Assembly: GCA_018302465.1 (NCBI GenBank)
Contig: JAGVZQ010000004.1
Location: 1-55,023, forward strand
Length of the DNA: 55,023 nt
Direction of reading: 5' to 3'
Source of the DNA: Candidatus Woesearchaeota archaeon
Lineage (GTDB): Archaea > Nanobdellota > Nanobdellia > SCGC-AAA011-G17 > GW2011-AR20
Shown here one piece after another: positions 1 through 55,023 of this stretch. Position numbers and translations under genes: made by a program. The notes below the pieces were generated by a model. It was not told where the DNA came from. It did no database searches and was given only the letters and a program-made list of their open reading frames with translations. How positions within the stretch are numbered: position 1 is the first letter of the stretch; each line of letters opens with the position of its first letter.

Positions 1-28
1 TAAGCTATTATGTTACTATCTATAAAGT

Positions 29-283
29 TCATCTAAACATACCCTCATTTAAAATATCCATCTGCTCAGCTGTAAGGTTATTTTTAGGTTTCAACTTAGT
101 TGTTTTCTTAAACATTTCTTCTAAATCATTCATGTCAACTTCTCTAGAAGACCTTAAAAACAGCCCTTTATCTTTTTCAATAAATACAACCCTATCTCCC
201 CCCATAAAGCCATATTTTTTTCTAAAGATTTCAGGTATTGTTACCTGTCCCCTTTCAGTTATTTTAGATATTTCAAATTTCAT
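29..283 (-). CDS. SpoVT-AbrB family antitoxin/DNA-binding protein (start MKFEISKITERGQVTIP; partner probably off the left edge)
   Basis: AbrB motif 'ITERGQVTIPEIFRKKYGF'; ATG at 283 directly follows a palindrome and TATA-like region, so the longer annotated start is unlikely. Confidence 0.8.
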   Translation of the reverse strand: MKFEISKITERGQVTIPEIFRKKYGFMGGDRVVFIEKDKGLFLRSSREVDMNDLEEMFKKTTKLKPKNNLTAEQMDILNEGMFR

Positions 284-292
284 AGTAAGAAT

Positions 293-310
293 AATAAGAA
301 TTTTCTTATT
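293..310. promoter_or_regulatory. Palindromic operator AATAAGAA-tt-TTCTTATT between TATA-like region and AbrB start
   Basis: Perfect 8-bp arms, 2-nt spacer, about 10 bp upstream of ATG. Confidence 0.55.
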
Positions 311-496
311 TATAAAATTTTCTAAAGGATCAAGCTTCCTCAATATTATCTTTAACTCCAGATTAAGTTATTTAATTATCACTACAAGAAACAAAATATC
401 TGAATATTTGTAGCTATAACTTATTTTATGGTAAAATTAGCACAAGAACTGTAAAAAGAAAGAAATAACACAGACCGGGGAAATTTTTATATATAT

Positions 497-715
497 TTAT
501 GCTTCCTCTACTTTAATACAATCAACAGGGCAGACTTCCTCAGCTTCTTTATTATTGCCTATATCTTTAACTATTTTATTCTTAGCTATAGCTTTAATTT
601 CTCCCTTAAACTCTCCACTAGTCTCCTCTTTAACCTCAAAATTTTCAGGACAAGTAGCTTCACAAGCTCCACATCCTATACAAGTAGCTTTATCAACTTC
701 AACTTTATATGGCAT
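497..715 (-). CDS. 4Fe-4S ferredoxin
   Basis: CIGCGACEATCP ... EVCPVDCIKVE. Confidence 0.9.
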   Translation of the reverse strand: MPYKVEVDKATCIGCGACEATCPENFEVKEETSGEFKGEIKAIAKNKIVKDIGNNKEAEEVCPVDCIKVEEA

Positions 716-733
716 CTTAACCTCTTACCAGAA

Positions 734-937
734 CTATTGAACAATCTTTATCTTAGGCTTGCCACTATCTCTTAAATTTCTTAGTTCAAAATCTTTAATA
801 TTATTTTTTTTAGCCCATTCTTTTGCCTTTTCTTCAGACTTGAATGCCCTTGGTTTCGTTCTTTTGGCTCTCCTTATATGCTTTATATGAGTAGCTGTAT
901 ATAATCTCCTTTTAGCCCTGGTATGTATTTTTTTCAT
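734..937 (-). CDS. Small basic conserved-looking protein, unknown function
   Basis: 67 aa, Lys/Arg-rich ORF with promoter-like upstream region. Confidence 0.6.
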   Translation of the reverse strand: MKKIHTRAKRRLYTATHIKHIRRAKRTKPRAFKSEEKAKEWAKKNNIKDFELRNLRDSGKPKIKIVQ

Positions 938-978
938 ACTACTCTACTTATTAGTATGGTTTTTAAAGCTTTTTATAG

Positions 979-1069
979 ACTATATGTAAGGGAAAGAATT
1001 AATAATAATTGTTTTCATCAACCATGCGCATTTGAACATTATTAATGGAAGCTTTGTTTTGGAAGCTAA
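979..1069 (-). pseudogene. 3'-end remnant (scar 1) of the 3206-4222 gene
   Basis: 1022-1069 is identical to 3269-3316 (48 bp); similarity extends to about 979 with a few mismatches and one 1-bp deletion. Confidence 0.85.
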
Positions 1070-1653
1070 CCGGCAGTTTCAACAATTTTGTTATATATTT
1101 TTTTTGGATATTTTCTAGCATAATTTATTAACTTTTTTTTGTTTATTCTTTTTTTAAATTCTTTTAATAAACCTTTATCTATTTTTTGCTTGAAATAAAT
1201 TAAATCTATAAATGTTTTTTCTATATCTGAAACAGGAATATAAATATTTCCTTCTTTTGTATAATCGATGCCAAAGAAATACCTTGGAGAAATCCTATGT
1301 AGCATTACATTATTTTCATTTACACTTCTAATCCCCTGTCTTATTTTCCCTGTTGTTATAATGATAGGTATTGTTTCCTGTTCCCATAGATTGTGAATAC
1401 TTAATGCTGATTGCAATCCTATATATGATGGCTTAAAACAGAATACTGATATGATAGGATCATCATTTATGGAATAATAGCCTCTTGTTACCCTTTTAAT
1501 CTCTCCCTTGTTTATCATATTATTTATCATTAAATATATATATTTTTCATTTCCGTTTTGTTTTTGTATAAATCTCTTTAAGGAATTTATATCTACTATA
1601 TTATTCTTTTTGAAGAAATTTCTTATATCCTGAATATACTTTACTTTACCCAT
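1066..1653 (-). CDS. AbiEi-type antitoxin/transcriptional regulator
   Basis: N-terminal wHTH, AbiEi-like 'GYYSI...PSYIGLQSALSIHNL...'; paired with AbiEii-like NTase. Confidence 0.75.
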   Translation of the reverse strand: MGKVKYIQDIRNFFKKNNIVDINSLKRFIQKQNGNEKYIYLMINNMINKGEIKRVTRGYYSINDDPIISVFCFKPSYIGLQSALSIHNLWEQETIPIIITTGKIRQGIRSVNENNVMLHRISPRYFFGIDYTKEGNIYIPVSDIEKTFIDLIYFKQKIDKGLLKEFKKRINKKKLINYARKYPKKIYNKIVETAG

Positions 1654-2282
1654 CTTTCAATATAGTCCAACATATTTTTTGTTGTTGGCGTGACTCCCGT
1701 GATTATTATTGCTTTAAGATTTTGTTCATCTGTTGAGGGTTCAAATTTCTTAATAAAATCTTTTAATTTTTCTTTTATTTTTTTGTTTTCTTTAATATAT
1801 CTTAACAAGAAAAAGAGGTCATATAAATCCCTTATTTTCTTTCTTTCTATGTAAGTATTTATTTTTTCTTCAACTAAATCATCGGGAGATAATGTAAAAA
1901 TATTGATTAGATTTCCTTCTGAAGTTTCATATTCTTTTAGGAAAGGATTTTTTATTGCTTTGAATAAAGCTTCAAATCTCACAATGGATGTATTAAATTT
2001 TAATGTTGAATATAAAGAGTTTTCTTTTATCCTTTTTTTGCTGACTGAAAACCCATTTTTTTCTAAAGTTAAAAATAAGGCGTTTATTTTTTCTGTATCT
2101 TTTTTGATATACATATCTATATCTTCTGAGAACCTATTCCCTTCATAGCACCTCCAAATCGCTGTTCCACCATGAATCACCGCACTTGGAAAAAATTCAT
2201 ATATAGTTTCCACTATTAAATCTTGGGCATAAGCTATATCCTTGTGTATTTTTCTTTTAAGTTTTAATTGTATTGGTAACAT
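1641..2282 (-). CDS. AbiEii-type nucleotidyltransferase toxin
   Basis: 'VIHGGTAIWRCYEGNRFSEDIDMYI' NTase motif. Confidence 0.85.
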   Translation of the reverse strand: MLPIQLKLKRKIHKDIAYAQDLIVETIYEFFPSAVIHGGTAIWRCYEGNRFSEDIDMYIKKDTEKINALFLTLEKNGFSVSKKRIKENSLYSTLKFNTSIVRFEALFKAIKNPFLKEYETSEGNLINIFTLSPDDLVEEKINTYIERKKIRDLYDLFFLLRYIKENKKIKEKLKDFIKKFEPSTDEQNLKAIIITGVTPTTKNMLDYIERWVK

Positions 2283-2331
2283 ATTGATTAACCTAAATTA
2301 TATATATCTATAAGTTTGGTTTATTTATATA

Positions 2332-2387
2332 CTTTTCTATTCTTTCATCGAACCATATGCATTTGAATAGAGTTAATGGGAGCTTTA
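2332..2387 (-). pseudogene. 3'-end remnant (scar 2) of a divergent paralogue of the 3206-4222 gene
   Basis: Minus strand encodes KLPLTLFKCIWFDERIE vs KLPLIMFKCAWFDENNYFE; 2332-2345 'cttttctattcttt' identical to 3211-3224 downstream flank. Confidence 0.75.
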
Positions 2388-2684
2388 TATGCCAGATTCT
2401 ATTTCTTTGTTGAGATCTTCTATAGAGTACTCAGATTTGTAACCGTGTTCAACTAAGTACTGTTCCATCTCCCATATTGTTGTTTCCGCACGATGTGATG
2501 CTTCGGATAATGTTATTTTTCCCTCTTTGTATTTTTGAGCCATCTTATTTTTTATTAAATCCTTATATCCAATAAACACTAATTTCCTGATTATACTGCT
2601 TCTATCAGTTATCTCTTCCTTGCTCAAGCTTTCTATTTTCTTCAGAAAGTCTGTACTCAACCTTATTCCTATTGCTTGATTCAT
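2385..2684 (-). CDS. UPF0175-like antitoxin (RHH-type N-terminus)
   Basis: 'GIRLSTDFLKKIESLSKEEITDRSSIIRKLVFIGYKDL ... LSEASHRAETTIWEMEQYL'. Confidence 0.7.
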   Translation of the reverse strand: MNQAIGIRLSTDFLKKIESLSKEEITDRSSIIRKLVFIGYKDLIKNKMAQKYKEGKITLSEASHRAETTIWEMEQYLVEHGYKSEYSIEDLNKEIESGI

Positions 2685-3178
2685 TTTTCAACCTCCAGGT
2701 TTATTTGATCCAGCACAACATTGGAAAACCAGCCAATTTTCCTTAGCCCTGAGATGCATTCTTCTACTTTTTTCTTATCTATCAATTTTTTCTTATAAAG
2801 TTTTATTATAATTGCAGGTGTTCCTATTATATTTATTTCCAGTAATAATTTCTTTTTTCTTACATTATCATCATCTGTGGCTATAACCTCCGCCTTTTCC
2901 TGCCAATAAAGTGCTATTGCTTCAGCTTCCCCTCCTTGTATATTGAATTGATTAGCTTTTTTGATAAGGCCTTTATTCTTTATCTTCCTGACACTTATCT
3001 TTTTTTCTTTGATTAAATTTATTATTATAGGAACTTCTGGAAATTTTCTTTCTTTTCCTTTAATAATCTCTTCGTACACTAATTCTGGAATAGCAGCTTC
3101 TTTAAAATAAACACAGCTTTTTTCTAATATTGATAATTTGGCCAAATGGATTAAAACCATGCTATCTTTTATTATCAT
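2681..3178 (-). CDS. DUF3368-like PIN toxin
   Basis: 'IIKDSMVLIHLAKL ... GGEAEAIALYWQEKAEVIATDDDNVRK'. Confidence 0.8.
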   Translation of the reverse strand: MIIKDSMVLIHLAKLSILEKSCVYFKEAAIPELVYEEIIKGKERKFPEVPIIINLIKEKKISVRKIKNKGLIKKANQFNIQGGEAEAIALYWQEKAEVIATDDDNVRKKKLLLEINIIGTPAIIIKLYKKKLIDKKKVEECISGLRKIGWFSNVVLDQINLEVEK

Positions 3179-3205
3179 TGTATTATATTGTGCACATTGT
3201 ATTAT

Positions 3206-4222
3206 TTAAGCTTTTCTATTCTTTACTACATGCAGCGGAAAGAATTCAAAATAATTGTTTTCATCAAACCATGCGCATTTGAACATTATTAATGGAAGCT
3301 TTGTTTTGGAAGCTAATGCTAAAGCATAGATTGTTAATTGATGAATTGGATTTTCTTTGTTAGCATTAGGCTTGTAATCTAGGATGTGGATTAAGTTGTT
3401 TCTTATTTGCAGAATATCTATATGTCCTGTTATTGGAGTTTTGAAGTCTTTTGAATTTAAATTAAAACTTCTTGAATTAAAATATAATAAATCATCATGA
3501 GTTAAATATATTGGTATTTCTGCTGCTATTGTTGTTGAATCATTAATTATAAAAAAATCCTGAACTGATTGATGCCTGTCTTTATTTGTTTTTGCCAAAT
3601 TTAATGCTAGTTTTGTTAATCTGTTTGCCAAGTTTTGTTTACTTAAAGGATTAATGGTTAATGTTTTAAAATCTGTCTGTGATGCCCTGTCTGATTTTTC
3701 CTTTATTTCATGATTTGGCTTGAAAATATGATGCGGAAATTCTTTTGTTGAGATTTTTTCTAAATATAATTTTAATCTTTGGAATTTTTCGTTGTTGTTT
3801 GTTAAATAATTTAATTTGAAATTGTGAATTTGATATTTGTAATTTAAGTTGTTGTGGAGGAATTCGCAGCTTGAAATTAGCTCTTCTGGAGAAAATTGCA
3901 CCTTTGCTTCTTTTTTTAACCTGTTGAAAGTTGTAATAGTTTTGAATTCGTTGATCCAGTTGGAGATTGTTTTTTGAGACGGTCTTGGAGTTGTTTTTAA
4001 TAGTTTTTGTATTCTTGTTTGGGAATAACCAAGATTATACAAAGAAAGGGTCTTTAGAATTGTTTGGATAGGGTATGTTTTTTCCTTTAATGGCTGTTTG
4101 GTGAAAATGTTACTGCAGTTTTTGCATTTATATTGTTGAATAATCTGTTGCTGGTTTTTTCTTGTTCCCTTCTTTATTATTGTTCCAGAGTCACATTTAG
4201 GACAAATTATTTTTTCTTGCAT
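3206..4222 (-). CDS. InsA-like zinc ribbon + HTH fused to a RecB/Cas4-like PD-(D/E)XK nuclease domain
   Basis: CPKCDSG-X15-CKNC zinc ribbon; HTH 'LGYSQTRIQKLLKT'; 'TGHIDILQIRNNLIHILDYKPN...QLTIYALALA' nuclease core. Confidence 0.7.
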   Translation of the reverse strand: MQEKIICPKCDSGTIIKKGTRKNQQQIIQQYKCKNCSNIFTKQPLKEKTYPIQTILKTLSLYNLGYSQTRIQKLLKTTPRPSQKTISNWINEFKTITTFNRLKKEAKVQFSPEELISSCEFLHNNLNYKYQIHNFKLNYLTNNNEKFQRLKLYLEKISTKEFPHHIFKPNHEIKEKSDRASQTDFKTLTINPLSKQNLANRLTKLALNLAKTNKDRHQSVQDFFIINDSTTIAAEIPIYLTHDDLLYFNSRSFNLNSKDFKTPITGHIDILQIRNNLIHILDYKPNANKENPIHQLTIYALALASKTKLPLIMFKCAWFDENNYFEFFPLHVVKNRKA

Positions 4223-4283
4223 TAACTTATCTTATTTTGAACATATTTTTTAAGAATTTATGTTGATTAATGTGTATTTTAGG

Positions 4284-4331
4284 TCATGAGAATTACTAGA
4301 ATTTGGCAGGATTTTGGCTGAAAAGGCTTAA
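4284..4331. repeat. Imperfect copy of the region downstream of the LamG gene
   Basis: 'tcatgagaattactagaatttgg..attttggctgaaaaggctta' resembles 5314-5390. Confidence 0.55.
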
Positions 4332-4333
4332 TT

Positions 4334-4528
4334 TTATGGTTTCCGCTTAATCTCCAGGTAAAATTTTGTAGAAATTTTAGAGTTTCTTGCATTTTTTATT
4401 TGTGAATTAATCAAAATATTCTGTTGTTTACTCCAAACCTTGTCTGGATTTTTTTTAACAAAGTCTGCCCAATAGTCTACAAAATTTATTCTATCTTCTT
4501 TATTGGTTTTACCGGGTTTAAGTCTCAT
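4334..4528 (-). CDS. Small partner protein of NTase module, unknown
   Basis: Overlaps the 3' end of the upstream NTase ORF by 11 nt. Confidence 0.5.
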   Translation of the reverse strand: MRLKPGKTNKEDRINFVDYWADFVKKNPDKVWSKQQNILINSQIKNARNSKISTKFYLEIKRKP

Positions 4529-5144
4529 TTTCTATTAATTTTTTATACTTTCTTATTTTATCATAACTCAGCTTATCTTTAAATAGTTTCTCTAGATGTC
4601 TTGCATCTTCCATGTCCTTGTCCGATTTCAGGCAATATTTTTTGAAAGCAATTTGTCTTTCCAAAGAAGATATTTTTAAATCTTCTTTCCCAATTATCAC
4701 CTTAATTCTGTCTTTGAAAGATTCTTTTTGTGACTTCTTTAAAGCGAATTTTACTTCCATATTTGGAATTGTTTCTTTGCTTTTTGCAAATCTCACTCCT
4801 AAGTTATTCTTTAGATAATCGTATATTTCTTTTTCATCTTCTGTGTTTAAACACCAAAAATTAGCTTTTTTTAATTCTTTGTATAACTTAATGAAAACTT
4901 CTTTATCTAATTCTTCTATAAAAATATCTATATCTTCTGTTGCTCTCGACCTCCCCAAAAGTATAGATACATATCCGCTAATTATAACATAATCTGAGTG
5001 TTTTTCTAATACTTTGATGAATTTTATCACAAATTTATCTAATTCATTTAATTCCTTATCTAGTTTTATAGTGTTGTTTATAAATTCCATTTCTTCCTTA
5101 TTATCTATTTTTGAGTTATATAAATCTTTAGACATTTTAATCAA
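4518..5144 (-). CDS. Nucleotidyltransferase-fold protein (TA-like)
   Basis: 'DYVIISGYVSILLGRSRATEDIDIFIEELD'. Confidence 0.75.
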   Translation of the reverse strand: MIKMSKDLYNSKIDNKEEMEFINNTIKLDKELNELDKFVIKFIKVLEKHSDYVIISGYVSILLGRSRATEDIDIFIEELDKEVFIKLYKELKKANFWCLNTEDEKEIYDYLKNNLGVRFAKSKETIPNMEVKFALKKSQKESFKDRIKVIIGKEDLKISSLERQIAFKKYCLKSDKDMEDARHLEKLFKDKLSYDKIRKYKKLIENET

Positions 5145-5313
5145 TATATTGTTGGGAGACTATCTTAAATGATTTTAAATTTCTTAAATTAAAATTATAA
5201 TTTGATAGTTAAGCTTTATAGGTGTTAAAACGTTTGATATATTTTAAAAAAACAAGATTTTAAAAAAATATTGAACAAAATAAGGGATTAAGTAATGAAT
5301 ATTACTGGGAAAA

Positions 5314-5390
5314 GTCATGGAAATTACTAGTAATTTGGATCATGAATATTACTAAGAATTTTGACTTGTTTGGGCTAGGAAGGCTAAAGA
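5314..5390. repeat. Copies of the 'tcatgRaWattactaRgaatttKg' motif upstream of the NTase module
   Basis: tcatggaaattactagtaatttgg and tcatgaatattactaagaatttt in tandem; third partial copy at 5294. Confidence 0.55.
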
Positions 5391-5406
5391 ATGGGGTTTG
5401 GGGGGT

Positions 5407-7074
5407 TTAATTACTCCGATTAATAATCAAAAAGCTTCCAGAATTAATTATTATCTTATCCCCTGAACCATCAAGAATTAACTGGCTTATTGTTAAATTG
5501 CTGTTGTTCAAATAAATCTTAGCGCCTACTTTTACAGTTAGATTAGAGTAGCTTGAAACATTATTCAAAAAATGAATATTAGTATTATTTCCTGCAGTAG
5601 CGCATCCATATTTAGACTCTAAATTCCCAGCACAAGCAAAACCACAGCTGTTTGTTCCTGAAGTGCTGTTATAATTTGAATTTAAAGGTTTGTTTGTACA
5701 TGTATTCTGTGTTGCTGAAGTAGATCCAGCAGTGCAGTAATAACCTACTGTGCATGCTCCATTACATGTAGCTGCTGTTTGGCTTGTTGAGCTTCCATAA
5801 TATCCTGCTGAGCATTGCCCGGTGCATGCTGAAGTAGTCAATGTTGTAGTTGAGCCGTAAGTTCCTGCAGGACATGCTGTAGCACTTGAACTTCCTGTTG
5901 GGCAATACTTGCCAGTTCCACAAACATTCTGTGTTGCTGAAGTAGATCCAGCAGTGCAATAATAACCTGCTGTGCATTGTCCATTACATGTTGCTGCTGT
6001 CTGCCCTGTTGATGAACCATAATATCCTGCTGTACATTGCCCATTTCCTGTTGAAGCTGAGTTTGTTGTTGTACTACAATAATATCCTGCTGCACATGCA
6101 TATCTTGAATTATCATTATCAGGACTGTAATATCCTGCACCTGCTACTGAACAAGTTCCTGACTGACAATTATAATAGCCAGCATTTCCTACACAATCTG
6201 ATAATGCATCTGATGTTGTAGCTCCAGCTGTATCTGAATTTGAGGGACAAGCATATCTACTAGGATCATTAGTTGGAGAATAATATCCATCACCAACATT
6301 AGTACAACTATCACTAGATAAATACTGTCCAGCCCCACAAAGGGGATTCATTCCAGACCCGCTGTTATATAAAGAACTCACTTCAGCAGCAGTTAAAGCT
6401 TTATTCCAAACTGCAACTTCATCAACTGTCCCTTGAACCCAGAATGTGTTTGGGGGAGCCCATGTAGCCGAAACATAATTAGTATGGCTCAAATTTGAAA
6501 CTGGAGCAGTTGCTGCCTGTGAGGCAGAAGCTACATTGTTTTTATACACAATCATATTAGTACCATCATAAGTCCAAACTACATGTTGCCATGAACCATA
6601 ATCCACAATGAAGTCTGTAAAAACTTTCCAGTTACTATTAGTATTATAATAACCATAATTATCATTAGCACCCTGATCAGTTATTGCAAAAACATACGAG
6701 AGGCTATTTGCTAAATCACCTCTAAAGAAAAGCCCTTGATAATCGATTGTATCCGTCGGTTTAATCCAAAGGCTAACACTCATTGATCCAGTAATAGCCA
6801 AGCTTGAGGAAGACATTGAAATATAATCACCATCCCCCCCAAAACTATAGCAGCCTCCCCCCAATTGACAGTCTGTGGTTGTGTAGGTAGCCCCACTAGC
6901 TGACCCATGAATACTACCATAATTATCATTTGCATTGCTATCATACGACCAATATGAAAGCAAGTTAGTAGTCAAAGCACCTTCAACAGTTCCAGCAAAA
7001 AACAAAGATAATAAAATAACAAAAGTAAGTAAAATTAACAAATTACTCTTATTAATAAGATTTATTTTAATCAT
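5407..7074 (-). CDS. Secreted LamG-domain protein with Cys-rich GCC2/GCC3-like repeats
   Basis: Signal peptide; LamG 'GLVLSYWSYDSNANDNYG-type ... VDEVAVWNKALTAAEVSSLYNSG'; repeated CxAGYYCTAGSTSATQNxC units. Confidence 0.75.
   Translation of the reverse strand: MIKINLINKSNLLILLTFVILLSLFFAGTVEGALTTNLLSYWSYDSNANDNYGSIHGSASGATYTTTDCQLGGGCYSFGGDGDYISMSSSSLAITGSMSVSLWIKPTDTIDYQGLFFRGDLANSLSYVFAITDQGANDNYGYYNTNSNWKVFTDFIVDYGSWQHVVWTYDGTNMIVYKNNVASASQAATAPVSNLSHTNYVSATWAPPNTFWVQGTVDEVAVWNKALTAAEVSSLYNSGSGMNPLCGAGQYLSSDSCTNVGDGYYSPTNDPSRYACPSNSDTAGATTSDALSDCVGNAGYYNCQSGTCSVAGAGYYSPDNDNSRYACAAGYYCSTTTNSASTGNGQCTAGYYGSSTGQTAATCNGQCTAGYYCTAGSTSATQNVCGTGKYCPTGSSSATACPAGTYGSTTTLTTSACTGQCSAGYYGSSTSQTAATCNGACTVGYYCTAGSTSATQNTCTNKPLNSNYNSTSGTNSCGFACAGNLESKYGCATAGNNTNIHFLNNVSSYSNLTVKVGAKIYLNNSNLTISQLILDGSGDKIIINSGSFLIINRSN
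5703..5972. repeat. Intragenic tandem repeat in LamG/Cys-rich gene
   Basis: 'attctgtgttgctgaagtagatccagcagtgcaRtaataacct' at about 5704 and 5930. Confidence 0.85.
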
Positions 7075-7231
7075 CCTCTTTTTTAAATAAAAATAAATAT
7101 ATTCAGTTCCTTATATAGTTTATTATAATGGGTTTTGTAACTTTCAAAGTTGATAAACATGAAAAGGTATAGGTGAATACTCTTCTCTTTACCCATATAT
7201 GTTTTTTTCATCTTCTCCATTTAACAACACA

Positions 7232-8479
7232 TTATTTTTCCAAAAGCAGCCATTTCCATAATGGGATGAATTTTACTGTTCCTTCTTCAACTTTGATTTC
7301 CTTTTCTTCGTTTTTTGTTATTAAAATGCCTTTTTTAACTTTAAATTTTTTCATGAATTCAGTTATGGATTTTAAATCCTCAAATCTTATTTTTTCCTGA
7401 TATTTGACTTCAATAGGCATATTGTCATGCACAACATCAACTTCATTTCCATTTTTCCAAAAAGAAACAGCTTTAAGATTGTTTATAACAACAGTCTCTG
7501 CCATTTTTCCAAAAAAGTCTTCTTCAATTTTTGGTTTGTATAGGTAAGTTAAGGCATTATCAGTAGGATATGCTCTTTTTCTTTTTCTTAAAGTTGTGCT
7601 GCCTTTTCTATAGTTTCCTAATAAATTTATCAAGAAACTTTCTTTTAAGTAAAAAATATAATTTTTTATTACTCTTCTGTCTTTATTGAATTGCTTGCTT
7701 AATGACAAATAGTCTATATACATTCCAGGGTTTGAAGCAATTAATTCTAAAAGTGTACTTAAAAATTCAGGGTCATCCAATTTAAACATTCTTGGTATGT
7801 CTTTATACACAATTTTATCTACAACTAAAGCTCTTATGTACTCTTTAAATTCCTTATCGCTTTCAAAAGAAAATGTTTCAGGAAACCCTCCTTTTTCTAT
7901 GTATTTTAATAAAAAGGGCTTGATTTTTGTTTCGTACTTAAATTCTTTTACTTTATTTATCTTTAGGTATTCTCTGAAAGTGAATGTGCTTAGATTAAAT
8001 TCAAAAATTCTTCCAGCCAATGTTTCTTTTGTTTTTTTCCTTATAAATAAAGATTCAGAGCCAGATATTATAAATTTAAGTTTTGGGTATAAGTCATAGT
8101 ATTTTTTTATTTCATTTTCCCAATTACCGCATTTTTGTATTTCATCGAGGAAGATGTAAACTTTTTCTTCCCTAAAATCTTTCTTGTGTATCTCTTTATA
8201 AATTTCTATTACTTCCCCTATTTTTATGATGTTTTCATCAAATGAAATGAATAATATATTTTCAGTATTTACTTTTTTATCTATTAAATTTTGAATAAGC
8301 TGGTATATAGTTGTGGTTTTTCCTACTCTTCTTAATCCCGTAATTGCTACTATAAATTTCTTATCTATATATTTTTCTATTTCTTTATAGCTATCTCTTT
8401 TAAATGGTAAGGCTAGTTCTGAATCAACCTTGCCTTTAATCCACCAATGATTGAATTCTTCCAGTTTGACTTTTTCCAT
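7232..8479 (-). CDS. AAA_14/DUF4143 ATPase
   Basis: Walker A 'AITGLRRVGKTTTIYQL', 'YIFLDEIQKCGNWENEIKKYYDLYPKLKFIISGSES'. Confidence 0.9.
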   Translation of the reverse strand: MEKVKLEEFNHWWIKGKVDSELALPFKRDSYKEIEKYIDKKFIVAITGLRRVGKTTTIYQLIQNLIDKKVNTENILFISFDENIIKIGEVIEIYKEIHKKDFREEKVYIFLDEIQKCGNWENEIKKYYDLYPKLKFIISGSESLFIRKKTKETLAGRIFEFNLSTFTFREYLKINKVKEFKYETKIKPFLLKYIEKGGFPETFSFESDKEFKEYIRALVVDKIVYKDIPRMFKLDDPEFLSTLLELIASNPGMYIDYLSLSKQFNKDRRVIKNYIFYLKESFLINLLGNYRKGSTTLRKRKRAYPTDNALTYLYKPKIEEDFFGKMAETVVINNLKAVSFWKNGNEVDVVHDNMPIEVKYQEKIRFEDLKSITEFMKKFKVKKGILITKNEEKEIKVEEGTVKFIPLWKWLLLEK

Positions 8480-8666
8480 TTTTATATAAATACATCAGAA
8501 TGTACATATTTATAAACTTTGTGGTCATCAGAATGTACATATCTTAATCTCATATAAAGGGAAACTTTTACAAATTATTTCCCTTTATATAATACCTATT
8601 TTATATGTTTCAAAACGTACATATTTTCAATTAAAATAAATGGTATTTTCAAGATTTATCCACTTT

Positions 8667-9248
8667 CTATAGCTCTTTATACAAGAACAAAGCCCAGCCA
8701 TTTCCCCCATTGCATTTATCTGGACAACCAGCAACCGCCCCTCTTAATTTATCTCCAGTATTCAACCCATTTAAAACAGAGCCATAAGTAGCATCATTCA
8801 GTTTAGTATCAACCTCCTTGCTTCCAAAAGGCAAGTATAATTCAACCGTATCTCCTTCTTTTATCTCATCATAATATGCATTCTCATCTCTTGAATAAGA
8901 AATAACTTTATCTACTTTTATTTTTACATACTCTTTATTATCTTTGTTTACAACATCTAAAACAGTAAATTCTATTTCTCCTGAATCAGAAGCAGAGGGT
9001 ATTAAAACCTGTGTATTCTGATTAGTTACTTGTGTGTCTTGGTTGGTTATTTGCTCATTTCCTACTTCCTTTACCTCATATTGAGAACTATCACTTGAAA
9101 TAGGGTTTTTAATATATTGACAACCTGAAATAAAGAAAACAAGAACTAGGATAACTAAAAAAACATTCCCTTTCCAAATTCCCCCTTTATCTTCCATTTC
9201 ATGTTTTTCTTTCGTGAACGTTTCTTTTTTAAAGAAAGGTTCAGTCAT
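8667..9248 (-). CDS. Putative membrane-anchored lipoprotein-like protein
   Basis: Hydrophobic segment followed by 'FISGCQ'. Confidence 0.5.
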   Translation of the reverse strand: MTEPFFKKETFTKEKHEMEDKGGIWKGNVFLVILVLVFFISGCQYIKNPISSDSSQYEVKEVGNEQITNQDTQVTNQNTQVLIPSASDSGEIEFTVLDVVNKDNKEYVKIKVDKVISYSRDENAYYDEIKEGDTVELYLPFGSKEVDTKLNDATYGSVLNGLNTGDKLRGAVAGCPDKCNGGNGWALFLYKEL

Positions 9249-10368
9249 GCCCTAAAACCAATGCATTTCCATTGTCATAAACATAACCCTTGCCAAAATA
9301 AATTCTTGTGTTGCTTCCAACACTTACATTTAACTGCCCATTAACATGTAATACACTGCTTGGTGTTGTAGTATTAATACCAACATAACCATTACTTCTC
9401 CCATCAACGTATAACCTGTTATTACCAACAGTTAAGTTATTAGCTATAGTAACATTGCCACTAAATACATTACTCTGGTTAGTTAAAGCTAAATTAGTAT
9501 AACTCATTCCGCTTATGCCAGTCAAACCAGTCCCAGATCCAACAAATGAAGTAGCAGTAACAGTTCCTGTAACCCCAACATCACCTGTCACATTCAAGGC
9601 TGAACTTGGACTTACAGTTAATATGCCCACCCTATTATTCACACTATCAACATACAAAGTTCCGCCATCTACAGTTAAATTCTCTGTAATGGTAATATTG
9701 CCGCTAAATGAGTTACTCTGGTTGGTTAAAGCTAAGTTGGTATAAACCATACTACTCACCCCAGTTAATCCCGCCCCAGATCCTACAAAAGCATTAGCAG
9801 TAACAATTCCAGTAACTCCAACATCTCCAGTTACATTTAAAGCTGATGTGGGGTTAGTAGTTCCTATGCCAACCTTACTTAAAAAATATCCAGTAACTCC
9901 AAAAATATTATTCCACCACCCGTTAGAGCTCTGTCCTAAATTCAAAGTGCTATTTGTTGTAGGAACAAGAGAAGTTGAGACATTTACTTTATTTAATGTA
10001 ACATTCCCAATTCCTGCCTGGAATCTTTGTCTCTCCTGACCTTGAAAGTCCAAATCTGTCCTGTTTAAATAAACTTCCATGTAATAATCACTTCCATAAG
10101 CTAAATTTAGTTGTTGAACGCCAGAACCAAGCATAATATCTATTTGTCCATTAGAAACATTTTTAAGAAAATCATTTGTTGAGTTATAAATTAAATTTCC
10201 GCCAGAAGCAGCATCATATATCTCAACAACAACATCACCTGCTCCAAAGTTATTGCCAGAGCCATCTTTCACATTAGCAGTAAAAGACATTAAATCAGCA
10301 TAAACTGGAAGAGATAACACTATACCAAATAGTAGAACAACAAATAATTTTTTAATATCTATCACCAT
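9241..10368 (-). CDS. Secreted repeat protein with tail-fibre/adhesin-like repeats
   Basis: Signal peptide; repeated 'SALNVTGDVGVTGTVTATSFVGSGTGLTGISGMSYTNLALTNQSN'. Confidence 0.65.
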   Translation of the reverse strand: MVIDIKKLFVVLLFGIVLSLPVYADLMSFTANVKDGSGNNFGAGDVVVEIYDAASGGNLIYNSTNDFLKNVSNGQIDIMLGSGVQQLNLAYGSDYYMEVYLNRTDLDFQGQERQRFQAGIGNVTLNKVNVSTSLVPTTNSTLNLGQSSNGWWNNIFGVTGYFLSKVGIGTTNPTSALNVTGDVGVTGIVTANAFVGSGAGLTGVSSMVYTNLALTNQSNSFSGNITITENLTVDGGTLYVDSVNNRVGILTVSPSSALNVTGDVGVTGTVTATSFVGSGTGLTGISGMSYTNLALTNQSNVFSGNVTIANNLTVGNNRLYVDGRSNGYVGINTTTPSSVLHVNGQLNVSVGSNTRIYFGKGYVYDNGNALVLGHD

Positions 10369-10412
10369 CTTTTTAATAAATTATTGTTTAACTCATATTT
10401 AAAGATTATTGT

Positions 10413-10934
10413 TTAGCTCCCTTTTTCAACTATCTCCTTAGCCTTATTAATAAATTTTATTGCTTTTAATCTTAAATCTTCAGCTTCTTTTTTTGTAAAA
10501 TTAACTTTAGTAGAATAACTTGCTTTAGATCTTTGTTTTCTCGATTCCGCATAATATAAAATATGTTCTTTCTCAATGGTAGAATCATTAACCAGTTCAA
10601 TTTCCTCTTTCGTTAATTCCTTATTATAAAATTCTTTAATTAGAATTAGTAAAGTAGCGCTATGGTCTTTTGTGGAAAACCCCCTTAAGGCGCATAAAGC
10701 CAAGGAAGCATGATAAATAGAATAATAAGCAGATACAATAGCCCAGTCATTAAACTCCTCCAATTCAAGGGCAGACTTGACAAATTTTAAGTTATGGTCT
10801 GCTTTCTCTAAGTGACCCTTGACTAATTCCTCTTTCTCAGTTTCTATTTTTAATTTTTTTAATTTTAAATATCTCTTAAACTCTGTTTCTAATTTTTCTT
10901 TATTAACCATCCACATTTCCCAAAATTCTTTCAT
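10413..10934 (-). CDS. HEPN-domain protein
   Basis: 'KADHNLKFVKSALELEEFNDWAIVSAYYSIYHASLALCALRG'. Confidence 0.85.
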   Translation of the reverse strand: MKEFWEMWMVNKEKLETEFKRYLKLKKLKIETEKEELVKGHLEKADHNLKFVKSALELEEFNDWAIVSAYYSIYHASLALCALRGFSTKDHSATLLILIKEFYNKELTKEEIELVNDSTIEKEHILYYAESRKQRSKASYSTKVNFTKKEAEDLRLKAIKFINKAKEIVEKGS

Positions 10935-11542
10935 TTCAAAACCTCTTTATAAAAATAATAACTGCCTATTATCACAAATCCGGTCTTTACTGCATGAATT
11001 ATTACATTATCTTCCTTTTTAAGTAATTGCTCTTTAAAATAGTCATAATCTATAATAAATGTTTGAATGTTCATTCCAGTTAATGATTCTATATCCCTTT
11101 TTAATTTCTTATCTTCCTCTTCTTTTTTATTAAATACTAATAAAATGTCTATGTCTGATTCTTTCGTATAAGATTTCTTTGCTGTTGAGCCAAAAATTAA
11201 AGCAATTAACGGTTTTACTTTTAGATTACTTATAAACTCCAGAATGGCCCTTTTTCTCGTATCGTCTAATTCATTAAACCTTTTAAGGTCGAAATAAGAA
11301 AATATCGGAAATATTAGGGGGTTTTTATTGTTTATTCTATAGAAAGTATTTCCTTTAGTTTTCTTTGAAATTATTAAACTCTTTAAGTTGTTTAAATGCT
11401 TTAAAGTTGTGTTAGGGGTCAATTTAGTTTCTCTTAGCACTTCACTGAAATAGATCTCTTTCTTATTTTTATAGAAACATTCCAGAATTTTCTCTTTTCC
11501 TTTATTTAAAATCTTATCCATTTTTTGAATAAGATTATACAT
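10931..11542 (-). CDS. wHTH-MNT nucleotidyltransferase antitoxin
   Basis: 'ALIFGSTAKKSYTKESDIDILLVF'; 4-nt overlap with HEPN. Confidence 0.85.
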   Translation of the reverse strand: MYNLIQKMDKILNKGKEKILECFYKNKKEIYFSEVLRETKLTPNTTLKHLNNLKSLIISKKTKGNTFYRINNKNPLIFPIFSYFDLKRFNELDDTRKRAILEFISNLKVKPLIALIFGSTAKKSYTKESDIDILLVFNKKEEEDKKLKRDIESLTGMNIQTFIIDYDYFKEQLLKKEDNVIIHAVKTGFVIIGSYYFYKEVLK

Positions 11543-11587
11543 TTATTGTACTATTTAAACCTTTCTGTTAGTAGGACATCATATAGG

Positions 11588-11983
11588 TTATAGAAGAAAT
11601 TCTACATTCTTCTTGTTTTTAAAATGTAAATCCCCTGTTAGGATTATTCCTTTTATTTCTTCTTGTTTTGCTAATATAATTGAGTCCATCAGGCCAAAAT
11701 CCTTCATTTCCTTTCTGTTTCCATGTCTTATTTCTGCTGCTTTTAACCAATTGATTAAATTTATTGGTTCAATAACGGAGCCCATTTTAACTATGCCAAA
11801 CAATTTCTTAAAATCTTCATTATTAGCAAGGCACCACAGTTTTATTTCAGAAATGCAATTTTCTGGAGTCGATAATGTATTTTTTTCATTTTCAATTATT
11901 TTCTTTACTTTAATGCCTTTTTTTGACCCTATGAGATATTCAACCCATGCATATGTGTCAAGTAAATAATGCAACACTACCAC
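11588..11983 (-). CDS. PIN-domain toxin (VapC-like)
   Basis: 'YLLDTYAWVEYLIGS ... FGLMDSIILAKQEEIKGIILTGDLHF'. Confidence 0.85.
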   Translation of the reverse strand: MVVLHYLLDTYAWVEYLIGSKKGIKVKKIIENEKNTLSTPENCISEIKLWCLANNEDFKKLFGIVKMGSVIEPINLINWLKAAEIRHGNRKEMKDFGLMDSIILAKQEEIKGIILTGDLHFKNKKNVEFLL

Positions 11984-12180
11984 CTATCCATAATTTTTTC
12001 TTCTCTCTTGAATGGTTTTGCACTCTTGCATATACCAAAAGCTTTTATCCTTTCTTTTTTTATTATATCTATTTTAATGATTTGATTTTCTTTTAATTCC
12101 ATTTCATCAACTGCCTTTTTTGGTAAAATCATACCTAAAGAATTCCCCCATTTTCTAATCTTAGATTCTACTAGTTTCAT
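11977..12180 (-). CDS. AbrB-type antitoxin (VapB-like)
   Basis: 'KIRKWGNSLGMILPKKAVDEMELKENQ'. Confidence 0.85.
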   Translation of the reverse strand: MKLVESKIRKWGNSLGMILPKKAVDEMELKENQIIKIDIIKKERIKAFGICKSAKPFKREEKIMDRW

Positions 12181-12220
12181 GTTATACTAAAATGTATAAC
12201 TAATATTTAAACCTTTCTAG

Positions 12221-12321
12221 TTAGAGCGCTGGTGCATTCCTACTAGCGAATCGTCGATAAAGTAAAAGTTCGCATAATCTTTTGCCGTCGAGGCCCTTTA
12301 AGGGTTACACCAGCGCTCTAA
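12221..12321. ncRNA. Candidate structured RNA or palindromic element, GC-rich
   Basis: Perfect 14-bp inverted termini ttagagcgctggtg/caccagcgctctaa enclosing 73 nt with internal hairpins (GCGAA/TTCGC; CCCTT-T-AAGGG); no ORF. Confidence 0.5.
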
Positions 12322-12365
12322 TTACTCACAGTAAGATTTAAATAATATAAATAATAAACTACAGT

Positions 12366-12722
12366 ATGGAAAAAAGAAGTATAATTATTACAACTTTTGT
12401 TCTTGTCTGGTTATTAGCATTAACAGCAATAAACCTAAACGGAATAACTGGTGCTTCTGTTTTAAATAATAATGAACAGTGGGTTTGTAATAAACTTCAG
12501 TGTACTGAACAATATACAACACAAGAGCTTCAGCAGAAATTCTGTAAAATTGAAAATGACCAAATATTATGCAGTGTTTCAGTTGATGGACAGGTTTCAG
12601 ATCATTTAATAGATCAAATAAACTGGGAAAGCCTGCAAATTTGCAAAAAAGCCATATGTACGGAAGAAGTAAAAATAAAACCAGTAAATTATGAAGTTGA
12701 TTTAAACCAAATGCAGAACTAA
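12366..12722 (+). CDS. Secreted/membrane-anchored small protein, unknown
   Basis: N-terminal signal/TM segment followed by Cys-containing domain. Confidence 0.6.
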   Translation: MEKRSIIITTFVLVWLLALTAINLNGITGASVLNNNEQWVCNKLQCTEQYTTQELQQKFCKIENDQILCSVSVDGQVSDHLIDQINWESLQICKKAICTEEVKIKPVNYEVDLNQMQN

Positions 12723-12728
12723 TTCTTT

Positions 12729-13088
12729 TTATTTAACAAATTCAACATTTGGAAAATTTTCAAATTCTTTATCCCCAGTTAAGAATTTCAACCCATACTT
12801 TTTAGCTAATAAATACCCTATAGAATCAGTCAAACTAATATCTTGTTTTTTATGTTCGTATCTGAATTTTACAGCAGAAAGAATAAGGTTATAATCAATT
12901 GTAATAATTTCAAATTTATATTTTTGAAGCCATTTGTCAGATTCTTCCATCCCAACATCTTTTATAAGGCCCCAGTATAACTCGGCAATATTTAATACAC
13001 ACACCTTTAGAGCGTATCCTTTATATTTATCATACTGCCTATTTCCTTTGATAAGTTCAAACAAAGCATATGTGTCAAAAAAATACAT
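12729..13088 (-). CDS. PIN-domain toxin (VapC-like)
   Basis: 'YFFDTYALFELIKGN ... ISLTDSIGYLLAKKYGLKFLTGDKEF'. Confidence 0.85.
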   Translation of the reverse strand: MYFFDTYALFELIKGNRQYDKYKGYALKVCVLNIAELYWGLIKDVGMEESDKWLQKYKFEIITIDYNLILSAVKFRYEHKKQDISLTDSIGYLLAKKYGLKFLTGDKEFENFPNVEFVK

Positions 13089-13303
13089 TATACCCCCAAT
13101 TCTTCATCAATCTCTTTCATCAATTTACTGGTAGGCGTTTTTAACCTTAAAGTTCCAAATACATCCCCTGCCTTAGAAATTTTTTCTTCGCTGACTAAAA
13201 TTCTTACTTTAGTATTTGGTTTAAAAGATTTCCCCAACAAAACACCTACAGAGTTTCCCCATTTTCTTGTTTTTGTAACGATTTCTATCATAAGTTTAAA
13301 CAA
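13088..13303 (-). CDS. AbrB-type antitoxin
   Basis: 'VTKTRKWGNSVGVLLGKSF'. Confidence 0.8.
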   Translation of the reverse strand: MFKLMIEIVTKTRKWGNSVGVLLGKSFKPNTKVRILVSEEKISKAGDVFGTLRLKTPTSKLMKEIDEELGV

Positions 13304-13343
13304 GTTTAAACAAATATATAAACATTTCTATAAAACTTTGTTG

Positions 13344-13712
13344 TTATTTAACAAATTCAACATTTAGAAAATTTTCAAATTCTTTATCTCCAGTTAAAAA
13401 CTTAATATTGAGCTTCTTTGCCATTATATAACCAATGCAATCTGTCATAGATAAATCTTTTTTTTTATATTTTAACCTCAATTTAGCAGCTTCTTTAATT
13501 TCCCAAGCACCATACTCAACCACAGAAGGATAATAGATCTTTATTAAGTTGGTAGCCTTTACCTCTCCAAGATCTCTCAAAGCATTATGAAAAAGCTCAA
13601 ATATATTTAGTTTTGTTAAAATTACGGTCTTGCCAATATACTTTCTATAGGATTCATTCCCCCCTATAATTTCAAATAACGCATAAGTGTCAAAAAAGTA
13701 TTGATCAGTCAT
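13344..13712 (-). CDS. PIN-domain toxin (VapC-like)
   Basis: 'YFFDTYALFEIIGGN ... LSMTDCIGYIMAKKLNIKFLTGDKEF'. Confidence 0.85.
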   Translation of the reverse strand: MTDQYFFDTYALFEIIGGNESYRKYIGKTVILTKLNIFELFHNALRDLGEVKATNLIKIYYPSVVEYGAWEIKEAAKLRLKYKKKDLSMTDCIGYIMAKKLNIKFLTGDKEFENFLNVEFVK

Positions 13713-13929
13713 TATATAATTCCTTCCTAAGTCTATCCTTCATTTTTTGTCCTTTGCCTTTCCATTCAGAAAATAACCCAAAAGTTTCCTTTAAAACACT
13801 AGACTTAGTTAAAACAATAACATGCACTTCTTTATCCTTGTTTAAACTATTTAAGTCTATCTTGTCTTTTGGAATAATTAAACCCAAAGAATTCCCCCAT
13901 TTCTTTATTTTAGCATTAAATTCTAACAT
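13705..13929 (-). CDS. AbrB-type antitoxin
   Basis: 'NAKIKKWGNSLGLIIPKDKIDLNSL'. Confidence 0.8.
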   Translation of the reverse strand: MLEFNAKIKKWGNSLGLIIPKDKIDLNSLNKDKEVHVIVLTKSSVLKETFGLFSEWKGKGQKMKDRLRKELYND

Positions 13930-14005
13930 AAGTTATACACAAGTATAACTATTATTTAAACATTTCCATAATCATGTTTATAAGTTTTCTTTCTTTTTCT
14001 TTATT

Positions 14006-15175
14006 ATGAAATTCGCCCATTTAGCAGACTGTCATATTGGAGGATGGAGGGAAGAAGAACTGAAAAAACTAGGTATTGAAAGCTTTAGCTACGCAATAAA
14101 TAAATGTATAGAAGAAAATGTAGGTTTTGTTTTGATATCAGGGGATTTATTCAACACATCTCTGCCAGACATAGACCTAATCAAAAAAACAAGCAAAATC
14201 CTTTCAAAGTTAAAGAAACATAATATAAACTGCTATATTATCCCAGGGTCTCATGATTTCTCCCCATCAGGAAAAACAATGCTTGATGTTTTAGAAAGCT
14301 CAGGATTAGTAAAAAACGTTTTTAAATTTAAAGATGATAAACTAAGATTAACTAAAGATAAAACAAATGTAAAAATAACAGGAATTCTCGGGTTAAGGTC
14401 TGGTTTGGAAAAAGAGCATTTTCAAAATCTGCCAAAAGATCATTTAGAAAAAGAACCAGGATTCAAAATATTTATGTTTCATACAATGCTTGAAGAATAC
14501 AAGCCAAAAGACATGGAAAATATTGAAGGGGAATCAATAAAAAACTTCCCAAAAAATTTCAATTACTATGCAGGCGGTCATGTTCATTACCTGTTAGAAA
14601 AGGAATTCGGTAAAGGCAAGATAGTTTATCCAGGCCCCTTATTCCCAAATAATTTCAAAGAATTAGAGGAATTAAAATTTGGCAGGTTCTGTATAGTAGA
14701 TGATAATTTAAATGTAAAAAGAGAAGAAGTAAAGTTAAAAGAAGCAGTATGCTACAAAATAAATGCTGAAAATAAGACACCAGAAGAAGTTGAGCTTGAA
14801 ATAATAAGCACAATAAAAGACTACAAAGATAAGATAATACTACTGAGAATTGAAGGAACACTCCGGTCTGGGAAGCCTTCTGAGGTAAATTTTAGAAGAA
14901 TCCATGAGAAATTCAAAGAAGCTTATTCTCTGTTAAAAAATACAGGTAAACTAACTTCTAAAGAATTGAAAGATATCCAAGTTGAATCTACTGATGCAGA
15001 AGAGATAGAGAGAAAAGTAATTGAAGAATCAAAAGAAGACCTTAAGGAATTAGGGAATAAAGAAATGATAACAGCCTTAATTCATTCTTTAGATATGGAA
15101 AAAGGGGAAGGAGAGAAAAATTCTGATTTCGAAAAAAGAGTTATAGAATCAGGATTAAAATCCTTAAGGTTATGA
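14006..15175 (+). CDS. mre11: Mre11-like DNA repair exonuclease (GNHD motif reads GSHD)
   Basis: 'FAHLADCHIGG', 'LISGDLFN', 'IPGSHDFSPSG', 'YYAGGHVHY'; followed by Rad50. Confidence 0.85.
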   Translation: MKFAHLADCHIGGWREEELKKLGIESFSYAINKCIEENVGFVLISGDLFNTSLPDIDLIKKTSKILSKLKKHNINCYIIPGSHDFSPSGKTMLDVLESSGLVKNVFKFKDDKLRLTKDKTNVKITGILGLRSGLEKEHFQNLPKDHLEKEPGFKIFMFHTMLEEYKPKDMENIEGESIKNFPKNFNYYAGGHVHYLLEKEFGKGKIVYPGPLFPNNFKELEELKFGRFCIVDDNLNVKREEVKLKEAVCYKINAENKTPEEVELEIISTIKDYKDKIILLRIEGTLRSGKPSEVNFRRIHEKFKEAYSLLKNTGKLTSKELKDIQVESTDAEEIERKVIEESKEDLKELGNKEMITALIHSLDMEKGEGEKNSDFEKRVIESGLKSLRL

Positions 15176-17217
15176 TAATAAAAAAATTAAGACTAAACAA
15201 TATAAGAAGCTACTCAGATACAATAGTTTCAGTGCCTGAAGGAAGCGTTTTACTGAGTGGAAACATCGGCAGCGGAAAATCCAGCATACTCTTGGCAATA
15301 GATTTTGCTTTGTTCGGGCTAAGGCAAGGAGAATTATCCGGAAACGGGTTATTAAGAAACGGAGAAAACTCTGGGAGTGTTGAGTTAGAATTTGAAATAG
15401 GAGATAATAACATAGAAATAAAGAGAGCATTAAAAAGAGGAAATAAGAGTATCTCTCAAGATACAGGTTTCTTATCAATAAATGGAAATAAAGAACTCTT
15501 AAGTGCTATTGAACTAAAAGAAAGGATATTATCTATACTAGGGTATCCAAAGAGCTTATTAACAAAAAGCAAGAACCTAATTTTCAGATACACAGTATAT
15601 ACCCCTCAAGAGGAGATGAAGGAAATCTTAGTTGGTGATACCGATTTAAGGTTAGACACTCTAAGGAAAGTTTTTGGAATAGACAAATACAAAAGAGTAA
15701 AAGAAAACTCCAGAATTTTATTATCTTACTTGAGAGAGCAGAAAAGAGAAATAGAAGGAAGAATCAACAATCTAGACGAAATAATAGAAGAGAGAAATGA
15801 AAAAGAAAAAAACAAGATAGAAATCAATTCTAAAATAAGTATAATAACTCCAAGAATAGAAGAAATAAAAACCCAGATTATAAACAAAAAAGAAGAAATA
15901 ATAAAGGTTGAAGAAAAGATAAAAGTTCTTAACAGCTTAAAAAAAGATTTTTCAGTAAACCAAAACTCAATAGAATCAAAAAAAACCAGGTTAAATGAGA
16001 CAGAAGAAGAACTAAAAAGAACATTAAGGTTCATAACAGAACACAAAGAAGTTGACATACCAGACCAAGAAAGTTTAAAAAATAAAATAAATCAAAAAGA
16101 AAAAGAGCTAAAATTATTGGAAAATGAAAGCTTGAGTTTAAGTTTATTTCTAAAAGAAGCGGATATTAAAAAGAAAAGCTCGCAGGATTTAATAGATAAA
16201 CTAAACCAATTGGATATTTGCCCAATATGTAAACAAGAAGTAAAGGAAAACCATAAGCATTCTATAAAAGAAAAGGAAGAGACTGTAATATCAGATTCTA
16301 TAAACAAAATAATAGAGTTAAACAAAAAGAAAAATAACCTAAAAGAAAAATTATTAAGATTAAAAGAAGAAATTGAAGCTCTAAAAAAAGAAGATAACAG
16401 CATACAGCTTAAAATTTTTCAAAAAAACAGATTAAATGAAAAGATAGAATCAAAAACAAAGCTGGAAAGAGAAAAATCAATTTTAGAAAAAGAATTAACC
16501 GAGCTCGGTAAAAAAAATAAAGAGCTAACACTAAAAGCAGAAGAATTAAGCAGAATTGATTATTACTCTATAAGAAAAGAGTTTGATATTTTTTTAACAA
16601 AAGAGAAAGAGTTGGAAATGGAAAAATTCGGATATGAAAAAGATAAAAAAAATATTAATCAAAGCATAGAAAAATTGGAAGTTGAAATAAAAAGTAAGCT
16701 AAAAGATAAAGAAACCCTGACAAAGTTCAGTAACATAATATTCTTCATAGATGAGCACTTTTCAAGCCTAATGGAAGTTATGGAAAGAAAAGTTATGCTG
16801 AAAGTTCATTCAGATTTCAATGATTTTTTCCAAAAATGGTTTTCTATGCTTGTTGAAGATGAAATACTTATTGTTAAGTTAGATGAAACATTCACACCAG
16901 TGATAGAACAACAAGGACATGATATAGATTACAAATACTTAAGCGGAGGAGAAAGGACTGCCGCTGCATTATCTTATAGGTTAGCTCTAAATCAAACTAT
17001 AAACAACATTGTAACTGAAATAAGAACAAAGGATTTAATTATTTTAGATGAACCAACAGATGGATTCAGTTCAGAGCAATTAGATAAGATGAAATATGTT
17101 ATAGATGAACTTGAAGCAAAACAGATAATTCTAGTCAGTCATGATCAAAAAATAGAAAGCTTTGTAAATAAAGTCATAAGAATAGAGAAGAAAGGAGGAG
17201 CTTCAAAAATTATTTGA
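15172..17217 (+). CDS. rad50: Rad50-like SMC ATPase with zinc hook
   Basis: 'LSGNIGSGKSSILLAIDFALFG', hook 'CPICKQEV', 'LSGGERTAAALSYRLAL...LIILDEPTDGFS'. Confidence 0.92.
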   Translation: MIIKKLRLNNIRSYSDTIVSVPEGSVLLSGNIGSGKSSILLAIDFALFGLRQGELSGNGLLRNGENSGSVELEFEIGDNNIEIKRALKRGNKSISQDTGFLSINGNKELLSAIELKERILSILGYPKSLLTKSKNLIFRYTVYTPQEEMKEILVGDTDLRLDTLRKVFGIDKYKRVKENSRILLSYLREQKREIEGRINNLDEIIEERNEKEKNKIEINSKISIITPRIEEIKTQIINKKEEIIKVEEKIKVLNSLKKDFSVNQNSIESKKTRLNETEEELKRTLRFITEHKEVDIPDQESLKNKINQKEKELKLLENESLSLSLFLKEADIKKKSSQDLIDKLNQLDICPICKQEVKENHKHSIKEKEETVISDSINKIIELNKKKNNLKEKLLRLKEEIEALKKEDNSIQLKIFQKNRLNEKIESKTKLEREKSILEKELTELGKKNKELTLKAEELSRIDYYSIRKEFDIFLTKEKELEMEKFGYEKDKKNINQSIEKLEVEIKSKLKDKETLTKFSNIIFFIDEHFSSLMEVMERKVMLKVHSDFNDFFQKWFSMLVEDEILIVKLDETFTPVIEQQGHDIDYKYLSGGERTAAALSYRLALNQTINNIVTEIRTKDLIILDEPTDGFSSEQLDKMKYVIDELEAKQIILVSHDQKIESFVNKVIRIEKKGGASKII

Positions 17218-17453
17218 TAAATAAAATGACAAAAAATACCATAAAATCAAGAAACAGGATAAAATCTAGAAAGGAAATAAAGCGATCAAGAGAAAAGGAT
17301 TTTTGCAAATATTGTGGAGAGGAACTAAACTTAGGTTATGCTGCAACAATGGATAATCTCATAAACTACGTAAATAGGAAGTGTAGATACTTTAGAATAC
17401 CTAAAGAGGATAAAAAGAATATATGCCCTCATTGTGGGGCTTTAAAAAAGTAA
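17214..17453 (+). CDS. Small zinc-ribbon protein
   Basis: CKYCGEEL ... CPHCGALKK; 4-nt overlap with rad50. Confidence 0.55.
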   Translation: MINKMTKNTIKSRNRIKSRKEIKRSREKDFCKYCGEELNLGYAATMDNLINYVNRKCRYFRIPKEDKKNICPHCGALKK

Positions 17454-17463
17454 AAGAATAAAA

Positions 17464-18363
17464 TTATAACTTCTTTATCTTAGCAACAAAAAATCCAGAA
17501 GTGTCATTATCCTGAGGCCATATTCTTAAGCACTTTTCAACTTCTTTTGATAACTTCTTGCCATTATTATCAATAACTGCTTTGCTTTTTTTAATATTAA
17601 GGTTTATCCTTTCAAGCCTTGCATCATTATAATTTTCTAATAAAAAATTAACAACCTCTTCATTTTCTTCCGGAGAAATAGAGCATGTAGAATAGACCAT
17701 TATCCCTCCTCTTTTTAATAAATCAAAACAATGGCAGATTAACTTCTTCTGTACACCTGACAATTTCCTATACATATTTGGATTCCATATCTTAATAGTT
17801 TTCAATGACTTCCTTATTGTCCCAGTTCCGGAACATGGAGCATCCAGTAATATCTTATCAAAGTTTAATTGAATAGTCTCTGCCCAGGATTTAGTAAGAA
17901 TCGCATTACTAACCCCGCATCTTTGTAAATTAGTGGACAAAGCTGTCAATCTATCTGGCTTAATATCATTAGCAATTATAACCCCCCTATTCTGCATTAA
18001 AGCAGCCATCTGAGTAGTCTTGCTCCCTGGAGCAGCGCACGCATCCAAGACTATTTCTCCAGGTTTAGGGTCCAAAACAATAGGAGGAATCATAGACGCA
18101 GCTTCCTGTATGTAAAAATATCCTAACTGATGTTCTTTTAAATTCCCCAGGTCAGTCCTAGGTCCCTCAACAAAGAAACCCTCTTTACACCATGGAATTT
18201 GAGTTAATTTATAGTCTTTCAGCCTTTTCTTTAGCTCATTTACAGAAATTTTTAAGGTATTAACCCTTATAGATTTCCTTATATTTTTCAATGAAAACTC
18301 CAAAAAGCTGTCTATATCTGTCAAAGAAGCATATTTCTTAACAAATTTCTCTTTAAATTCCAT
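17464..18363 (-). CDS. NOL1/NOP2/Sun-family RNA m5C methyltransferase
   Basis: 'VLDACAAPGSKTTQMAALM ... LLDAPCSGTGTIRKS ... YSTCSISPEENEEVV'. Confidence 0.93.
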   Translation of the reverse strand: MEFKEKFVKKYASLTDIDSFLEFSLKNIRKSIRVNTLKISVNELKKRLKDYKLTQIPWCKEGFFVEGPRTDLGNLKEHQLGYFYIQEAASMIPPIVLDPKPGEIVLDACAAPGSKTTQMAALMQNRGVIIANDIKPDRLTALSTNLQRCGVSNAILTKSWAETIQLNFDKILLDAPCSGTGTIRKSLKTIKIWNPNMYRKLSGVQKKLICHCFDLLKRGGIMVYSTCSISPEENEEVVNFLLENYNDARLERINLNIKKSKAVIDNNGKKLSKEVEKCLRIWPQDNDTSGFFVAKIKKL

Positions 18364-18436
18364 AATATTTATTAGAAAAATGTATTTTAAATACTTGCGA
18401 ATAAAGATTTATATATAATCTAAAAGTAATGAGCAT

Positions 18437-19384
18437 ATGAAAATTGATATAAAAAGAGGTTTTACTGTATATAAAACAAAGGGGGACTATGTTGTAGCCT
18501 GCCCACATGCTGGTCCTGCTTTAGAAAGAACAACCTCTAGGGATGACAATAGTGAAACAGTAGGAAGCATATTATGGAAGCTGTTAGGTGGAAAATTAAT
18601 TATAGGCAACCTGTCAAGAGACAGAGTTCTGGGAATAGACTTCAATAGGGACATTCCAACTGTCAAAACCGCAATAGCTATGTATAATAGATCAACAGAA
18701 GCAAATGAATTCTTCGAATACAGAAAAAGATATGCTTGGGTTGCTGAAGATGAAAATGACTATGAATCAAGGTTGAAAATATACCAAAGTTTTTGGGCTG
18801 AAGTAGAGTCAGAGCCAAAAATTATTTTGGTTCATAGACAGTTTAACAGATTAAAAAGCCTTCCGGGTATAATGGATTTTATAGAGCTGCAAGGAAAGAA
18901 AAAAGACATTATGGAGACGATTAATAAGGTAAATAGAAAACATTCAGATTTTTTCAAAAAATTAGACAGGCCTTATAAACAAGCCATCATGTTTGAAACT
19001 GAAAGAATGATTGCCAATGTAATAAAAAAACATGGAACATTTGACTTAAGAAAACTTGGTAATGAGCAAAAAAATGTATTTTCTCGCGATTTAAAGATAA
19101 TCTCAAGATACTGCAGACCCTACATACTTGCAAGATTAAAAGATAATATAACCGCTCAAAATTACCTTAGAGCTACAAAAAGCACATTAGAGTATTCTCC
19201 AGCCCCATGCATCACCTTCCAAAATGTTTTCAATGGGGAACTAGCGCATGGTCCAAGAAGAAAGTTGTATGATATGAAAGATAAGTCAGTCATGGAAGTA
19301 GAGGGAAGCCATTTCATAAATTTATGGTATCCAGAAGTTGCAGCAGAAATAATAAAAAATGTTATAGAAGAATTATATTTGTAA
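18437..19384 (+). CDS. N-formylglutamate amidohydrolase-like protein
   Basis: 'CPHAGPALERTTSRDDNSETVGS ... GNLSRDRVLGIDFNRD'; weak family call. Confidence 0.4.
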   Translation: MKIDIKRGFTVYKTKGDYVVACPHAGPALERTTSRDDNSETVGSILWKLLGGKLIIGNLSRDRVLGIDFNRDIPTVKTAIAMYNRSTEANEFFEYRKRYAWVAEDENDYESRLKIYQSFWAEVESEPKIILVHRQFNRLKSLPGIMDFIELQGKKKDIMETINKVNRKHSDFFKKLDRPYKQAIMFETERMIANVIKKHGTFDLRKLGNEQKNVFSRDLKIISRYCRPYILARLKDNITAQNYLRATKSTLEYSPAPCITFQNVFNGELAHGPRRKLYDMKDKSVMEVEGSHFINLWYPEVAAEIIKNVIEELYL

Positions 19385-19385
19385 A

Positions 19386-19485
19386 TGCGATGGCGGGGAT
19401 TTGAACCCCGGTCTCTGCCTTGGCAAGGCAAAATATTGGCCATATGGTAAAATTACATATATTCTAACCACTATACTACCAATTT
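19386..19485 (-). tRNA. tRNA-Gly(GCC), intron between D-arm and anticodon arm, 5' acceptor strand mismatched
   Basis: T-arm CGGGG-TTCAAAT-CCCCG; anticodon loop TTGCCAA; D-arm GTATAGTGGTTAGAATAT; about 26-nt insertion at 19432-19458; 3' acceptor CCATCGC vs 5' AAATTGG. Confidence 0.7.
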
Positions 19486-19486
19486 A

Positions 19487-20833
19487 GTTGTCATTGGCGG
19501 AGGCTCTGCAGGTTATAGCGCAGCAGTGACAGCTGCGGAAATGAATAAGAAAGTTTGTGTGATAGAAAAAGGCCCTTTTGGGGGGTTATGCATTTTGAAA
19601 GGTTGTATGCCTTCCAAAACATTAATTCATTCTGCAAGAATAGCTGAATTAATAAAAAAATCAGATACCTATGGGATAAGTGTAAATAAAAATTTCAAAT
19701 TAAATCTTCCTTACATAATAAACAGGAAAAATAGAATAATAAAAGAATTTGCAGATTACAGAAAAGAGTCTATAAGCAAGAATAAGAATATAACTCTAAT
19801 TGATGGTGAAGGAAGCTTTATCTCTAAAAATGAATTAAAAATAAAAAATCAAATAATAACAGGGAAAAATTTCTTAATCTCGACAGGAAGTATAGAGTTT
19901 ATCCCAGAAATACAAGGGTTAAAAGAAACAGGCTATCTAACAAGTGATGATATTTTAGAATTAAAAAAATTTCCAAAAAACATAGCCATCCTAGGTGGAG
20001 GTCCGGTTGGAGTTGAATTCGCGTATTACATGAGCCAATTAGGTGTAAAAGTTACAATAATGCAAAGAAGTGAGCAAATCTTAAGCAATAATGATCATGA
20101 TTGTGCGAAAGAGCTTGAAAAATCTTTGAAGAAAAAAGGAGTAACAATCTACACAAATATAACATTAAAAAAATTCTCCAAGTCAGGAAACAAAAAGAAG
20201 ATATTCTTTGAAGCAGGAACAATAACAAAATCTATAACTGTAGATGAAATACTGGCTGCATTTGGAAGAAGACCAAACATTGATAAATTAAATCTGGAAA
20301 AAGTAGGGATAACTCCAGAAAAAGGAAGGATACAAAGTAACCAGTATTTACAAACCTCTGTAAAAAATATTTACATAGCAGGAGATGCATCTTCAAATCT
20401 ACCTGTTGTAAATGTTGCCATAGAAGAAGGAAAAATAGCAACCCATAACATGTTTTCATCTAAAAAGAAATCAGTCAATTATCATATGTTTCCTATGGCA
20501 GTTTTCTCTCATCCTGAATTTGCCTGGATAGGAATTTCAGAAAAAGAAGCAAATGAAAAAAATATTGAAATAAAAATTGGGAAATATCTATTTAATGATT
20601 TGGGAAAGGCAATATGTTTAAATGAGACAGATGGTTTCATAAAATTCATTGTTAATAAAAAAAATAATCAGATACTTGGAGTAAGTATCGTTGGTAATGA
20701 AGCCTCTGACTTAATACATGAAGCAATCCCATTACTATATTTCAAAGCTACATTAAACGATTTGGCAAAAATGCCTCATCTACATCCAACATTTGGGGAA
20801 ATATACAGTTATCTTGTTGATGAGATGGTATAA
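19487..20833 (+). CDS. Dihydrolipoyl dehydrogenase/mercuric-reductase-like FAD oxidoreductase; no in-frame start upstream of its GGGSAG motif
   Basis: 'LVVIGGGSAGYSAAVTAAEMNKKVCVIEKGPFGGLCILKGCMPSKT'; in-frame TAA at 19448. Confidence 0.8.
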   Translation, partial: VVIGGGSAGYSAAVTAAEMNKKVCVIEKGPFGGLCILKGCMPSKTLIHSARIAELIKKSDTYGISVNKNFKLNLPYIINRKNRIIKEFADYRKESISKNKNITLIDGEGSFISKNELKIKNQIITGKNFLISTGSIEFIPEIQGLKETGYLTSDDILELKKFPKNIAILGGGPVGVEFAYYMSQLGVKVTIMQRSEQILSNNDHDCAKELEKSLKKKGVTIYTNITLKKFSKSGNKKKIFFEAGTITKSITVDEILAAFGRRPNIDKLNLEKVGITPEKGRIQSNQYLQTSVKNIYIAGDASSNLPVVNVAIEEGKIATHNMFSSKKKSVNYHMFPMAVFSHPEFAWIGISEKEANEKNIEIKIGKYLFNDLGKAICLNETDGFIKFIVNKKNNQILGVSIVGNEASDLIHEAIPLLYFKATLNDLAKMPHLHPTFGEIYSYLVDEMV

Positions 20834-21106
20834 ATGGGATACTTAAGGGAAATACATTTTACCATCGCAAGAATGATTGAAGCGACAAAAAGAAAAGATG
20901 AAAAAGAAGTGAAAAGGCTAAACAAAAATTATTCAAGGCTAGCCTTAAACTATCATAAACCAAGGCTTGAAATAGAAGGGTTATATGATAGATGTGCAAA
21001 TGATTGCAGTCTTGCATTTGGTATGCTACCAAATAAATTAGAAGAATTAATATCAGATGCAGAAAAAATATTTTCTAAAATTCCAGAGCCAAGAGAAGAA
21101 GATTAA
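20834..21106 (+). CDS. Hypothetical protein in the oxidoreductase operon
   Basis: Starts 1 nt after the upstream stop. Confidence 0.6.
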   Translation: MGYLREIHFTIARMIEATKRKDEKEVKRLNKNYSRLALNYHKPRLEIEGLYDRCANDCSLAFGMLPNKLEELISDAEKIFSKIPEPREED

Positions 21107-22119
21107 AAATATTTATAATCAAAAATAAATCTTTTTTCTATCAATTTTTTCATAAACCCGGGAATCAGTCCAGTTAATATAAATTTTTTAAAAAAAAAGA
21201 TCCCACATTTAGGCCCCAGACTAATAACCATAGGGCTATTCCTTCCTTGGTATTTTAACAAGCTTTTCCCTTTAATCTCTTTTATTATGTTCTTACATAT
21301 AACCTTAGCGTGCTCTCTTGCATTCTGTGCTGTTTTTTCCTCTTTTGTGTTTATTATATCCCCTCCAGCATAAACCCTATTTGAAACTTTTAAATTCTCA
21401 TTCACAATTAAAAAGCCTTTTTTATTAGAAATAAACTTAGATCCAAAATTAAAATTGGGAGTTATACCTGTACATAAAAGAGCTAAATCTGCATTAATGC
21501 TATTTCCATCCTCTGTAATAAAAGAATTTTTTCTGTTCTTCTTTACATAATTATTTAAGATAACCCTGCATTTTCTTTTTTTTAAAAAGTTCATTGCATA
21601 TTCACTCACTTTCTCAGGATATCTTTGCATTAACCTATCATGTGGATGGACTAAAGTAATTTTTTTATTAGTATTAATAGCCAACTCGGCTGCAACTTCA
21701 ACACCTACAACACCACCACCAATAACAAGAATATCACCTGCCTTTTCAATTTTTTTATATATTTTCAGCAAATCCTCTGATCTTGAAACAGTTGAAACAC
21801 TACTTGATTTGAAAGGAAGATTATAACTTGAACCAGTAGAAATAATAAGATAGTCATACGGTATTTCCCTTCCTTTAATCCTTACATACTCATCCCCAAT
21901 ATAATCTACCTTGGAAATAATTACCTTAGCGTATTTCAAATAATTTTTATGTAATACCTGAATTTTATCACCATAAGTAGAATCACATAATGCATTGGGT
22001 ACAGAAGGGGTAAATTCAAAATATTCCGTTGTATCAATAAGAGTCACATTAAATTTTTTCTCAAGTTTCCTTGCGCACAAGCTGCCACAAAACCCACCCC
22101 CAATAATCACTATATTCAT
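21103..22119 (-). CDS. NADH dehydrogenase-like FAD-dependent oxidoreductase
   Basis: 'IVIIGGGFCGSLCARKLEKKFNVTLID ... DILVIGGGVVGVEVAAELA ... VYAGGDI'. Confidence 0.85.
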   Translation of the reverse strand: MNIVIIGGGFCGSLCARKLEKKFNVTLIDTTEYFEFTPSVPNALCDSTYGDKIQVLHKNYLKYAKVIISKVDYIGDEYVRIKGREIPYDYLIISTGSSYNLPFKSSSVSTVSRSEDLLKIYKKIEKAGDILVIGGGVVGVEVAAELAINTNKKITLVHPHDRLMQRYPEKVSEYAMNFLKKRKCRVILNNYVKKNRKNSFITEDGNSINADLALLCTGITPNFNFGSKFISNKKGFLIVNENLKVSNRVYAGGDIINTKEEKTAQNAREHAKVICKNIIKEIKGKSLLKYQGRNSPMVISLGPKCGIFFFKKFILTGLIPGFMKKLIEKRFIFDYKYF

Positions 22120-22149
22120 AACAAAATAGATTTGAACTTATTTATAAAC

Positions 22150-23031
22150 TTAACATAGAAGTTTCAATAGAATCGCTTTCTGTATGTGCAGTCTGTTTTC
22201 CGCTTGATCAAAGACTATAGATTTATTAGAATCCATAACCTCAGAAGTTACTTCCTCTCCTCGTTTAGCAGGCAGACAGTGCATAAAGAGAGCTTTTGGA
22301 GACTTTTTCATTAAATTAACATTAACCTGGTATTTCCTTAGTTGTTTAACTCTTTTAGCATGTTTAGATTTTGAAATTTGATAAGACATCCATGAATCTA
22401 CATAGACGATATCTGCATTTTTTATTGCCTTATTAACATCCTGTGTAACTTCAACTCCATTTATCCTAAACAAAGGTTGCATATTTCTTGGGCAAGCAAC
22501 AGACATTTTAATCCCTAATTTAGAACATGCAAACATCAAAGAATGAGTGACATTATTTTTAGCATCGCCAAAATAAGCTATTTTAATATTAGATAACCTT
22601 CTTAGTTTTTCTTTTATCGTTAATAAATCCCCCAATATCTGGCAAGGATGCTCATAATCTGTTAGACCGTTAATAACCGGGATATTTCCATTTTCTGCTA
22701 AACTAATCAAATCTTCCTGAGAATATAATCTTGCCATGACAACATTTACATACTTAGAAATAACTCTGGCAGTGTCCTCTATTGATTCTTTTCCCTTTCC
22801 AAGAGGGGAATTTCCTAAATCATAAAATATAGTATGCCCCCCTAACTGGTACACAGCCACTTCAAAAGATAATCTTGTTCTCAAACTAGGTTTTTCAAAT
22901 ATATCAAGCAAAACTTTATTTTTTAATTTAGAGTTATAATTTTGTGGAGATTTTTTTATCTTTTCAGCTAAAAAGATTAGATCTAAAATCTCCTTCTTGC
23001 TTAAATCATTTATAGAAAGTATATTTTTCAT
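22150..23031 (-). CDS. argF: Ornithine carbamoyltransferase
   Basis: 'EKPSLRTRLSFEVAVYQLGGH ... NGLTDYEHPCQILGDLLTIKE ... MHCLPAKRGEEV'. Confidence 0.93.
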   Translation of the reverse strand: MKNILSINDLSKKEILDLIFLAEKIKKSPQNYNSKLKNKVLLDIFEKPSLRTRLSFEVAVYQLGGHTIFYDLGNSPLGKGKESIEDTARVISKYVNVVMARLYSQEDLISLAENGNIPVINGLTDYEHPCQILGDLLTIKEKLRRLSNIKIAYFGDAKNNVTHSLMFACSKLGIKMSVACPRNMQPLFRINGVEVTQDVNKAIKNADIVYVDSWMSYQISKSKHAKRVKQLRKYQVNVNLMKKSPKALFMHCLPAKRGEEVTSEVMDSNKSIVFDQAENRLHIQKAILLKLLC

Positions 23032-24370
23032 TTCACAATTTTCTTTATTAACTTGAATAAAGGCTTTAAACTATTTAAATTAATATCATATCCTGCATAA
23101 ACTACTGGTTTATTTGGATTTAGTAATCTCTTTATATCTGAAGGTGTTCCCTGTATGACTAAATCTGCTTTAGCTCTATTGATAGTTTTCCTGAGATCCT
23201 CTAACTGTTTTTTTCCATAGCCTTCAGCTGGTAAAACTTTGCCAAGATGAGGATATTGTTTATAAACCTTTTTTAATGAACCTACAGCATACTTCTGAGC
23301 ATCCACAACTCTTTTAGCCCCATATATTTTCGCTGCAACAGTTGCAGTTCCATAAGTCATACCCCCATGAGTTAATGTAGGTCCATCTTCAACCACTAAC
23401 ACGGACTTTCCTCTGATAAATTCTCCACCATCAGATACAATTTCAGATTTTATTACCATAACTTTTGCTTTTGGATTTAATTTCTTAGCATTACTTTTTA
23501 TTTCATTAATTTCTTTTGGACCAACACCCCACATTTTAACAATCAATATCACATCTGCCATTCTAAAATTAGCCTCTCCTGGATGATATTTAGTCTCATG
23601 CCCCACTCTTCTAGGATCAACAACAACTGTATGCAAGTCTGGTTTTATAAACGAAAAATCATTATTCCCCCCATCCCAAATTATAACATCAAATTCTTTC
23701 TCAGCTTCCTTAACAATCTGCACATAATCCACACCAGCAAAGACAGCGATTCCCATTCTAAGATGAGGCTCATATTCTTCTCTCTCTTCAACAGTACATT
23801 TATTTTTTTCTAAATCTTCATATTGATAGAATTTCTGAACAGCCTCTTTTTTTAGGTCTCCATAAGGCATAGGATGTCTAATAGCAACAACTTTATATCC
23901 CTGATCTCTTAAGAATAAAGCAATTCTTCTACTCACTTTGCTTTTTCCAGAACCAGTTCTGACAGCACAAACACTAATAACTGGAATTTTTGATTTAATG
24001 TATGTATCCTTTGTTCCTAATAAACTAAATGAAGCTCCATTCGCAATAACTAAAGAAGCCCTATGCATTACATATTCATGGGAAACATCACTATAGGAAA
24101 AACAAACTTCATCCACATCATATTTTTTAATTAATTTTGGTAATTGTTCTTCAGGGTAGATTGGAATTCCTTTTTTATATAATCTTCCAGCCAGAGACTT
24201 AGGAAATATTCTAGTATCTATGCCTGGAATCTGTTCTGCAGTAAAGCAAACTACTTTGTATGCTGGGTTGTCCTTGAAATGGACAATAAAATTTTGGAAC
24301 TCGCGGAACTTTAAGCTCTATCGCGACCCCCAGCACCTAATACCACTATTCTTCTTGGGTTTTTACTCAC
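23028..24370 (-). CDS. Cyclic 2,3-diphosphoglycerate synthetase-like protein, from GTG at 24370, interrupted by a 20-nt candidate BHB intron
   Basis: Exon 1 MSKNPRRIVVLGAGGRD; exon 2 FQNFIVHFKDNPAYKVVCFTAEQIPGI...; 'VCAVRTGSGKSKVSRRI'. Confidence 0.75.
24300..24319 (-). other. Candidate 20-nt BHB intron in cDPGS-like mRNA (AGAGCUUAAAGUUCCGCGAG)
   Basis: CGCG/CGCG 4-bp central helix, bulges AUA and AGU, inner helix GAGC/GUUC; cutting 2 nt into each bulge joins GGT CGC GAT|TTC CAA AAT. Confidence 0.65.
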
Positions 24371-24372
24371 AA

Positions 24373-25320
24373 CTAGTTCACCTCTTTTAATATACCTAAC
24401 AAAGTTTTACCTTTATGAGTTAGGTAATAACACTTATGTAAACGAGTACTATTATTTATATATTTGTATTCAGCGTTTACTAAACCCAAATCAATATCTT
24501 TATTTAATGCGTCTCTAACAGACCAGTGAGAGTTTCCCGAAAGTTTTGCTATTTTAAAAGAGTCCAATAACTCATTTTCAATTTTATTCCAGTATTTTAT
24601 TCTTGCTCTAGTGTATTGTTTATTTTTATATCCCAATATCAGTTTAGTCCATTGCCTATCTAAATCTATAAAAATTTTATCAAGTATAATATTAGAAATA
24701 ATATTGACATGACAATAACTAATTTCATAACATCCTTTAGTCATTCTAACATTTGGTTTTTTCTTATAAAGTAAATCACAAATTTTGATTAAGTAATTGA
24801 AATATTCTTTGTTTTTAACAGTTATCACCACGCCATGAATTTGTTTGTCTCTCAAGATTACGCCACCATCTCCTATAGAGTAACCGCTCAGAAAATAAGT
24901 ACTTAGGCAAGAGTTAGACATAATTTGTTGCATAGACTTCTTAAAGTAATCACTCATAAATCTAGAAAGAACTCTGCTATTAATCCTAAAGTCAAGATTT
25001 TCTTTCGTTGCTAGTTTGGAGTAAGATAATTCAAATTGAACATTTGGAATTTCCTTATTGAGATTCTGTATAATATTAATATCTTTTTTACTAGTTTTTA
25101 CATAACACCTCCAATCTTCAACAGGTATATCAAAGTTGTTACTAAATATCTTTAACATCTTTTTTACTAGAACTATTTCGGCATTGGCAAACCCAATTCC
25201 ATCTCTAGTCTTAGAGCCTTCTGCAAAATAGAATCCAATTAACCAAGAAATGTCTTGATTTAATTTTATTTTTTTATTTAATAGATAGAGGTATTTTCTT
25301 TTCAAATTAACATCAAACAA
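24373..25320 (-). CDS. LAGLIDADG homing endonuclease
   Basis: Two motifs: 'WLIGFYFAEGS' and 'YFLSGYSIGDGG'. Confidence 0.88.
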   Translation of the reverse strand: MFDVNLKRKYLYLLNKKIKLNQDISWLIGFYFAEGSKTRDGIGFANAEIVLVKKMLKIFSNNFDIPVEDWRCYVKTSKKDINIIQNLNKEIPNVQFELSYSKLATKENLDFRINSRVLSRFMSDYFKKSMQQIMSNSCLSTYFLSGYSIGDGGVILRDKQIHGVVITVKNKEYFNYLIKICDLLYKKKPNVRMTKGCYEISYCHVNIISNIILDKIFIDLDRQWTKLILGYKNKQYTRARIKYWNKIENELLDSFKIAKLSGNSHWSVRDALNKDIDLGLVNAEYKYINNSTRLHKCYYLTHKGKTLLGILKEVN

Positions 25321-25401
25321 AAAAGCAGATTGGCATTTATAAACTTCGTGCGCAAGGTTGTCCGATGGACTAGTGAGTTGAATATATATTTTGAAATAGT
25401 T

Positions 25402-25796
25402 CTATTTTAGTTTAATTAAAGCTTTTCCCAAGGTACTACAATCAACTCCAAAACAGCTAACACTTACATCCTTTCTTTTATATTTTCCAGCAACCACAGA
25501 AAATCCCAAAAATTGATCAGTTTTCTGCATTTCCTTGAACAATTCATATGTCTGGTTAGGAACAATATGAACAAAATAACTATTCATTCTATTACTTTCC
25601 ACTATAATAAAATAATCCCCTTTTTCAATCGTTTTCACACCTAGAGAAAATTTATTTTTCTTAAGTTTATTAACAGTATCAGAGAAAATTTTCTCAAATT
25701 TTTCTTTGTTTCCTATACTTAAATTTAATAGTTTATCCGGGAGACCTCCTTATTAAAAAAGATTTTCAACAGAGCCAGTTTATCCCAATTATTCAT
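25402..25796 (-). CDS. Unknown operon gene; likely start ATG at 25796 overlapping the carbamate kinase stop; reading frame interrupted near 25737-25780
   Basis: ATGA overlap; MNNWDK... then NLSIGNKEKFEK... in another frame; 9-bp direct repeat GGATAAACT at the break. Confidence 0.45.
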
Positions 25797-26707
25797 CTTG
25801 TTATCAAAGTTCCTGCTTTCCCTTTCAAAGCTCTCTCAGCACTTTCAGTATCAGTAATAATAACTTTTTTCCCTTTCTTTAAAAAATCAATAGCAGCTTC
25901 AATTTTTGGCCCCATGCTTCCTGTAGGAAAATATCCTTCTTCTAAATACTTCTTAGCTTCATTTACATTTATTTTTTTAAGTTTAATCTCATTTTTCATC
26001 CCATAATTTAAACAAACATTCTTTACGCCAGTCAGAATCAATAATATATCCGCGTTTATAGCCTTCCCTAAACAAGCAGAAGCCCAGTCTTTATCAATTA
26101 CACCCTCTACACCCATAATTTTTCCAAATTTTTTAATAACAGGAATACCTCCCCCGCCTCCGCAGATAACAACATTGCCTTTTTCAATTAAGGTTTTTAT
26201 AGTTTTAAACTCTAAAATTTTAATAGGCCTTGGAGAAGGAACAATTCTTCTATACCCCCTATTTGAATCTTTTTTCATTCTATGCTTATTTCTTAGTTTC
26301 ATGTATTGTGATTTATTATAAAATGGACCGATAAACTTAGTCGGATTTCTAAAAGCTGAATCATTTTTATTTACCAAAACCTGAGTCAAAATAGTTACTA
26401 CATCTTTCTTTGTATTTCTCAACTCATTAACTATTTGCTCTTCTAAAGGGTAACCTATCAAACCTTGTGACTCGGCCCCCAAAATATCTAATGGCATTGG
26501 AGGAACCTTTTTTCTGGAGATTTCATTCTGTAGAAGGAGATTGCCAATTTCATAACCATTTCCGTGAGTAATAACGACATTATTCTTTTTAATAATAGGG
26601 GCTATATTTTTAGACATCAATTTTATATTCTTAATCAATGTATGATGTGTCTCTTTTTCTCCCTTCTTTATAATTGCATTCCCGCCTAATGCTATAACAA
26701 TTTTCAT
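25793..26707 (-). CDS. arcC: Carbamate kinase
   Basis: 'IVIALGGNAIIKKG ... VITHGNGYEIGNLLLQNE ... VVICGGGGGIPVIK ... GSMGPKIEAAI'. Confidence 0.93.
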   Translation of the reverse strand: MKIVIALGGNAIIKKGEKETHHTLIKNIKLMSKNIAPIIKKNNVVITHGNGYEIGNLLLQNEISRKKVPPMPLDILGAESQGLIGYPLEEQIVNELRNTKKDVVTILTQVLVNKNDSAFRNPTKFIGPFYNKSQYMKLRNKHRMKKDSNRGYRRIVPSPRPIKILEFKTIKTLIEKGNVVICGGGGGIPVIKKFGKIMGVEGVIDKDWASACLGKAINADILLILTGVKNVCLNYGMKNEIKLKKINVNEAKKYLEEGYFPTGSMGPKIEAAIDFLKKGKKVIITDTESAERALKGKAGTLITR

Positions 26708-26797
26708 TTTCTCAAAAATTTCTCCAGTCTATTCATTCCTTCCTTTATTTTATTCATCTCTCTCTTAGAAATCTTTATCATTAACCAGATAAGAGTA

Positions 26798-28177
26798 TTA
26801 TTTTCTTATAAGCTTTACTAAAATTTTTCTCACTGCATCAGGATTAGCTGTTTTGTTTGACAACTGCATAACTTTTCCAACAACAAAATTCAAGGACTTT
26901 TCATTCCCATTTTTATAATCTTCCACAGCTTTTTTAGTTTCTTTAATCGCTTCTTTGCACCATTTTTCAATTTGGGAATCATCAGATTTCATAATTAAAT
27001 TATTATCTTCTATATATTTCTTAGGCATAAAATTTTTCTTTGTGATCATATTTATCATAACTTGTTTTGCTGTATTATCTGTAATCTTTTTTTCTTCAAA
27101 TAATTTTAATAGATCAATCATGCTTTCTGCTTTTATCTCAATCTCATTTAAACTCTTCTTGTGATAGTTTAATTGATTCATCAAATCTCTTATAATCCAT
27201 TTAGCTGCAATATCTGGATTAACTTTCTCAGCTACTTTCTCGAATAGTTCAGCTAATTTTTTATTATTAGCAAGAACTTTCGCATCCTTTTCATTCAGTT
27301 TATAATCTGAAGTAAATCTTTCTGATTTTTCTTCTGATAATTCAGGAATAGACTCCTTAATTTGGTTTAACAGTTTATTGCCTATTTCAATTAAAGGTAA
27401 ATCTGTCTCAGTGATATAACCGTAATCGTCTTCAGATTCTTTAGTTCTTTGTAGGAAAGTTATTCCTTTTTCAGAATTCCATCCTCTTGTTTCATTTTTT
27501 CTTGGTATTTCATCCTTTTGTCTTTCTTCTTCATAGACTAAAGCATCTTCTATATCTTTTAGCCCGGTAACATTTTTTATCTCAACCTTCGCACCTGTTG
27601 TAGAAATATTTAGATCAGCTTTTAATCCAAACTCAGACTTCTTGTCATAAACATCTAAATAGCTTAAGTCTGTAATTAACTTCCTCAGGAACTCCCTGGC
27701 TTCCTTAGCATTTTTGAAATCAGGCTCAGTTACTATTTCAACTAACGGAATTCCAGACCTATTATAATCTACTAAACAATAACTTCCTTTATGTATCAAA
27801 GCACCAGGATCTTCCTCTAAGTGGATTCTTCTTATTCTAATACTCATATACTTTCCATTTTCCCCTATAGGGGATTCATATTGTGTAATCTGGAAATTCT
27901 TAGGCAAATCAGGGTAAAAATAGCTTTTTCTTGAAAAAAATGTTTCTTTATTTATCCTACAGCCTAAAGCTAAAGCAATCTTCAATGCTTTTTCAAAAGC
28001 TTCCTTGTTTAGCACTGGTTTACTTCCTGGAAAGCCACAGCATATTTCACATACATTTGAATTAGGCTCATCTGATTGTTTAGTTGAACAGCTACAGAAT
28101 ACTTTAGACTTAGTATTAAGCTGGACATGTACTTCAATTCCAATTTTAGTCACGCGGCATCTTCTCCAAAATATCAT
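26798..28177 (-). CDS. gatB: Asp/Glu-tRNA amidotransferase subunit B
   Basis: 'KIGIEVHVQLNTKSKVFCSC ... YFYPDLPKNFQITQYESPIGENG'. Confidence 0.95.
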   Translation of the reverse strand: MIFWRRCRVTKIGIEVHVQLNTKSKVFCSCSTKQSDEPNSNVCEICCGFPGSKPVLNKEAFEKALKIALALGCRINKETFFSRKSYFYPDLPKNFQITQYESPIGENGKYMSIRIRRIHLEEDPGALIHKGSYCLVDYNRSGIPLVEIVTEPDFKNAKEAREFLRKLITDLSYLDVYDKKSEFGLKADLNISTTGAKVEIKNVTGLKDIEDALVYEEERQKDEIPRKNETRGWNSEKGITFLQRTKESEDDYGYITETDLPLIEIGNKLLNQIKESIPELSEEKSERFTSDYKLNEKDAKVLANNKKLAELFEKVAEKVNPDIAAKWIIRDLMNQLNYHKKSLNEIEIKAESMIDLLKLFEEKKITDNTAKQVMINMITKKNFMPKKYIEDNNLIMKSDDSQIEKWCKEAIKETKKAVEDYKNGNEKSLNFVVGKVMQLSNKTANPDAVRKILVKLIRK

Positions 28178-28454
28178 CTAATAATTCTCCAGTATTATCC
28201 TGACAGTGTATTGGGATTAAATTTATTTCCATAACGTGCTTATATATATTTGATTGAAATTCATATTCATTTCCGTTTTTTTCCAGGACAATTTGCAAAA
28301 ATACCGGTATATCTTTTTCTGACAATTCCGGAAAAGACTTGATTTTTATTTTGTTCTCACTAAATGAGTCTTTTAACTTCTTTTTCAATACTTCAAAATT
28401 TCTAAACTTAATTGTCTTGTAAGCCATTTCCGATATTGAACAGTTTTTTTTCAT
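28146..28454 (-). CDS. Hypothetical protein between gatA and gatB
   Basis: 102-aa ORF overlapping both neighbours. Confidence 0.55.
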   Translation of the reverse strand: MKKNCSISEMAYKTIKFRNFEVLKKKLKDSFSENKIKIKSFPELSEKDIPVFLQIVLEKNGNEYEFQSNIYKHVMEINLIPIHCQDNTGELLDDILEKMPRD

Positions 28455-29775
28455 TCAAATAATCTCCCATGAACATTATCCCCACAGGCATTTTATTGTA
28501 AGTTCCAGCATTCAATGAAATATGTGGAATACCTGCTAAATTTGGTCCAACAGTCATTATATCCATCATATAATGATCCTTTGGTTTTAATTTATTGACT
28601 TCAGAAAATTTAGGTGCAATTATCGGCATCGTCGGAGAAACAAGTAAGTCATATTTCTTAAAAGTTTTTTTATATTCTTCTATAACTAGAGTTCTCACTT
28701 TCATAGCTTTCAAGTAAAATGCATCCCTATACCCAGCCATTCTTGTAAATGTTCCAAGGATTATCCTTCTTTTAATTTCCTTGTTAAAATTTTTTGTTCT
28801 TATATTTGAAAAATATTCATTGAAAGGAAGGTTCACTTTCTCTTCCTGCCCATATCTCATGCCGCAATATTTAGCCAAGTTTGTTGATGCCTCAGCCATT
28901 GCAATAATATAATATGAAGATAAAGAGGATTTTGTTATAGTAGGTAATGATACAATATCATATTTTATTCCTGTTTCATTTAATTTTTTTAAGACTAAGT
29001 CTTTTATTTTAGGATCAACATTTAAAGTTTCTTTGATCAATCCAATCTTTTTAACTTTGTTATCATTCTTTAAATCCTCATTTAATGAAGTTGAATCTTT
29101 TTTATCATTACCTTTAATAACATCTAAAACTAGTTCCAAATCTTCAACATTCTTGGCAATAGGCCCTATCTTATCAAGAGAATTTGCATAATCAATTAAA
29201 CCATACCTTGAAACTAAACCATATGTCGGAGTCATTCCTGTAACCCCGCAAAATGAGCATGGAGCTGCAATACTCCCCCCTGTAGATTCTCCTATTGCAA
29301 CATGAGGAAATTTAGTTAAAGCGGTAAACCCTGCAGCTCCTCCAGAACTACCCCCTGTAACTCTTGTTGTATCTAAGGGGTTTTTAGGAATTTTATAATC
29401 TGTATTTACATTAAAAGAACCAAAACCAAATGTATCTTGGTTTGTTTTTCCTATGATAACAGCACCTTCATTAATAAGTTTTTCAACAACACTAGCATTA
29501 AATGTTGGCTTATACCCTTTTAATATATTAGAACTGCACGTAGTCTCAACTCCTTTGATGCATAAATCATCTTTCAAAGAAACAGGCAGTCCCGCTAATC
29601 TCCCCTTTGGATTTTTATCTGCTCTCTCTGCTAATTCTAATGCCAAACTCTCACTTATAGTATTAAAATAATTGTAATCATTTAATTTTTTAATTTCTTT
29701 TATAACGGCTTTTGTAGTTTCTACTGCTGAAAGTTCTCCAGATTTTATTTTTTCAACATATTCTACAGCTTTCAT
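28408..29775 (-). CDS. gatA: Asp/Glu-tRNA amidotransferase subunit A
   Basis: 'PVSLKDDLCIKGVETTCSS ... RVTGGSSGGAAGFTAL ... GESTGGSIAAPCSFCGV'. Confidence 0.95.
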   Translation of the reverse strand: MKAVEYVEKIKSGELSAVETTKAVIKEIKKLNDYNYFNTISESLALELAERADKNPKGRLAGLPVSLKDDLCIKGVETTCSSNILKGYKPTFNASVVEKLINEGAVIIGKTNQDTFGFGSFNVNTDYKIPKNPLDTTRVTGGSSGGAAGFTALTKFPHVAIGESTGGSIAAPCSFCGVTGMTPTYGLVSRYGLIDYANSLDKIGPIAKNVEDLELVLDVIKGNDKKDSTSLNEDLKNDNKVKKIGLIKETLNVDPKIKDLVLKKLNETGIKYDIVSLPTITKSSLSSYYIIAMAEASTNLAKYCGMRYGQEEKVNLPFNEYFSNIRTKNFNKEIKRRIILGTFTRMAGYRDAFYLKAMKVRTLVIEEYKKTFKKYDLLVSPTMPIIAPKFSEVNKLKPKDHYMMDIMTVGPNLAGIPHISLNAGTYNKMPVGIMFMGDYLNEKKLFNIGNGLQDN

Positions 29776-30050
29776 ATTGCCTTAGGCCCTCTAAAATATC
29801 TGTCTTCCTTATTTTTAGTATTGCTCAGCATATCTTCATTACACTTCTCAGTTTTATCTTCTCTGAAAACATTCTTAGCTTTTAATGGTTGAAAAGAAGG
29901 TTCAACTTTATCAGTTTTAACTTTATCAAGCTCTGAAAATATCTCAAGAATTTCATTTAATTGAGGCAGTAATTCATCCTCTTCTTTTTTAGATAATCTC
30001 AATCTTGCATTAGAAGCAACACCCTGAAGGATGTTTCTGTCAATTTTCAT
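29772..30050 (-). CDS. gatC: Asp/Glu-tRNA amidotransferase subunit C
   Basis: 'ARLRLSKKEEDELLPQLNEILEIFSELDKVKTDKVEPSFQP'. Confidence 0.9.
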   Translation of the reverse strand: MKIDRNILQGVASNARLRLSKKEEDELLPQLNEILEIFSELDKVKTDKVEPSFQPLKAKNVFREDKTEKCNEDMLSNTKNKEDRYFRGPKAI

Positions 30051-30083
30051 AAATAAAGGTACGCAGAAAGAATTTTTAAAGGT

Positions 30084-30746
30084 TTAGGCTGTCCTGTACA
30101 ACCTTCTTATTTCTTCCATTATATCATGGGTCACTTTTTTAGTGATCTTTCTGTTTTCATCCTGTCCCTTATACTTATTGAAATACATTAGTTCGCCTAT
30201 GTTAATCTTAACTCTCTGCATTTTCTTAAAAAACCTCTTTCCTTTAGGCATTATACCGAATGAGTTGGTTATGGCAACAGGGAGAACAGGATACCCAGAT
30301 TTTATAGCAATTCTCGCAGCACCTGTATGTTCTCTTATTATTTTCCTCCCATCATCTATTGTTCCTTCTGGAAATATCGCAACTAACCTTCCTTCTTCCA
30401 GGAATTTAACAGAATTGTTAACAACAAGACTGCTTTTCCCATAAATAACACAAATCTGATCAAGATACTTCATTACAAATCTTGACCTTGTGGGAGACCT
30501 AAACAAACCCTCATGTGCTAAAAAATGAAGGCTTCTGTGGGTTAAAGAGCATAAAAAAAGCGGATCTGTATTATCTTCATGATTGCTGGCAAGAATAAAA
30601 GCGCCTTTCTTTGGGAAGTTTTCTTTGTTCTTTATCTCCGGATTATAAATAATTCTTAATATAAAAAAATTTATAGACCAGAGTAAGTTATATACTACAA
30701 ATCTGATTGGAATATTTAAGACATGTAAAATCCTTTTCAAGAACAT
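30084..30746 (-). CDS. PlsC-family 1-acylglycerol-3-phosphate acyltransferase
   Basis: 'LASNHEDNTDPLFL' (NHX4D), 'VAIFPEGTIDDG'. Confidence 0.88.
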   Translation of the reverse strand: MFLKRILHVLNIPIRFVVYNLLWSINFFILRIIYNPEIKNKENFPKKGAFILASNHEDNTDPLFLCSLTHRSLHFLAHEGLFRSPTRSRFVMKYLDQICVIYGKSSLVVNNSVKFLEEGRLVAIFPEGTIDDGRKIIREHTGAARIAIKSGYPVLPVAITNSFGIMPKGKRFFKKMQRVKINIGELMYFNKYKGQDENRKITKKVTHDIMEEIRRLYRTA

Positions 30747-30750
30747 TTTC

Positions 30751-32517
30751 CTATTTTTTCTTTGTATCGAGCTTTATATTTGCTTCTCTTAATTGCTTCT
30801 CATCCACTTCAGCAGGACTTCCATCCATAGGGCACTGTGCACTCTTATTTTTAGGGAAAGCTATTACTTCTCTGATATCATTTCCTCCTAATAACAGAGC
30901 TACAAATCTATCAAACCCTAACCCCATTCCTCCATGAACAGGCCCTGCATATTCATATGCTTCCAATAAAAAGCCGAATTTTTTCCTAGCCTCTTCTTTT
31001 TTCATTCCTATAATTTTCATTACTCTCTCCTGAACATCTGGTCTGCTAATCCTTATTGAACCAGAGCCAACTTCAGTTCCGTTTAATACCAAATCAAAAA
31101 GATTTCCTAAAACTTTTCCGGGGTTAGATTCCAATATCTCAAGATGTTCTTCTTTTGGCATCGTAAACATATGGTGTTCTGGTTCCCACCTCTGCTCATC
31201 TTCATTATATGAAAATAGAGGAAAATCAGTTACCCAGCAAAACCTTAATTCATCCTTTATCAACGCTAAATCTCTTCCTAATTTTAACCTTAGTTCTGAC
31301 AATACGCTATTTACAGTTTTTTCTTTGTCTGCTACAAAAAATAAATATCCTTTCTTTATCTTAGTTTTATTAATCAATTCTTTCTTATCTTTATCAGAAA
31401 AGAATTTTACAATATTTGATTCAAACTTCCCCTTTTCATATTTTAAATAAGCCATTCCCTTAGCCCCAGCAGAAACGCAGAAGTTTGAATATGCATCCAG
31501 TTCATTTCTTGTAAACTCTTTTTCCGGATTAATACATTTAACAATTCCCCCATTCTTTATAACATCATTAAAAACGGAAAAATTACCCTTCTTTACTATC
31601 TCAGTAACATCATGTAATTCCAATCCAAATCTTAAATCTGGTTTATCATTGCCGTATTTTTCCTTAGATTCTTTGTAAGATAAAATGGGGAAATCTCCAA
31701 CATTTTTGTTTACAGCTTGTTTAATAACATATTTGAACATGCCTTCAACAAATCCCATAATGTCCTTTTCATTGACAAAAGACATTTCCAAATCCACCTG
31801 AGAATGCTCAGGTTGTCTATCCGCTCTTAAATCTTCATCTCTCAAACAGATAGCAGGCAGTTGAAAATACCTGTCAAATCCAGCAATCATCAAAATTTGT
31901 TTATACAGCTGAGGAGATTGAGGCAGTGCATAAAAACTCCCAGGGTTTACTCTTGATGGAACAATATAATCCCTTGCTCCTTCAGGTGTTGGTTTTACTA
32001 GCATAGGAGTTTGAATTTCTGCAAAACCGTTTTTATTAAAGTATTCCCTCACAACATTAATAACTTTTTGCCTGAATAATAAATTCCTCTGCATTATTGG
32101 TCTTCTTAAATCTAGATATCTATATTTTAATCTGATTTCTTCAGAAGCAACAATATTATCATCTATTTCTATAGGTGGAACTTCTGATTTTGAAAAAACA
32201 TGAAGTTTATCAGAAAAAATTTCAATCTTTCCTGTAGCTAATCTCTTATTTTCCATTCCTTTTTTTCTTTTCTTTACTTTCCCCTCTACCTGTATACAAT
32301 CCTCCCTTCTCAAGAATTCAGCACTTTTATGGGATTCTTTATTATGTTTTGGGTCAAAAACTATTTGTGTAATTCCATATCTATCCCTTAAATCTATGAA
32401 AATAATGCCCCCATGATCCCTTCTGGTAGCAACCCAGCCACATAAAGTAACCTTCTTATTGAACTCCTTAGTTGAAAGATCCCCGCAAGTGTGTGTTCTC
32501 AATGAAGTTGGAAACAT
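30751..32517 (-). CDS. aspS: Bacterial-type aspartyl-tRNA synthetase with GAD insertion
   Basis: 'LRTHTCGDLSTKEFNKKVTLCGWVATRRDHGGIIFIDLRDRYG', 'KPDLRFGLELHDVTEIV', 'FCWVTDFPLF', 'HHMFTMP'. Confidence 0.93.
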   Translation of the reverse strand: MFPTSLRTHTCGDLSTKEFNKKVTLCGWVATRRDHGGIIFIDLRDRYGITQIVFDPKHNKESHKSAEFLRREDCIQVEGKVKKRKKGMENKRLATGKIEIFSDKLHVFSKSEVPPIEIDDNIVASEEIRLKYRYLDLRRPIMQRNLLFRQKVINVVREYFNKNGFAEIQTPMLVKPTPEGARDYIVPSRVNPGSFYALPQSPQLYKQILMIAGFDRYFQLPAICLRDEDLRADRQPEHSQVDLEMSFVNEKDIMGFVEGMFKYVIKQAVNKNVGDFPILSYKESKEKYGNDKPDLRFGLELHDVTEIVKKGNFSVFNDVIKNGGIVKCINPEKEFTRNELDAYSNFCVSAGAKGMAYLKYEKGKFESNIVKFFSDKDKKELINKTKIKKGYLFFVADKEKTVNSVLSELRLKLGRDLALIKDELRFCWVTDFPLFSYNEDEQRWEPEHHMFTMPKEEHLEILESNPGKVLGNLFDLVLNGTEVGSGSIRISRPDVQERVMKIIGMKKEEARKKFGFLLEAYEYAGPVHGGMGLGFDRFVALLLGGNDIREVIAFPKNKSAQCPMDGSPAEVDEKQLREANIKLDTKKK

Positions 32518-32526
32518 AATGAAAGG

Positions 32527-33192
32527 ATGAAATTCAATTTTATAAGCTTTTTTATTAATTATTATGAGGTGCTTAGATATAAATCCCACAGAAAAGAAGA
32601 TGCAAAATCTCTAAAAGAAAGGTTAACTGGATTGAGGGGAGTTAATGGAAATGAATTCCATGATTTAGTAGGGAATGCACTTCTGGAATTTATGGGGTTT
32701 AAACAGGAAGAAAGTGATAGAGGAGAAAAGGTTGAGCATTTATTATTTTACGATTTTAAATTAAAAGTTAAGAGCCCCGTAAATGAACCAAGCTATATTG
32801 GAGAAAATGGATTTGTTCAAAGAAGAGTAAATTTCACAAACCCAACATTAAAAGCAAGAGCAAGAGTATGTACATTCTATATCGGAAAAATGAGTTTTAG
32901 AAATGGAAGAGGAATATTTGGCCTAATAAACATAAACCATGATTATGGCAAAGATGTAGGAATTTTAAGAGTAGAACATGTTATAGAAGAAATAACAACT
33001 AGACCAGAAATGAAAATAGGAACAAAAGAAAACAGGTTTAGAATTATGGGGGAAGCGTTGGAGGAAATTATAAGAAAAAAAACAATTGCATTAGGTTACA
33101 GAGAAGAAGGGGAAGAAGGTAAAAAAGTAGTAAAATTTAAATCCCTCTATGTAAGCCCTTCATATATAACTGGTTTAATCCCAAATGTTTAA
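32527..33192 (+). CDS. Hypothetical protein
   Basis: 221-aa ORF; operonic with tgt. Confidence 0.55.
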   Translation: MKFNFISFFINYYEVLRYKSHRKEDAKSLKERLTGLRGVNGNEFHDLVGNALLEFMGFKQEESDRGEKVEHLLFYDFKLKVKSPVNEPSYIGENGFVQRRVNFTNPTLKARARVCTFYIGKMSFRNGRGIFGLININHDYGKDVGILRVEHVIEEITTRPEMKIGTKENRFRIMGEALEEIIRKKTIALGYREEGEEGKKVVKFKSLYVSPSYITGLIPNV

Positions 33193-34282
33193 AATAATCT
33201 CAACTTCAAAAAATGCACGCCTTGGAATATTAAAAACAAGGCATGGAGAAGTAGAAACACCTTTCTTTATGCCCGTAGCAACTAAATTAGCAGTTAAATT
33301 AATATCCCCAAATGATTTAGAAAAAATAGGGTTAAAATCCATAATATCAAATGCATTTATTCTTTACCTAGATCCTGGTTTAAACACAATAAAAAAAGCA
33401 AAAGGGGTCCATAAATTTATGAACTATAATAACGTGATATTTACTGATTCCGGTGGTTTCCAGATGGCTTCTAAAGCATTTCTTGAATCAATAGATGAAA
33501 AAGGAGTCCATTTTAGATCTCCAATAGATAACAGCAAGCATTTCATAACTCCAGAAAAAAATATGGAAATTCAGCAGCAGTTAAAATCTGATATTGCAAT
33601 GGTTCTTGATTACATGCCTAAATTTGAAGACAAAAGAGAATGCATAGAAGAGAGTGTAAAGATAACTTATGAATGGGCGAAAAGATGTAAAAAATCTCAC
33701 AAAGATAAAAATCAATTATTATTCGGAATTACACAAGGCGGTACTTTTACTGATCTAAGAAAGAAAAGTTCAGAATTGATATGCAGTCTGGACTTTGACG
33801 GTTATGCCATTGGTGGTTTAGGTATGGGAGAAGGTCCCGATTTATTAGATAAAGCTGTTAAGAATTCTGTTAAATTCATGCCAAAAAACAAACCCAGATA
33901 CTTAATGGGTATTGGAAGTGTAAGAGATATAGTAAGAGCAATCGGGAATGGAGTTGATATATTTGACAGTTGTTATGTTACTAGACATTCAAGACATCAT
34001 GTTGTTTTTACAAAAAAAGGAGAGATAAGAATTAACAAGCAAAAATTCAGAAATGATTTTACTCCTTTAGATAAAAATTGTAAATGTGACACATGTAAAA
34101 GATATACAAAAGCTTATATTTATCATTTAATTAAGATAAATGAATTAACATGGAAAAGATTGGTTACATGGCACAATTTGTATTTTGTGAAAAATCTAAT
34201 AGATGAAGTAAAAAAAAGTATAAAAGAAGATAAATTTGAAAAGTTCAAAAAAGAATTTTTAAAAAATTACAAAGTAAAATGA
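33185..34282 (+). CDS. tgt: Queuine/archaeosine tRNA-ribosyltransferase, no PUA-length C-terminal extension
   Basis: 'FFMPVATKLAVKLISPNDL', 'IFTDSGGFQM', 'FGITQGG', zinc site CKCDTCKRYTKAYIYHL. Confidence 0.92.
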   Translation: MFKIISTSKNARLGILKTRHGEVETPFFMPVATKLAVKLISPNDLEKIGLKSIISNAFILYLDPGLNTIKKAKGVHKFMNYNNVIFTDSGGFQMASKAFLESIDEKGVHFRSPIDNSKHFITPEKNMEIQQQLKSDIAMVLDYMPKFEDKRECIEESVKITYEWAKRCKKSHKDKNQLLFGITQGGTFTDLRKKSSELICSLDFDGYAIGGLGMGEGPDLLDKAVKNSVKFMPKNKPRYLMGIGSVRDIVRAIGNGVDIFDSCYVTRHSRHHVVFTKKGEIRINKQKFRNDFTPLDKNCKCDTCKRYTKAYIYHLIKINELTWKRLVTWHNLYFVKNLIDEVKKSIKEDKFEKFKKEFLKNYKVK

Positions 34283-34800
34283 AGACCAAAATAATATTTG
34301 TTTGTAAGGGAAATATGCATCGGTCGCCAATTGCAGAAAGAATTTTCAGAAAAGAATTAGAAAGGAGAGGTTACACTTCTATAGATGTGGATTCCTACGG
34401 ATTACATGGATTTATACTTCCGCCCCCTAAAGGTAAATGTTTAAAGGATTACCCTACAGAATATAAACTGTCCAAACCACATTTAGACAGAAAAGGTATA
34501 AATATGGAAGACCATCTGTCCAAACCACTAACGGAAGAGGTTCTAAAAAGAGCAAATTTAATAATTACAATGCACCCAGATGTAAACAAATTATTGCTTG
34601 AAAAGTATCCTCAATTCGAAAATAAAACTTTCCTAATAACAAGTTTGTGTTCAAAAAACATAACTCTTAAAGATGTTGATGGCTCAAAAAATCCAAAAGT
34701 ATACGAAGAAACTATAAACAACACAGAATTATGTGTATTAGAATCTTTTAACAAAATAATAAAATTGAGCAAAAAAAATGAAATTCCAAAAACAAGCTAA
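34279..34800 (+). CDS. Low-molecular-weight protein-tyrosine-phosphatase-like protein
   Basis: 'IIFVCKGNMHRSPIAERIF' CX5R loop. Confidence 0.85.
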   Translation: MKTKIIFVCKGNMHRSPIAERIFRKELERRGYTSIDVDSYGLHGFILPPPKGKCLKDYPTEYKLSKPHLDRKGINMEDHLSKPLTEEVLKRANLIITMHPDVNKLLLEKYPQFENKTFLITSLCSKNITLKDVDGSKNPKVYEETINNTELCVLESFNKIIKLSKKNEIPKTS

Positions 34801-35713
34801 AATAATATTGAATAATTGTTTAAATATAAACAAAAAAGATAGGGTTCTCATTATAACAGATAAAAAAAGAAGAGAAATAGGTGAAGCAATAAAAAAAGAA
34901 GCAAAAAACATTGCAATTGTTGCTGATTTAGTTCTAATTCCAATACCAAAAGTTAGTGGAACAGAACCCCCTGAAGAAGTTGCTAAAAAAATGTTAAACT
35001 ACACTGTTATTCTAGCTCCAACAACAGAAAGCATTACTCATACATATTCAGTTAAAAATGCAGTTAAAAATGGGGCAAGAGTAGCCACACTCCCAGGAAT
35101 AAATGAAAAAATAATGAAGCAGAGTATGCTTGCAAATTATGATAAAGTAGAGGAATTAACAAATAAAGTTTTTAAAAAAGTAAACGGCTGCACTAATATA
35201 TCAATAACCACACATTCAGGAACAGAATTGTCTTTTTCTGTAAAGGGAAGAAAATGGTTCTTAGATAGGGGGAAAATTTTCAAGTACTCAGGTAATCTTC
35301 CTGGTGGAGAGGTTTTCATTGCCCCACTAGAAGGGACTACAAATGGAGTAATAGTAATAGATAAATTCGAGCATGATGGAGAAGAATTTGCTCCCCCAGG
35401 AACTAAAATAATAATAAAAGGAGGAAACGTAATTGATATCTCCAACAAAAAATGCAAAATAGCTAAACTATTCAAGGAAATAAAGGATGGAACAAATATT
35501 GCAGAATTTGGCATTGGAACAAATTACAAAGCTAAGTTAATTGGAAACATTTTACAAGATGAGAAATGTCTAAAAACCTGCCATATTGCTTTTGGCTCTA
35601 ATTTTAGCATGGGTGGAAAGATAAAAACAGATATGCACATAGACACAGTTTTAAAAAATCCAACAATAAAAATGGATAGAAAAACTATAATGAAAAGTGG
35701 AGAATTAGTTTAA
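34778..35713 (+). CDS. M29-like (AmpS-type) aminopeptidase
   Basis: 'GNLPGGEVFIAPLEGTTNGVIVID ... AEFGIGTNYKAKLIGNILQDEKCLKTCHIAFGSNFSMGG'. Confidence 0.8.
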   Translation: MKFQKQAKIILNNCLNINKKDRVLIITDKKRREIGEAIKKEAKNIAIVADLVLIPIPKVSGTEPPEEVAKKMLNYTVILAPTTESITHTYSVKNAVKNGARVATLPGINEKIMKQSMLANYDKVEELTNKVFKKVNGCTNISITTHSGTELSFSVKGRKWFLDRGKIFKYSGNLPGGEVFIAPLEGTTNGVIVIDKFEHDGEEFAPPGTKIIIKGGNVIDISNKKCKIAKLFKEIKDGTNIAEFGIGTNYKAKLIGNILQDEKCLKTCHIAFGSNFSMGGKIKTDMHIDTVLKNPTIKMDRKTIMKSGELV

Positions 35714-36201
35714 TCTAACTTACTCCATTCTATTGTCTCTTCTCCTTTTAACACCCTATCCAGCATCTCCAATTCTTCATAAATTCCTTCAATCAAATCA
35801 TAATTCTTAGCTTCTTCTAAATTAACCCATTTATAATCAGATAATTCATCAGATAAAACAATTTCATCCCCATCATTATAAGCATATAAACTTACAATCA
35901 AAGTAGGTACCCCATCCTCTCTTTCAAAAGCTAAGCTTGTTAAATATCTTATATTTTTAATATCTAATCCCACCTCTTCTTTAACCTCTCTCTTAACTAA
36001 GTTTTCAAAAACATTGTACCAATGACCTTCTTTTGTGTCTTTAGGTCTTCTTTTATATTCTCCCTTCTCTAATTTGCCTCCAGGAACTGTCCATCTTCCA
36101 GACCATCTTTTTTCCTGTTCAGATCTTTTAGCAATTAAAAATTTACCATCTCTAACAACTATGCATGTTGCTACAATATAATGTGCTTTCTCTGAATCCA
36201 T
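35710..36201 (-). CDS. NUDIX hydrolase
   Basis: 'WTVPGGKLEKGEY...VKREVKEEVGLDI'. Confidence 0.9.
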   Translation of the reverse strand: MDSEKAHYIVATCIVVRDGKFLIAKRSEQEKRWSGRWTVPGGKLEKGEYKRRPKDTKEGHWYNVFENLVKREVKEEVGLDIKNIRYLTSLAFEREDGVPTLIVSLYAYNDGDEIVLSDELSDYKWVNLEEAKNYDLIEGIYEELEMLDRVLKGEETIEWSKLD

Positions 36202-36233
36202 AAAACTATAAAATTAAAAAAAAATATAAATCT

Positions 36234-37823
36234 TTAGTTTCCAACAAACTGCTCTGCAAAGTATTTAGATGTCAAAGGCTCTTCTAAAGCATGCTCTATA
36301 CATTCATCCCATTTGTAAACACAACCAAGAGAAAATAAATTCTTCTTCAAAAATTTTCCAATTTCCTTATTCCCAGAATAATCAAAATTTTTCAAAGAGA
36401 TTTGTTTTAAAATATTCTTAACAATATATCCATGTATCTGTGATGCCAACATTTCTCCTAGCATATAATTATGATAATAAACAGGAGCTCCAACTAAATG
36501 AATTTTAGCAGCCCAATCTGGCTTATCTCTTGAAAAGTTAATCAATTGATATTTCTTGGTCAAATCCCACCACAACTTGTTCAAATCTTGGTCAGGGTTC
36601 TCATATAATTGTCTTTCAAAATTAACCATAACCTGTACCCATCTGGAAAATACAAGCTGTCCTAATACCATTTTTTTATATAAAACATCAGAAAGATTAC
36701 TTAAGTCATTATTAGTATACTTCTTAATAAAATTAACATTATCAGCGAATCTGCCAAACAGCATAGCTATAGCCTCTGTTACAAAAGTATGTGCTTCATC
36801 TCTTAAAATATAAGGCAAATTCTTGTCCAAATTTTTAGAATAGACAGCATGACCCAGCTCATGTAAAGTAGTTCCCATCCAATAATCATTATTTTTTACA
36901 TTCTGTAATATTCTTACATCTCCTTCCTTGTCCATATCTATGCAAAAAGCATGCTGGCACTTTCCTTTTTGCTCGTACAAAGAAGATCTTTCAAGAATAT
37001 CTTCAACCTCAAGTCCAATATCATGGTAAAACTTCTTAGCTGTTTTTACCACATCTCCACTAAAGTATTTATCTAAGTCTACATCATAAATCTGAGGTCC
37101 TTGCTGAAAAAATAATTCCTGATAATGCCATGGCTTCAAATCTTTCTTGTTAATCTTATACCTCTTGGCAAGGTAAACATCCATTTCATTTTTAAGTTTA
37201 GAAAAAGGTTCTCTTGTTAAATTATCAAGCTCATTAAATAGTTTAATGATGTCTTTCTTGCTTTGCTCCTGCATTTCCAGGGCCATTTCATAATAATCAC
37301 TAAAGCCCAGACTCTTTGCTAATTTGTTCCTTAATTTAATAATAACAATCAATTCCTCAACCACAATCTCTGCTTGTCTCTTACTTGCTTCCCAAGCTCC
37401 TTGTAATTTTTTTGAATCAGTTTCTTTTTTTAACAATTCTTTAATCTCATTGTCAGTCATCTCTTTATTTCCTACTTTAGCCCTAAACTTGTTAAACTTC
37501 TGCTCTATTTTGTTTTCTCTCTCTGTCAATTCATGCAACAATTTTATATCTCCCTGGCAACTTAAGAAATCATCATACAGCAGTTTTACCTGCCTCTTTA
37601 AAAAAACATCTTTAATCTTAGACTCATTAAATCCCTTTACTATTTCAAAATCTTTTTTATTATTGTAAATTTCCTGTAATTGTTTAGAAAGTTTCTCTGT
37701 TTCTTTGTAGTACTTATCTTCTCCAGTAACTTGAGCATTCCAGTAAGAAGCCCGTAATCTTTTAGATAACTTTTTTGTCTTATCAACATGATTTTCAATA
37801 AACTGCTTAATCTCTTCTGTCAT
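36234..37823 (-). CDS. M2/M3-like zinc metallopeptidase
   Basis: 'MGTTLHELGHAVYSKNLDKNLPYILRDEAHTFVTEAIAMLFG'. Confidence 0.8.
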   Translation of the reverse strand: MTEEIKQFIENHVDKTKKLSKRLRASYWNAQVTGEDKYYKETEKLSKQLQEIYNNKKDFEIVKGFNESKIKDVFLKRQVKLLYDDFLSCQGDIKLLHELTERENKIEQKFNKFRAKVGNKEMTDNEIKELLKKETDSKKLQGAWEASKRQAEIVVEELIVIIKLRNKLAKSLGFSDYYEMALEMQEQSKKDIIKLFNELDNLTREPFSKLKNEMDVYLAKRYKINKKDLKPWHYQELFFQQGPQIYDVDLDKYFSGDVVKTAKKFYHDIGLEVEDILERSSLYEQKGKCQHAFCIDMDKEGDVRILQNVKNNDYWMGTTLHELGHAVYSKNLDKNLPYILRDEAHTFVTEAIAMLFGRFADNVNFIKKYTNNDLSNLSDVLYKKMVLGQLVFSRWVQVMVNFERQLYENPDQDLNKLWWDLTKKYQLINFSRDKPDWAAKIHLVGAPVYYHNYMLGEMLASQIHGYIVKNILKQISLKNFDYSGNKEIGKFLKKNLFSLGCVYKWDECIEHALEEPLTSKYFAEQFVGN

Positions 37824-37875
37824 AGCTCCTAAAAATCATAATAAACTATATAAATTTATTCAAGATTAAGAAGGT

Positions 37876-38208
37876 ATGGCAGTAACAATAAAAGTACACT
37901 ACTATGGAGAACTTTATGTCGTACAACAAGCCAGATGCTTGGGAGGAGGCGTGTGTTTAAGATTCCATGGAAAGATAACAAAACTAGAAGAATTAGGAAT
38001 ACTGTTAGCGGAAGATGTGGCGTTCTATTGGAGGCAAGTATTTAACAGAATTAATATGGACTACGTCAACGGCCATAGCACTTCATGGAACAATTTTCCT
38101 GAATCAAGTTATGTACAAGAACCTTTAACTACAAGAGAAGAAGCCATCGTACAAGAAGTAGTGCACGCTAGACTAAGAGAAATAGCAGATCTAACAAAGA
38201 GATATTAG
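37876..38208 (+). CDS. Hypothetical protein
   Basis: 110-aa ORF with promoter-like upstream region. Confidence 0.55.
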   Translation: MAVTIKVHYYGELYVVQQARCLGGGVCLRFHGKITKLEELGILLAEDVAFYWRQVFNRINMDYVNGHSTSWNNFPESSYVQEPLTTREEAIVQEVVHARLREIADLTKRY

Positions 38209-38243
38209 TAACATATTTAAACAAATTAAACCTATTTCTCATT

Positions 38244-39881
38244 ATGTCAATCAAAGATTCTATAAAAGAATTAAATAGACTCAGACAGATAATTGACATT
38301 CTCTTCAAAGAAGGTTTTGGTTTCTTAATTTATAAAACAGGATTAAGAAATCTTTTGGCTCTAAACCTAAGGCTAAACAAAAAAAAGTATGAAAATCCTA
38401 AAGATTCTGTTCCAATAAGACTAAGAAGAATAATGGAAGAACTGGATGGAACTTTCATAAAATTAGGGCAGTTATTAAGTCTAAGACCTGATTTAATTCC
38501 GAAAGAGTATGCAAAGGAATTTAGTAAACTGCAGGATCATGTCCCTCCTTTTTCATATGAAGAAGTAGAACAGACAATTGAATCAGAATTAAAATCTAAA
38601 CTAAAAGATGTTTTCTTGAAATTTGAAAAAATACCAATAGCTTCTGCTTCTATAGGTCAAGTTCATAAAGCTTGGTTAAAAAACGGAAAAAAAGTAGCAG
38701 TAAAAGTAATGCGGCCTAATGTTGAAGAAACTTTTGTAATAGACATAAAATTGTTATATCACATTGCAGAATTATTAGAAAGTCATTATGCAGAGTTAAA
38801 AGAATATGAACTATCAAGGATAGTAAAAGAATTTGAAAGATACACAAAAAATGAATTAGATTACATAAAAGAAGCCAAAAATTTAGAGGTATTTTATAAC
38901 AATTTCAAGAAAGATAAAAATATTGTAATACCAAAAGTATATCATGATTTTACAACAAAAAGGGTTCTTGTAATGGAGTTTATAGAAGGATATAAAATAA
39001 GCGAAGTAGAAAATTCTGCAGCAAAAAAGAGAGCAGTAAAATTAGCAATGGAATCTGTTCTAAAGCAGATATTTGAACTGCGTTATTTCCATGCAGACCC
39101 GCATCCTGGAAATATATTTATGATGAAAGAAGGGAAAATAGCATTCTTGGATTTAGGGATTGTAGGAAGGATAAATGAAGAAGAAATATATCATACTGAA
39201 AACCTTTTCGTTGCTTTATCATATGGAGACAGAAATTTAATGGCAGATTCTTTAATGAGTCTTGGAATGGTGGATAAAACCATTGATAAAGAGCAATTTA
39301 AGAGAGATCTAAGTGAACATTTAAGAGAATATTATGACATAAAGTTATATCAATTTAGTATTTCTGAATTCTTGTATGATCTATTGGCAATCACAAGAAA
39401 GTATAAAATAAAATTAATTCCTGATTTCGTTTTATTAGTAAAATCAGCAGCAACCCTAGAAGGGTTTGTAAAAGAGATGGACCCCGAATTCAACTTTGTA
39501 GAGGAATGGAAAAAATATGCAAAAAATATTATTAATACAAGAAAATCAATAAAGTATCAGAAAAAAGAATTAATAAAAACAGCATATGAATTTAAAAATC
39601 TAATAAAAGAACTTCCAAAAGAAATCAAAGGTTTCCTCTCAAGTCATGACAGGATAAATGTAGATATAGAAGAAAAGATGATCAACAAGCTTACTTTCAG
39701 GCTAGACTCAGCCATGAACAGAATAGCAATAGGCATTATAGCAGCTGCCTTGATTATAGCATCTACTCTAACAATAGGGAAAAGCGAAAGTATATTAAGC
39801 CCTTCAACAATCTTTTTAGTAATTGCATTAATATTATTTGTATATTTGATAAATTCAATTTCCAAAGAAAGGGAGGTGTAA
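38244..39881 (+). CDS. ABC1/UbiB-family atypical kinase
   Basis: 'TFIKLGQLLSLRPDLIPKEYAKEFSKLQDHVPPF ... ASASIGQVHKAWLKNGKKVAVKVMRP ... FHADPHPGNIFM'. Confidence 0.95.
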   Translation: MSIKDSIKELNRLRQIIDILFKEGFGFLIYKTGLRNLLALNLRLNKKKYENPKDSVPIRLRRIMEELDGTFIKLGQLLSLRPDLIPKEYAKEFSKLQDHVPPFSYEEVEQTIESELKSKLKDVFLKFEKIPIASASIGQVHKAWLKNGKKVAVKVMRPNVEETFVIDIKLLYHIAELLESHYAELKEYELSRIVKEFERYTKNELDYIKEAKNLEVFYNNFKKDKNIVIPKVYHDFTTKRVLVMEFIEGYKISEVENSAAKKRAVKLAMESVLKQIFELRYFHADPHPGNIFMMKEGKIAFLDLGIVGRINEEEIYHTENLFVALSYGDRNLMADSLMSLGMVDKTIDKEQFKRDLSEHLREYYDIKLYQFSISEFLYDLLAITRKYKIKLIPDFVLLVKSAATLEGFVKEMDPEFNFVEEWKKYAKNIINTRKSIKYQKKELIKTAYEFKNLIKELPKEIKGFLSSHDRINVDIEEKMINKLTFRLDSAMNRIAIGIIAAALIIASTLTIGKSESILSPSTIFLVIALILFVYLINSISKEREV

Positions 39882-39882
39882 A

Positions 39883-40149
39883 TTGATGAGAAATCTATTT
39901 AGAAGGGGGCTTGCCAGGTTAAGTTTCAGAAGACAGGTAAGCAGAAGTAAAAGGATAACAAAGGCTTTGCTTAAAACAGGTAAGTCTGAAACCGGAAGAA
40001 TAAAAGAAGCATTAAAAAGGGAAACAAAAAGAGAGGCCGGAAGAGCTATTTCTGCTGGAAAAAAAGAAGCAAAGAGAATGGAAAGGCAGGTTAAGGTAGA
40101 ATTAAGAGAGTCTTCAAGAAAAGTTGTTAGAAAAAGAGCGAGAAGATAA
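39883..40149 (+). CDS. Very basic small protein
   Basis: 88 aa, Arg/Lys-rich, directly follows UbiB gene. Confidence 0.55.
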   Translation: MMRNLFRRGLARLSFRRQVSRSKRITKALLKTGKSETGRIKEALKRETKREAGRAISAGKKEAKRMERQVKVELRESSRKVVRKRARR

Positions 40150-40180
40150 TCCTACTTTTGTTTTTTATTAATTCAGTTTT

Positions 40181-40262
40181 ATAAAAAGAAAATGGAAGCT
40201 ATTGTCCCAATAATCTATCATATAGTCTAGAATCTTCTTCAGTAGGTCTAGTTCTTCTGGTA
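40181..40262 (-). pseudogene. 3'-end remnant of a paralogue of the 40917-41282 gene
   Basis: Encodes TRRTRPTEEDSRLYDRLLGQ* vs NTRTKPTEADQRMYDQIMGQ*; homology continues into the downstream flank. Confidence 0.8.
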
Positions 40263-40285
40263 TTAAGGTTATAATCAATTAATAT

Positions 40286-40648
40286 TTAAGTGACCAAGTC
40301 TAAACTTACAATAATTGCTTGTTCAACCTTCTTCATTATTATACCATTAATCTTACTAAGTTTTTTGACAATCCTTGATTTATCTATCGTTCTTATTTGA
40401 TTTAAAAGAATTGTCGAATCTTTATCCAATTTACTCTCTTTGCTTGATACTTGAACATTTGTTGGAAACTCTTTGCTAAACACTACTGAAGTTATGGGGG
40501 CTATAATTGTTGTTGGACTATATTTATTGCCAATATCATTTTGGATAATCAGAGCTGGACGAATTTTTCCTTGCTCAGATCCCTTTACTGGTTCTAAATC
40601 AACAAGAACAATATCTCCTCTTTTTATCTCAATCCCATTCCTTGTCAA
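40286..40648 (-). CDS. MazF/PemK-like toxin
   Basis: 'KRGDIVLVDLEPVKGSEQGKIRPALIIQNDIGNKYSPTTIIAPIT'. Confidence 0.92.
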   Translation of the reverse strand: MTRNGIEIKRGDIVLVDLEPVKGSEQGKIRPALIIQNDIGNKYSPTTIIAPITSVVFSKEFPTNVQVSSKESKLDKDSTILLNQIRTIDKSRIVKKLSKINGIIMKKVEQAIIVSLDLVT

Positions 40649-40850
40649 TAGAAGACCACTCCTTTGTTACCTTCAACGATTCTTTACTCATCTCCTTATA
40701 ACTTTCAATCAAAAAAGCAGTTTGAGTTCTTTTTTGTCTTTCCGTTTCTTTTATTAAGTTAAATATTACATCCTCATAACTCTCTCTTTCTTGTTTCAGA
40801 CTTTCTAGTTGTTTCTTTAATTTCTCATGAACTTGAATTGTTGTTACCAT
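40629..40850 (-). CDS. Antitoxin partner of MazF-like toxin
   Basis: 'TTIQVHEKLKKQLESLKQERESYEDVIFNLI'; overlaps toxin ORF. Confidence 0.8.
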   Translation of the reverse strand: MVTTIQVHEKLKKQLESLKQERESYEDVIFNLIKETERQKRTQTAFLIESYKEMSKESLKVTKEWSSIDKEWD

Positions 40851-40854
40851 AAGG

Positions 40855-40871
40855 CTATAGAAATTCTATAG
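40855..40871. promoter_or_regulatory. Palindromic operator CTATAGAA-a-TTCTATAG between TATA box and antitoxin ATG
   Basis: Perfect 8-bp arms; TATA 'gtttataaac' adjoins. Confidence 0.6.
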
Positions 40872-40916
40872 TTTATAAACTTTACTACTTGTTTATTCAT
40901 AAAAAGATATTGGGAA

Positions 40917-41282
40917 CTATTGTCCCATTATTTGATCATACATTCTCTGGTCTGCTTCAGTAGGTTTAGTTCTTGTATTTCCACTAGCATAGTTTACTCC
41001 ACCAGCATGGATGTTCCTATAATCCAATCTTCCATCACCGTCAGAATCTACCAAATAACTACCTCTTATTCCACCATAAGAAGGCCTATCATAAACTCTT
41101 ATTTCCCCATTACTAAATATACCATCTCTAAGTCTATGAACCTCAACAGTAGCATTACAAATGTCTCTGTACTCTCTGCTTTCTATTTTTGAGTTTTCAA
41201 AAGCAGCAAGTGGTCCCCAACACCATAAAAGTGAGGTACTAACTAATACCCCATTTCCTAATTTTTTCATTGATTGTTTCAT
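40917..41282 (-). CDS. Secreted small protein with EF-hand/dockerin-like Asp motif
   Basis: N-terminal signal; 'DSDGDGRLDYRN'. Confidence 0.55.
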   Translation of the reverse strand: MKQSMKKLGNGVLVSTSLLWCWGPLAAFENSKIESREYRDICNATVEVHRLRDGIFSNGEIRVYDRPSYGGIRGSYLVDSDGDGRLDYRNIHAGGVNYASGNTRTKPTEADQRMYDQIMGQ

Positions 41283-41431
41283 TTTTATTTTCCTCCATCA
41301 ACCTCTTCTTTTTCGAAAAGGTTTGATTATTTCTTACTAGTAGTAACATAATTAGTATATATAAAATATCTTATACAAAATTTTATTAAAAATGAACTTT
41401 AAAACTAGAATAGTTAATTTTTGTAAAATTA

Positions 41432-41650
41432 TTGTTTTTCAAAAATCATAAGAGTATTTTATTTTATTATAAGTACATTGGAGCATGGGATTATGATATT
41501 GGAATAATAGTTAAGAATTCTAATGAATTAAGGATCTTTATCAATGAATTAAGAAAAAATTTCTCGGAAGGAATTAAGATAAATGATGTATATTTAATCT
41601 TAGAAGAAGTTACAGGATATAAATTACCAGAAGGTGCATTTAAGATTTAA
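41432..41650 (+). pseudogene. Lrp/AsnC RAM-domain fragment, no HTH
   Basis: 'YIGAWDYDIGIIVKNSNELRIFINELRKNFSEGIKINDVYLILEEVTGYKLPEGAF'. Confidence 0.5.
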
Positions 41651-43076
41651 ATTTATTTATTAATTCAAAAACTTTCTTTCCCTCAACTTTCCCCTTATAC
41701 TTACTCATAATAATGCCCATAACAGCATTTGGACTTAAATCTTTTTTATTATTAATTATCTTCTTTATCTCATTCTCAATTTCTTTATCTGAAACTTTTC
41801 TATAATCATTAAAATTAACTTCCTTTCCATTACAATGATCAACCAATATTTCAATCACACTGTCTTTTGAAATATTTCCTTTATTCAAATTATCTAATAC
41901 TTTATCCATAAACCCTTTTTTTATTTCAGAATCAATTTTAAATCTGGATTTGATTTCTTTAGGAATTTCAATTAAAATATCTGCAATAATCCTTGGCTCC
42001 ATATTCTTATAGACATTGCTTAAGGAACCAAGATCAATTTCTCTCTCTACAACTTCCTGGGCTATTTCATGCCTTAAGCAGAATTTTTTCTCAACATTTA
42101 ATATTTTTTCAGTTATTAATTCAGGTAAAACAATCTTGTTTAACATCCCCTTACTTATTTCAATAATAGGGTGATCAGTCTCAACATACATTCTGTTAGC
42201 ACCAGGCATAGGTCTCAAAAAAGTAGTGCTTCCATTTTGCTCAACTTTCCTTACTTCTCCTCTTTTCGGTCTTTCCTTTAACTGCCTGTCAATTTCATTT
42301 TCAATAACTTTAGGAATATTTCTTAAATCCTGGAATCCTTTTAACTCAACCCTTGGAAGTTTATCTATTGACAAATTAATGTCCTGCCTTATTGTTCCAA
42401 TGCCTCTCTTCACTCTTCCAGTTGATCTTAGTATCATTCCTAAAGTAGAAGCAACTTCTTTTGCATGCTCTCCATCTTTAATTTCAGGAGTTGTGGCAAT
42501 TTCTAATAAAGGAACACCTAACCTATCTAACCTATAAGTAACTGTGTTCTCTGTTGATTTAATCTTCTTGGCTGCCTCTTCCTCTAAACATAAAGTAGCA
42601 ATTCCAACTTTCCCTTTTGATGTTTCTATATATCCATCAATGGCGATTAACATCGTCCTTTGAAACCCTGAAACATTGCTTCCATCAACAACAACTTTCC
42701 TCATCACATGAACTTCCCCTATAACATCCATGCTAAGAAGTAAAGCCACTTCCAATGCAGCTTCCAAAGCTTCCTTGTTTATAGGTTTAATAGGCTCTTC
42801 ATCATATTCAACTAAACAACTTGAGCTTGAACATGCCTCATAAATAAATTTCTTATTTTTAGACTGTTCAAATTTAGCAGCTTCATCTATTTCCCCTAAT
42901 TCTCCCATAGAAGCTCTTAATCTCCTTTTTAAAATGACATCTGGCTCGTTTGGATCATTAACTAAACTAGGACAATCACAGAATAACTTTTTAGTCTCTA
43001 ACTGCTGGTGTATTTCTAAGCCGCATTTAAATCCTAAACTTTTATAATCCATAACATTAAATTCTATTGCATACAT
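41640..43076 (-). CDS. gatE: Glu-tRNA(Gln) amidotransferase subunit E, short form
   Basis: 'GFKCGLEIHQQLETKKLFCDCPS ... GTIRQDINLSI ... FLRPMPGANRMYVETDHP'. Confidence 0.9.
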   Translation of the reverse strand: MYAIEFNVMDYKSLGFKCGLEIHQQLETKKLFCDCPSLVNDPNEPDVILKRRLRASMGELGEIDEAAKFEQSKNKKFIYEACSSSSCLVEYDEEPIKPINKEALEAALEVALLLSMDVIGEVHVMRKVVVDGSNVSGFQRTMLIAIDGYIETSKGKVGIATLCLEEEAAKKIKSTENTVTYRLDRLGVPLLEIATTPEIKDGEHAKEVASTLGMILRSTGRVKRGIGTIRQDINLSIDKLPRVELKGFQDLRNIPKVIENEIDRQLKERPKRGEVRKVEQNGSTTFLRPMPGANRMYVETDHPIIEISKGMLNKIVLPELITEKILNVEKKFCLRHEIAQEVVEREIDLGSLSNVYKNMEPRIIADILIEIPKEIKSRFKIDSEIKKGFMDKVLDNLNKGNISKDSVIEILVDHCNGKEVNFNDYRKVSDKEIENEIKKIINNKKDLSPNAVMGIIMSKYKGKVEGKKVFELINKFKS

Positions 43077-43086
43077 TATAAACTTT

Positions 43087-44130
43087 TTGAAAATGATAAC
43101 AATTCAGGGAGATACTCATGAAGGTGGGGGCTCTGTAATAAGGGTAGCTTGTGCTTTATCTGCTTTAACTAAAAAACCAGTTAAAATTAATAAAATAAGG
43201 GAAAACAGGGAGAAAAAGGGATTAATGGAGCAGCATTATCAAAGTATTAAATCTCTAGCCAAATTATGCAATGCAGAAACAAAAGGGGTTGAACTTGGAA
43301 GCAGAGAATTAGAATTCATCCCAAATGAAATAACCAAAAAGCAATTGAAAGTTGAAATAAGAACAGCCGGAAGTGCTTGTCTGGCATTGCAGTCTCTAAT
43401 GCTTCCTTGTTTATTTCTAAAGCATAACATGCAGATAAGAATCAAGGGAGGAGCAACATTCAATGAAAAAGCCCCAAATATTTTCTATTTCACAGATGTT
43501 TTATTTTTTTATTTAAGAAATCTTGGATTTAATCTTGACATGGATTTAATCAAACATGGATTTTTTCCAAAAGGCGGAGCTGATTTAATTTTTAGGTCTA
43601 AGCCCCTTACTAAATTAAACAATCTTTATCTAGACATTCCAGGAGAATTAAATAAGATAACAGGAATTTCTCTTGCAACATCAGATTTAAAAAAAGCAAA
43701 AGTAGCAGAAAGGCAGGCATTAAGCGCTGAAAAAATACTTGGGAATAACTTTGACTGTCCAGTAAACATAGGAATAAGATACGTTGATTCCTTAAGTCCT
43801 GGTTCCGGAATTTTATTGAAAGCTCACTATCCTGATTATATTCTAGCTGGAGATGCTTTAGGCGCAAAAGGAAAATACAGTGAGAAAGTTGGAGAAGAGG
43901 CAGCAACAAATTTATTAAAACAAGTATTATCAGCAGCTACAGTAGATGAATACCTAGCAGACCAGTTAATTCCTTACTTAGCTTTGACAGAAGAGTCAAT
44001 AATAAAAGTGCCAAAGATTACAGACCACTTAAAAACAAATATCCATATAGTTGAAAAATTCATAGATTGTAAAATTAAAATAAAGGGGAAAATTATTGAA
44101 ATAAAAAATGACACTCCAAGAAATAGCTGA
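43087..44130 (+). CDS. rtcA: RNA 3'-terminal phosphate cyclase
   Basis: 'IQGDTHEGGGSVIRVACALSALTKKPVKI ... FFPKGGADLIF'. Confidence 0.92.
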   Translation: MKMITIQGDTHEGGGSVIRVACALSALTKKPVKINKIRENREKKGLMEQHYQSIKSLAKLCNAETKGVELGSRELEFIPNEITKKQLKVEIRTAGSACLALQSLMLPCLFLKHNMQIRIKGGATFNEKAPNIFYFTDVLFFYLRNLGFNLDMDLIKHGFFPKGGADLIFRSKPLTKLNNLYLDIPGELNKITGISLATSDLKKAKVAERQALSAEKILGNNFDCPVNIGIRYVDSLSPGSGILLKAHYPDYILAGDALGAKGKYSEKVGEEAATNLLKQVLSAATVDEYLADQLIPYLALTEESIIKVPKITDHLKTNIHIVEKFIDCKIKIKGKIIEIKNDTPRNS

Positions 44131-44827
44131 AGATATTAAAGGAAAAAGAAGTTTATCTGATTTAGATGAAGAATTCTTAAAATCAAGAATCTTAGAAAAG
44201 GTTGATAAATACAAAATAGATGTAAACAAGGATTTTAAAAAATTAAAAAGAAAAGATCGTTATAAAGAATTTTTCAAAGATATAAGAAAAACCTTAAGAA
44301 AAATTTATGGTGTTTATAGAGAAATAAAAGAAAAAAGAAGTAAAAAAACTTATTTGGAGATACAAGAAAAGATTGGAAGTTTTAGTTCTGTCTTAGATAT
44401 TGGCTGTGGTTTATCTCCCTTAGAATATATTGAAATATTTGGAAAAGATAAAACCTATTACTTAACAGATATCAGCAAAGAAAGCATAAAAGAAATTAAA
44501 AATTATATGCAAGAAAATAAAATTAAAGGCAAAGCTTCAATTTTTAACGCCTTTGATAATTATAATGATAAACTGCCAAAAACAGATGTTATTTTTTTAT
44601 TCAGAATGCTTGAATCTCTGGAATCGATAGAAAAAGGCTCTTCTGAAAGATTATTTAAAAAATTAAAGGCTAAAATAATCTTAGTTAGCTTCTCGAAAAT
44701 AGCCCTAAACCAAGGAGAAGAAATAAAGAAAAAAGGCAGATCCTGGTTCAGAAGGATGTTAAGTAAAAACGGCTATTCCTTTGAAGACTTTGACTTGGAA
44801 GATGAAATATTCTTCCTGATTAAATAA
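44108..44827 (+). CDS. FmrO/Arm-like 16S rRNA methyltransferase-related SAM methyltransferase
   Basis: 'SFSSVLDIGCGLSPLEYIEIFG', overall FmrO-like organisation. Confidence 0.55.
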   Translation: MTLQEIAEDIKGKRSLSDLDEEFLKSRILEKVDKYKIDVNKDFKKLKRKDRYKEFFKDIRKTLRKIYGVYREIKEKRSKKTYLEIQEKIGSFSSVLDIGCGLSPLEYIEIFGKDKTYYLTDISKESIKEIKNYMQENKIKGKASIFNAFDNYNDKLPKTDVIFLFRMLESLESIEKGSSERLFKKLKAKIILVSFSKIALNQGEEIKKKGRSWFRRMLSKNGYSFEDFDLEDEIFFLIK

Positions 44828-44865
44828 AAACATTTAAAAGAACTCCCAATCACATCACATATGAT

Positions 44866-45030
44866 GCCGCGATCGCATAACCTGGTATTGCGCAGAGCTT
44901 GAAAGCGTGCAAGATTGCTAAGGTTATAGCAACCACAGAAATCCTGTTTCCTAACGGATATCTGGGTTCAAAGCACTCTCACGATATATGCTGAAAAGCT
45001 GTGTGTGAGTTTGAGAGTCCCAGTCGCGGC
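44866..45030 (+). tRNA. tRNA-Ser(UGA) with two introns (anticodon loop about 44904-44940; T-loop about 44972-45017)
   Basis: Acceptor GCCGCGA/TCGCGGC; D-arm GCATAACCTGGTATTGC with A14/G18G19/A21; anticodon loop CTTGAAA; 15-nt variable arm; T-stem CTGGG(44962-44966)/CCCAG(45019-45023) split by 52 nt; discriminator G. Confidence 0.75.
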
Positions 45031-45167
45031 GTCTTAATCTTAAAGTGACGCCCTGAAAATCAGAAAAAAGTTGGTTCAGCATCTGATTGTTCCTCTCGGG
45101 CGATTTGACTTTAGAGTTCTGCTCTGCATTACCTGCCTTTAAAAACAATATGGAGGTTGATGTTGAT

Positions 45168-46391
45168 ATGGTAGATAACGACATATACAACAATAAGCAG
45201 TACTGGGATAATTTTGTAGAAAGGGTAGACCAGTTAATTATCCCACCAGAGAGAAGAACAAAAAATTATAGAAGCAAATATTATATAAAAAATCCTAAAA
45301 ACTTAGGGTATTTTAAAAAATTAATACAAAAGTTTGAGGCTCAGGATTTGAGTTATATTAGAAGAAGGCGCATGAGGGATATTTTTCTTTTTGTTTGCTA
45401 TCATACAGAAAATGACCTTAAAAGTTTAGATGAGAATGATATTGAGAGGATAGCTATTGAGATGTTTAAGACCCATACAACAATAGCAAGCCAAAGCTCT
45501 TTTATTTCCATGGCAAGAAGAATATGGAAAATATTGTTTAAAAATTCTAAATATTGGGCAGAAATCAAAGCAAGACAGGATAGAAGCAAGCAAAGGCAGA
45601 GAAAAGACAAAATAAGTCCTGAAGAATATAAAGCAATTTTTAATTATTTTAATAGAGATATTGAAATGAAATTAATTGTTTCTTTAGTAGTTGAAAGTTT
45701 ATGCAGGCCAGCAGAGCTAGTTAGCTGCAAAATTTCTGGAATAGAGGATTATAATGACTATGCCTTAATTAATACTGAAAGGGGCAAGGAAGGCATTAAG
45801 AAATTAATATGCATAGACAGTTATGCTTTTTTGAAGGAATATCTTAAAAACCACCCTCTAAAAGATAACAAAGATTCTTATTTGTTTACAAATTATTATA
45901 GGATGATTGATAGCAATATCCATCCTAAGTATATAAATCAAAGATTAAGAAGGGCTTGCAATGATTTAAAATTAGGAAAAACGATTACTCTCTATTCTTT
46001 GAAAAGATTTGGAGTAACATCTAAAAGACTGCAGGGATATACAGATAATGAGATAATTAAGACCGCTGGATGGACTTCTGGGAAACAATTAGCTACATAT
46101 GACTTATCAACTCAACAGGAAGTAATAGACAGTTTATTGGCTAAAAAAGGCATTAGGAAAGATGACGAGAATTATAATATATTGCAGAAAAAGAGCTGCA
46201 TGTACTGCGGAAAGGAGGATATTGATTTTAATGAAGATGACTGCCCTAATTGCAGAAGAAGTTTAGATATCGGTAAAATAAGGAAGCAAATGGAGATTAT
46301 GGAGAAGATACAGAATCTGCCTGAAATTGAGAAAATATTGGAACAGTTGAATAGCTTTAAGAATAAAATGGATGGTGTTGGAAATGTTTGA
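45168..46391 (+). CDS. Tyrosine recombinase/integrase with C-terminal zinc ribbon
   Basis: 'VVESLCRPAELVSCKI ... ITLYSLKRFGVTSKRLQGYTDNEIIKTAGWTSGKQLATYDL'; C-term CMYC...CPNC; RBS ggaggt upstream of ATG 45168. Confidence 0.88.
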   Translation: MVDNDIYNNKQYWDNFVERVDQLIIPPERRTKNYRSKYYIKNPKNLGYFKKLIQKFEAQDLSYIRRRRMRDIFLFVCYHTENDLKSLDENDIERIAIEMFKTHTTIASQSSFISMARRIWKILFKNSKYWAEIKARQDRSKQRQRKDKISPEEYKAIFNYFNRDIEMKLIVSLVVESLCRPAELVSCKISGIEDYNDYALINTERGKEGIKKLICIDSYAFLKEYLKNHPLKDNKDSYLFTNYYRMIDSNIHPKYINQRLRRACNDLKLGKTITLYSLKRFGVTSKRLQGYTDNEIIKTAGWTSGKQLATYDLSTQQEVIDSLLAKKGIRKDDENYNILQKKSCMYCGKEDIDFNEDDCPNCRRSLDIGKIRKQMEIMEKIQNLPEIEKILEQLNSFKNKMDGVGNV

Positions 46392-46459
46392 TATAGAAAA
46401 TATGACAAATCAAAATAGTGAGCTGTAAAGTAAACGTCGCCTAACTAATAAAAAACCGC

Positions 46460-47968
46460 CTACTTATACTTGTCTTCTCTTGAAACACCACTTCCAAAAT
46501 TTATGCCACTTGCATCAGCATGATTTCTTATTTCTGTAGCTGCTGAAACTGCTGCTTCGTAAGATACACCAGAAAATCTATCTACATATAATTTTGATAT
46601 TTGATCGGTATCAATAGGCCAATCTGATGTTGGTCCTTCTGGAAATAAATCCTTTTCCATTAGCTTTCTTCCATAATAATTATTTGGTAGAGGTAATATT
46701 GGTTGAGCTTCTATATCACTAACTAATCTTTCATCAATTATATTTTTTGTCCATTCTACAGTTTCTCTAAGCGTTTCTGGCGTTTCTGCTTCTGTACCTA
46801 AAACAAGTGAACCATAAACATGAATTCCTTCACTTTTCATAAGCTTTAATGCTAAATAATTGGTTCTAACGCTATCGCCTGGTCCTTTCATATGTTGTAG
46901 AGTTTGATCACTTCCTGATTCCAATCCAATATTTACTCTGAATACTCCCATATCTTTGAACTGTTTTGCTAATTCTGGTCTTCTAACTAAATCGCGTGCC
47001 TGCGCATATACAAAGAATTGAGGTTCAAATCCCAAATTACTTGGCCTACTTTTAGCAACGTCTTTTACAAATTTACCAAAACTAGAGAAGCTGTCGCACA
47101 CCTCATAAAGTACATTAGCACCAACTTGCTCATAAGCTGCTTTTGCTTCTTCCCAGAACATTTTAGGAGATGAAAATGAGATATCTAATAACATATCACA
47201 ATGTTTACAAATATCTTTTCCTTGCCTTGAACATCCTCTTGCTCTGTTCATTGTAGAAACTCCCGTTACTTCTGAACTATGCAACCCTGCAAATTTATTC
47301 ATATAATTTTTTAAATAAGCATCCCAATGTTCTTTCGGAAAAAGAGTTCTATCAACAACAGGAAAAATATCCAATGCTGATGTTCTTTTCTTAGTTTTAT
47401 TTAGCTCTGATAAAGTGATGGAGAGTAAATTCTTATCTCTCTGATAGTCGAATCCTTTGATAGAATCACCATCTCTGTAAGTTAAATGGGGTATAGAAGA
47501 AAGAGGAATTGTTCCATCTTTAAGAGATTTGACTAACATCTCTAAGGATTCTTCACCATATTCACTTCCAATTACAAAATCAATATAAGGTCTATTGCTT
47601 AGTATCTTACCAGATAATTGTGCGGCTTGATCATTTCCAAATACTGTTAAAGCACCAGAGTCTTTTGCAGCTTGTGCTATTTGTAAAGCATTTTGATAAG
47701 ACGTACTGAGGACACTTACACCAACAAGTCCAGGATTGTACATTTCTATGTCTTTTAATATTTTTTCTTGTGAGTGTACCCCTCCATCTCTCACAATTAC
47801 TTCTAAATCAGAAACTCGTTGTTTTAGCCATGTACCTAGTGCTAATACACCAAGAGCAGGAAAGCTGTAATCGTTAGCTATCGCTGACATTCCAGGATCA
47901 TTTCCCGCATTTACTAAGTATACAACATCATTTTTTACTACTTTCATGTAATTAATAAGTAGTAACAT
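46460..47968 (-). CDS. B12-binding-like/radical SAM protein with atypical Cys spacing
   Basis: 'FPALGVLALGTWLKQ'; 'MNRARGCSRQGKDICKHCDM'; 'FRVNIGLESGSDQTLQHMKG'. Confidence 0.8.
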   Translation of the reverse strand: MLLLINYMKVVKNDVVYLVNAGNDPGMSAIANDYSFPALGVLALGTWLKQRVSDLEVIVRDGGVHSQEKILKDIEMYNPGLVGVSVLSTSYQNALQIAQAAKDSGALTVFGNDQAAQLSGKILSNRPYIDFVIGSEYGEESLEMLVKSLKDGTIPLSSIPHLTYRDGDSIKGFDYQRDKNLLSITLSELNKTKKRTSALDIFPVVDRTLFPKEHWDAYLKNYMNKFAGLHSSEVTGVSTMNRARGCSRQGKDICKHCDMLLDISFSSPKMFWEEAKAAYEQVGANVLYEVCDSFSSFGKFVKDVAKSRPSNLGFEPQFFVYAQARDLVRRPELAKQFKDMGVFRVNIGLESGSDQTLQHMKGPGDSVRTNYLALKLMKSEGIHVYGSLVLGTEAETPETLRETVEWTKNIIDERLVSDIEAQPILPLPNNYYGRKLMEKDLFPEGPTSDWPIDTDQISKLYVDRFSGVSYEAAVSAATEIRNHADASGINFGSGVSREDKYK

Positions 47969-48041
47969 GATAATAAAATAAACTTATGATATTTTTGACA
48001 AAAGTAAATATTTATATACTTATTATTACATTAGTCTTAAT

Positions 48042-49016
48042 ATGGAACAGCAACTCCCAAAATTGGATTATTTTGACAGAAGAACGTTATTTGAATTAGA
48101 TAAAAATGCAAGAATTTCAGGAACTAGTATCGGTAAAAAGATTAGAAAATCTAAACAATTTGTAGATTATCGCATTAAAAAATTGGAAGAAAATAAAATT
48201 TTGAAGGGGTATATAACCGTCATTGATTACTCTAAATTAGGTTATTTGAGTGTGAGAGTCTACTTCAAATTTCACAATCTTACACCAGAACAACAAGCTA
48301 AATTAGAAAATGAACTAATAAGAGATAAAGAAGTTTGGTGGTTGGTAACTTTAGAAGGGATTTGGGATGTTGGATATGCGATGGCTGTAAAAAATATATT
48401 GGAATTTTATGATTATTGGGATAAAATTATGAAAAAATATAGAAAATTTATAAGTAAAAACTCCGTTGTGGTATATACACATATTAAACAATATCCTAAA
48501 TCTTATCTTATCGAGGAAAATAATGAACATAATGGAACTTTAGTTGGTGCTTCCAAGAACCAGATTAGATGTGATGAATTTAATCTAAATCTTCTTAGAC
48601 TAATTGCTGATAATGGAAGAATGTCTCTTTTAGAAGCTGCACAAAAATTAAAGACAAGTCCACAAGTTATAAGAAATCATTTAAGAAAATTAGAAAAAGA
48701 AGGAATAATTCAAGGATATCGGGCATTGATTGATGTTTCATCTTTAGGCTATCGCTACTACAAATCTTATATTAATTTATTACACACAGAAAAATTAATG
48801 GAATTAGAATATTTTTGTAAAAGACATCCTAATATTCTTAACGTTAATCGAACTGTTGGCGGGAGAGATTTTGAGATAGAGTTACAGGCCAAATCTTTTG
48901 ACCAGTTTGATCAGATTATGAAAGAGATTAGAACTAAATTTGAAGGGATGATTGATGATTATGAATTTGTAATAGCTAGAGAAGAGAAAAAAATGGTCTA
49001 TTTTCCATTTGAATAA
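48042..49016 (+). CDS. Tandem-domain Lrp/AsnC-family regulator
   Basis: Two HTH-RAM modules: 'LDYFDRRTLFELDKNARISGTSIGKKI' and 'LNLLRLIADNGRMSLLEAAQKLKTS'. Confidence 0.88.
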   Translation: MEQQLPKLDYFDRRTLFELDKNARISGTSIGKKIRKSKQFVDYRIKKLEENKILKGYITVIDYSKLGYLSVRVYFKFHNLTPEQQAKLENELIRDKEVWWLVTLEGIWDVGYAMAVKNILEFYDYWDKIMKKYRKFISKNSVVVYTHIKQYPKSYLIEENNEHNGTLVGASKNQIRCDEFNLNLLRLIADNGRMSLLEAAQKLKTSPQVIRNHLRKLEKEGIIQGYRALIDVSSLGYRYYKSYINLLHTEKLMELEYFCKRHPNILNVNRTVGGRDFEIELQAKSFDQFDQIMKEIRTKFEGMIDDYEFVIAREEKKMVYFPFE

Positions 49017-49209
49017 ATTATTTGCTACTTAATCTAATCAAATCCAACCATCTATTTTCTCCTAAGTCTAAATTAACTCCTGCTCTTTCAGAAGGCACTT
49101 CATCAGTAGTTGAATGATTTTCTATAAAATTATGTTGAATTACTATTGCCGTCATTAATATGGGTGCAGACCATAAAGCTTTCAATCCTCTAAAGTCTAA
49201 AATAGGTGA
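49016..49209 (-). pseudogene. C-terminal remnant of a DDE transposase
   Basis: Minus-strand frame reads ASPILDFRGLKALWSAPILMTAIVIQHNFIENHSTTDEVPSERAGVNLDLGENRWLDLIRLSSK*. Confidence 0.6.
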
Positions 49210-49281
49210 CGCTAACTTAACAGCTCACAAAATAGAAACATTTATATACCACAGGTAAATGATTATATACTTGAGGTAAAT

Positions 49282-49890
49282 ATGGTATCTTTAACAGAAA
49301 ATGAAGCAAGAGTAATGGATTTTTTAGTTAGAAACTTCCTTGAAAAATATAATATTAATCAGTTAGCTAAAAAGCTTTCAATTAGTCCTGGAGGAATGTT
49401 CAAAATATTAAAAAAACTTAGAAATCAAAATTTCCTTATCAGTAAAGAAATTGGGAATAACACCTTTTTTGATATTAATTATGACTCAGGTGATGTTTTA
49501 GATGCCTGTAAATTTGCTCTAACAGAGAAAAAAACAACTAACCCTTATGTTAGAATATGGATTAAAAATCTAGCTCCACTAAATGAAAAGGCTTATTTGG
49601 CTATTTTATTTGGCTCTGTATTAATGAAAGGCAAGGAGGCGAAGGATATTGATGTTTTACTAGTTCACGATAGAAAAGATTTTGATGAAATAAATAAAAT
49701 AATTAATAATATTCAAAAGATTGTTACGAAGGAAGTTCATGCTATCTCTATGACAAAAGAAGATTTGATTAAAAATATTAACAAAGAAAATGAAGCTATA
49801 ATAGATGCAATAAAAACAGGGATTGTTCTTTGGGGAAGAGATATTTTATTGGAGGTTGTTAAAAATGGGAAAACTAGAAAATCGGTTTAA
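49282..49890 (+). CDS. wHTH-MNT nucleotidyltransferase antitoxin
   Basis: 'YLAILFGSVLMKGKEAKDIDVLLVHD'. Confidence 0.85.
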   Translation: MVSLTENEARVMDFLVRNFLEKYNINQLAKKLSISPGGMFKILKKLRNQNFLISKEIGNNTFFDINYDSGDVLDACKFALTEKKTTNPYVRIWIKNLAPLNEKAYLAILFGSVLMKGKEAKDIDVLLVHDRKDFDEINKIINNIQKIVTKEVHAISMTKEDLIKNINKENEAIIDAIKTGIVLWGRDILLEVVKNGKTRKSV

Positions 49891-50380
49891 ATGGTGTTTA
49901 GAAAGAGGCGAAAAGGGAGAAAAACATAAAGGATTAAGAAAAATTGAACCTGATATTAAAGAATCTGAAAATCAAATAAAAAAGTCTTTATCCGATTTAA
50001 ATACTATGAATTATTTGTATAAAGGAAAAAGAACTGACTGGGTGGCATCTGCCGCTTTTTATTCTATGTATCATTCCTTGCTTGCTTTATTATTTAAGTT
50101 AGGTTATGAATCCAGAAATCAAGAATGCACAATTACTGCAGTTGAAAATTTTATGAAAGATGGAAATATTGATCTTGAAAAAGAATACTTGGATATGATT
50201 AGAATTTTAAAAAATAATGGGGAAGGTGCAAAATCAATTAGAGAAGAAATGCAGTATAGCTCAGAAACTTCTATGGAAGATGATAAATGCAAAGAATTAA
50301 TGGGTAATGCTAAAAAATTTGTTGAAAGAATAAGGGAAATAATTGAAAGCATAAATGAAGAAGAACTCAAAAAGGAATAA
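49865..50380 (+). CDS. HEPN-domain protein
   Basis: 'MNYLYKGKRTDWVASAAFYSMYHSLLALLFKLGYESRNQEC'. Confidence 0.85.
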   Translation: MGKLENRFKWCLERGEKGEKHKGLRKIEPDIKESENQIKKSLSDLNTMNYLYKGKRTDWVASAAFYSMYHSLLALLFKLGYESRNQECTITAVENFMKDGNIDLEKEYLDMIRILKNNGEGAKSIREEMQYSSETSMEDDKCKELMGNAKKFVERIREIIESINEEELKKE

Positions 50381-50398
50381 ACTCCTATGATATCAAAA

Positions 50399-50416
50399 AT
50401 GGATAATATTATCCAT
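50399..50416. terminator. 18-bp perfect palindrome ATGGATAATATTATCCAT just after HEPN gene
   Basis: Perfect dyad; position suggests terminator or operator. Confidence 0.35.
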
Positions 50417-50624
50417 ATGTTCTATTTTGTACTATATTTTAAATATTTATTAACTTTTAATACAAAGTAGCTCACTTTTTCAAAAAAGCTTTGGTCTTTT
50501 TTCTTTAGGTTGCTGCTGCTATTTTCTATGAAAATTATGCAGCAGTCAACTATGAAAATTTTAAGGAGTGAAGCCCTGTAGTGGCTGAATTTTGAATATG
50601 CAGCTGTTGGCTTAATATAGGCAA

Positions 50625-51872
50625 TTATTGCCTTATCATCTCTACAACTTTCCTATCAGCATCTTTCAAAGTCAAGCAAAAACTTTTCTTATTATCAACA
50701 TACCTACTATAATATTTTTTATTCTCTCTTGAACAAACAAAAACCCAGTAATCAAAATATTTATTCAGCCATTTAACTTTATTTGAAATTTGCAGTTGTT
50801 TATTACTCTTAGTTTCAATCTCAACAGCTATTTTCTTCTTAGAGTAAATAAAGGCAACATCTGCTCTTAATCCATCAATAGAATACTCAACTTTAGAATT
50901 TTGCTTGTCTATTTCAGCAAACACATGCTTCATGTGGAAATGATAATTAGATTCTCTTTTTCCATAATTCTTAATTATTACATTATTTCCTGATTTTCCA
51001 TCTCTAAACAATCCAGAATAAGATTCATAATCATATTTTTTAATTAACTTATCTCTAATTTCTGGCTTTAATTCTTCAGCATGATAAAATCTCTTTTCTA
51101 GTAATTCCTTGTCTTCCTCAGGAGCATTATCATAATCAATATTTTCTTCTTTTAGCTTTCCTTCTTTTAATAATTTTATGGCTTTTTTGTACATTAATTT
51201 CTCATTCTCATTTAAACTGTAAAAATTAGAAGGATAGGCTTTATGTTTTAGGACAAAGCTAACAGCTGTTTTCCATTTCTCTTCTTTTGATTTTTCTTTC
51301 TCTCTTAGTTTTTCATATTTATTCTGGGCTTTTTCTATGACATCTGGAAAATAAGTTAAAGCAAATTCAGGAATAGCTTCATTAGATTGTTTTTTATTAA
51401 AATATTTGATTAATTTTTTTATTTGCCTGTTTTCTTTAATTCTTAATTCTTCTTCATATAATTCCTGTTCCTCTAATTCTCTTTGTTTTTCCTCTTCTTT
51501 TTCTCTTAATTTCCTTTCTTTGTCTTTTATTTCTCTTTTAATCTTATTAATTTCTTTAGGGTATTTCTTAGCTAATTTGTTTTTATTTAATTCATTTAAT
51601 TCTTCAATCTTAGAGGCTTTACTTAGTTTTTCTTTAAAGTTATCTTCTTTAATCTTTAAATTTTTTATTTTAATTTGTATTAGTTTCAGCAAAATAGAGA
51701 TAATTAGAATTATTAATAGGAGATATTTTATGTTGTTAAGATGAGTCAATGGGATATTAGTTAAGCTTAAGAAATCCTGCTTGAAATTAACTTCTTTAAA
51801 TTCATTGTAAATAGAACTTAAGACAGCTATCGCTATTGCAATTCCTAAAGTTAAGTCTGAATCATCTTTCAT
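50625..51872 (-). CDS. Membrane-anchored coiled-coil protein with C-terminal PD-(D/E)XK-like domain
   Basis: Two N-terminal hydrophobic segments; charged coiled coil; 'GLRADVAFIYSKKKIAVEIETKSNKQL'. Confidence 0.6.
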   Translation of the reverse strand: MKDDSDLTLGIAIAIAVLSSIYNEFKEVNFKQDFLSLTNIPLTHLNNIKYLLLIILIISILLKLIQIKIKNLKIKEDNFKEKLSKASKIEELNELNKNKLAKKYPKEINKIKREIKDKERKLREKEEEKQRELEEQELYEEELRIKENRQIKKLIKYFNKKQSNEAIPEFALTYFPDVIEKAQNKYEKLREKEKSKEEKWKTAVSFVLKHKAYPSNFYSLNENEKLMYKKAIKLLKEGKLKEENIDYDNAPEEDKELLEKRFYHAEELKPEIRDKLIKKYDYESYSGLFRDGKSGNNVIIKNYGKRESNYHFHMKHVFAEIDKQNSKVEYSIDGLRADVAFIYSKKKIAVEIETKSNKQLQISNKVKWLNKYFDYWVFVCSRENKKYYSRYVDNKKSFCLTLKDADRKVVEMIRQ

Positions 51873-52047
51873 AATAAAAATTAAAAATAGATTATTTATA
51901 ATGAAGTGTAATGCAAGTTATTTTGACGGAGTTATCAAAAAAATAGCTAAAATCTAATGTTTTTTAGGTCAAAAATCGTAAGCTTTATAAAAAATTTGAT
52001 GAATTTGTGCAGTTTAATTTTATATATCAGCTAATTCTATATTGCGT

Positions 52048-52073
52048 ATACTTTGCGCTACAAAATTAATAAA
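52048..52073. repeat. 26-bp direct repeat copy 1
   Basis: atactttgcgctacaaaattaataaa identical to 52155-52180. Confidence 0.95.
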
Positions 52074-52080
52074 TTGAAAC

Positions 52081-52099
52081 GTATAAACAGCAATTATAC
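52081..52099. repeat. Hairpin 1: GTATAA-acagcaa-TTATAC
   Basis: Perfect 6-bp stem, 7-nt loop, 7 nt after repeat 1. Confidence 0.9.
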
Positions 52100-52121
52100 C
52101 AAACTTAAATAGTATTTAGTT

Positions 52122-52140
52122 GTAGGATAGTTTGTCCTAC
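52122..52140. repeat. Hairpin 2: GTAGGA-tagtttg-TCCTAC
   Basis: Perfect 6-bp stem, 7-nt loop. Confidence 0.9.
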
Positions 52141-52154
52141 AAAGTTTAAGTGGA

Positions 52155-52180
52155 TACTTTGCGCTACAAAATTAATAAAC
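52155..52180. repeat. 26-bp direct repeat copy 2
   Basis: Identical to 52048-52073. Confidence 0.95.
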
Positions 52181-52187
52181 CAAAGTG

Positions 52188-52206
52188 TCTAGCCAATATC
52201 TAGACC
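52188..52206. repeat. Hairpin 3: GTCTAG-ccaatat-CTAGAC
   Basis: Perfect 6-bp stem, 7-nt loop, 7 nt after repeat 2. Confidence 0.9.
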
Positions 52207-52326
52207 AAATTTAAAAAGCAATCAAACTTCAAATTCAACACCTAAGGAAATGTTGTAACATATTCCAGAACAATTGTTGACAACATTTTCATAACCTAAT
52301 ATTTATAGTTTATTACAAGATTTAAA

Positions 52327-52395
52327 GGGACAAGTAAAATGTTACCAAAATTGTACCTTTTTTAGTTCCCTTATGGGGGAACTATTTTTTGTCCT
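52327..52395. ncRNA. Nested structured element: GGGACAA...TTGTCC enclosing AGTTCCC-ttatgg-GGGAACT then T-tract
   Basis: Two nested inverted repeats; terminator-like inner hairpin. Confidence 0.4.
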
Positions 52396-52456
52396 ATCAG
52401 TATTTATGGTAAAGCAATTTTAATATTTTTAGAAAAAAGAGGTGATTTTTAGGCAG

Positions 52457-52482
52457 GAAATCGTAAAGGTATGTACGATTTC
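52457..52482. promoter_or_regulatory. Operator-like palindrome GAAATCGTA-aaggtatg-TACGATTTC next to TATA box 'gctttataaa'
   Basis: Perfect 9-bp arms; half-site 'aaaaatcgtaagctttataaa' also at about 51972. Confidence 0.55.
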
Positions 52483-52532
52483 TTTACCAGCTTTATAAAG
52501 GGATGAGTTAAAAAAATAAACAGGAGGTTAAA

Positions 52533-52631
52533 ATGGCTCAAAAATCCAAAATATATGAAAATTTAATGGAAAAAATAAGCGAGTTAATTTTAGAGGCGGA
52601 AAAAGAGCTTGAAAGGGAAAATGGCAAATAA
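52533..52631 (+). CDS. 32-aa small ORF MAQKSKIYENLMEKISELILEAEKELERENGK
   Basis: RBS ggaggt; overlaps next gene's ATG; not in the supplied ORF track. Confidence 0.6.
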   Translation: MAQKSKIYENLMEKISELILEAEKELERENGK

Positions 52632-52911
52632 TCTCTACTCTAAAAGACCGAAATTAACTAAAGATAATTTGAAGAATGAGAATTTCAGGATAGAGCCGGA
52701 TTTAATCGAAAGTATAACAGAAATCTTAAGAGAAGATAAAGATACTAAATCCAAATTTATAAGAGATGCTATGAAAGTAGAGTTTATCAAAAGACTGACG
52801 AATAAACTAATAATTGAGTTAATTAACGACCCAAATATCGACAAGATTTTAGCTGAAAAAATGGATAATTTAAAAATAGTTAGTAAATTGGATTCCTTAA
52901 GGATTAAATAA
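52621..52911 (+). CDS. Small helical protein, unknown (start MANNLYSKRPKL)
   Basis: Overlaps stop of 52533-52631 ORF. Confidence 0.6.
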   Translation: MANNLYSKRPKLTKDNLKNENFRIEPDLIESITEILREDKDTKSKFIRDAMKVEFIKRLTNKLIIELINDPNIDKILAEKMDNLKIVSKLDSLRIK

Positions 52912-52983
52912 TTTACCTTTTATTAGTAGTAACAAATAGAAAGATTTATAAATGCTGTTTTCTCTATATTTTACAGATAAAAA

Positions 52984-53145
52984 ATGCAGAAACAATTCAC
53001 AATTACAAAGAGAATAGCAAAACACGGGAAGCAGAATGTGATAGTCATTCCCAGCTTTTTAAAGGATGAATTAAAGCCAAGAACCGTGGTTGAACTAAAA
53101 ATTAACATTATTAAGGAGGCTGAAGATGACAAAGCTGACTTATGA
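52984..53145 (+). CDS. Small AbrB-like DNA-binding protein MQKQFTITKRIAKHGKQNVIVIPSFLKDELKPRTVVELKINIIKEAEDDKADL
   Basis: Complete ORF overlapping the MoxR-like start; not in the supplied ORF track. Confidence 0.6.
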   Translation: MQKQFTITKRIAKHGKQNVIVIPSFLKDELKPRTVVELKINIIKEAEDDKADL

Positions 53146-54490
53146 ACAATTAAGATTTCCAAATTATAGAAATACCAATACCGCGGTTAGATTGAGAGTT
53201 AATGTAGATGGAAAAATAGAGACCATAAGTTTGTCACTATCAGACTTAGTTTACGCAGCCGAAATAGCAGGATTAAACATGCTTGCAGTAGCGGATACTG
53301 GAAGGGGTAAAACCCAATTAATGACCGATATAGCCTGGCATCATTTTGGAGGTGATCAAGAAAGTGGAAATGCAAACTGGGCAGATGGAAGACCTAGTTT
53401 TGACATAACAGATTTATTTGAGAGACAAGAAGTTGACTTAAGTTCTGGGAGATTTGATAGCAATACTATAAGACAATTAAGAAGAGATAAAACAGGAAGA
53501 TGTTTCTTTGGTGTTGACGAGTTAAATAGGGCGCCTAATCCAAAACAAAACGAATTCTTCGACTTGGCAGATGGAAAATATACTTTTGATGGACAGCGTT
53601 ACAAGTTAGGAAGAGATGATTATGCTCTTTTTATGTCTACAGCTAATCTAAACAAAGTCAATGGAGACTTCTCAGGAACTTTTGGATTAGACAGGGCGTT
53701 ATTAAACAGAGCCCATTTAACACTAGACTTAGACCATAAAGATTTCAGGCCTACTGCTGAAGACGAGCTTGCTATTGAAGAAAGAAAAGCAAATCCAAGA
53801 GTAGATGTCCCCCCTCCACAAGATATAAGTGATGGAATTATAGAGATTAATCATCAAATTAGGGAAGATTCAAAAAAATTAGACCCTTATCTTACGGCTT
53901 TTAGGTTTTTAATTGGAAGGGGTTTAGATTATTGTGATACAGACAAGTATAAAGACAAAGGAGCATTTCCAACTTTATGCGGCGATTGTAGTTTTAGCGG
54001 AAAAGACCTATGCTCTTTAGTTAAAGGCTCTTCAGAAAGAACAATAGCTGCGATAAAAGCATTAGCTTATGGATTATCTCACATAGCAAAATTAAAACTT
54101 GGAAAAGAAGTTGAAATTGATCCTTTTGACGCAGCTTTACAGGCATTTAGATTTACAACATATCATGGAAATTTAAATGATGTAATTGCCAGCGATGAAT
54201 ATGGAGAAAGAAGACAGACAATGATGGACGAAGCAGTTCAAGAATTATCAGGAAGAGTGAGAATACTAGAGCCGTATATCCCTCAAATGCTTGAAGGATA
54301 CCAGCCAGTTTCATTGGTTTATAATTCTAATGGGAAGGAAAGAAGAGCAACAAGAACAGATGAATTAGTTGCTAAATTAGATAAAAATAAAATTTCTTAT
54401 CAAACAACTAATCTTAAAACAGAATTAAAGGAAAAAGGCATTGGCACTGACTGGATAAATGCTTATGTAAAAAAATTCGGAAGAAAATGA
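53126..54490 (+). CDS. MoxR/CobS-like AAA+ ATPase
   Basis: 'LAVADTGRGKTQLMTDIAWHHFGG', 'RCFFGVDELNRAPNPKQNEFFDLADG'. Confidence 0.88.
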   Translation: MTKLTYEQLRFPNYRNTNTAVRLRVNVDGKIETISLSLSDLVYAAEIAGLNMLAVADTGRGKTQLMTDIAWHHFGGDQESGNANWADGRPSFDITDLFERQEVDLSSGRFDSNTIRQLRRDKTGRCFFGVDELNRAPNPKQNEFFDLADGKYTFDGQRYKLGRDDYALFMSTANLNKVNGDFSGTFGLDRALLNRAHLTLDLDHKDFRPTAEDELAIEERKANPRVDVPPPQDISDGIIEINHQIREDSKKLDPYLTAFRFLIGRGLDYCDTDKYKDKGAFPTLCGDCSFSGKDLCSLVKGSSERTIAAIKALAYGLSHIAKLKLGKEVEIDPFDAALQAFRFTTYHGNLNDVIASDEYGERRQTMMDEAVQELSGRVRILEPYIPQMLEGYQPVSLVYNSNGKERRATRTDELVAKLDKNKISYQTTNLKTELKEKGIGTDWINAYVKKFGRK

Positions 54491-55023
54491 ACACATTAAA
54501 ACCATTAGGAAAGAGCAATTATGTTTCTCAAGAAGAAGCATTAAGAGATTTAGATAATTATATTGGAAATGGTAGTTCTGGTGAAGGTTCTGATTCAGAA
54601 GAGAATAAAGGTGATGGAGATGGAAATAATACAACTTTAGAAGACAAAACAGATTTTTGGAGTATAGACAATGTTAGATACAGAAACAGAACTTGCAGTG
54701 TAGGTTTAGCTAAAACTTTATTGGACTCAGGAAAGGCTAAAACTCAAGATGAATGGGCAGAATATTCAAGGCAGGCAAAACAGCAAGGAGATTTCCACGT
54801 TGGAGATTTTCCATTGTATTATGCTTTGTTTTCCCAATTGCACAGCTTAAGAGAAAATCCTAATATGAGAAGTATTGCAGAAGAAGCAAGAGCATTCATC
54901 AGCAAGCAGATGTTTAAAAAATGGCTGATGACATTAACAAGATTGCAGTATAAGAAAAAAGGCAATGACGTAATTGTCCATAATTATAGTATGCAAGACC
55001 GGTATGAACTTCAGGGAAAGATT
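54487..55023 (+). CDS. Partner protein of MoxR-like ATPase, truncated by window edge
   Basis: ATGA overlap with upstream gene; MNTLKPLGKSNYVSQEEALRDLDNYIGN...; open to the end. Confidence 0.7.
   Translation, partial: MNTLKPLGKSNYVSQEEALRDLDNYIGNGSSGEGSDSEENKGDGDGNNTTLEDKTDFWSIDNVRYRNRTCSVGLAKTLLDSGKAKTQDEWAEYSRQAKQQGDFHVGDFPLYYALFSQLHSLRENPNMRSIAEEARAFISKQMFKKWLMTLTRLQYKKKGNDVIVHNYSMQDRYELQGKI

Follow-up and report, generated by a model that had tools for sequence, protein, structure and literature searches.

Tails of a predicted nuclease gene punctuate toxin-antitoxin arrays in archaea and point to a possible route of cassette exchange

Introduction

How do toxin-antitoxin (TA) and defense genes enter chromosomes without an integrase? 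Tiny-genome DPANN archaea are not expected to hoard such genes, and the question is raised here by a locus of a Woesearchaeota archaeon with a genome of 749 kb (98% complete). The window, that is the whole stretch of 55,023 nucleotides that was analyzed, carries an intact gene, here termed E, which is followed on the minus strand by two predicted TA operons. Each of these operons ends in a short leftover of the 3′ end of E, termed a scar or tail. An initial annotation had likened the arrangement to islands that insert into the 3′ end of a gene while regenerating this end, and had suggested a possible undescribed route of TA capture or mobility. We find that such arrays recur in related archaea, pointing to a recurring way in which these organisms may collect and swap TA pairs.

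Results

On the minus strand the locus starts with an adhesin-like gene, a repeat termed R, a DUF2204-type nucleotidyltransferase gene with its small partner, a second R copy and E. Downstream of E follow a DUF3368/UPF0175 pair, scar 2, an AbiEii/AbiEi pair, scar 1, a small basic gene and a ferredoxin gene. The features are listed in this order (G numbers denote the compared genomes).

5407..7074, minus: adhesin-like surface protein gene, upstream flank of the array; a homologue adjoins the scar locus of G003
5294..5407, minus: R repeat copy 1, starting at the stop codon of the adhesin-like gene (HMM/model matches)
4518..5144, minus: DUF2204-type nucleotidyltransferase, TA-like cargo between both R copies (Pfam PF09970, 3e-4, over the cut-off)
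4334..4528, minus: small ORF, partner of the DUF2204-type nucleotidyltransferase (ORF list)
4250..4346, minus: R repeat copy 2, leader of E (HMM/model matches)
3206..4222, minus: gene E, intact 338-codon ORF; predicted IS1-like Zn-ribbon/HTH head (about codons 1-110) and Cas4/RecB-like PD-(D/E)XK nuclease
2681..3178, minus: DUF3368 (PIN-like) toxin candidate (weak in Pfam; PADLOC PDC-S70, 9e-15)
2385..2684, minus: UPF0175 antitoxin candidate (Pfam PF03683, over the cut-off), stop codon inside scar 2
2332..2387, minus: scar 2, decayed E tail (KLPLTLFKCIWFDE) with an internal deletion (self-BLAST, alignment)
1641..2282, minus: predicted AbiEii toxin, nucleotidyltransferase (Pfam PF08843, 3e-15; PADLOC AbiEii, 2e-18)
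1066..1653, minus: predicted AbiEi antitoxin (PADLOC AbiEi, 2e-22), equally long in relatives, stop codon inside scar 1
979..1069, minus: scar 1, frameshifted E tail, 50 bp identical to E and the remainder about 80%
734..937, minus: small basic (ribosomal-protein-like) conserved gene, downstream flank of the array; homologues in G003, G004, G007 and G010

The initial annotation had placed E and both scars correctly in coordinates and strand, and E is intact at 4222-3206 (-). The TA assignments were likewise recovered: AbiEii and UPF0175 lie over the Pfam cut-offs, AbiEi was recognized by PADLOC and DUF3368 by PADLOC PDC-S70. In the AbiE pair the putative AbiEii nucleotidyltransferase comes first and its AbiEi partner second, as a candidate type IV TA gene set. 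ORF coordinates agree that the stop codons of AbiEi and UPF0175 fall inside the scars. An exact match between scar 1 and E is present, but it extends over 50 bp (1020-1069 = 3267-3316) and not over the reported 48 bp. In the self-BLAST of the window, scar 1 (979-1069) aligned to E 3225-3316 with 92.4% identity over 92 bp (E-value 1e-30), with every difference in the last 44 bp, and scar 2 (2343-2386) aligned to E 3259-3302 with 82% over 44 bp (E-value 1e-4), a weaker match that we nevertheless take to be real. Scar 2 reads KLPLTLFKCIWFDE and has the AAAGAATAGAAAAG flank in common with E, as had been described; compared with E, about 36 nt are missing from its interior. Scar 1 directly adjoins the region that contains the promoter of the small basic gene, a promoter that can be recognized in G003 and also in G004, which lacks E. 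Further matches in the genome to window 1121-1191 are AT-rich AbiEi sequence and not scars. The window contains no tRNA target, no Rfam family or ncRNA was matched in window 1-9500, and no Pfam family was matched by the small basic gene. Homologues of the DUF2204-type nucleotidyltransferase occur in G020 and G021, and its pair with the small ORF is also found after a scar in G020 (G020:C1).

Judged from its motifs, E is predicted to combine an IS1-like zinc-ribbon/HTH head with a Cas4/RecB-like PD-(D/E)XK nuclease. Residues 7-106 match the IS1 head (NCBIfam NF033558, 6e-9; NF050000, 1.7e-5; both under the curated cut-offs), and Pfam PDDEXK_1 matches at 2e-4, just under its cut-off. The PD-(D/E)XK motif residues E235, D269, D282-x-K284 and Q295..Y299 are invariant across 13 E homologues. 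The IS1-type DDE catalytic domain was not found in E, and the C-terminal two thirds match PD-(D/E)XK/Cas4-like nucleases instead. PF04754 (Rpn/transposase_31) did not match E in Pfam at E-values up to 1, and a PDB profile search with E returned weak zinc-ribbon matches and nothing else; an AlphaFold model built from 4 sequences was too poor (pLDDT 44) and was set aside. The nearest relatives of E are found in Woesearchaeota/Nanoarchaeota MAGs. A headless paralogue of 200-240 residues is present in nearly all genomes of the family and in many of the order, and apparently has a housekeeping role. Single-protein and alignment searches revealed no E in viral contigs, and hence no sign of a viral carrier.

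The genomes searched formed overlapping sets, drawn from the order (103), the class (378) and a second order (200), and the 16 E-bearing genomes were searched again with a full-length E profile. Profile searches of these several hundred related genomes revealed 16 E-tail fragments in 8 genomes from 4 families: three each in G021 and G252 (one of the latter decayed), two each in the genome of the window, G018 (one weak), G019 and G102, and one each in G003 and G020. All 16 lie on the same strand as their cassettes, most are next to TA operons or genes of a similar kind, and about half coincide with the stop codon of the gene before them. The leftovers span the last 60-230 letters of E. The presence of the same arrangement in seven other genomes places the pattern beyond chance, and its position on the chromosome differs among these related species, of which there are at least seven. 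Its generic layout is adhesin, (R-TA)n, R-E-TA, (tail-TA)n, tail, conserved gene.

The array of G019 comprises E, AbiE, tail, HTH/nucleotidyltransferase, tail, a small HTH gene and a FlaG-like gene. That of G021 comprises E, a DUF4258/AbrB-like pair, a 77-codon tail, AbiE, tail, Fic and tail, and runs into a second contig with an overlap of exactly 132 bp. Other cargo at E loci includes HicBA, ParE/RelE, HEPN-MNT, PIN and DUF234/DUF4143 ATPases. The view that the cargo consists of TA genes holds for most cassettes, but ATPases occur as well, IS200-type transposase genes (named from sequence) adjoin the scar of G003, and two small membrane proteins sit between the two tails of G018, so that the cargo is not always TA. 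In the window, an ORF at 7232-8479 (-) with a P-loop motif resembles the ATPases carried as cargo in other E arrays. G189 (L101) has several TA-like modules around E and no detectable tails, so arrays without scars are possible.

Differences between the scars and their nearest E genes fall on codon positions 1/2/3 in a ratio of 57/53/146, which is near the proportions seen between E genes. The share of position 3 is 0.57, compared to about 0.45 expected if half of the change were neutral, with sites that are not independent. This bias argues that the scars are relics of diverged E genes and not decayed local duplicates. A diversity-generating retroelement was rejected on the substitution pattern alone, since the scar differences favor third codon positions. 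Furthermore, G021 combines a clade II E with clade I scars, the remains of a window-type E head lie about 1 kb upstream of the E that G020 now has, and DNA identity is 80-95% over most of E but drops sharply in the N-terminal third, even between the two E genes of one genome. Together, these data indicate that E has been repeatedly replaced and recombined. Tandem duplication of a local gene followed by decay, the alternative named in the initial annotation, is disfavored by the codon-position statistics and by the mismatch of E type and scar type in G021.

Diverged E relics could also be left without any insertion. The main rival explanation assumes ancestral tandem E-TA units in which surplus E copies were deleted from the stop codon of the preceding TA operon to the zone of the next promoter. 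The third-position bias would fit diverged E paralogues, every scar indeed has a gene before it and the next promoter after it (with the stop codons placed as described above), E heads and internal pieces survive too, and a junction between E and a RhuM-like gene in G020 resembles a deletion. However, none of the 16 E-bearing genomes has two complete tandem E-TA units (the two E genes of G102 lie on different contigs), the model does not explain why all tails are short, and the junction between AbiE and its scar is common to different chromosomal sites. We therefore regard an origin by deletion as doubtful. A function of the tails themselves, either as an intragenic antitoxin as in Rpn or as a promoter or regulatory element of the next TA operon, appears very improbable. 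The divergence of the tails is coding-like, they lie directly before promoters and in Rpn genes the 3′ end codes for an antitoxin (PMC10327210), yet an internal start codon is not conserved (it is absent in the scars of G102, G003 and G018), both scars of the window are broken as reading frames and no Rfam family was matched in window 1-9500.

Both window operons had been described as breaking into E at nearly the same codons. In the sense of one constant site of insertion, this was not supported. Tail starts are spread over positions 269-325 of the 348 positions of the full-length E profile, so that no constant attachment site emerged from breakpoint mapping. All tails lie within about the last 95 of 340 E codons, much closer to the 3′ end than random breaks, and the start points of four minimal scars, at (F)KCAxFDE, differ by no more than about 3 codons. 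Three E fragments beside TA genes are not tails at all: a head in G020, a head fused to HEPN in G021 and an internal piece fused to HEPN in G252 (recognized from sequence). The junction in G020:C1 lies at a short ENP-coding stretch, a microhomology common to E and the RhuM-like ORF. The tail was also considered as a DNA-constrained att site and rejected, as the E tail has no excess of identical codons or synonymous conservation. With regard to integron attC sites, the scars align as coding tails of E. No recombinase lies near E, since PF00589 matches in seven E genomes are on other contigs or far from E, the nearest one in the window being at 45612. There, at 45612-46103 (+), a 434-aa open frame matches Phage_integrase with 36.5 bits; it is separate from a XerA-like gene on another contig.

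In the G021 fusion (G021:C1, L150 963-1577) the first ~76 codons of E continue in frame into a HEPN-like domain, forming a natural chimera that neighbors a RhuM-like gene. G252 has no intact E, and S74-type adhesin 3′ ends are repeated there between HEPN-MNT and DUF4258-type modules (G252:C1, L105 4994-4464 and 3223-2708). The E locus is a hypervariable mosaic with E tails as its commonest scar, though not the sole kind.

R is an element of about 110 bp with three iterons, whose letters vary together within a copy (TAGTAAT... or TAGCCA...) and which lie around a ATTACTAGTAAT palindrome (window 5294-5407 and 4250-4346 (-); L095, L035, L141). It precedes E and every TA operon on the upstream side of E. 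The genome of the window contains no copies besides the two in the window. The eight copies of G020 are confined to its two TA loci, three occur at the E locus of G284, and a few are found beside adhesins elsewhere. A further alternative would make E a dedicated recombination enzyme, with the head binding R or the 3′ end of E itself, the nuclease cutting, and TA-plus-tail units being inserted integron-like at the tail as attachment site. Most arrays contain E, R is largely confined to E loci with iterons that vary in concert, one TA-plus-tail unit recurs with the same junction, and the minimal scar starts cluster as described. This reading is nevertheless unlikely: synonymous conservation is not raised in the tail inside E, scar starts vary, head and internal fragments exist, and the repeated adhesin ends of G252 occur without an intact E. 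Moreover, PD-(D/E)XK nucleases are not known to rejoin DNA.

Cassette gain at the 3′ end of E could be followed at the FlaG/AbrB site, where G017 is empty and G018 and G019 are filled; these are different genera and not strains with and without each cassette, as had been envisaged. In G017 a frameshifted E ends just before the AbrB promoter and the cassette is absent. G018 has two tails, of which the distal one lies directly before the homologous promoter, and G019 carries two cassettes. Since the distal tail abuts the promoter exactly where the cassette-free E ends, it marks the former end of E. The proposed gain of TA cassettes at this position is thereby corroborated.

Identity values argue that E and AbiE have moved horizontally. 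Between G000 and G019, which belong to families f1 and f3, the nuclease part of E is 85% identical in amino acids compared to 53% for the housekeeping paralogue. AbiE is 91-93% identical between G019 and G021 compared to 66% for this paralogue, and it occupies different sites, the FlaG site in G019 and a prefoldin/glyS site in G021. Comparison of these two chromosomal sites shows about 90% identity across the AbiE block, beginning at its promoter and reaching into the tail behind it, and the junction codon is the same. The bodies of the tails after AbiE, in contrast, are only about 80% identical and differ mainly at third positions. We infer that a TA-plus-tail unit moved and then swapped its tail by recombination with resident E sequence.

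Discussion

The repeats, the cassettes, their presence and absence at one site, horizontal transfer and the turnover of E are established. At a rough probability of one half, we favor the reading that TA-bearing DNA replaces the greater part of a resident E through host recombination and leaves its tail behind, and that E loci are hotspots of this exchange. The hotspot would be the E locus between surface-adhesin genes and conserved genes. TA-operon DNA, often with a new E, would come from relatives and displace the body of the resident E. The upstream junction would coincide with the end of the incoming operon or lie close to it. The downstream junction would fall within the final 20-95 codons of the resident gene, and the tail of this gene would remain before the next promoter. 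Later rounds would stack further TA-plus-tail units, and the repeated tails, together with the R repeats on the other side, may provide homology for exchange. The joins are probably made by host homologous or microhomology recombination, and E may assist by cutting DNA, as Rpn nucleases do (PMC5350276). TA genes would stay and stack because the loss of one is costly, so that addiction probably keeps the cassettes. Two observations count against the hotspot reading. The strong bias in tail length argues against random illegitimate joining without an added constraint, and a separate conversion event is needed for scar 1, where the 5′ 50 bp are identical to E and the rest is not. A further-reaching model would make E the engine of a recombinase-free DPANN cassette system, a homology-based analogue of integrons in which the head reads R, the nuclease opens the locus and TA genes are swapped via R and the tails; we hold this to be improbable.

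Several known systems resemble parts of these arrays. Integrons, including archaeal ones (PMC9668308), share TA-rich promoter/operon cassettes, a repeated site and an adjoining DNA-processing gene, whereas E arrays have no integron integrase nearby and their repeat is the end of a protein-coding gene with a variable start. Genomic islands that enter the 3′ end of a gene, at tRNA or other att sites, and rebuild this end likewise have a displaced gene 3′ end beyond their cargo. In contrast, E cassettes lack an integrase, their cargo measures 1-2 kb, the target E turns over and breakpoints vary. Rpn nucleases (PMC5350276, PMC10327210) are PD-(D/E)XK proteins annotated by transposase resemblance and horizontally mobile, and their overexpression promotes RecA-independent recombination (PMC5350276, PMC10327210); E differs by its missing PF04754 match and its IS1-type zinc ribbon/HTH head. 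In the recombinase-free H47 island (PMC5426353) direct repeats flank the cargo and the host supplies recombination, but it is a single E. coli island, whereas E arrays are stacked around a nuclease gene. Defense and TA hotspots of phages, satellites and chromosomes (PMC9122126, PMC10250203) share variable TA/defense cargo and conserved flanks; unlike them, E arrays have E tails and R copies punctuating each cassette. TA/defense arrays punctuated by repeats are already known, and punctuation by E tails and R is a new variant. We found no description of an E-tail/R gene-capture system in the open-access literature, and a new gene-capture system it would be if E or R indeed drives the exchange. 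Gene tails as a record of successive replacements would allow the order and source of TA captures to be read. As a minor observation, an inverted repeat, GTTTGAAAAGGAAGCATTCCTTT, comes after two different tails in G021 (L088 1-23 and ~2640).
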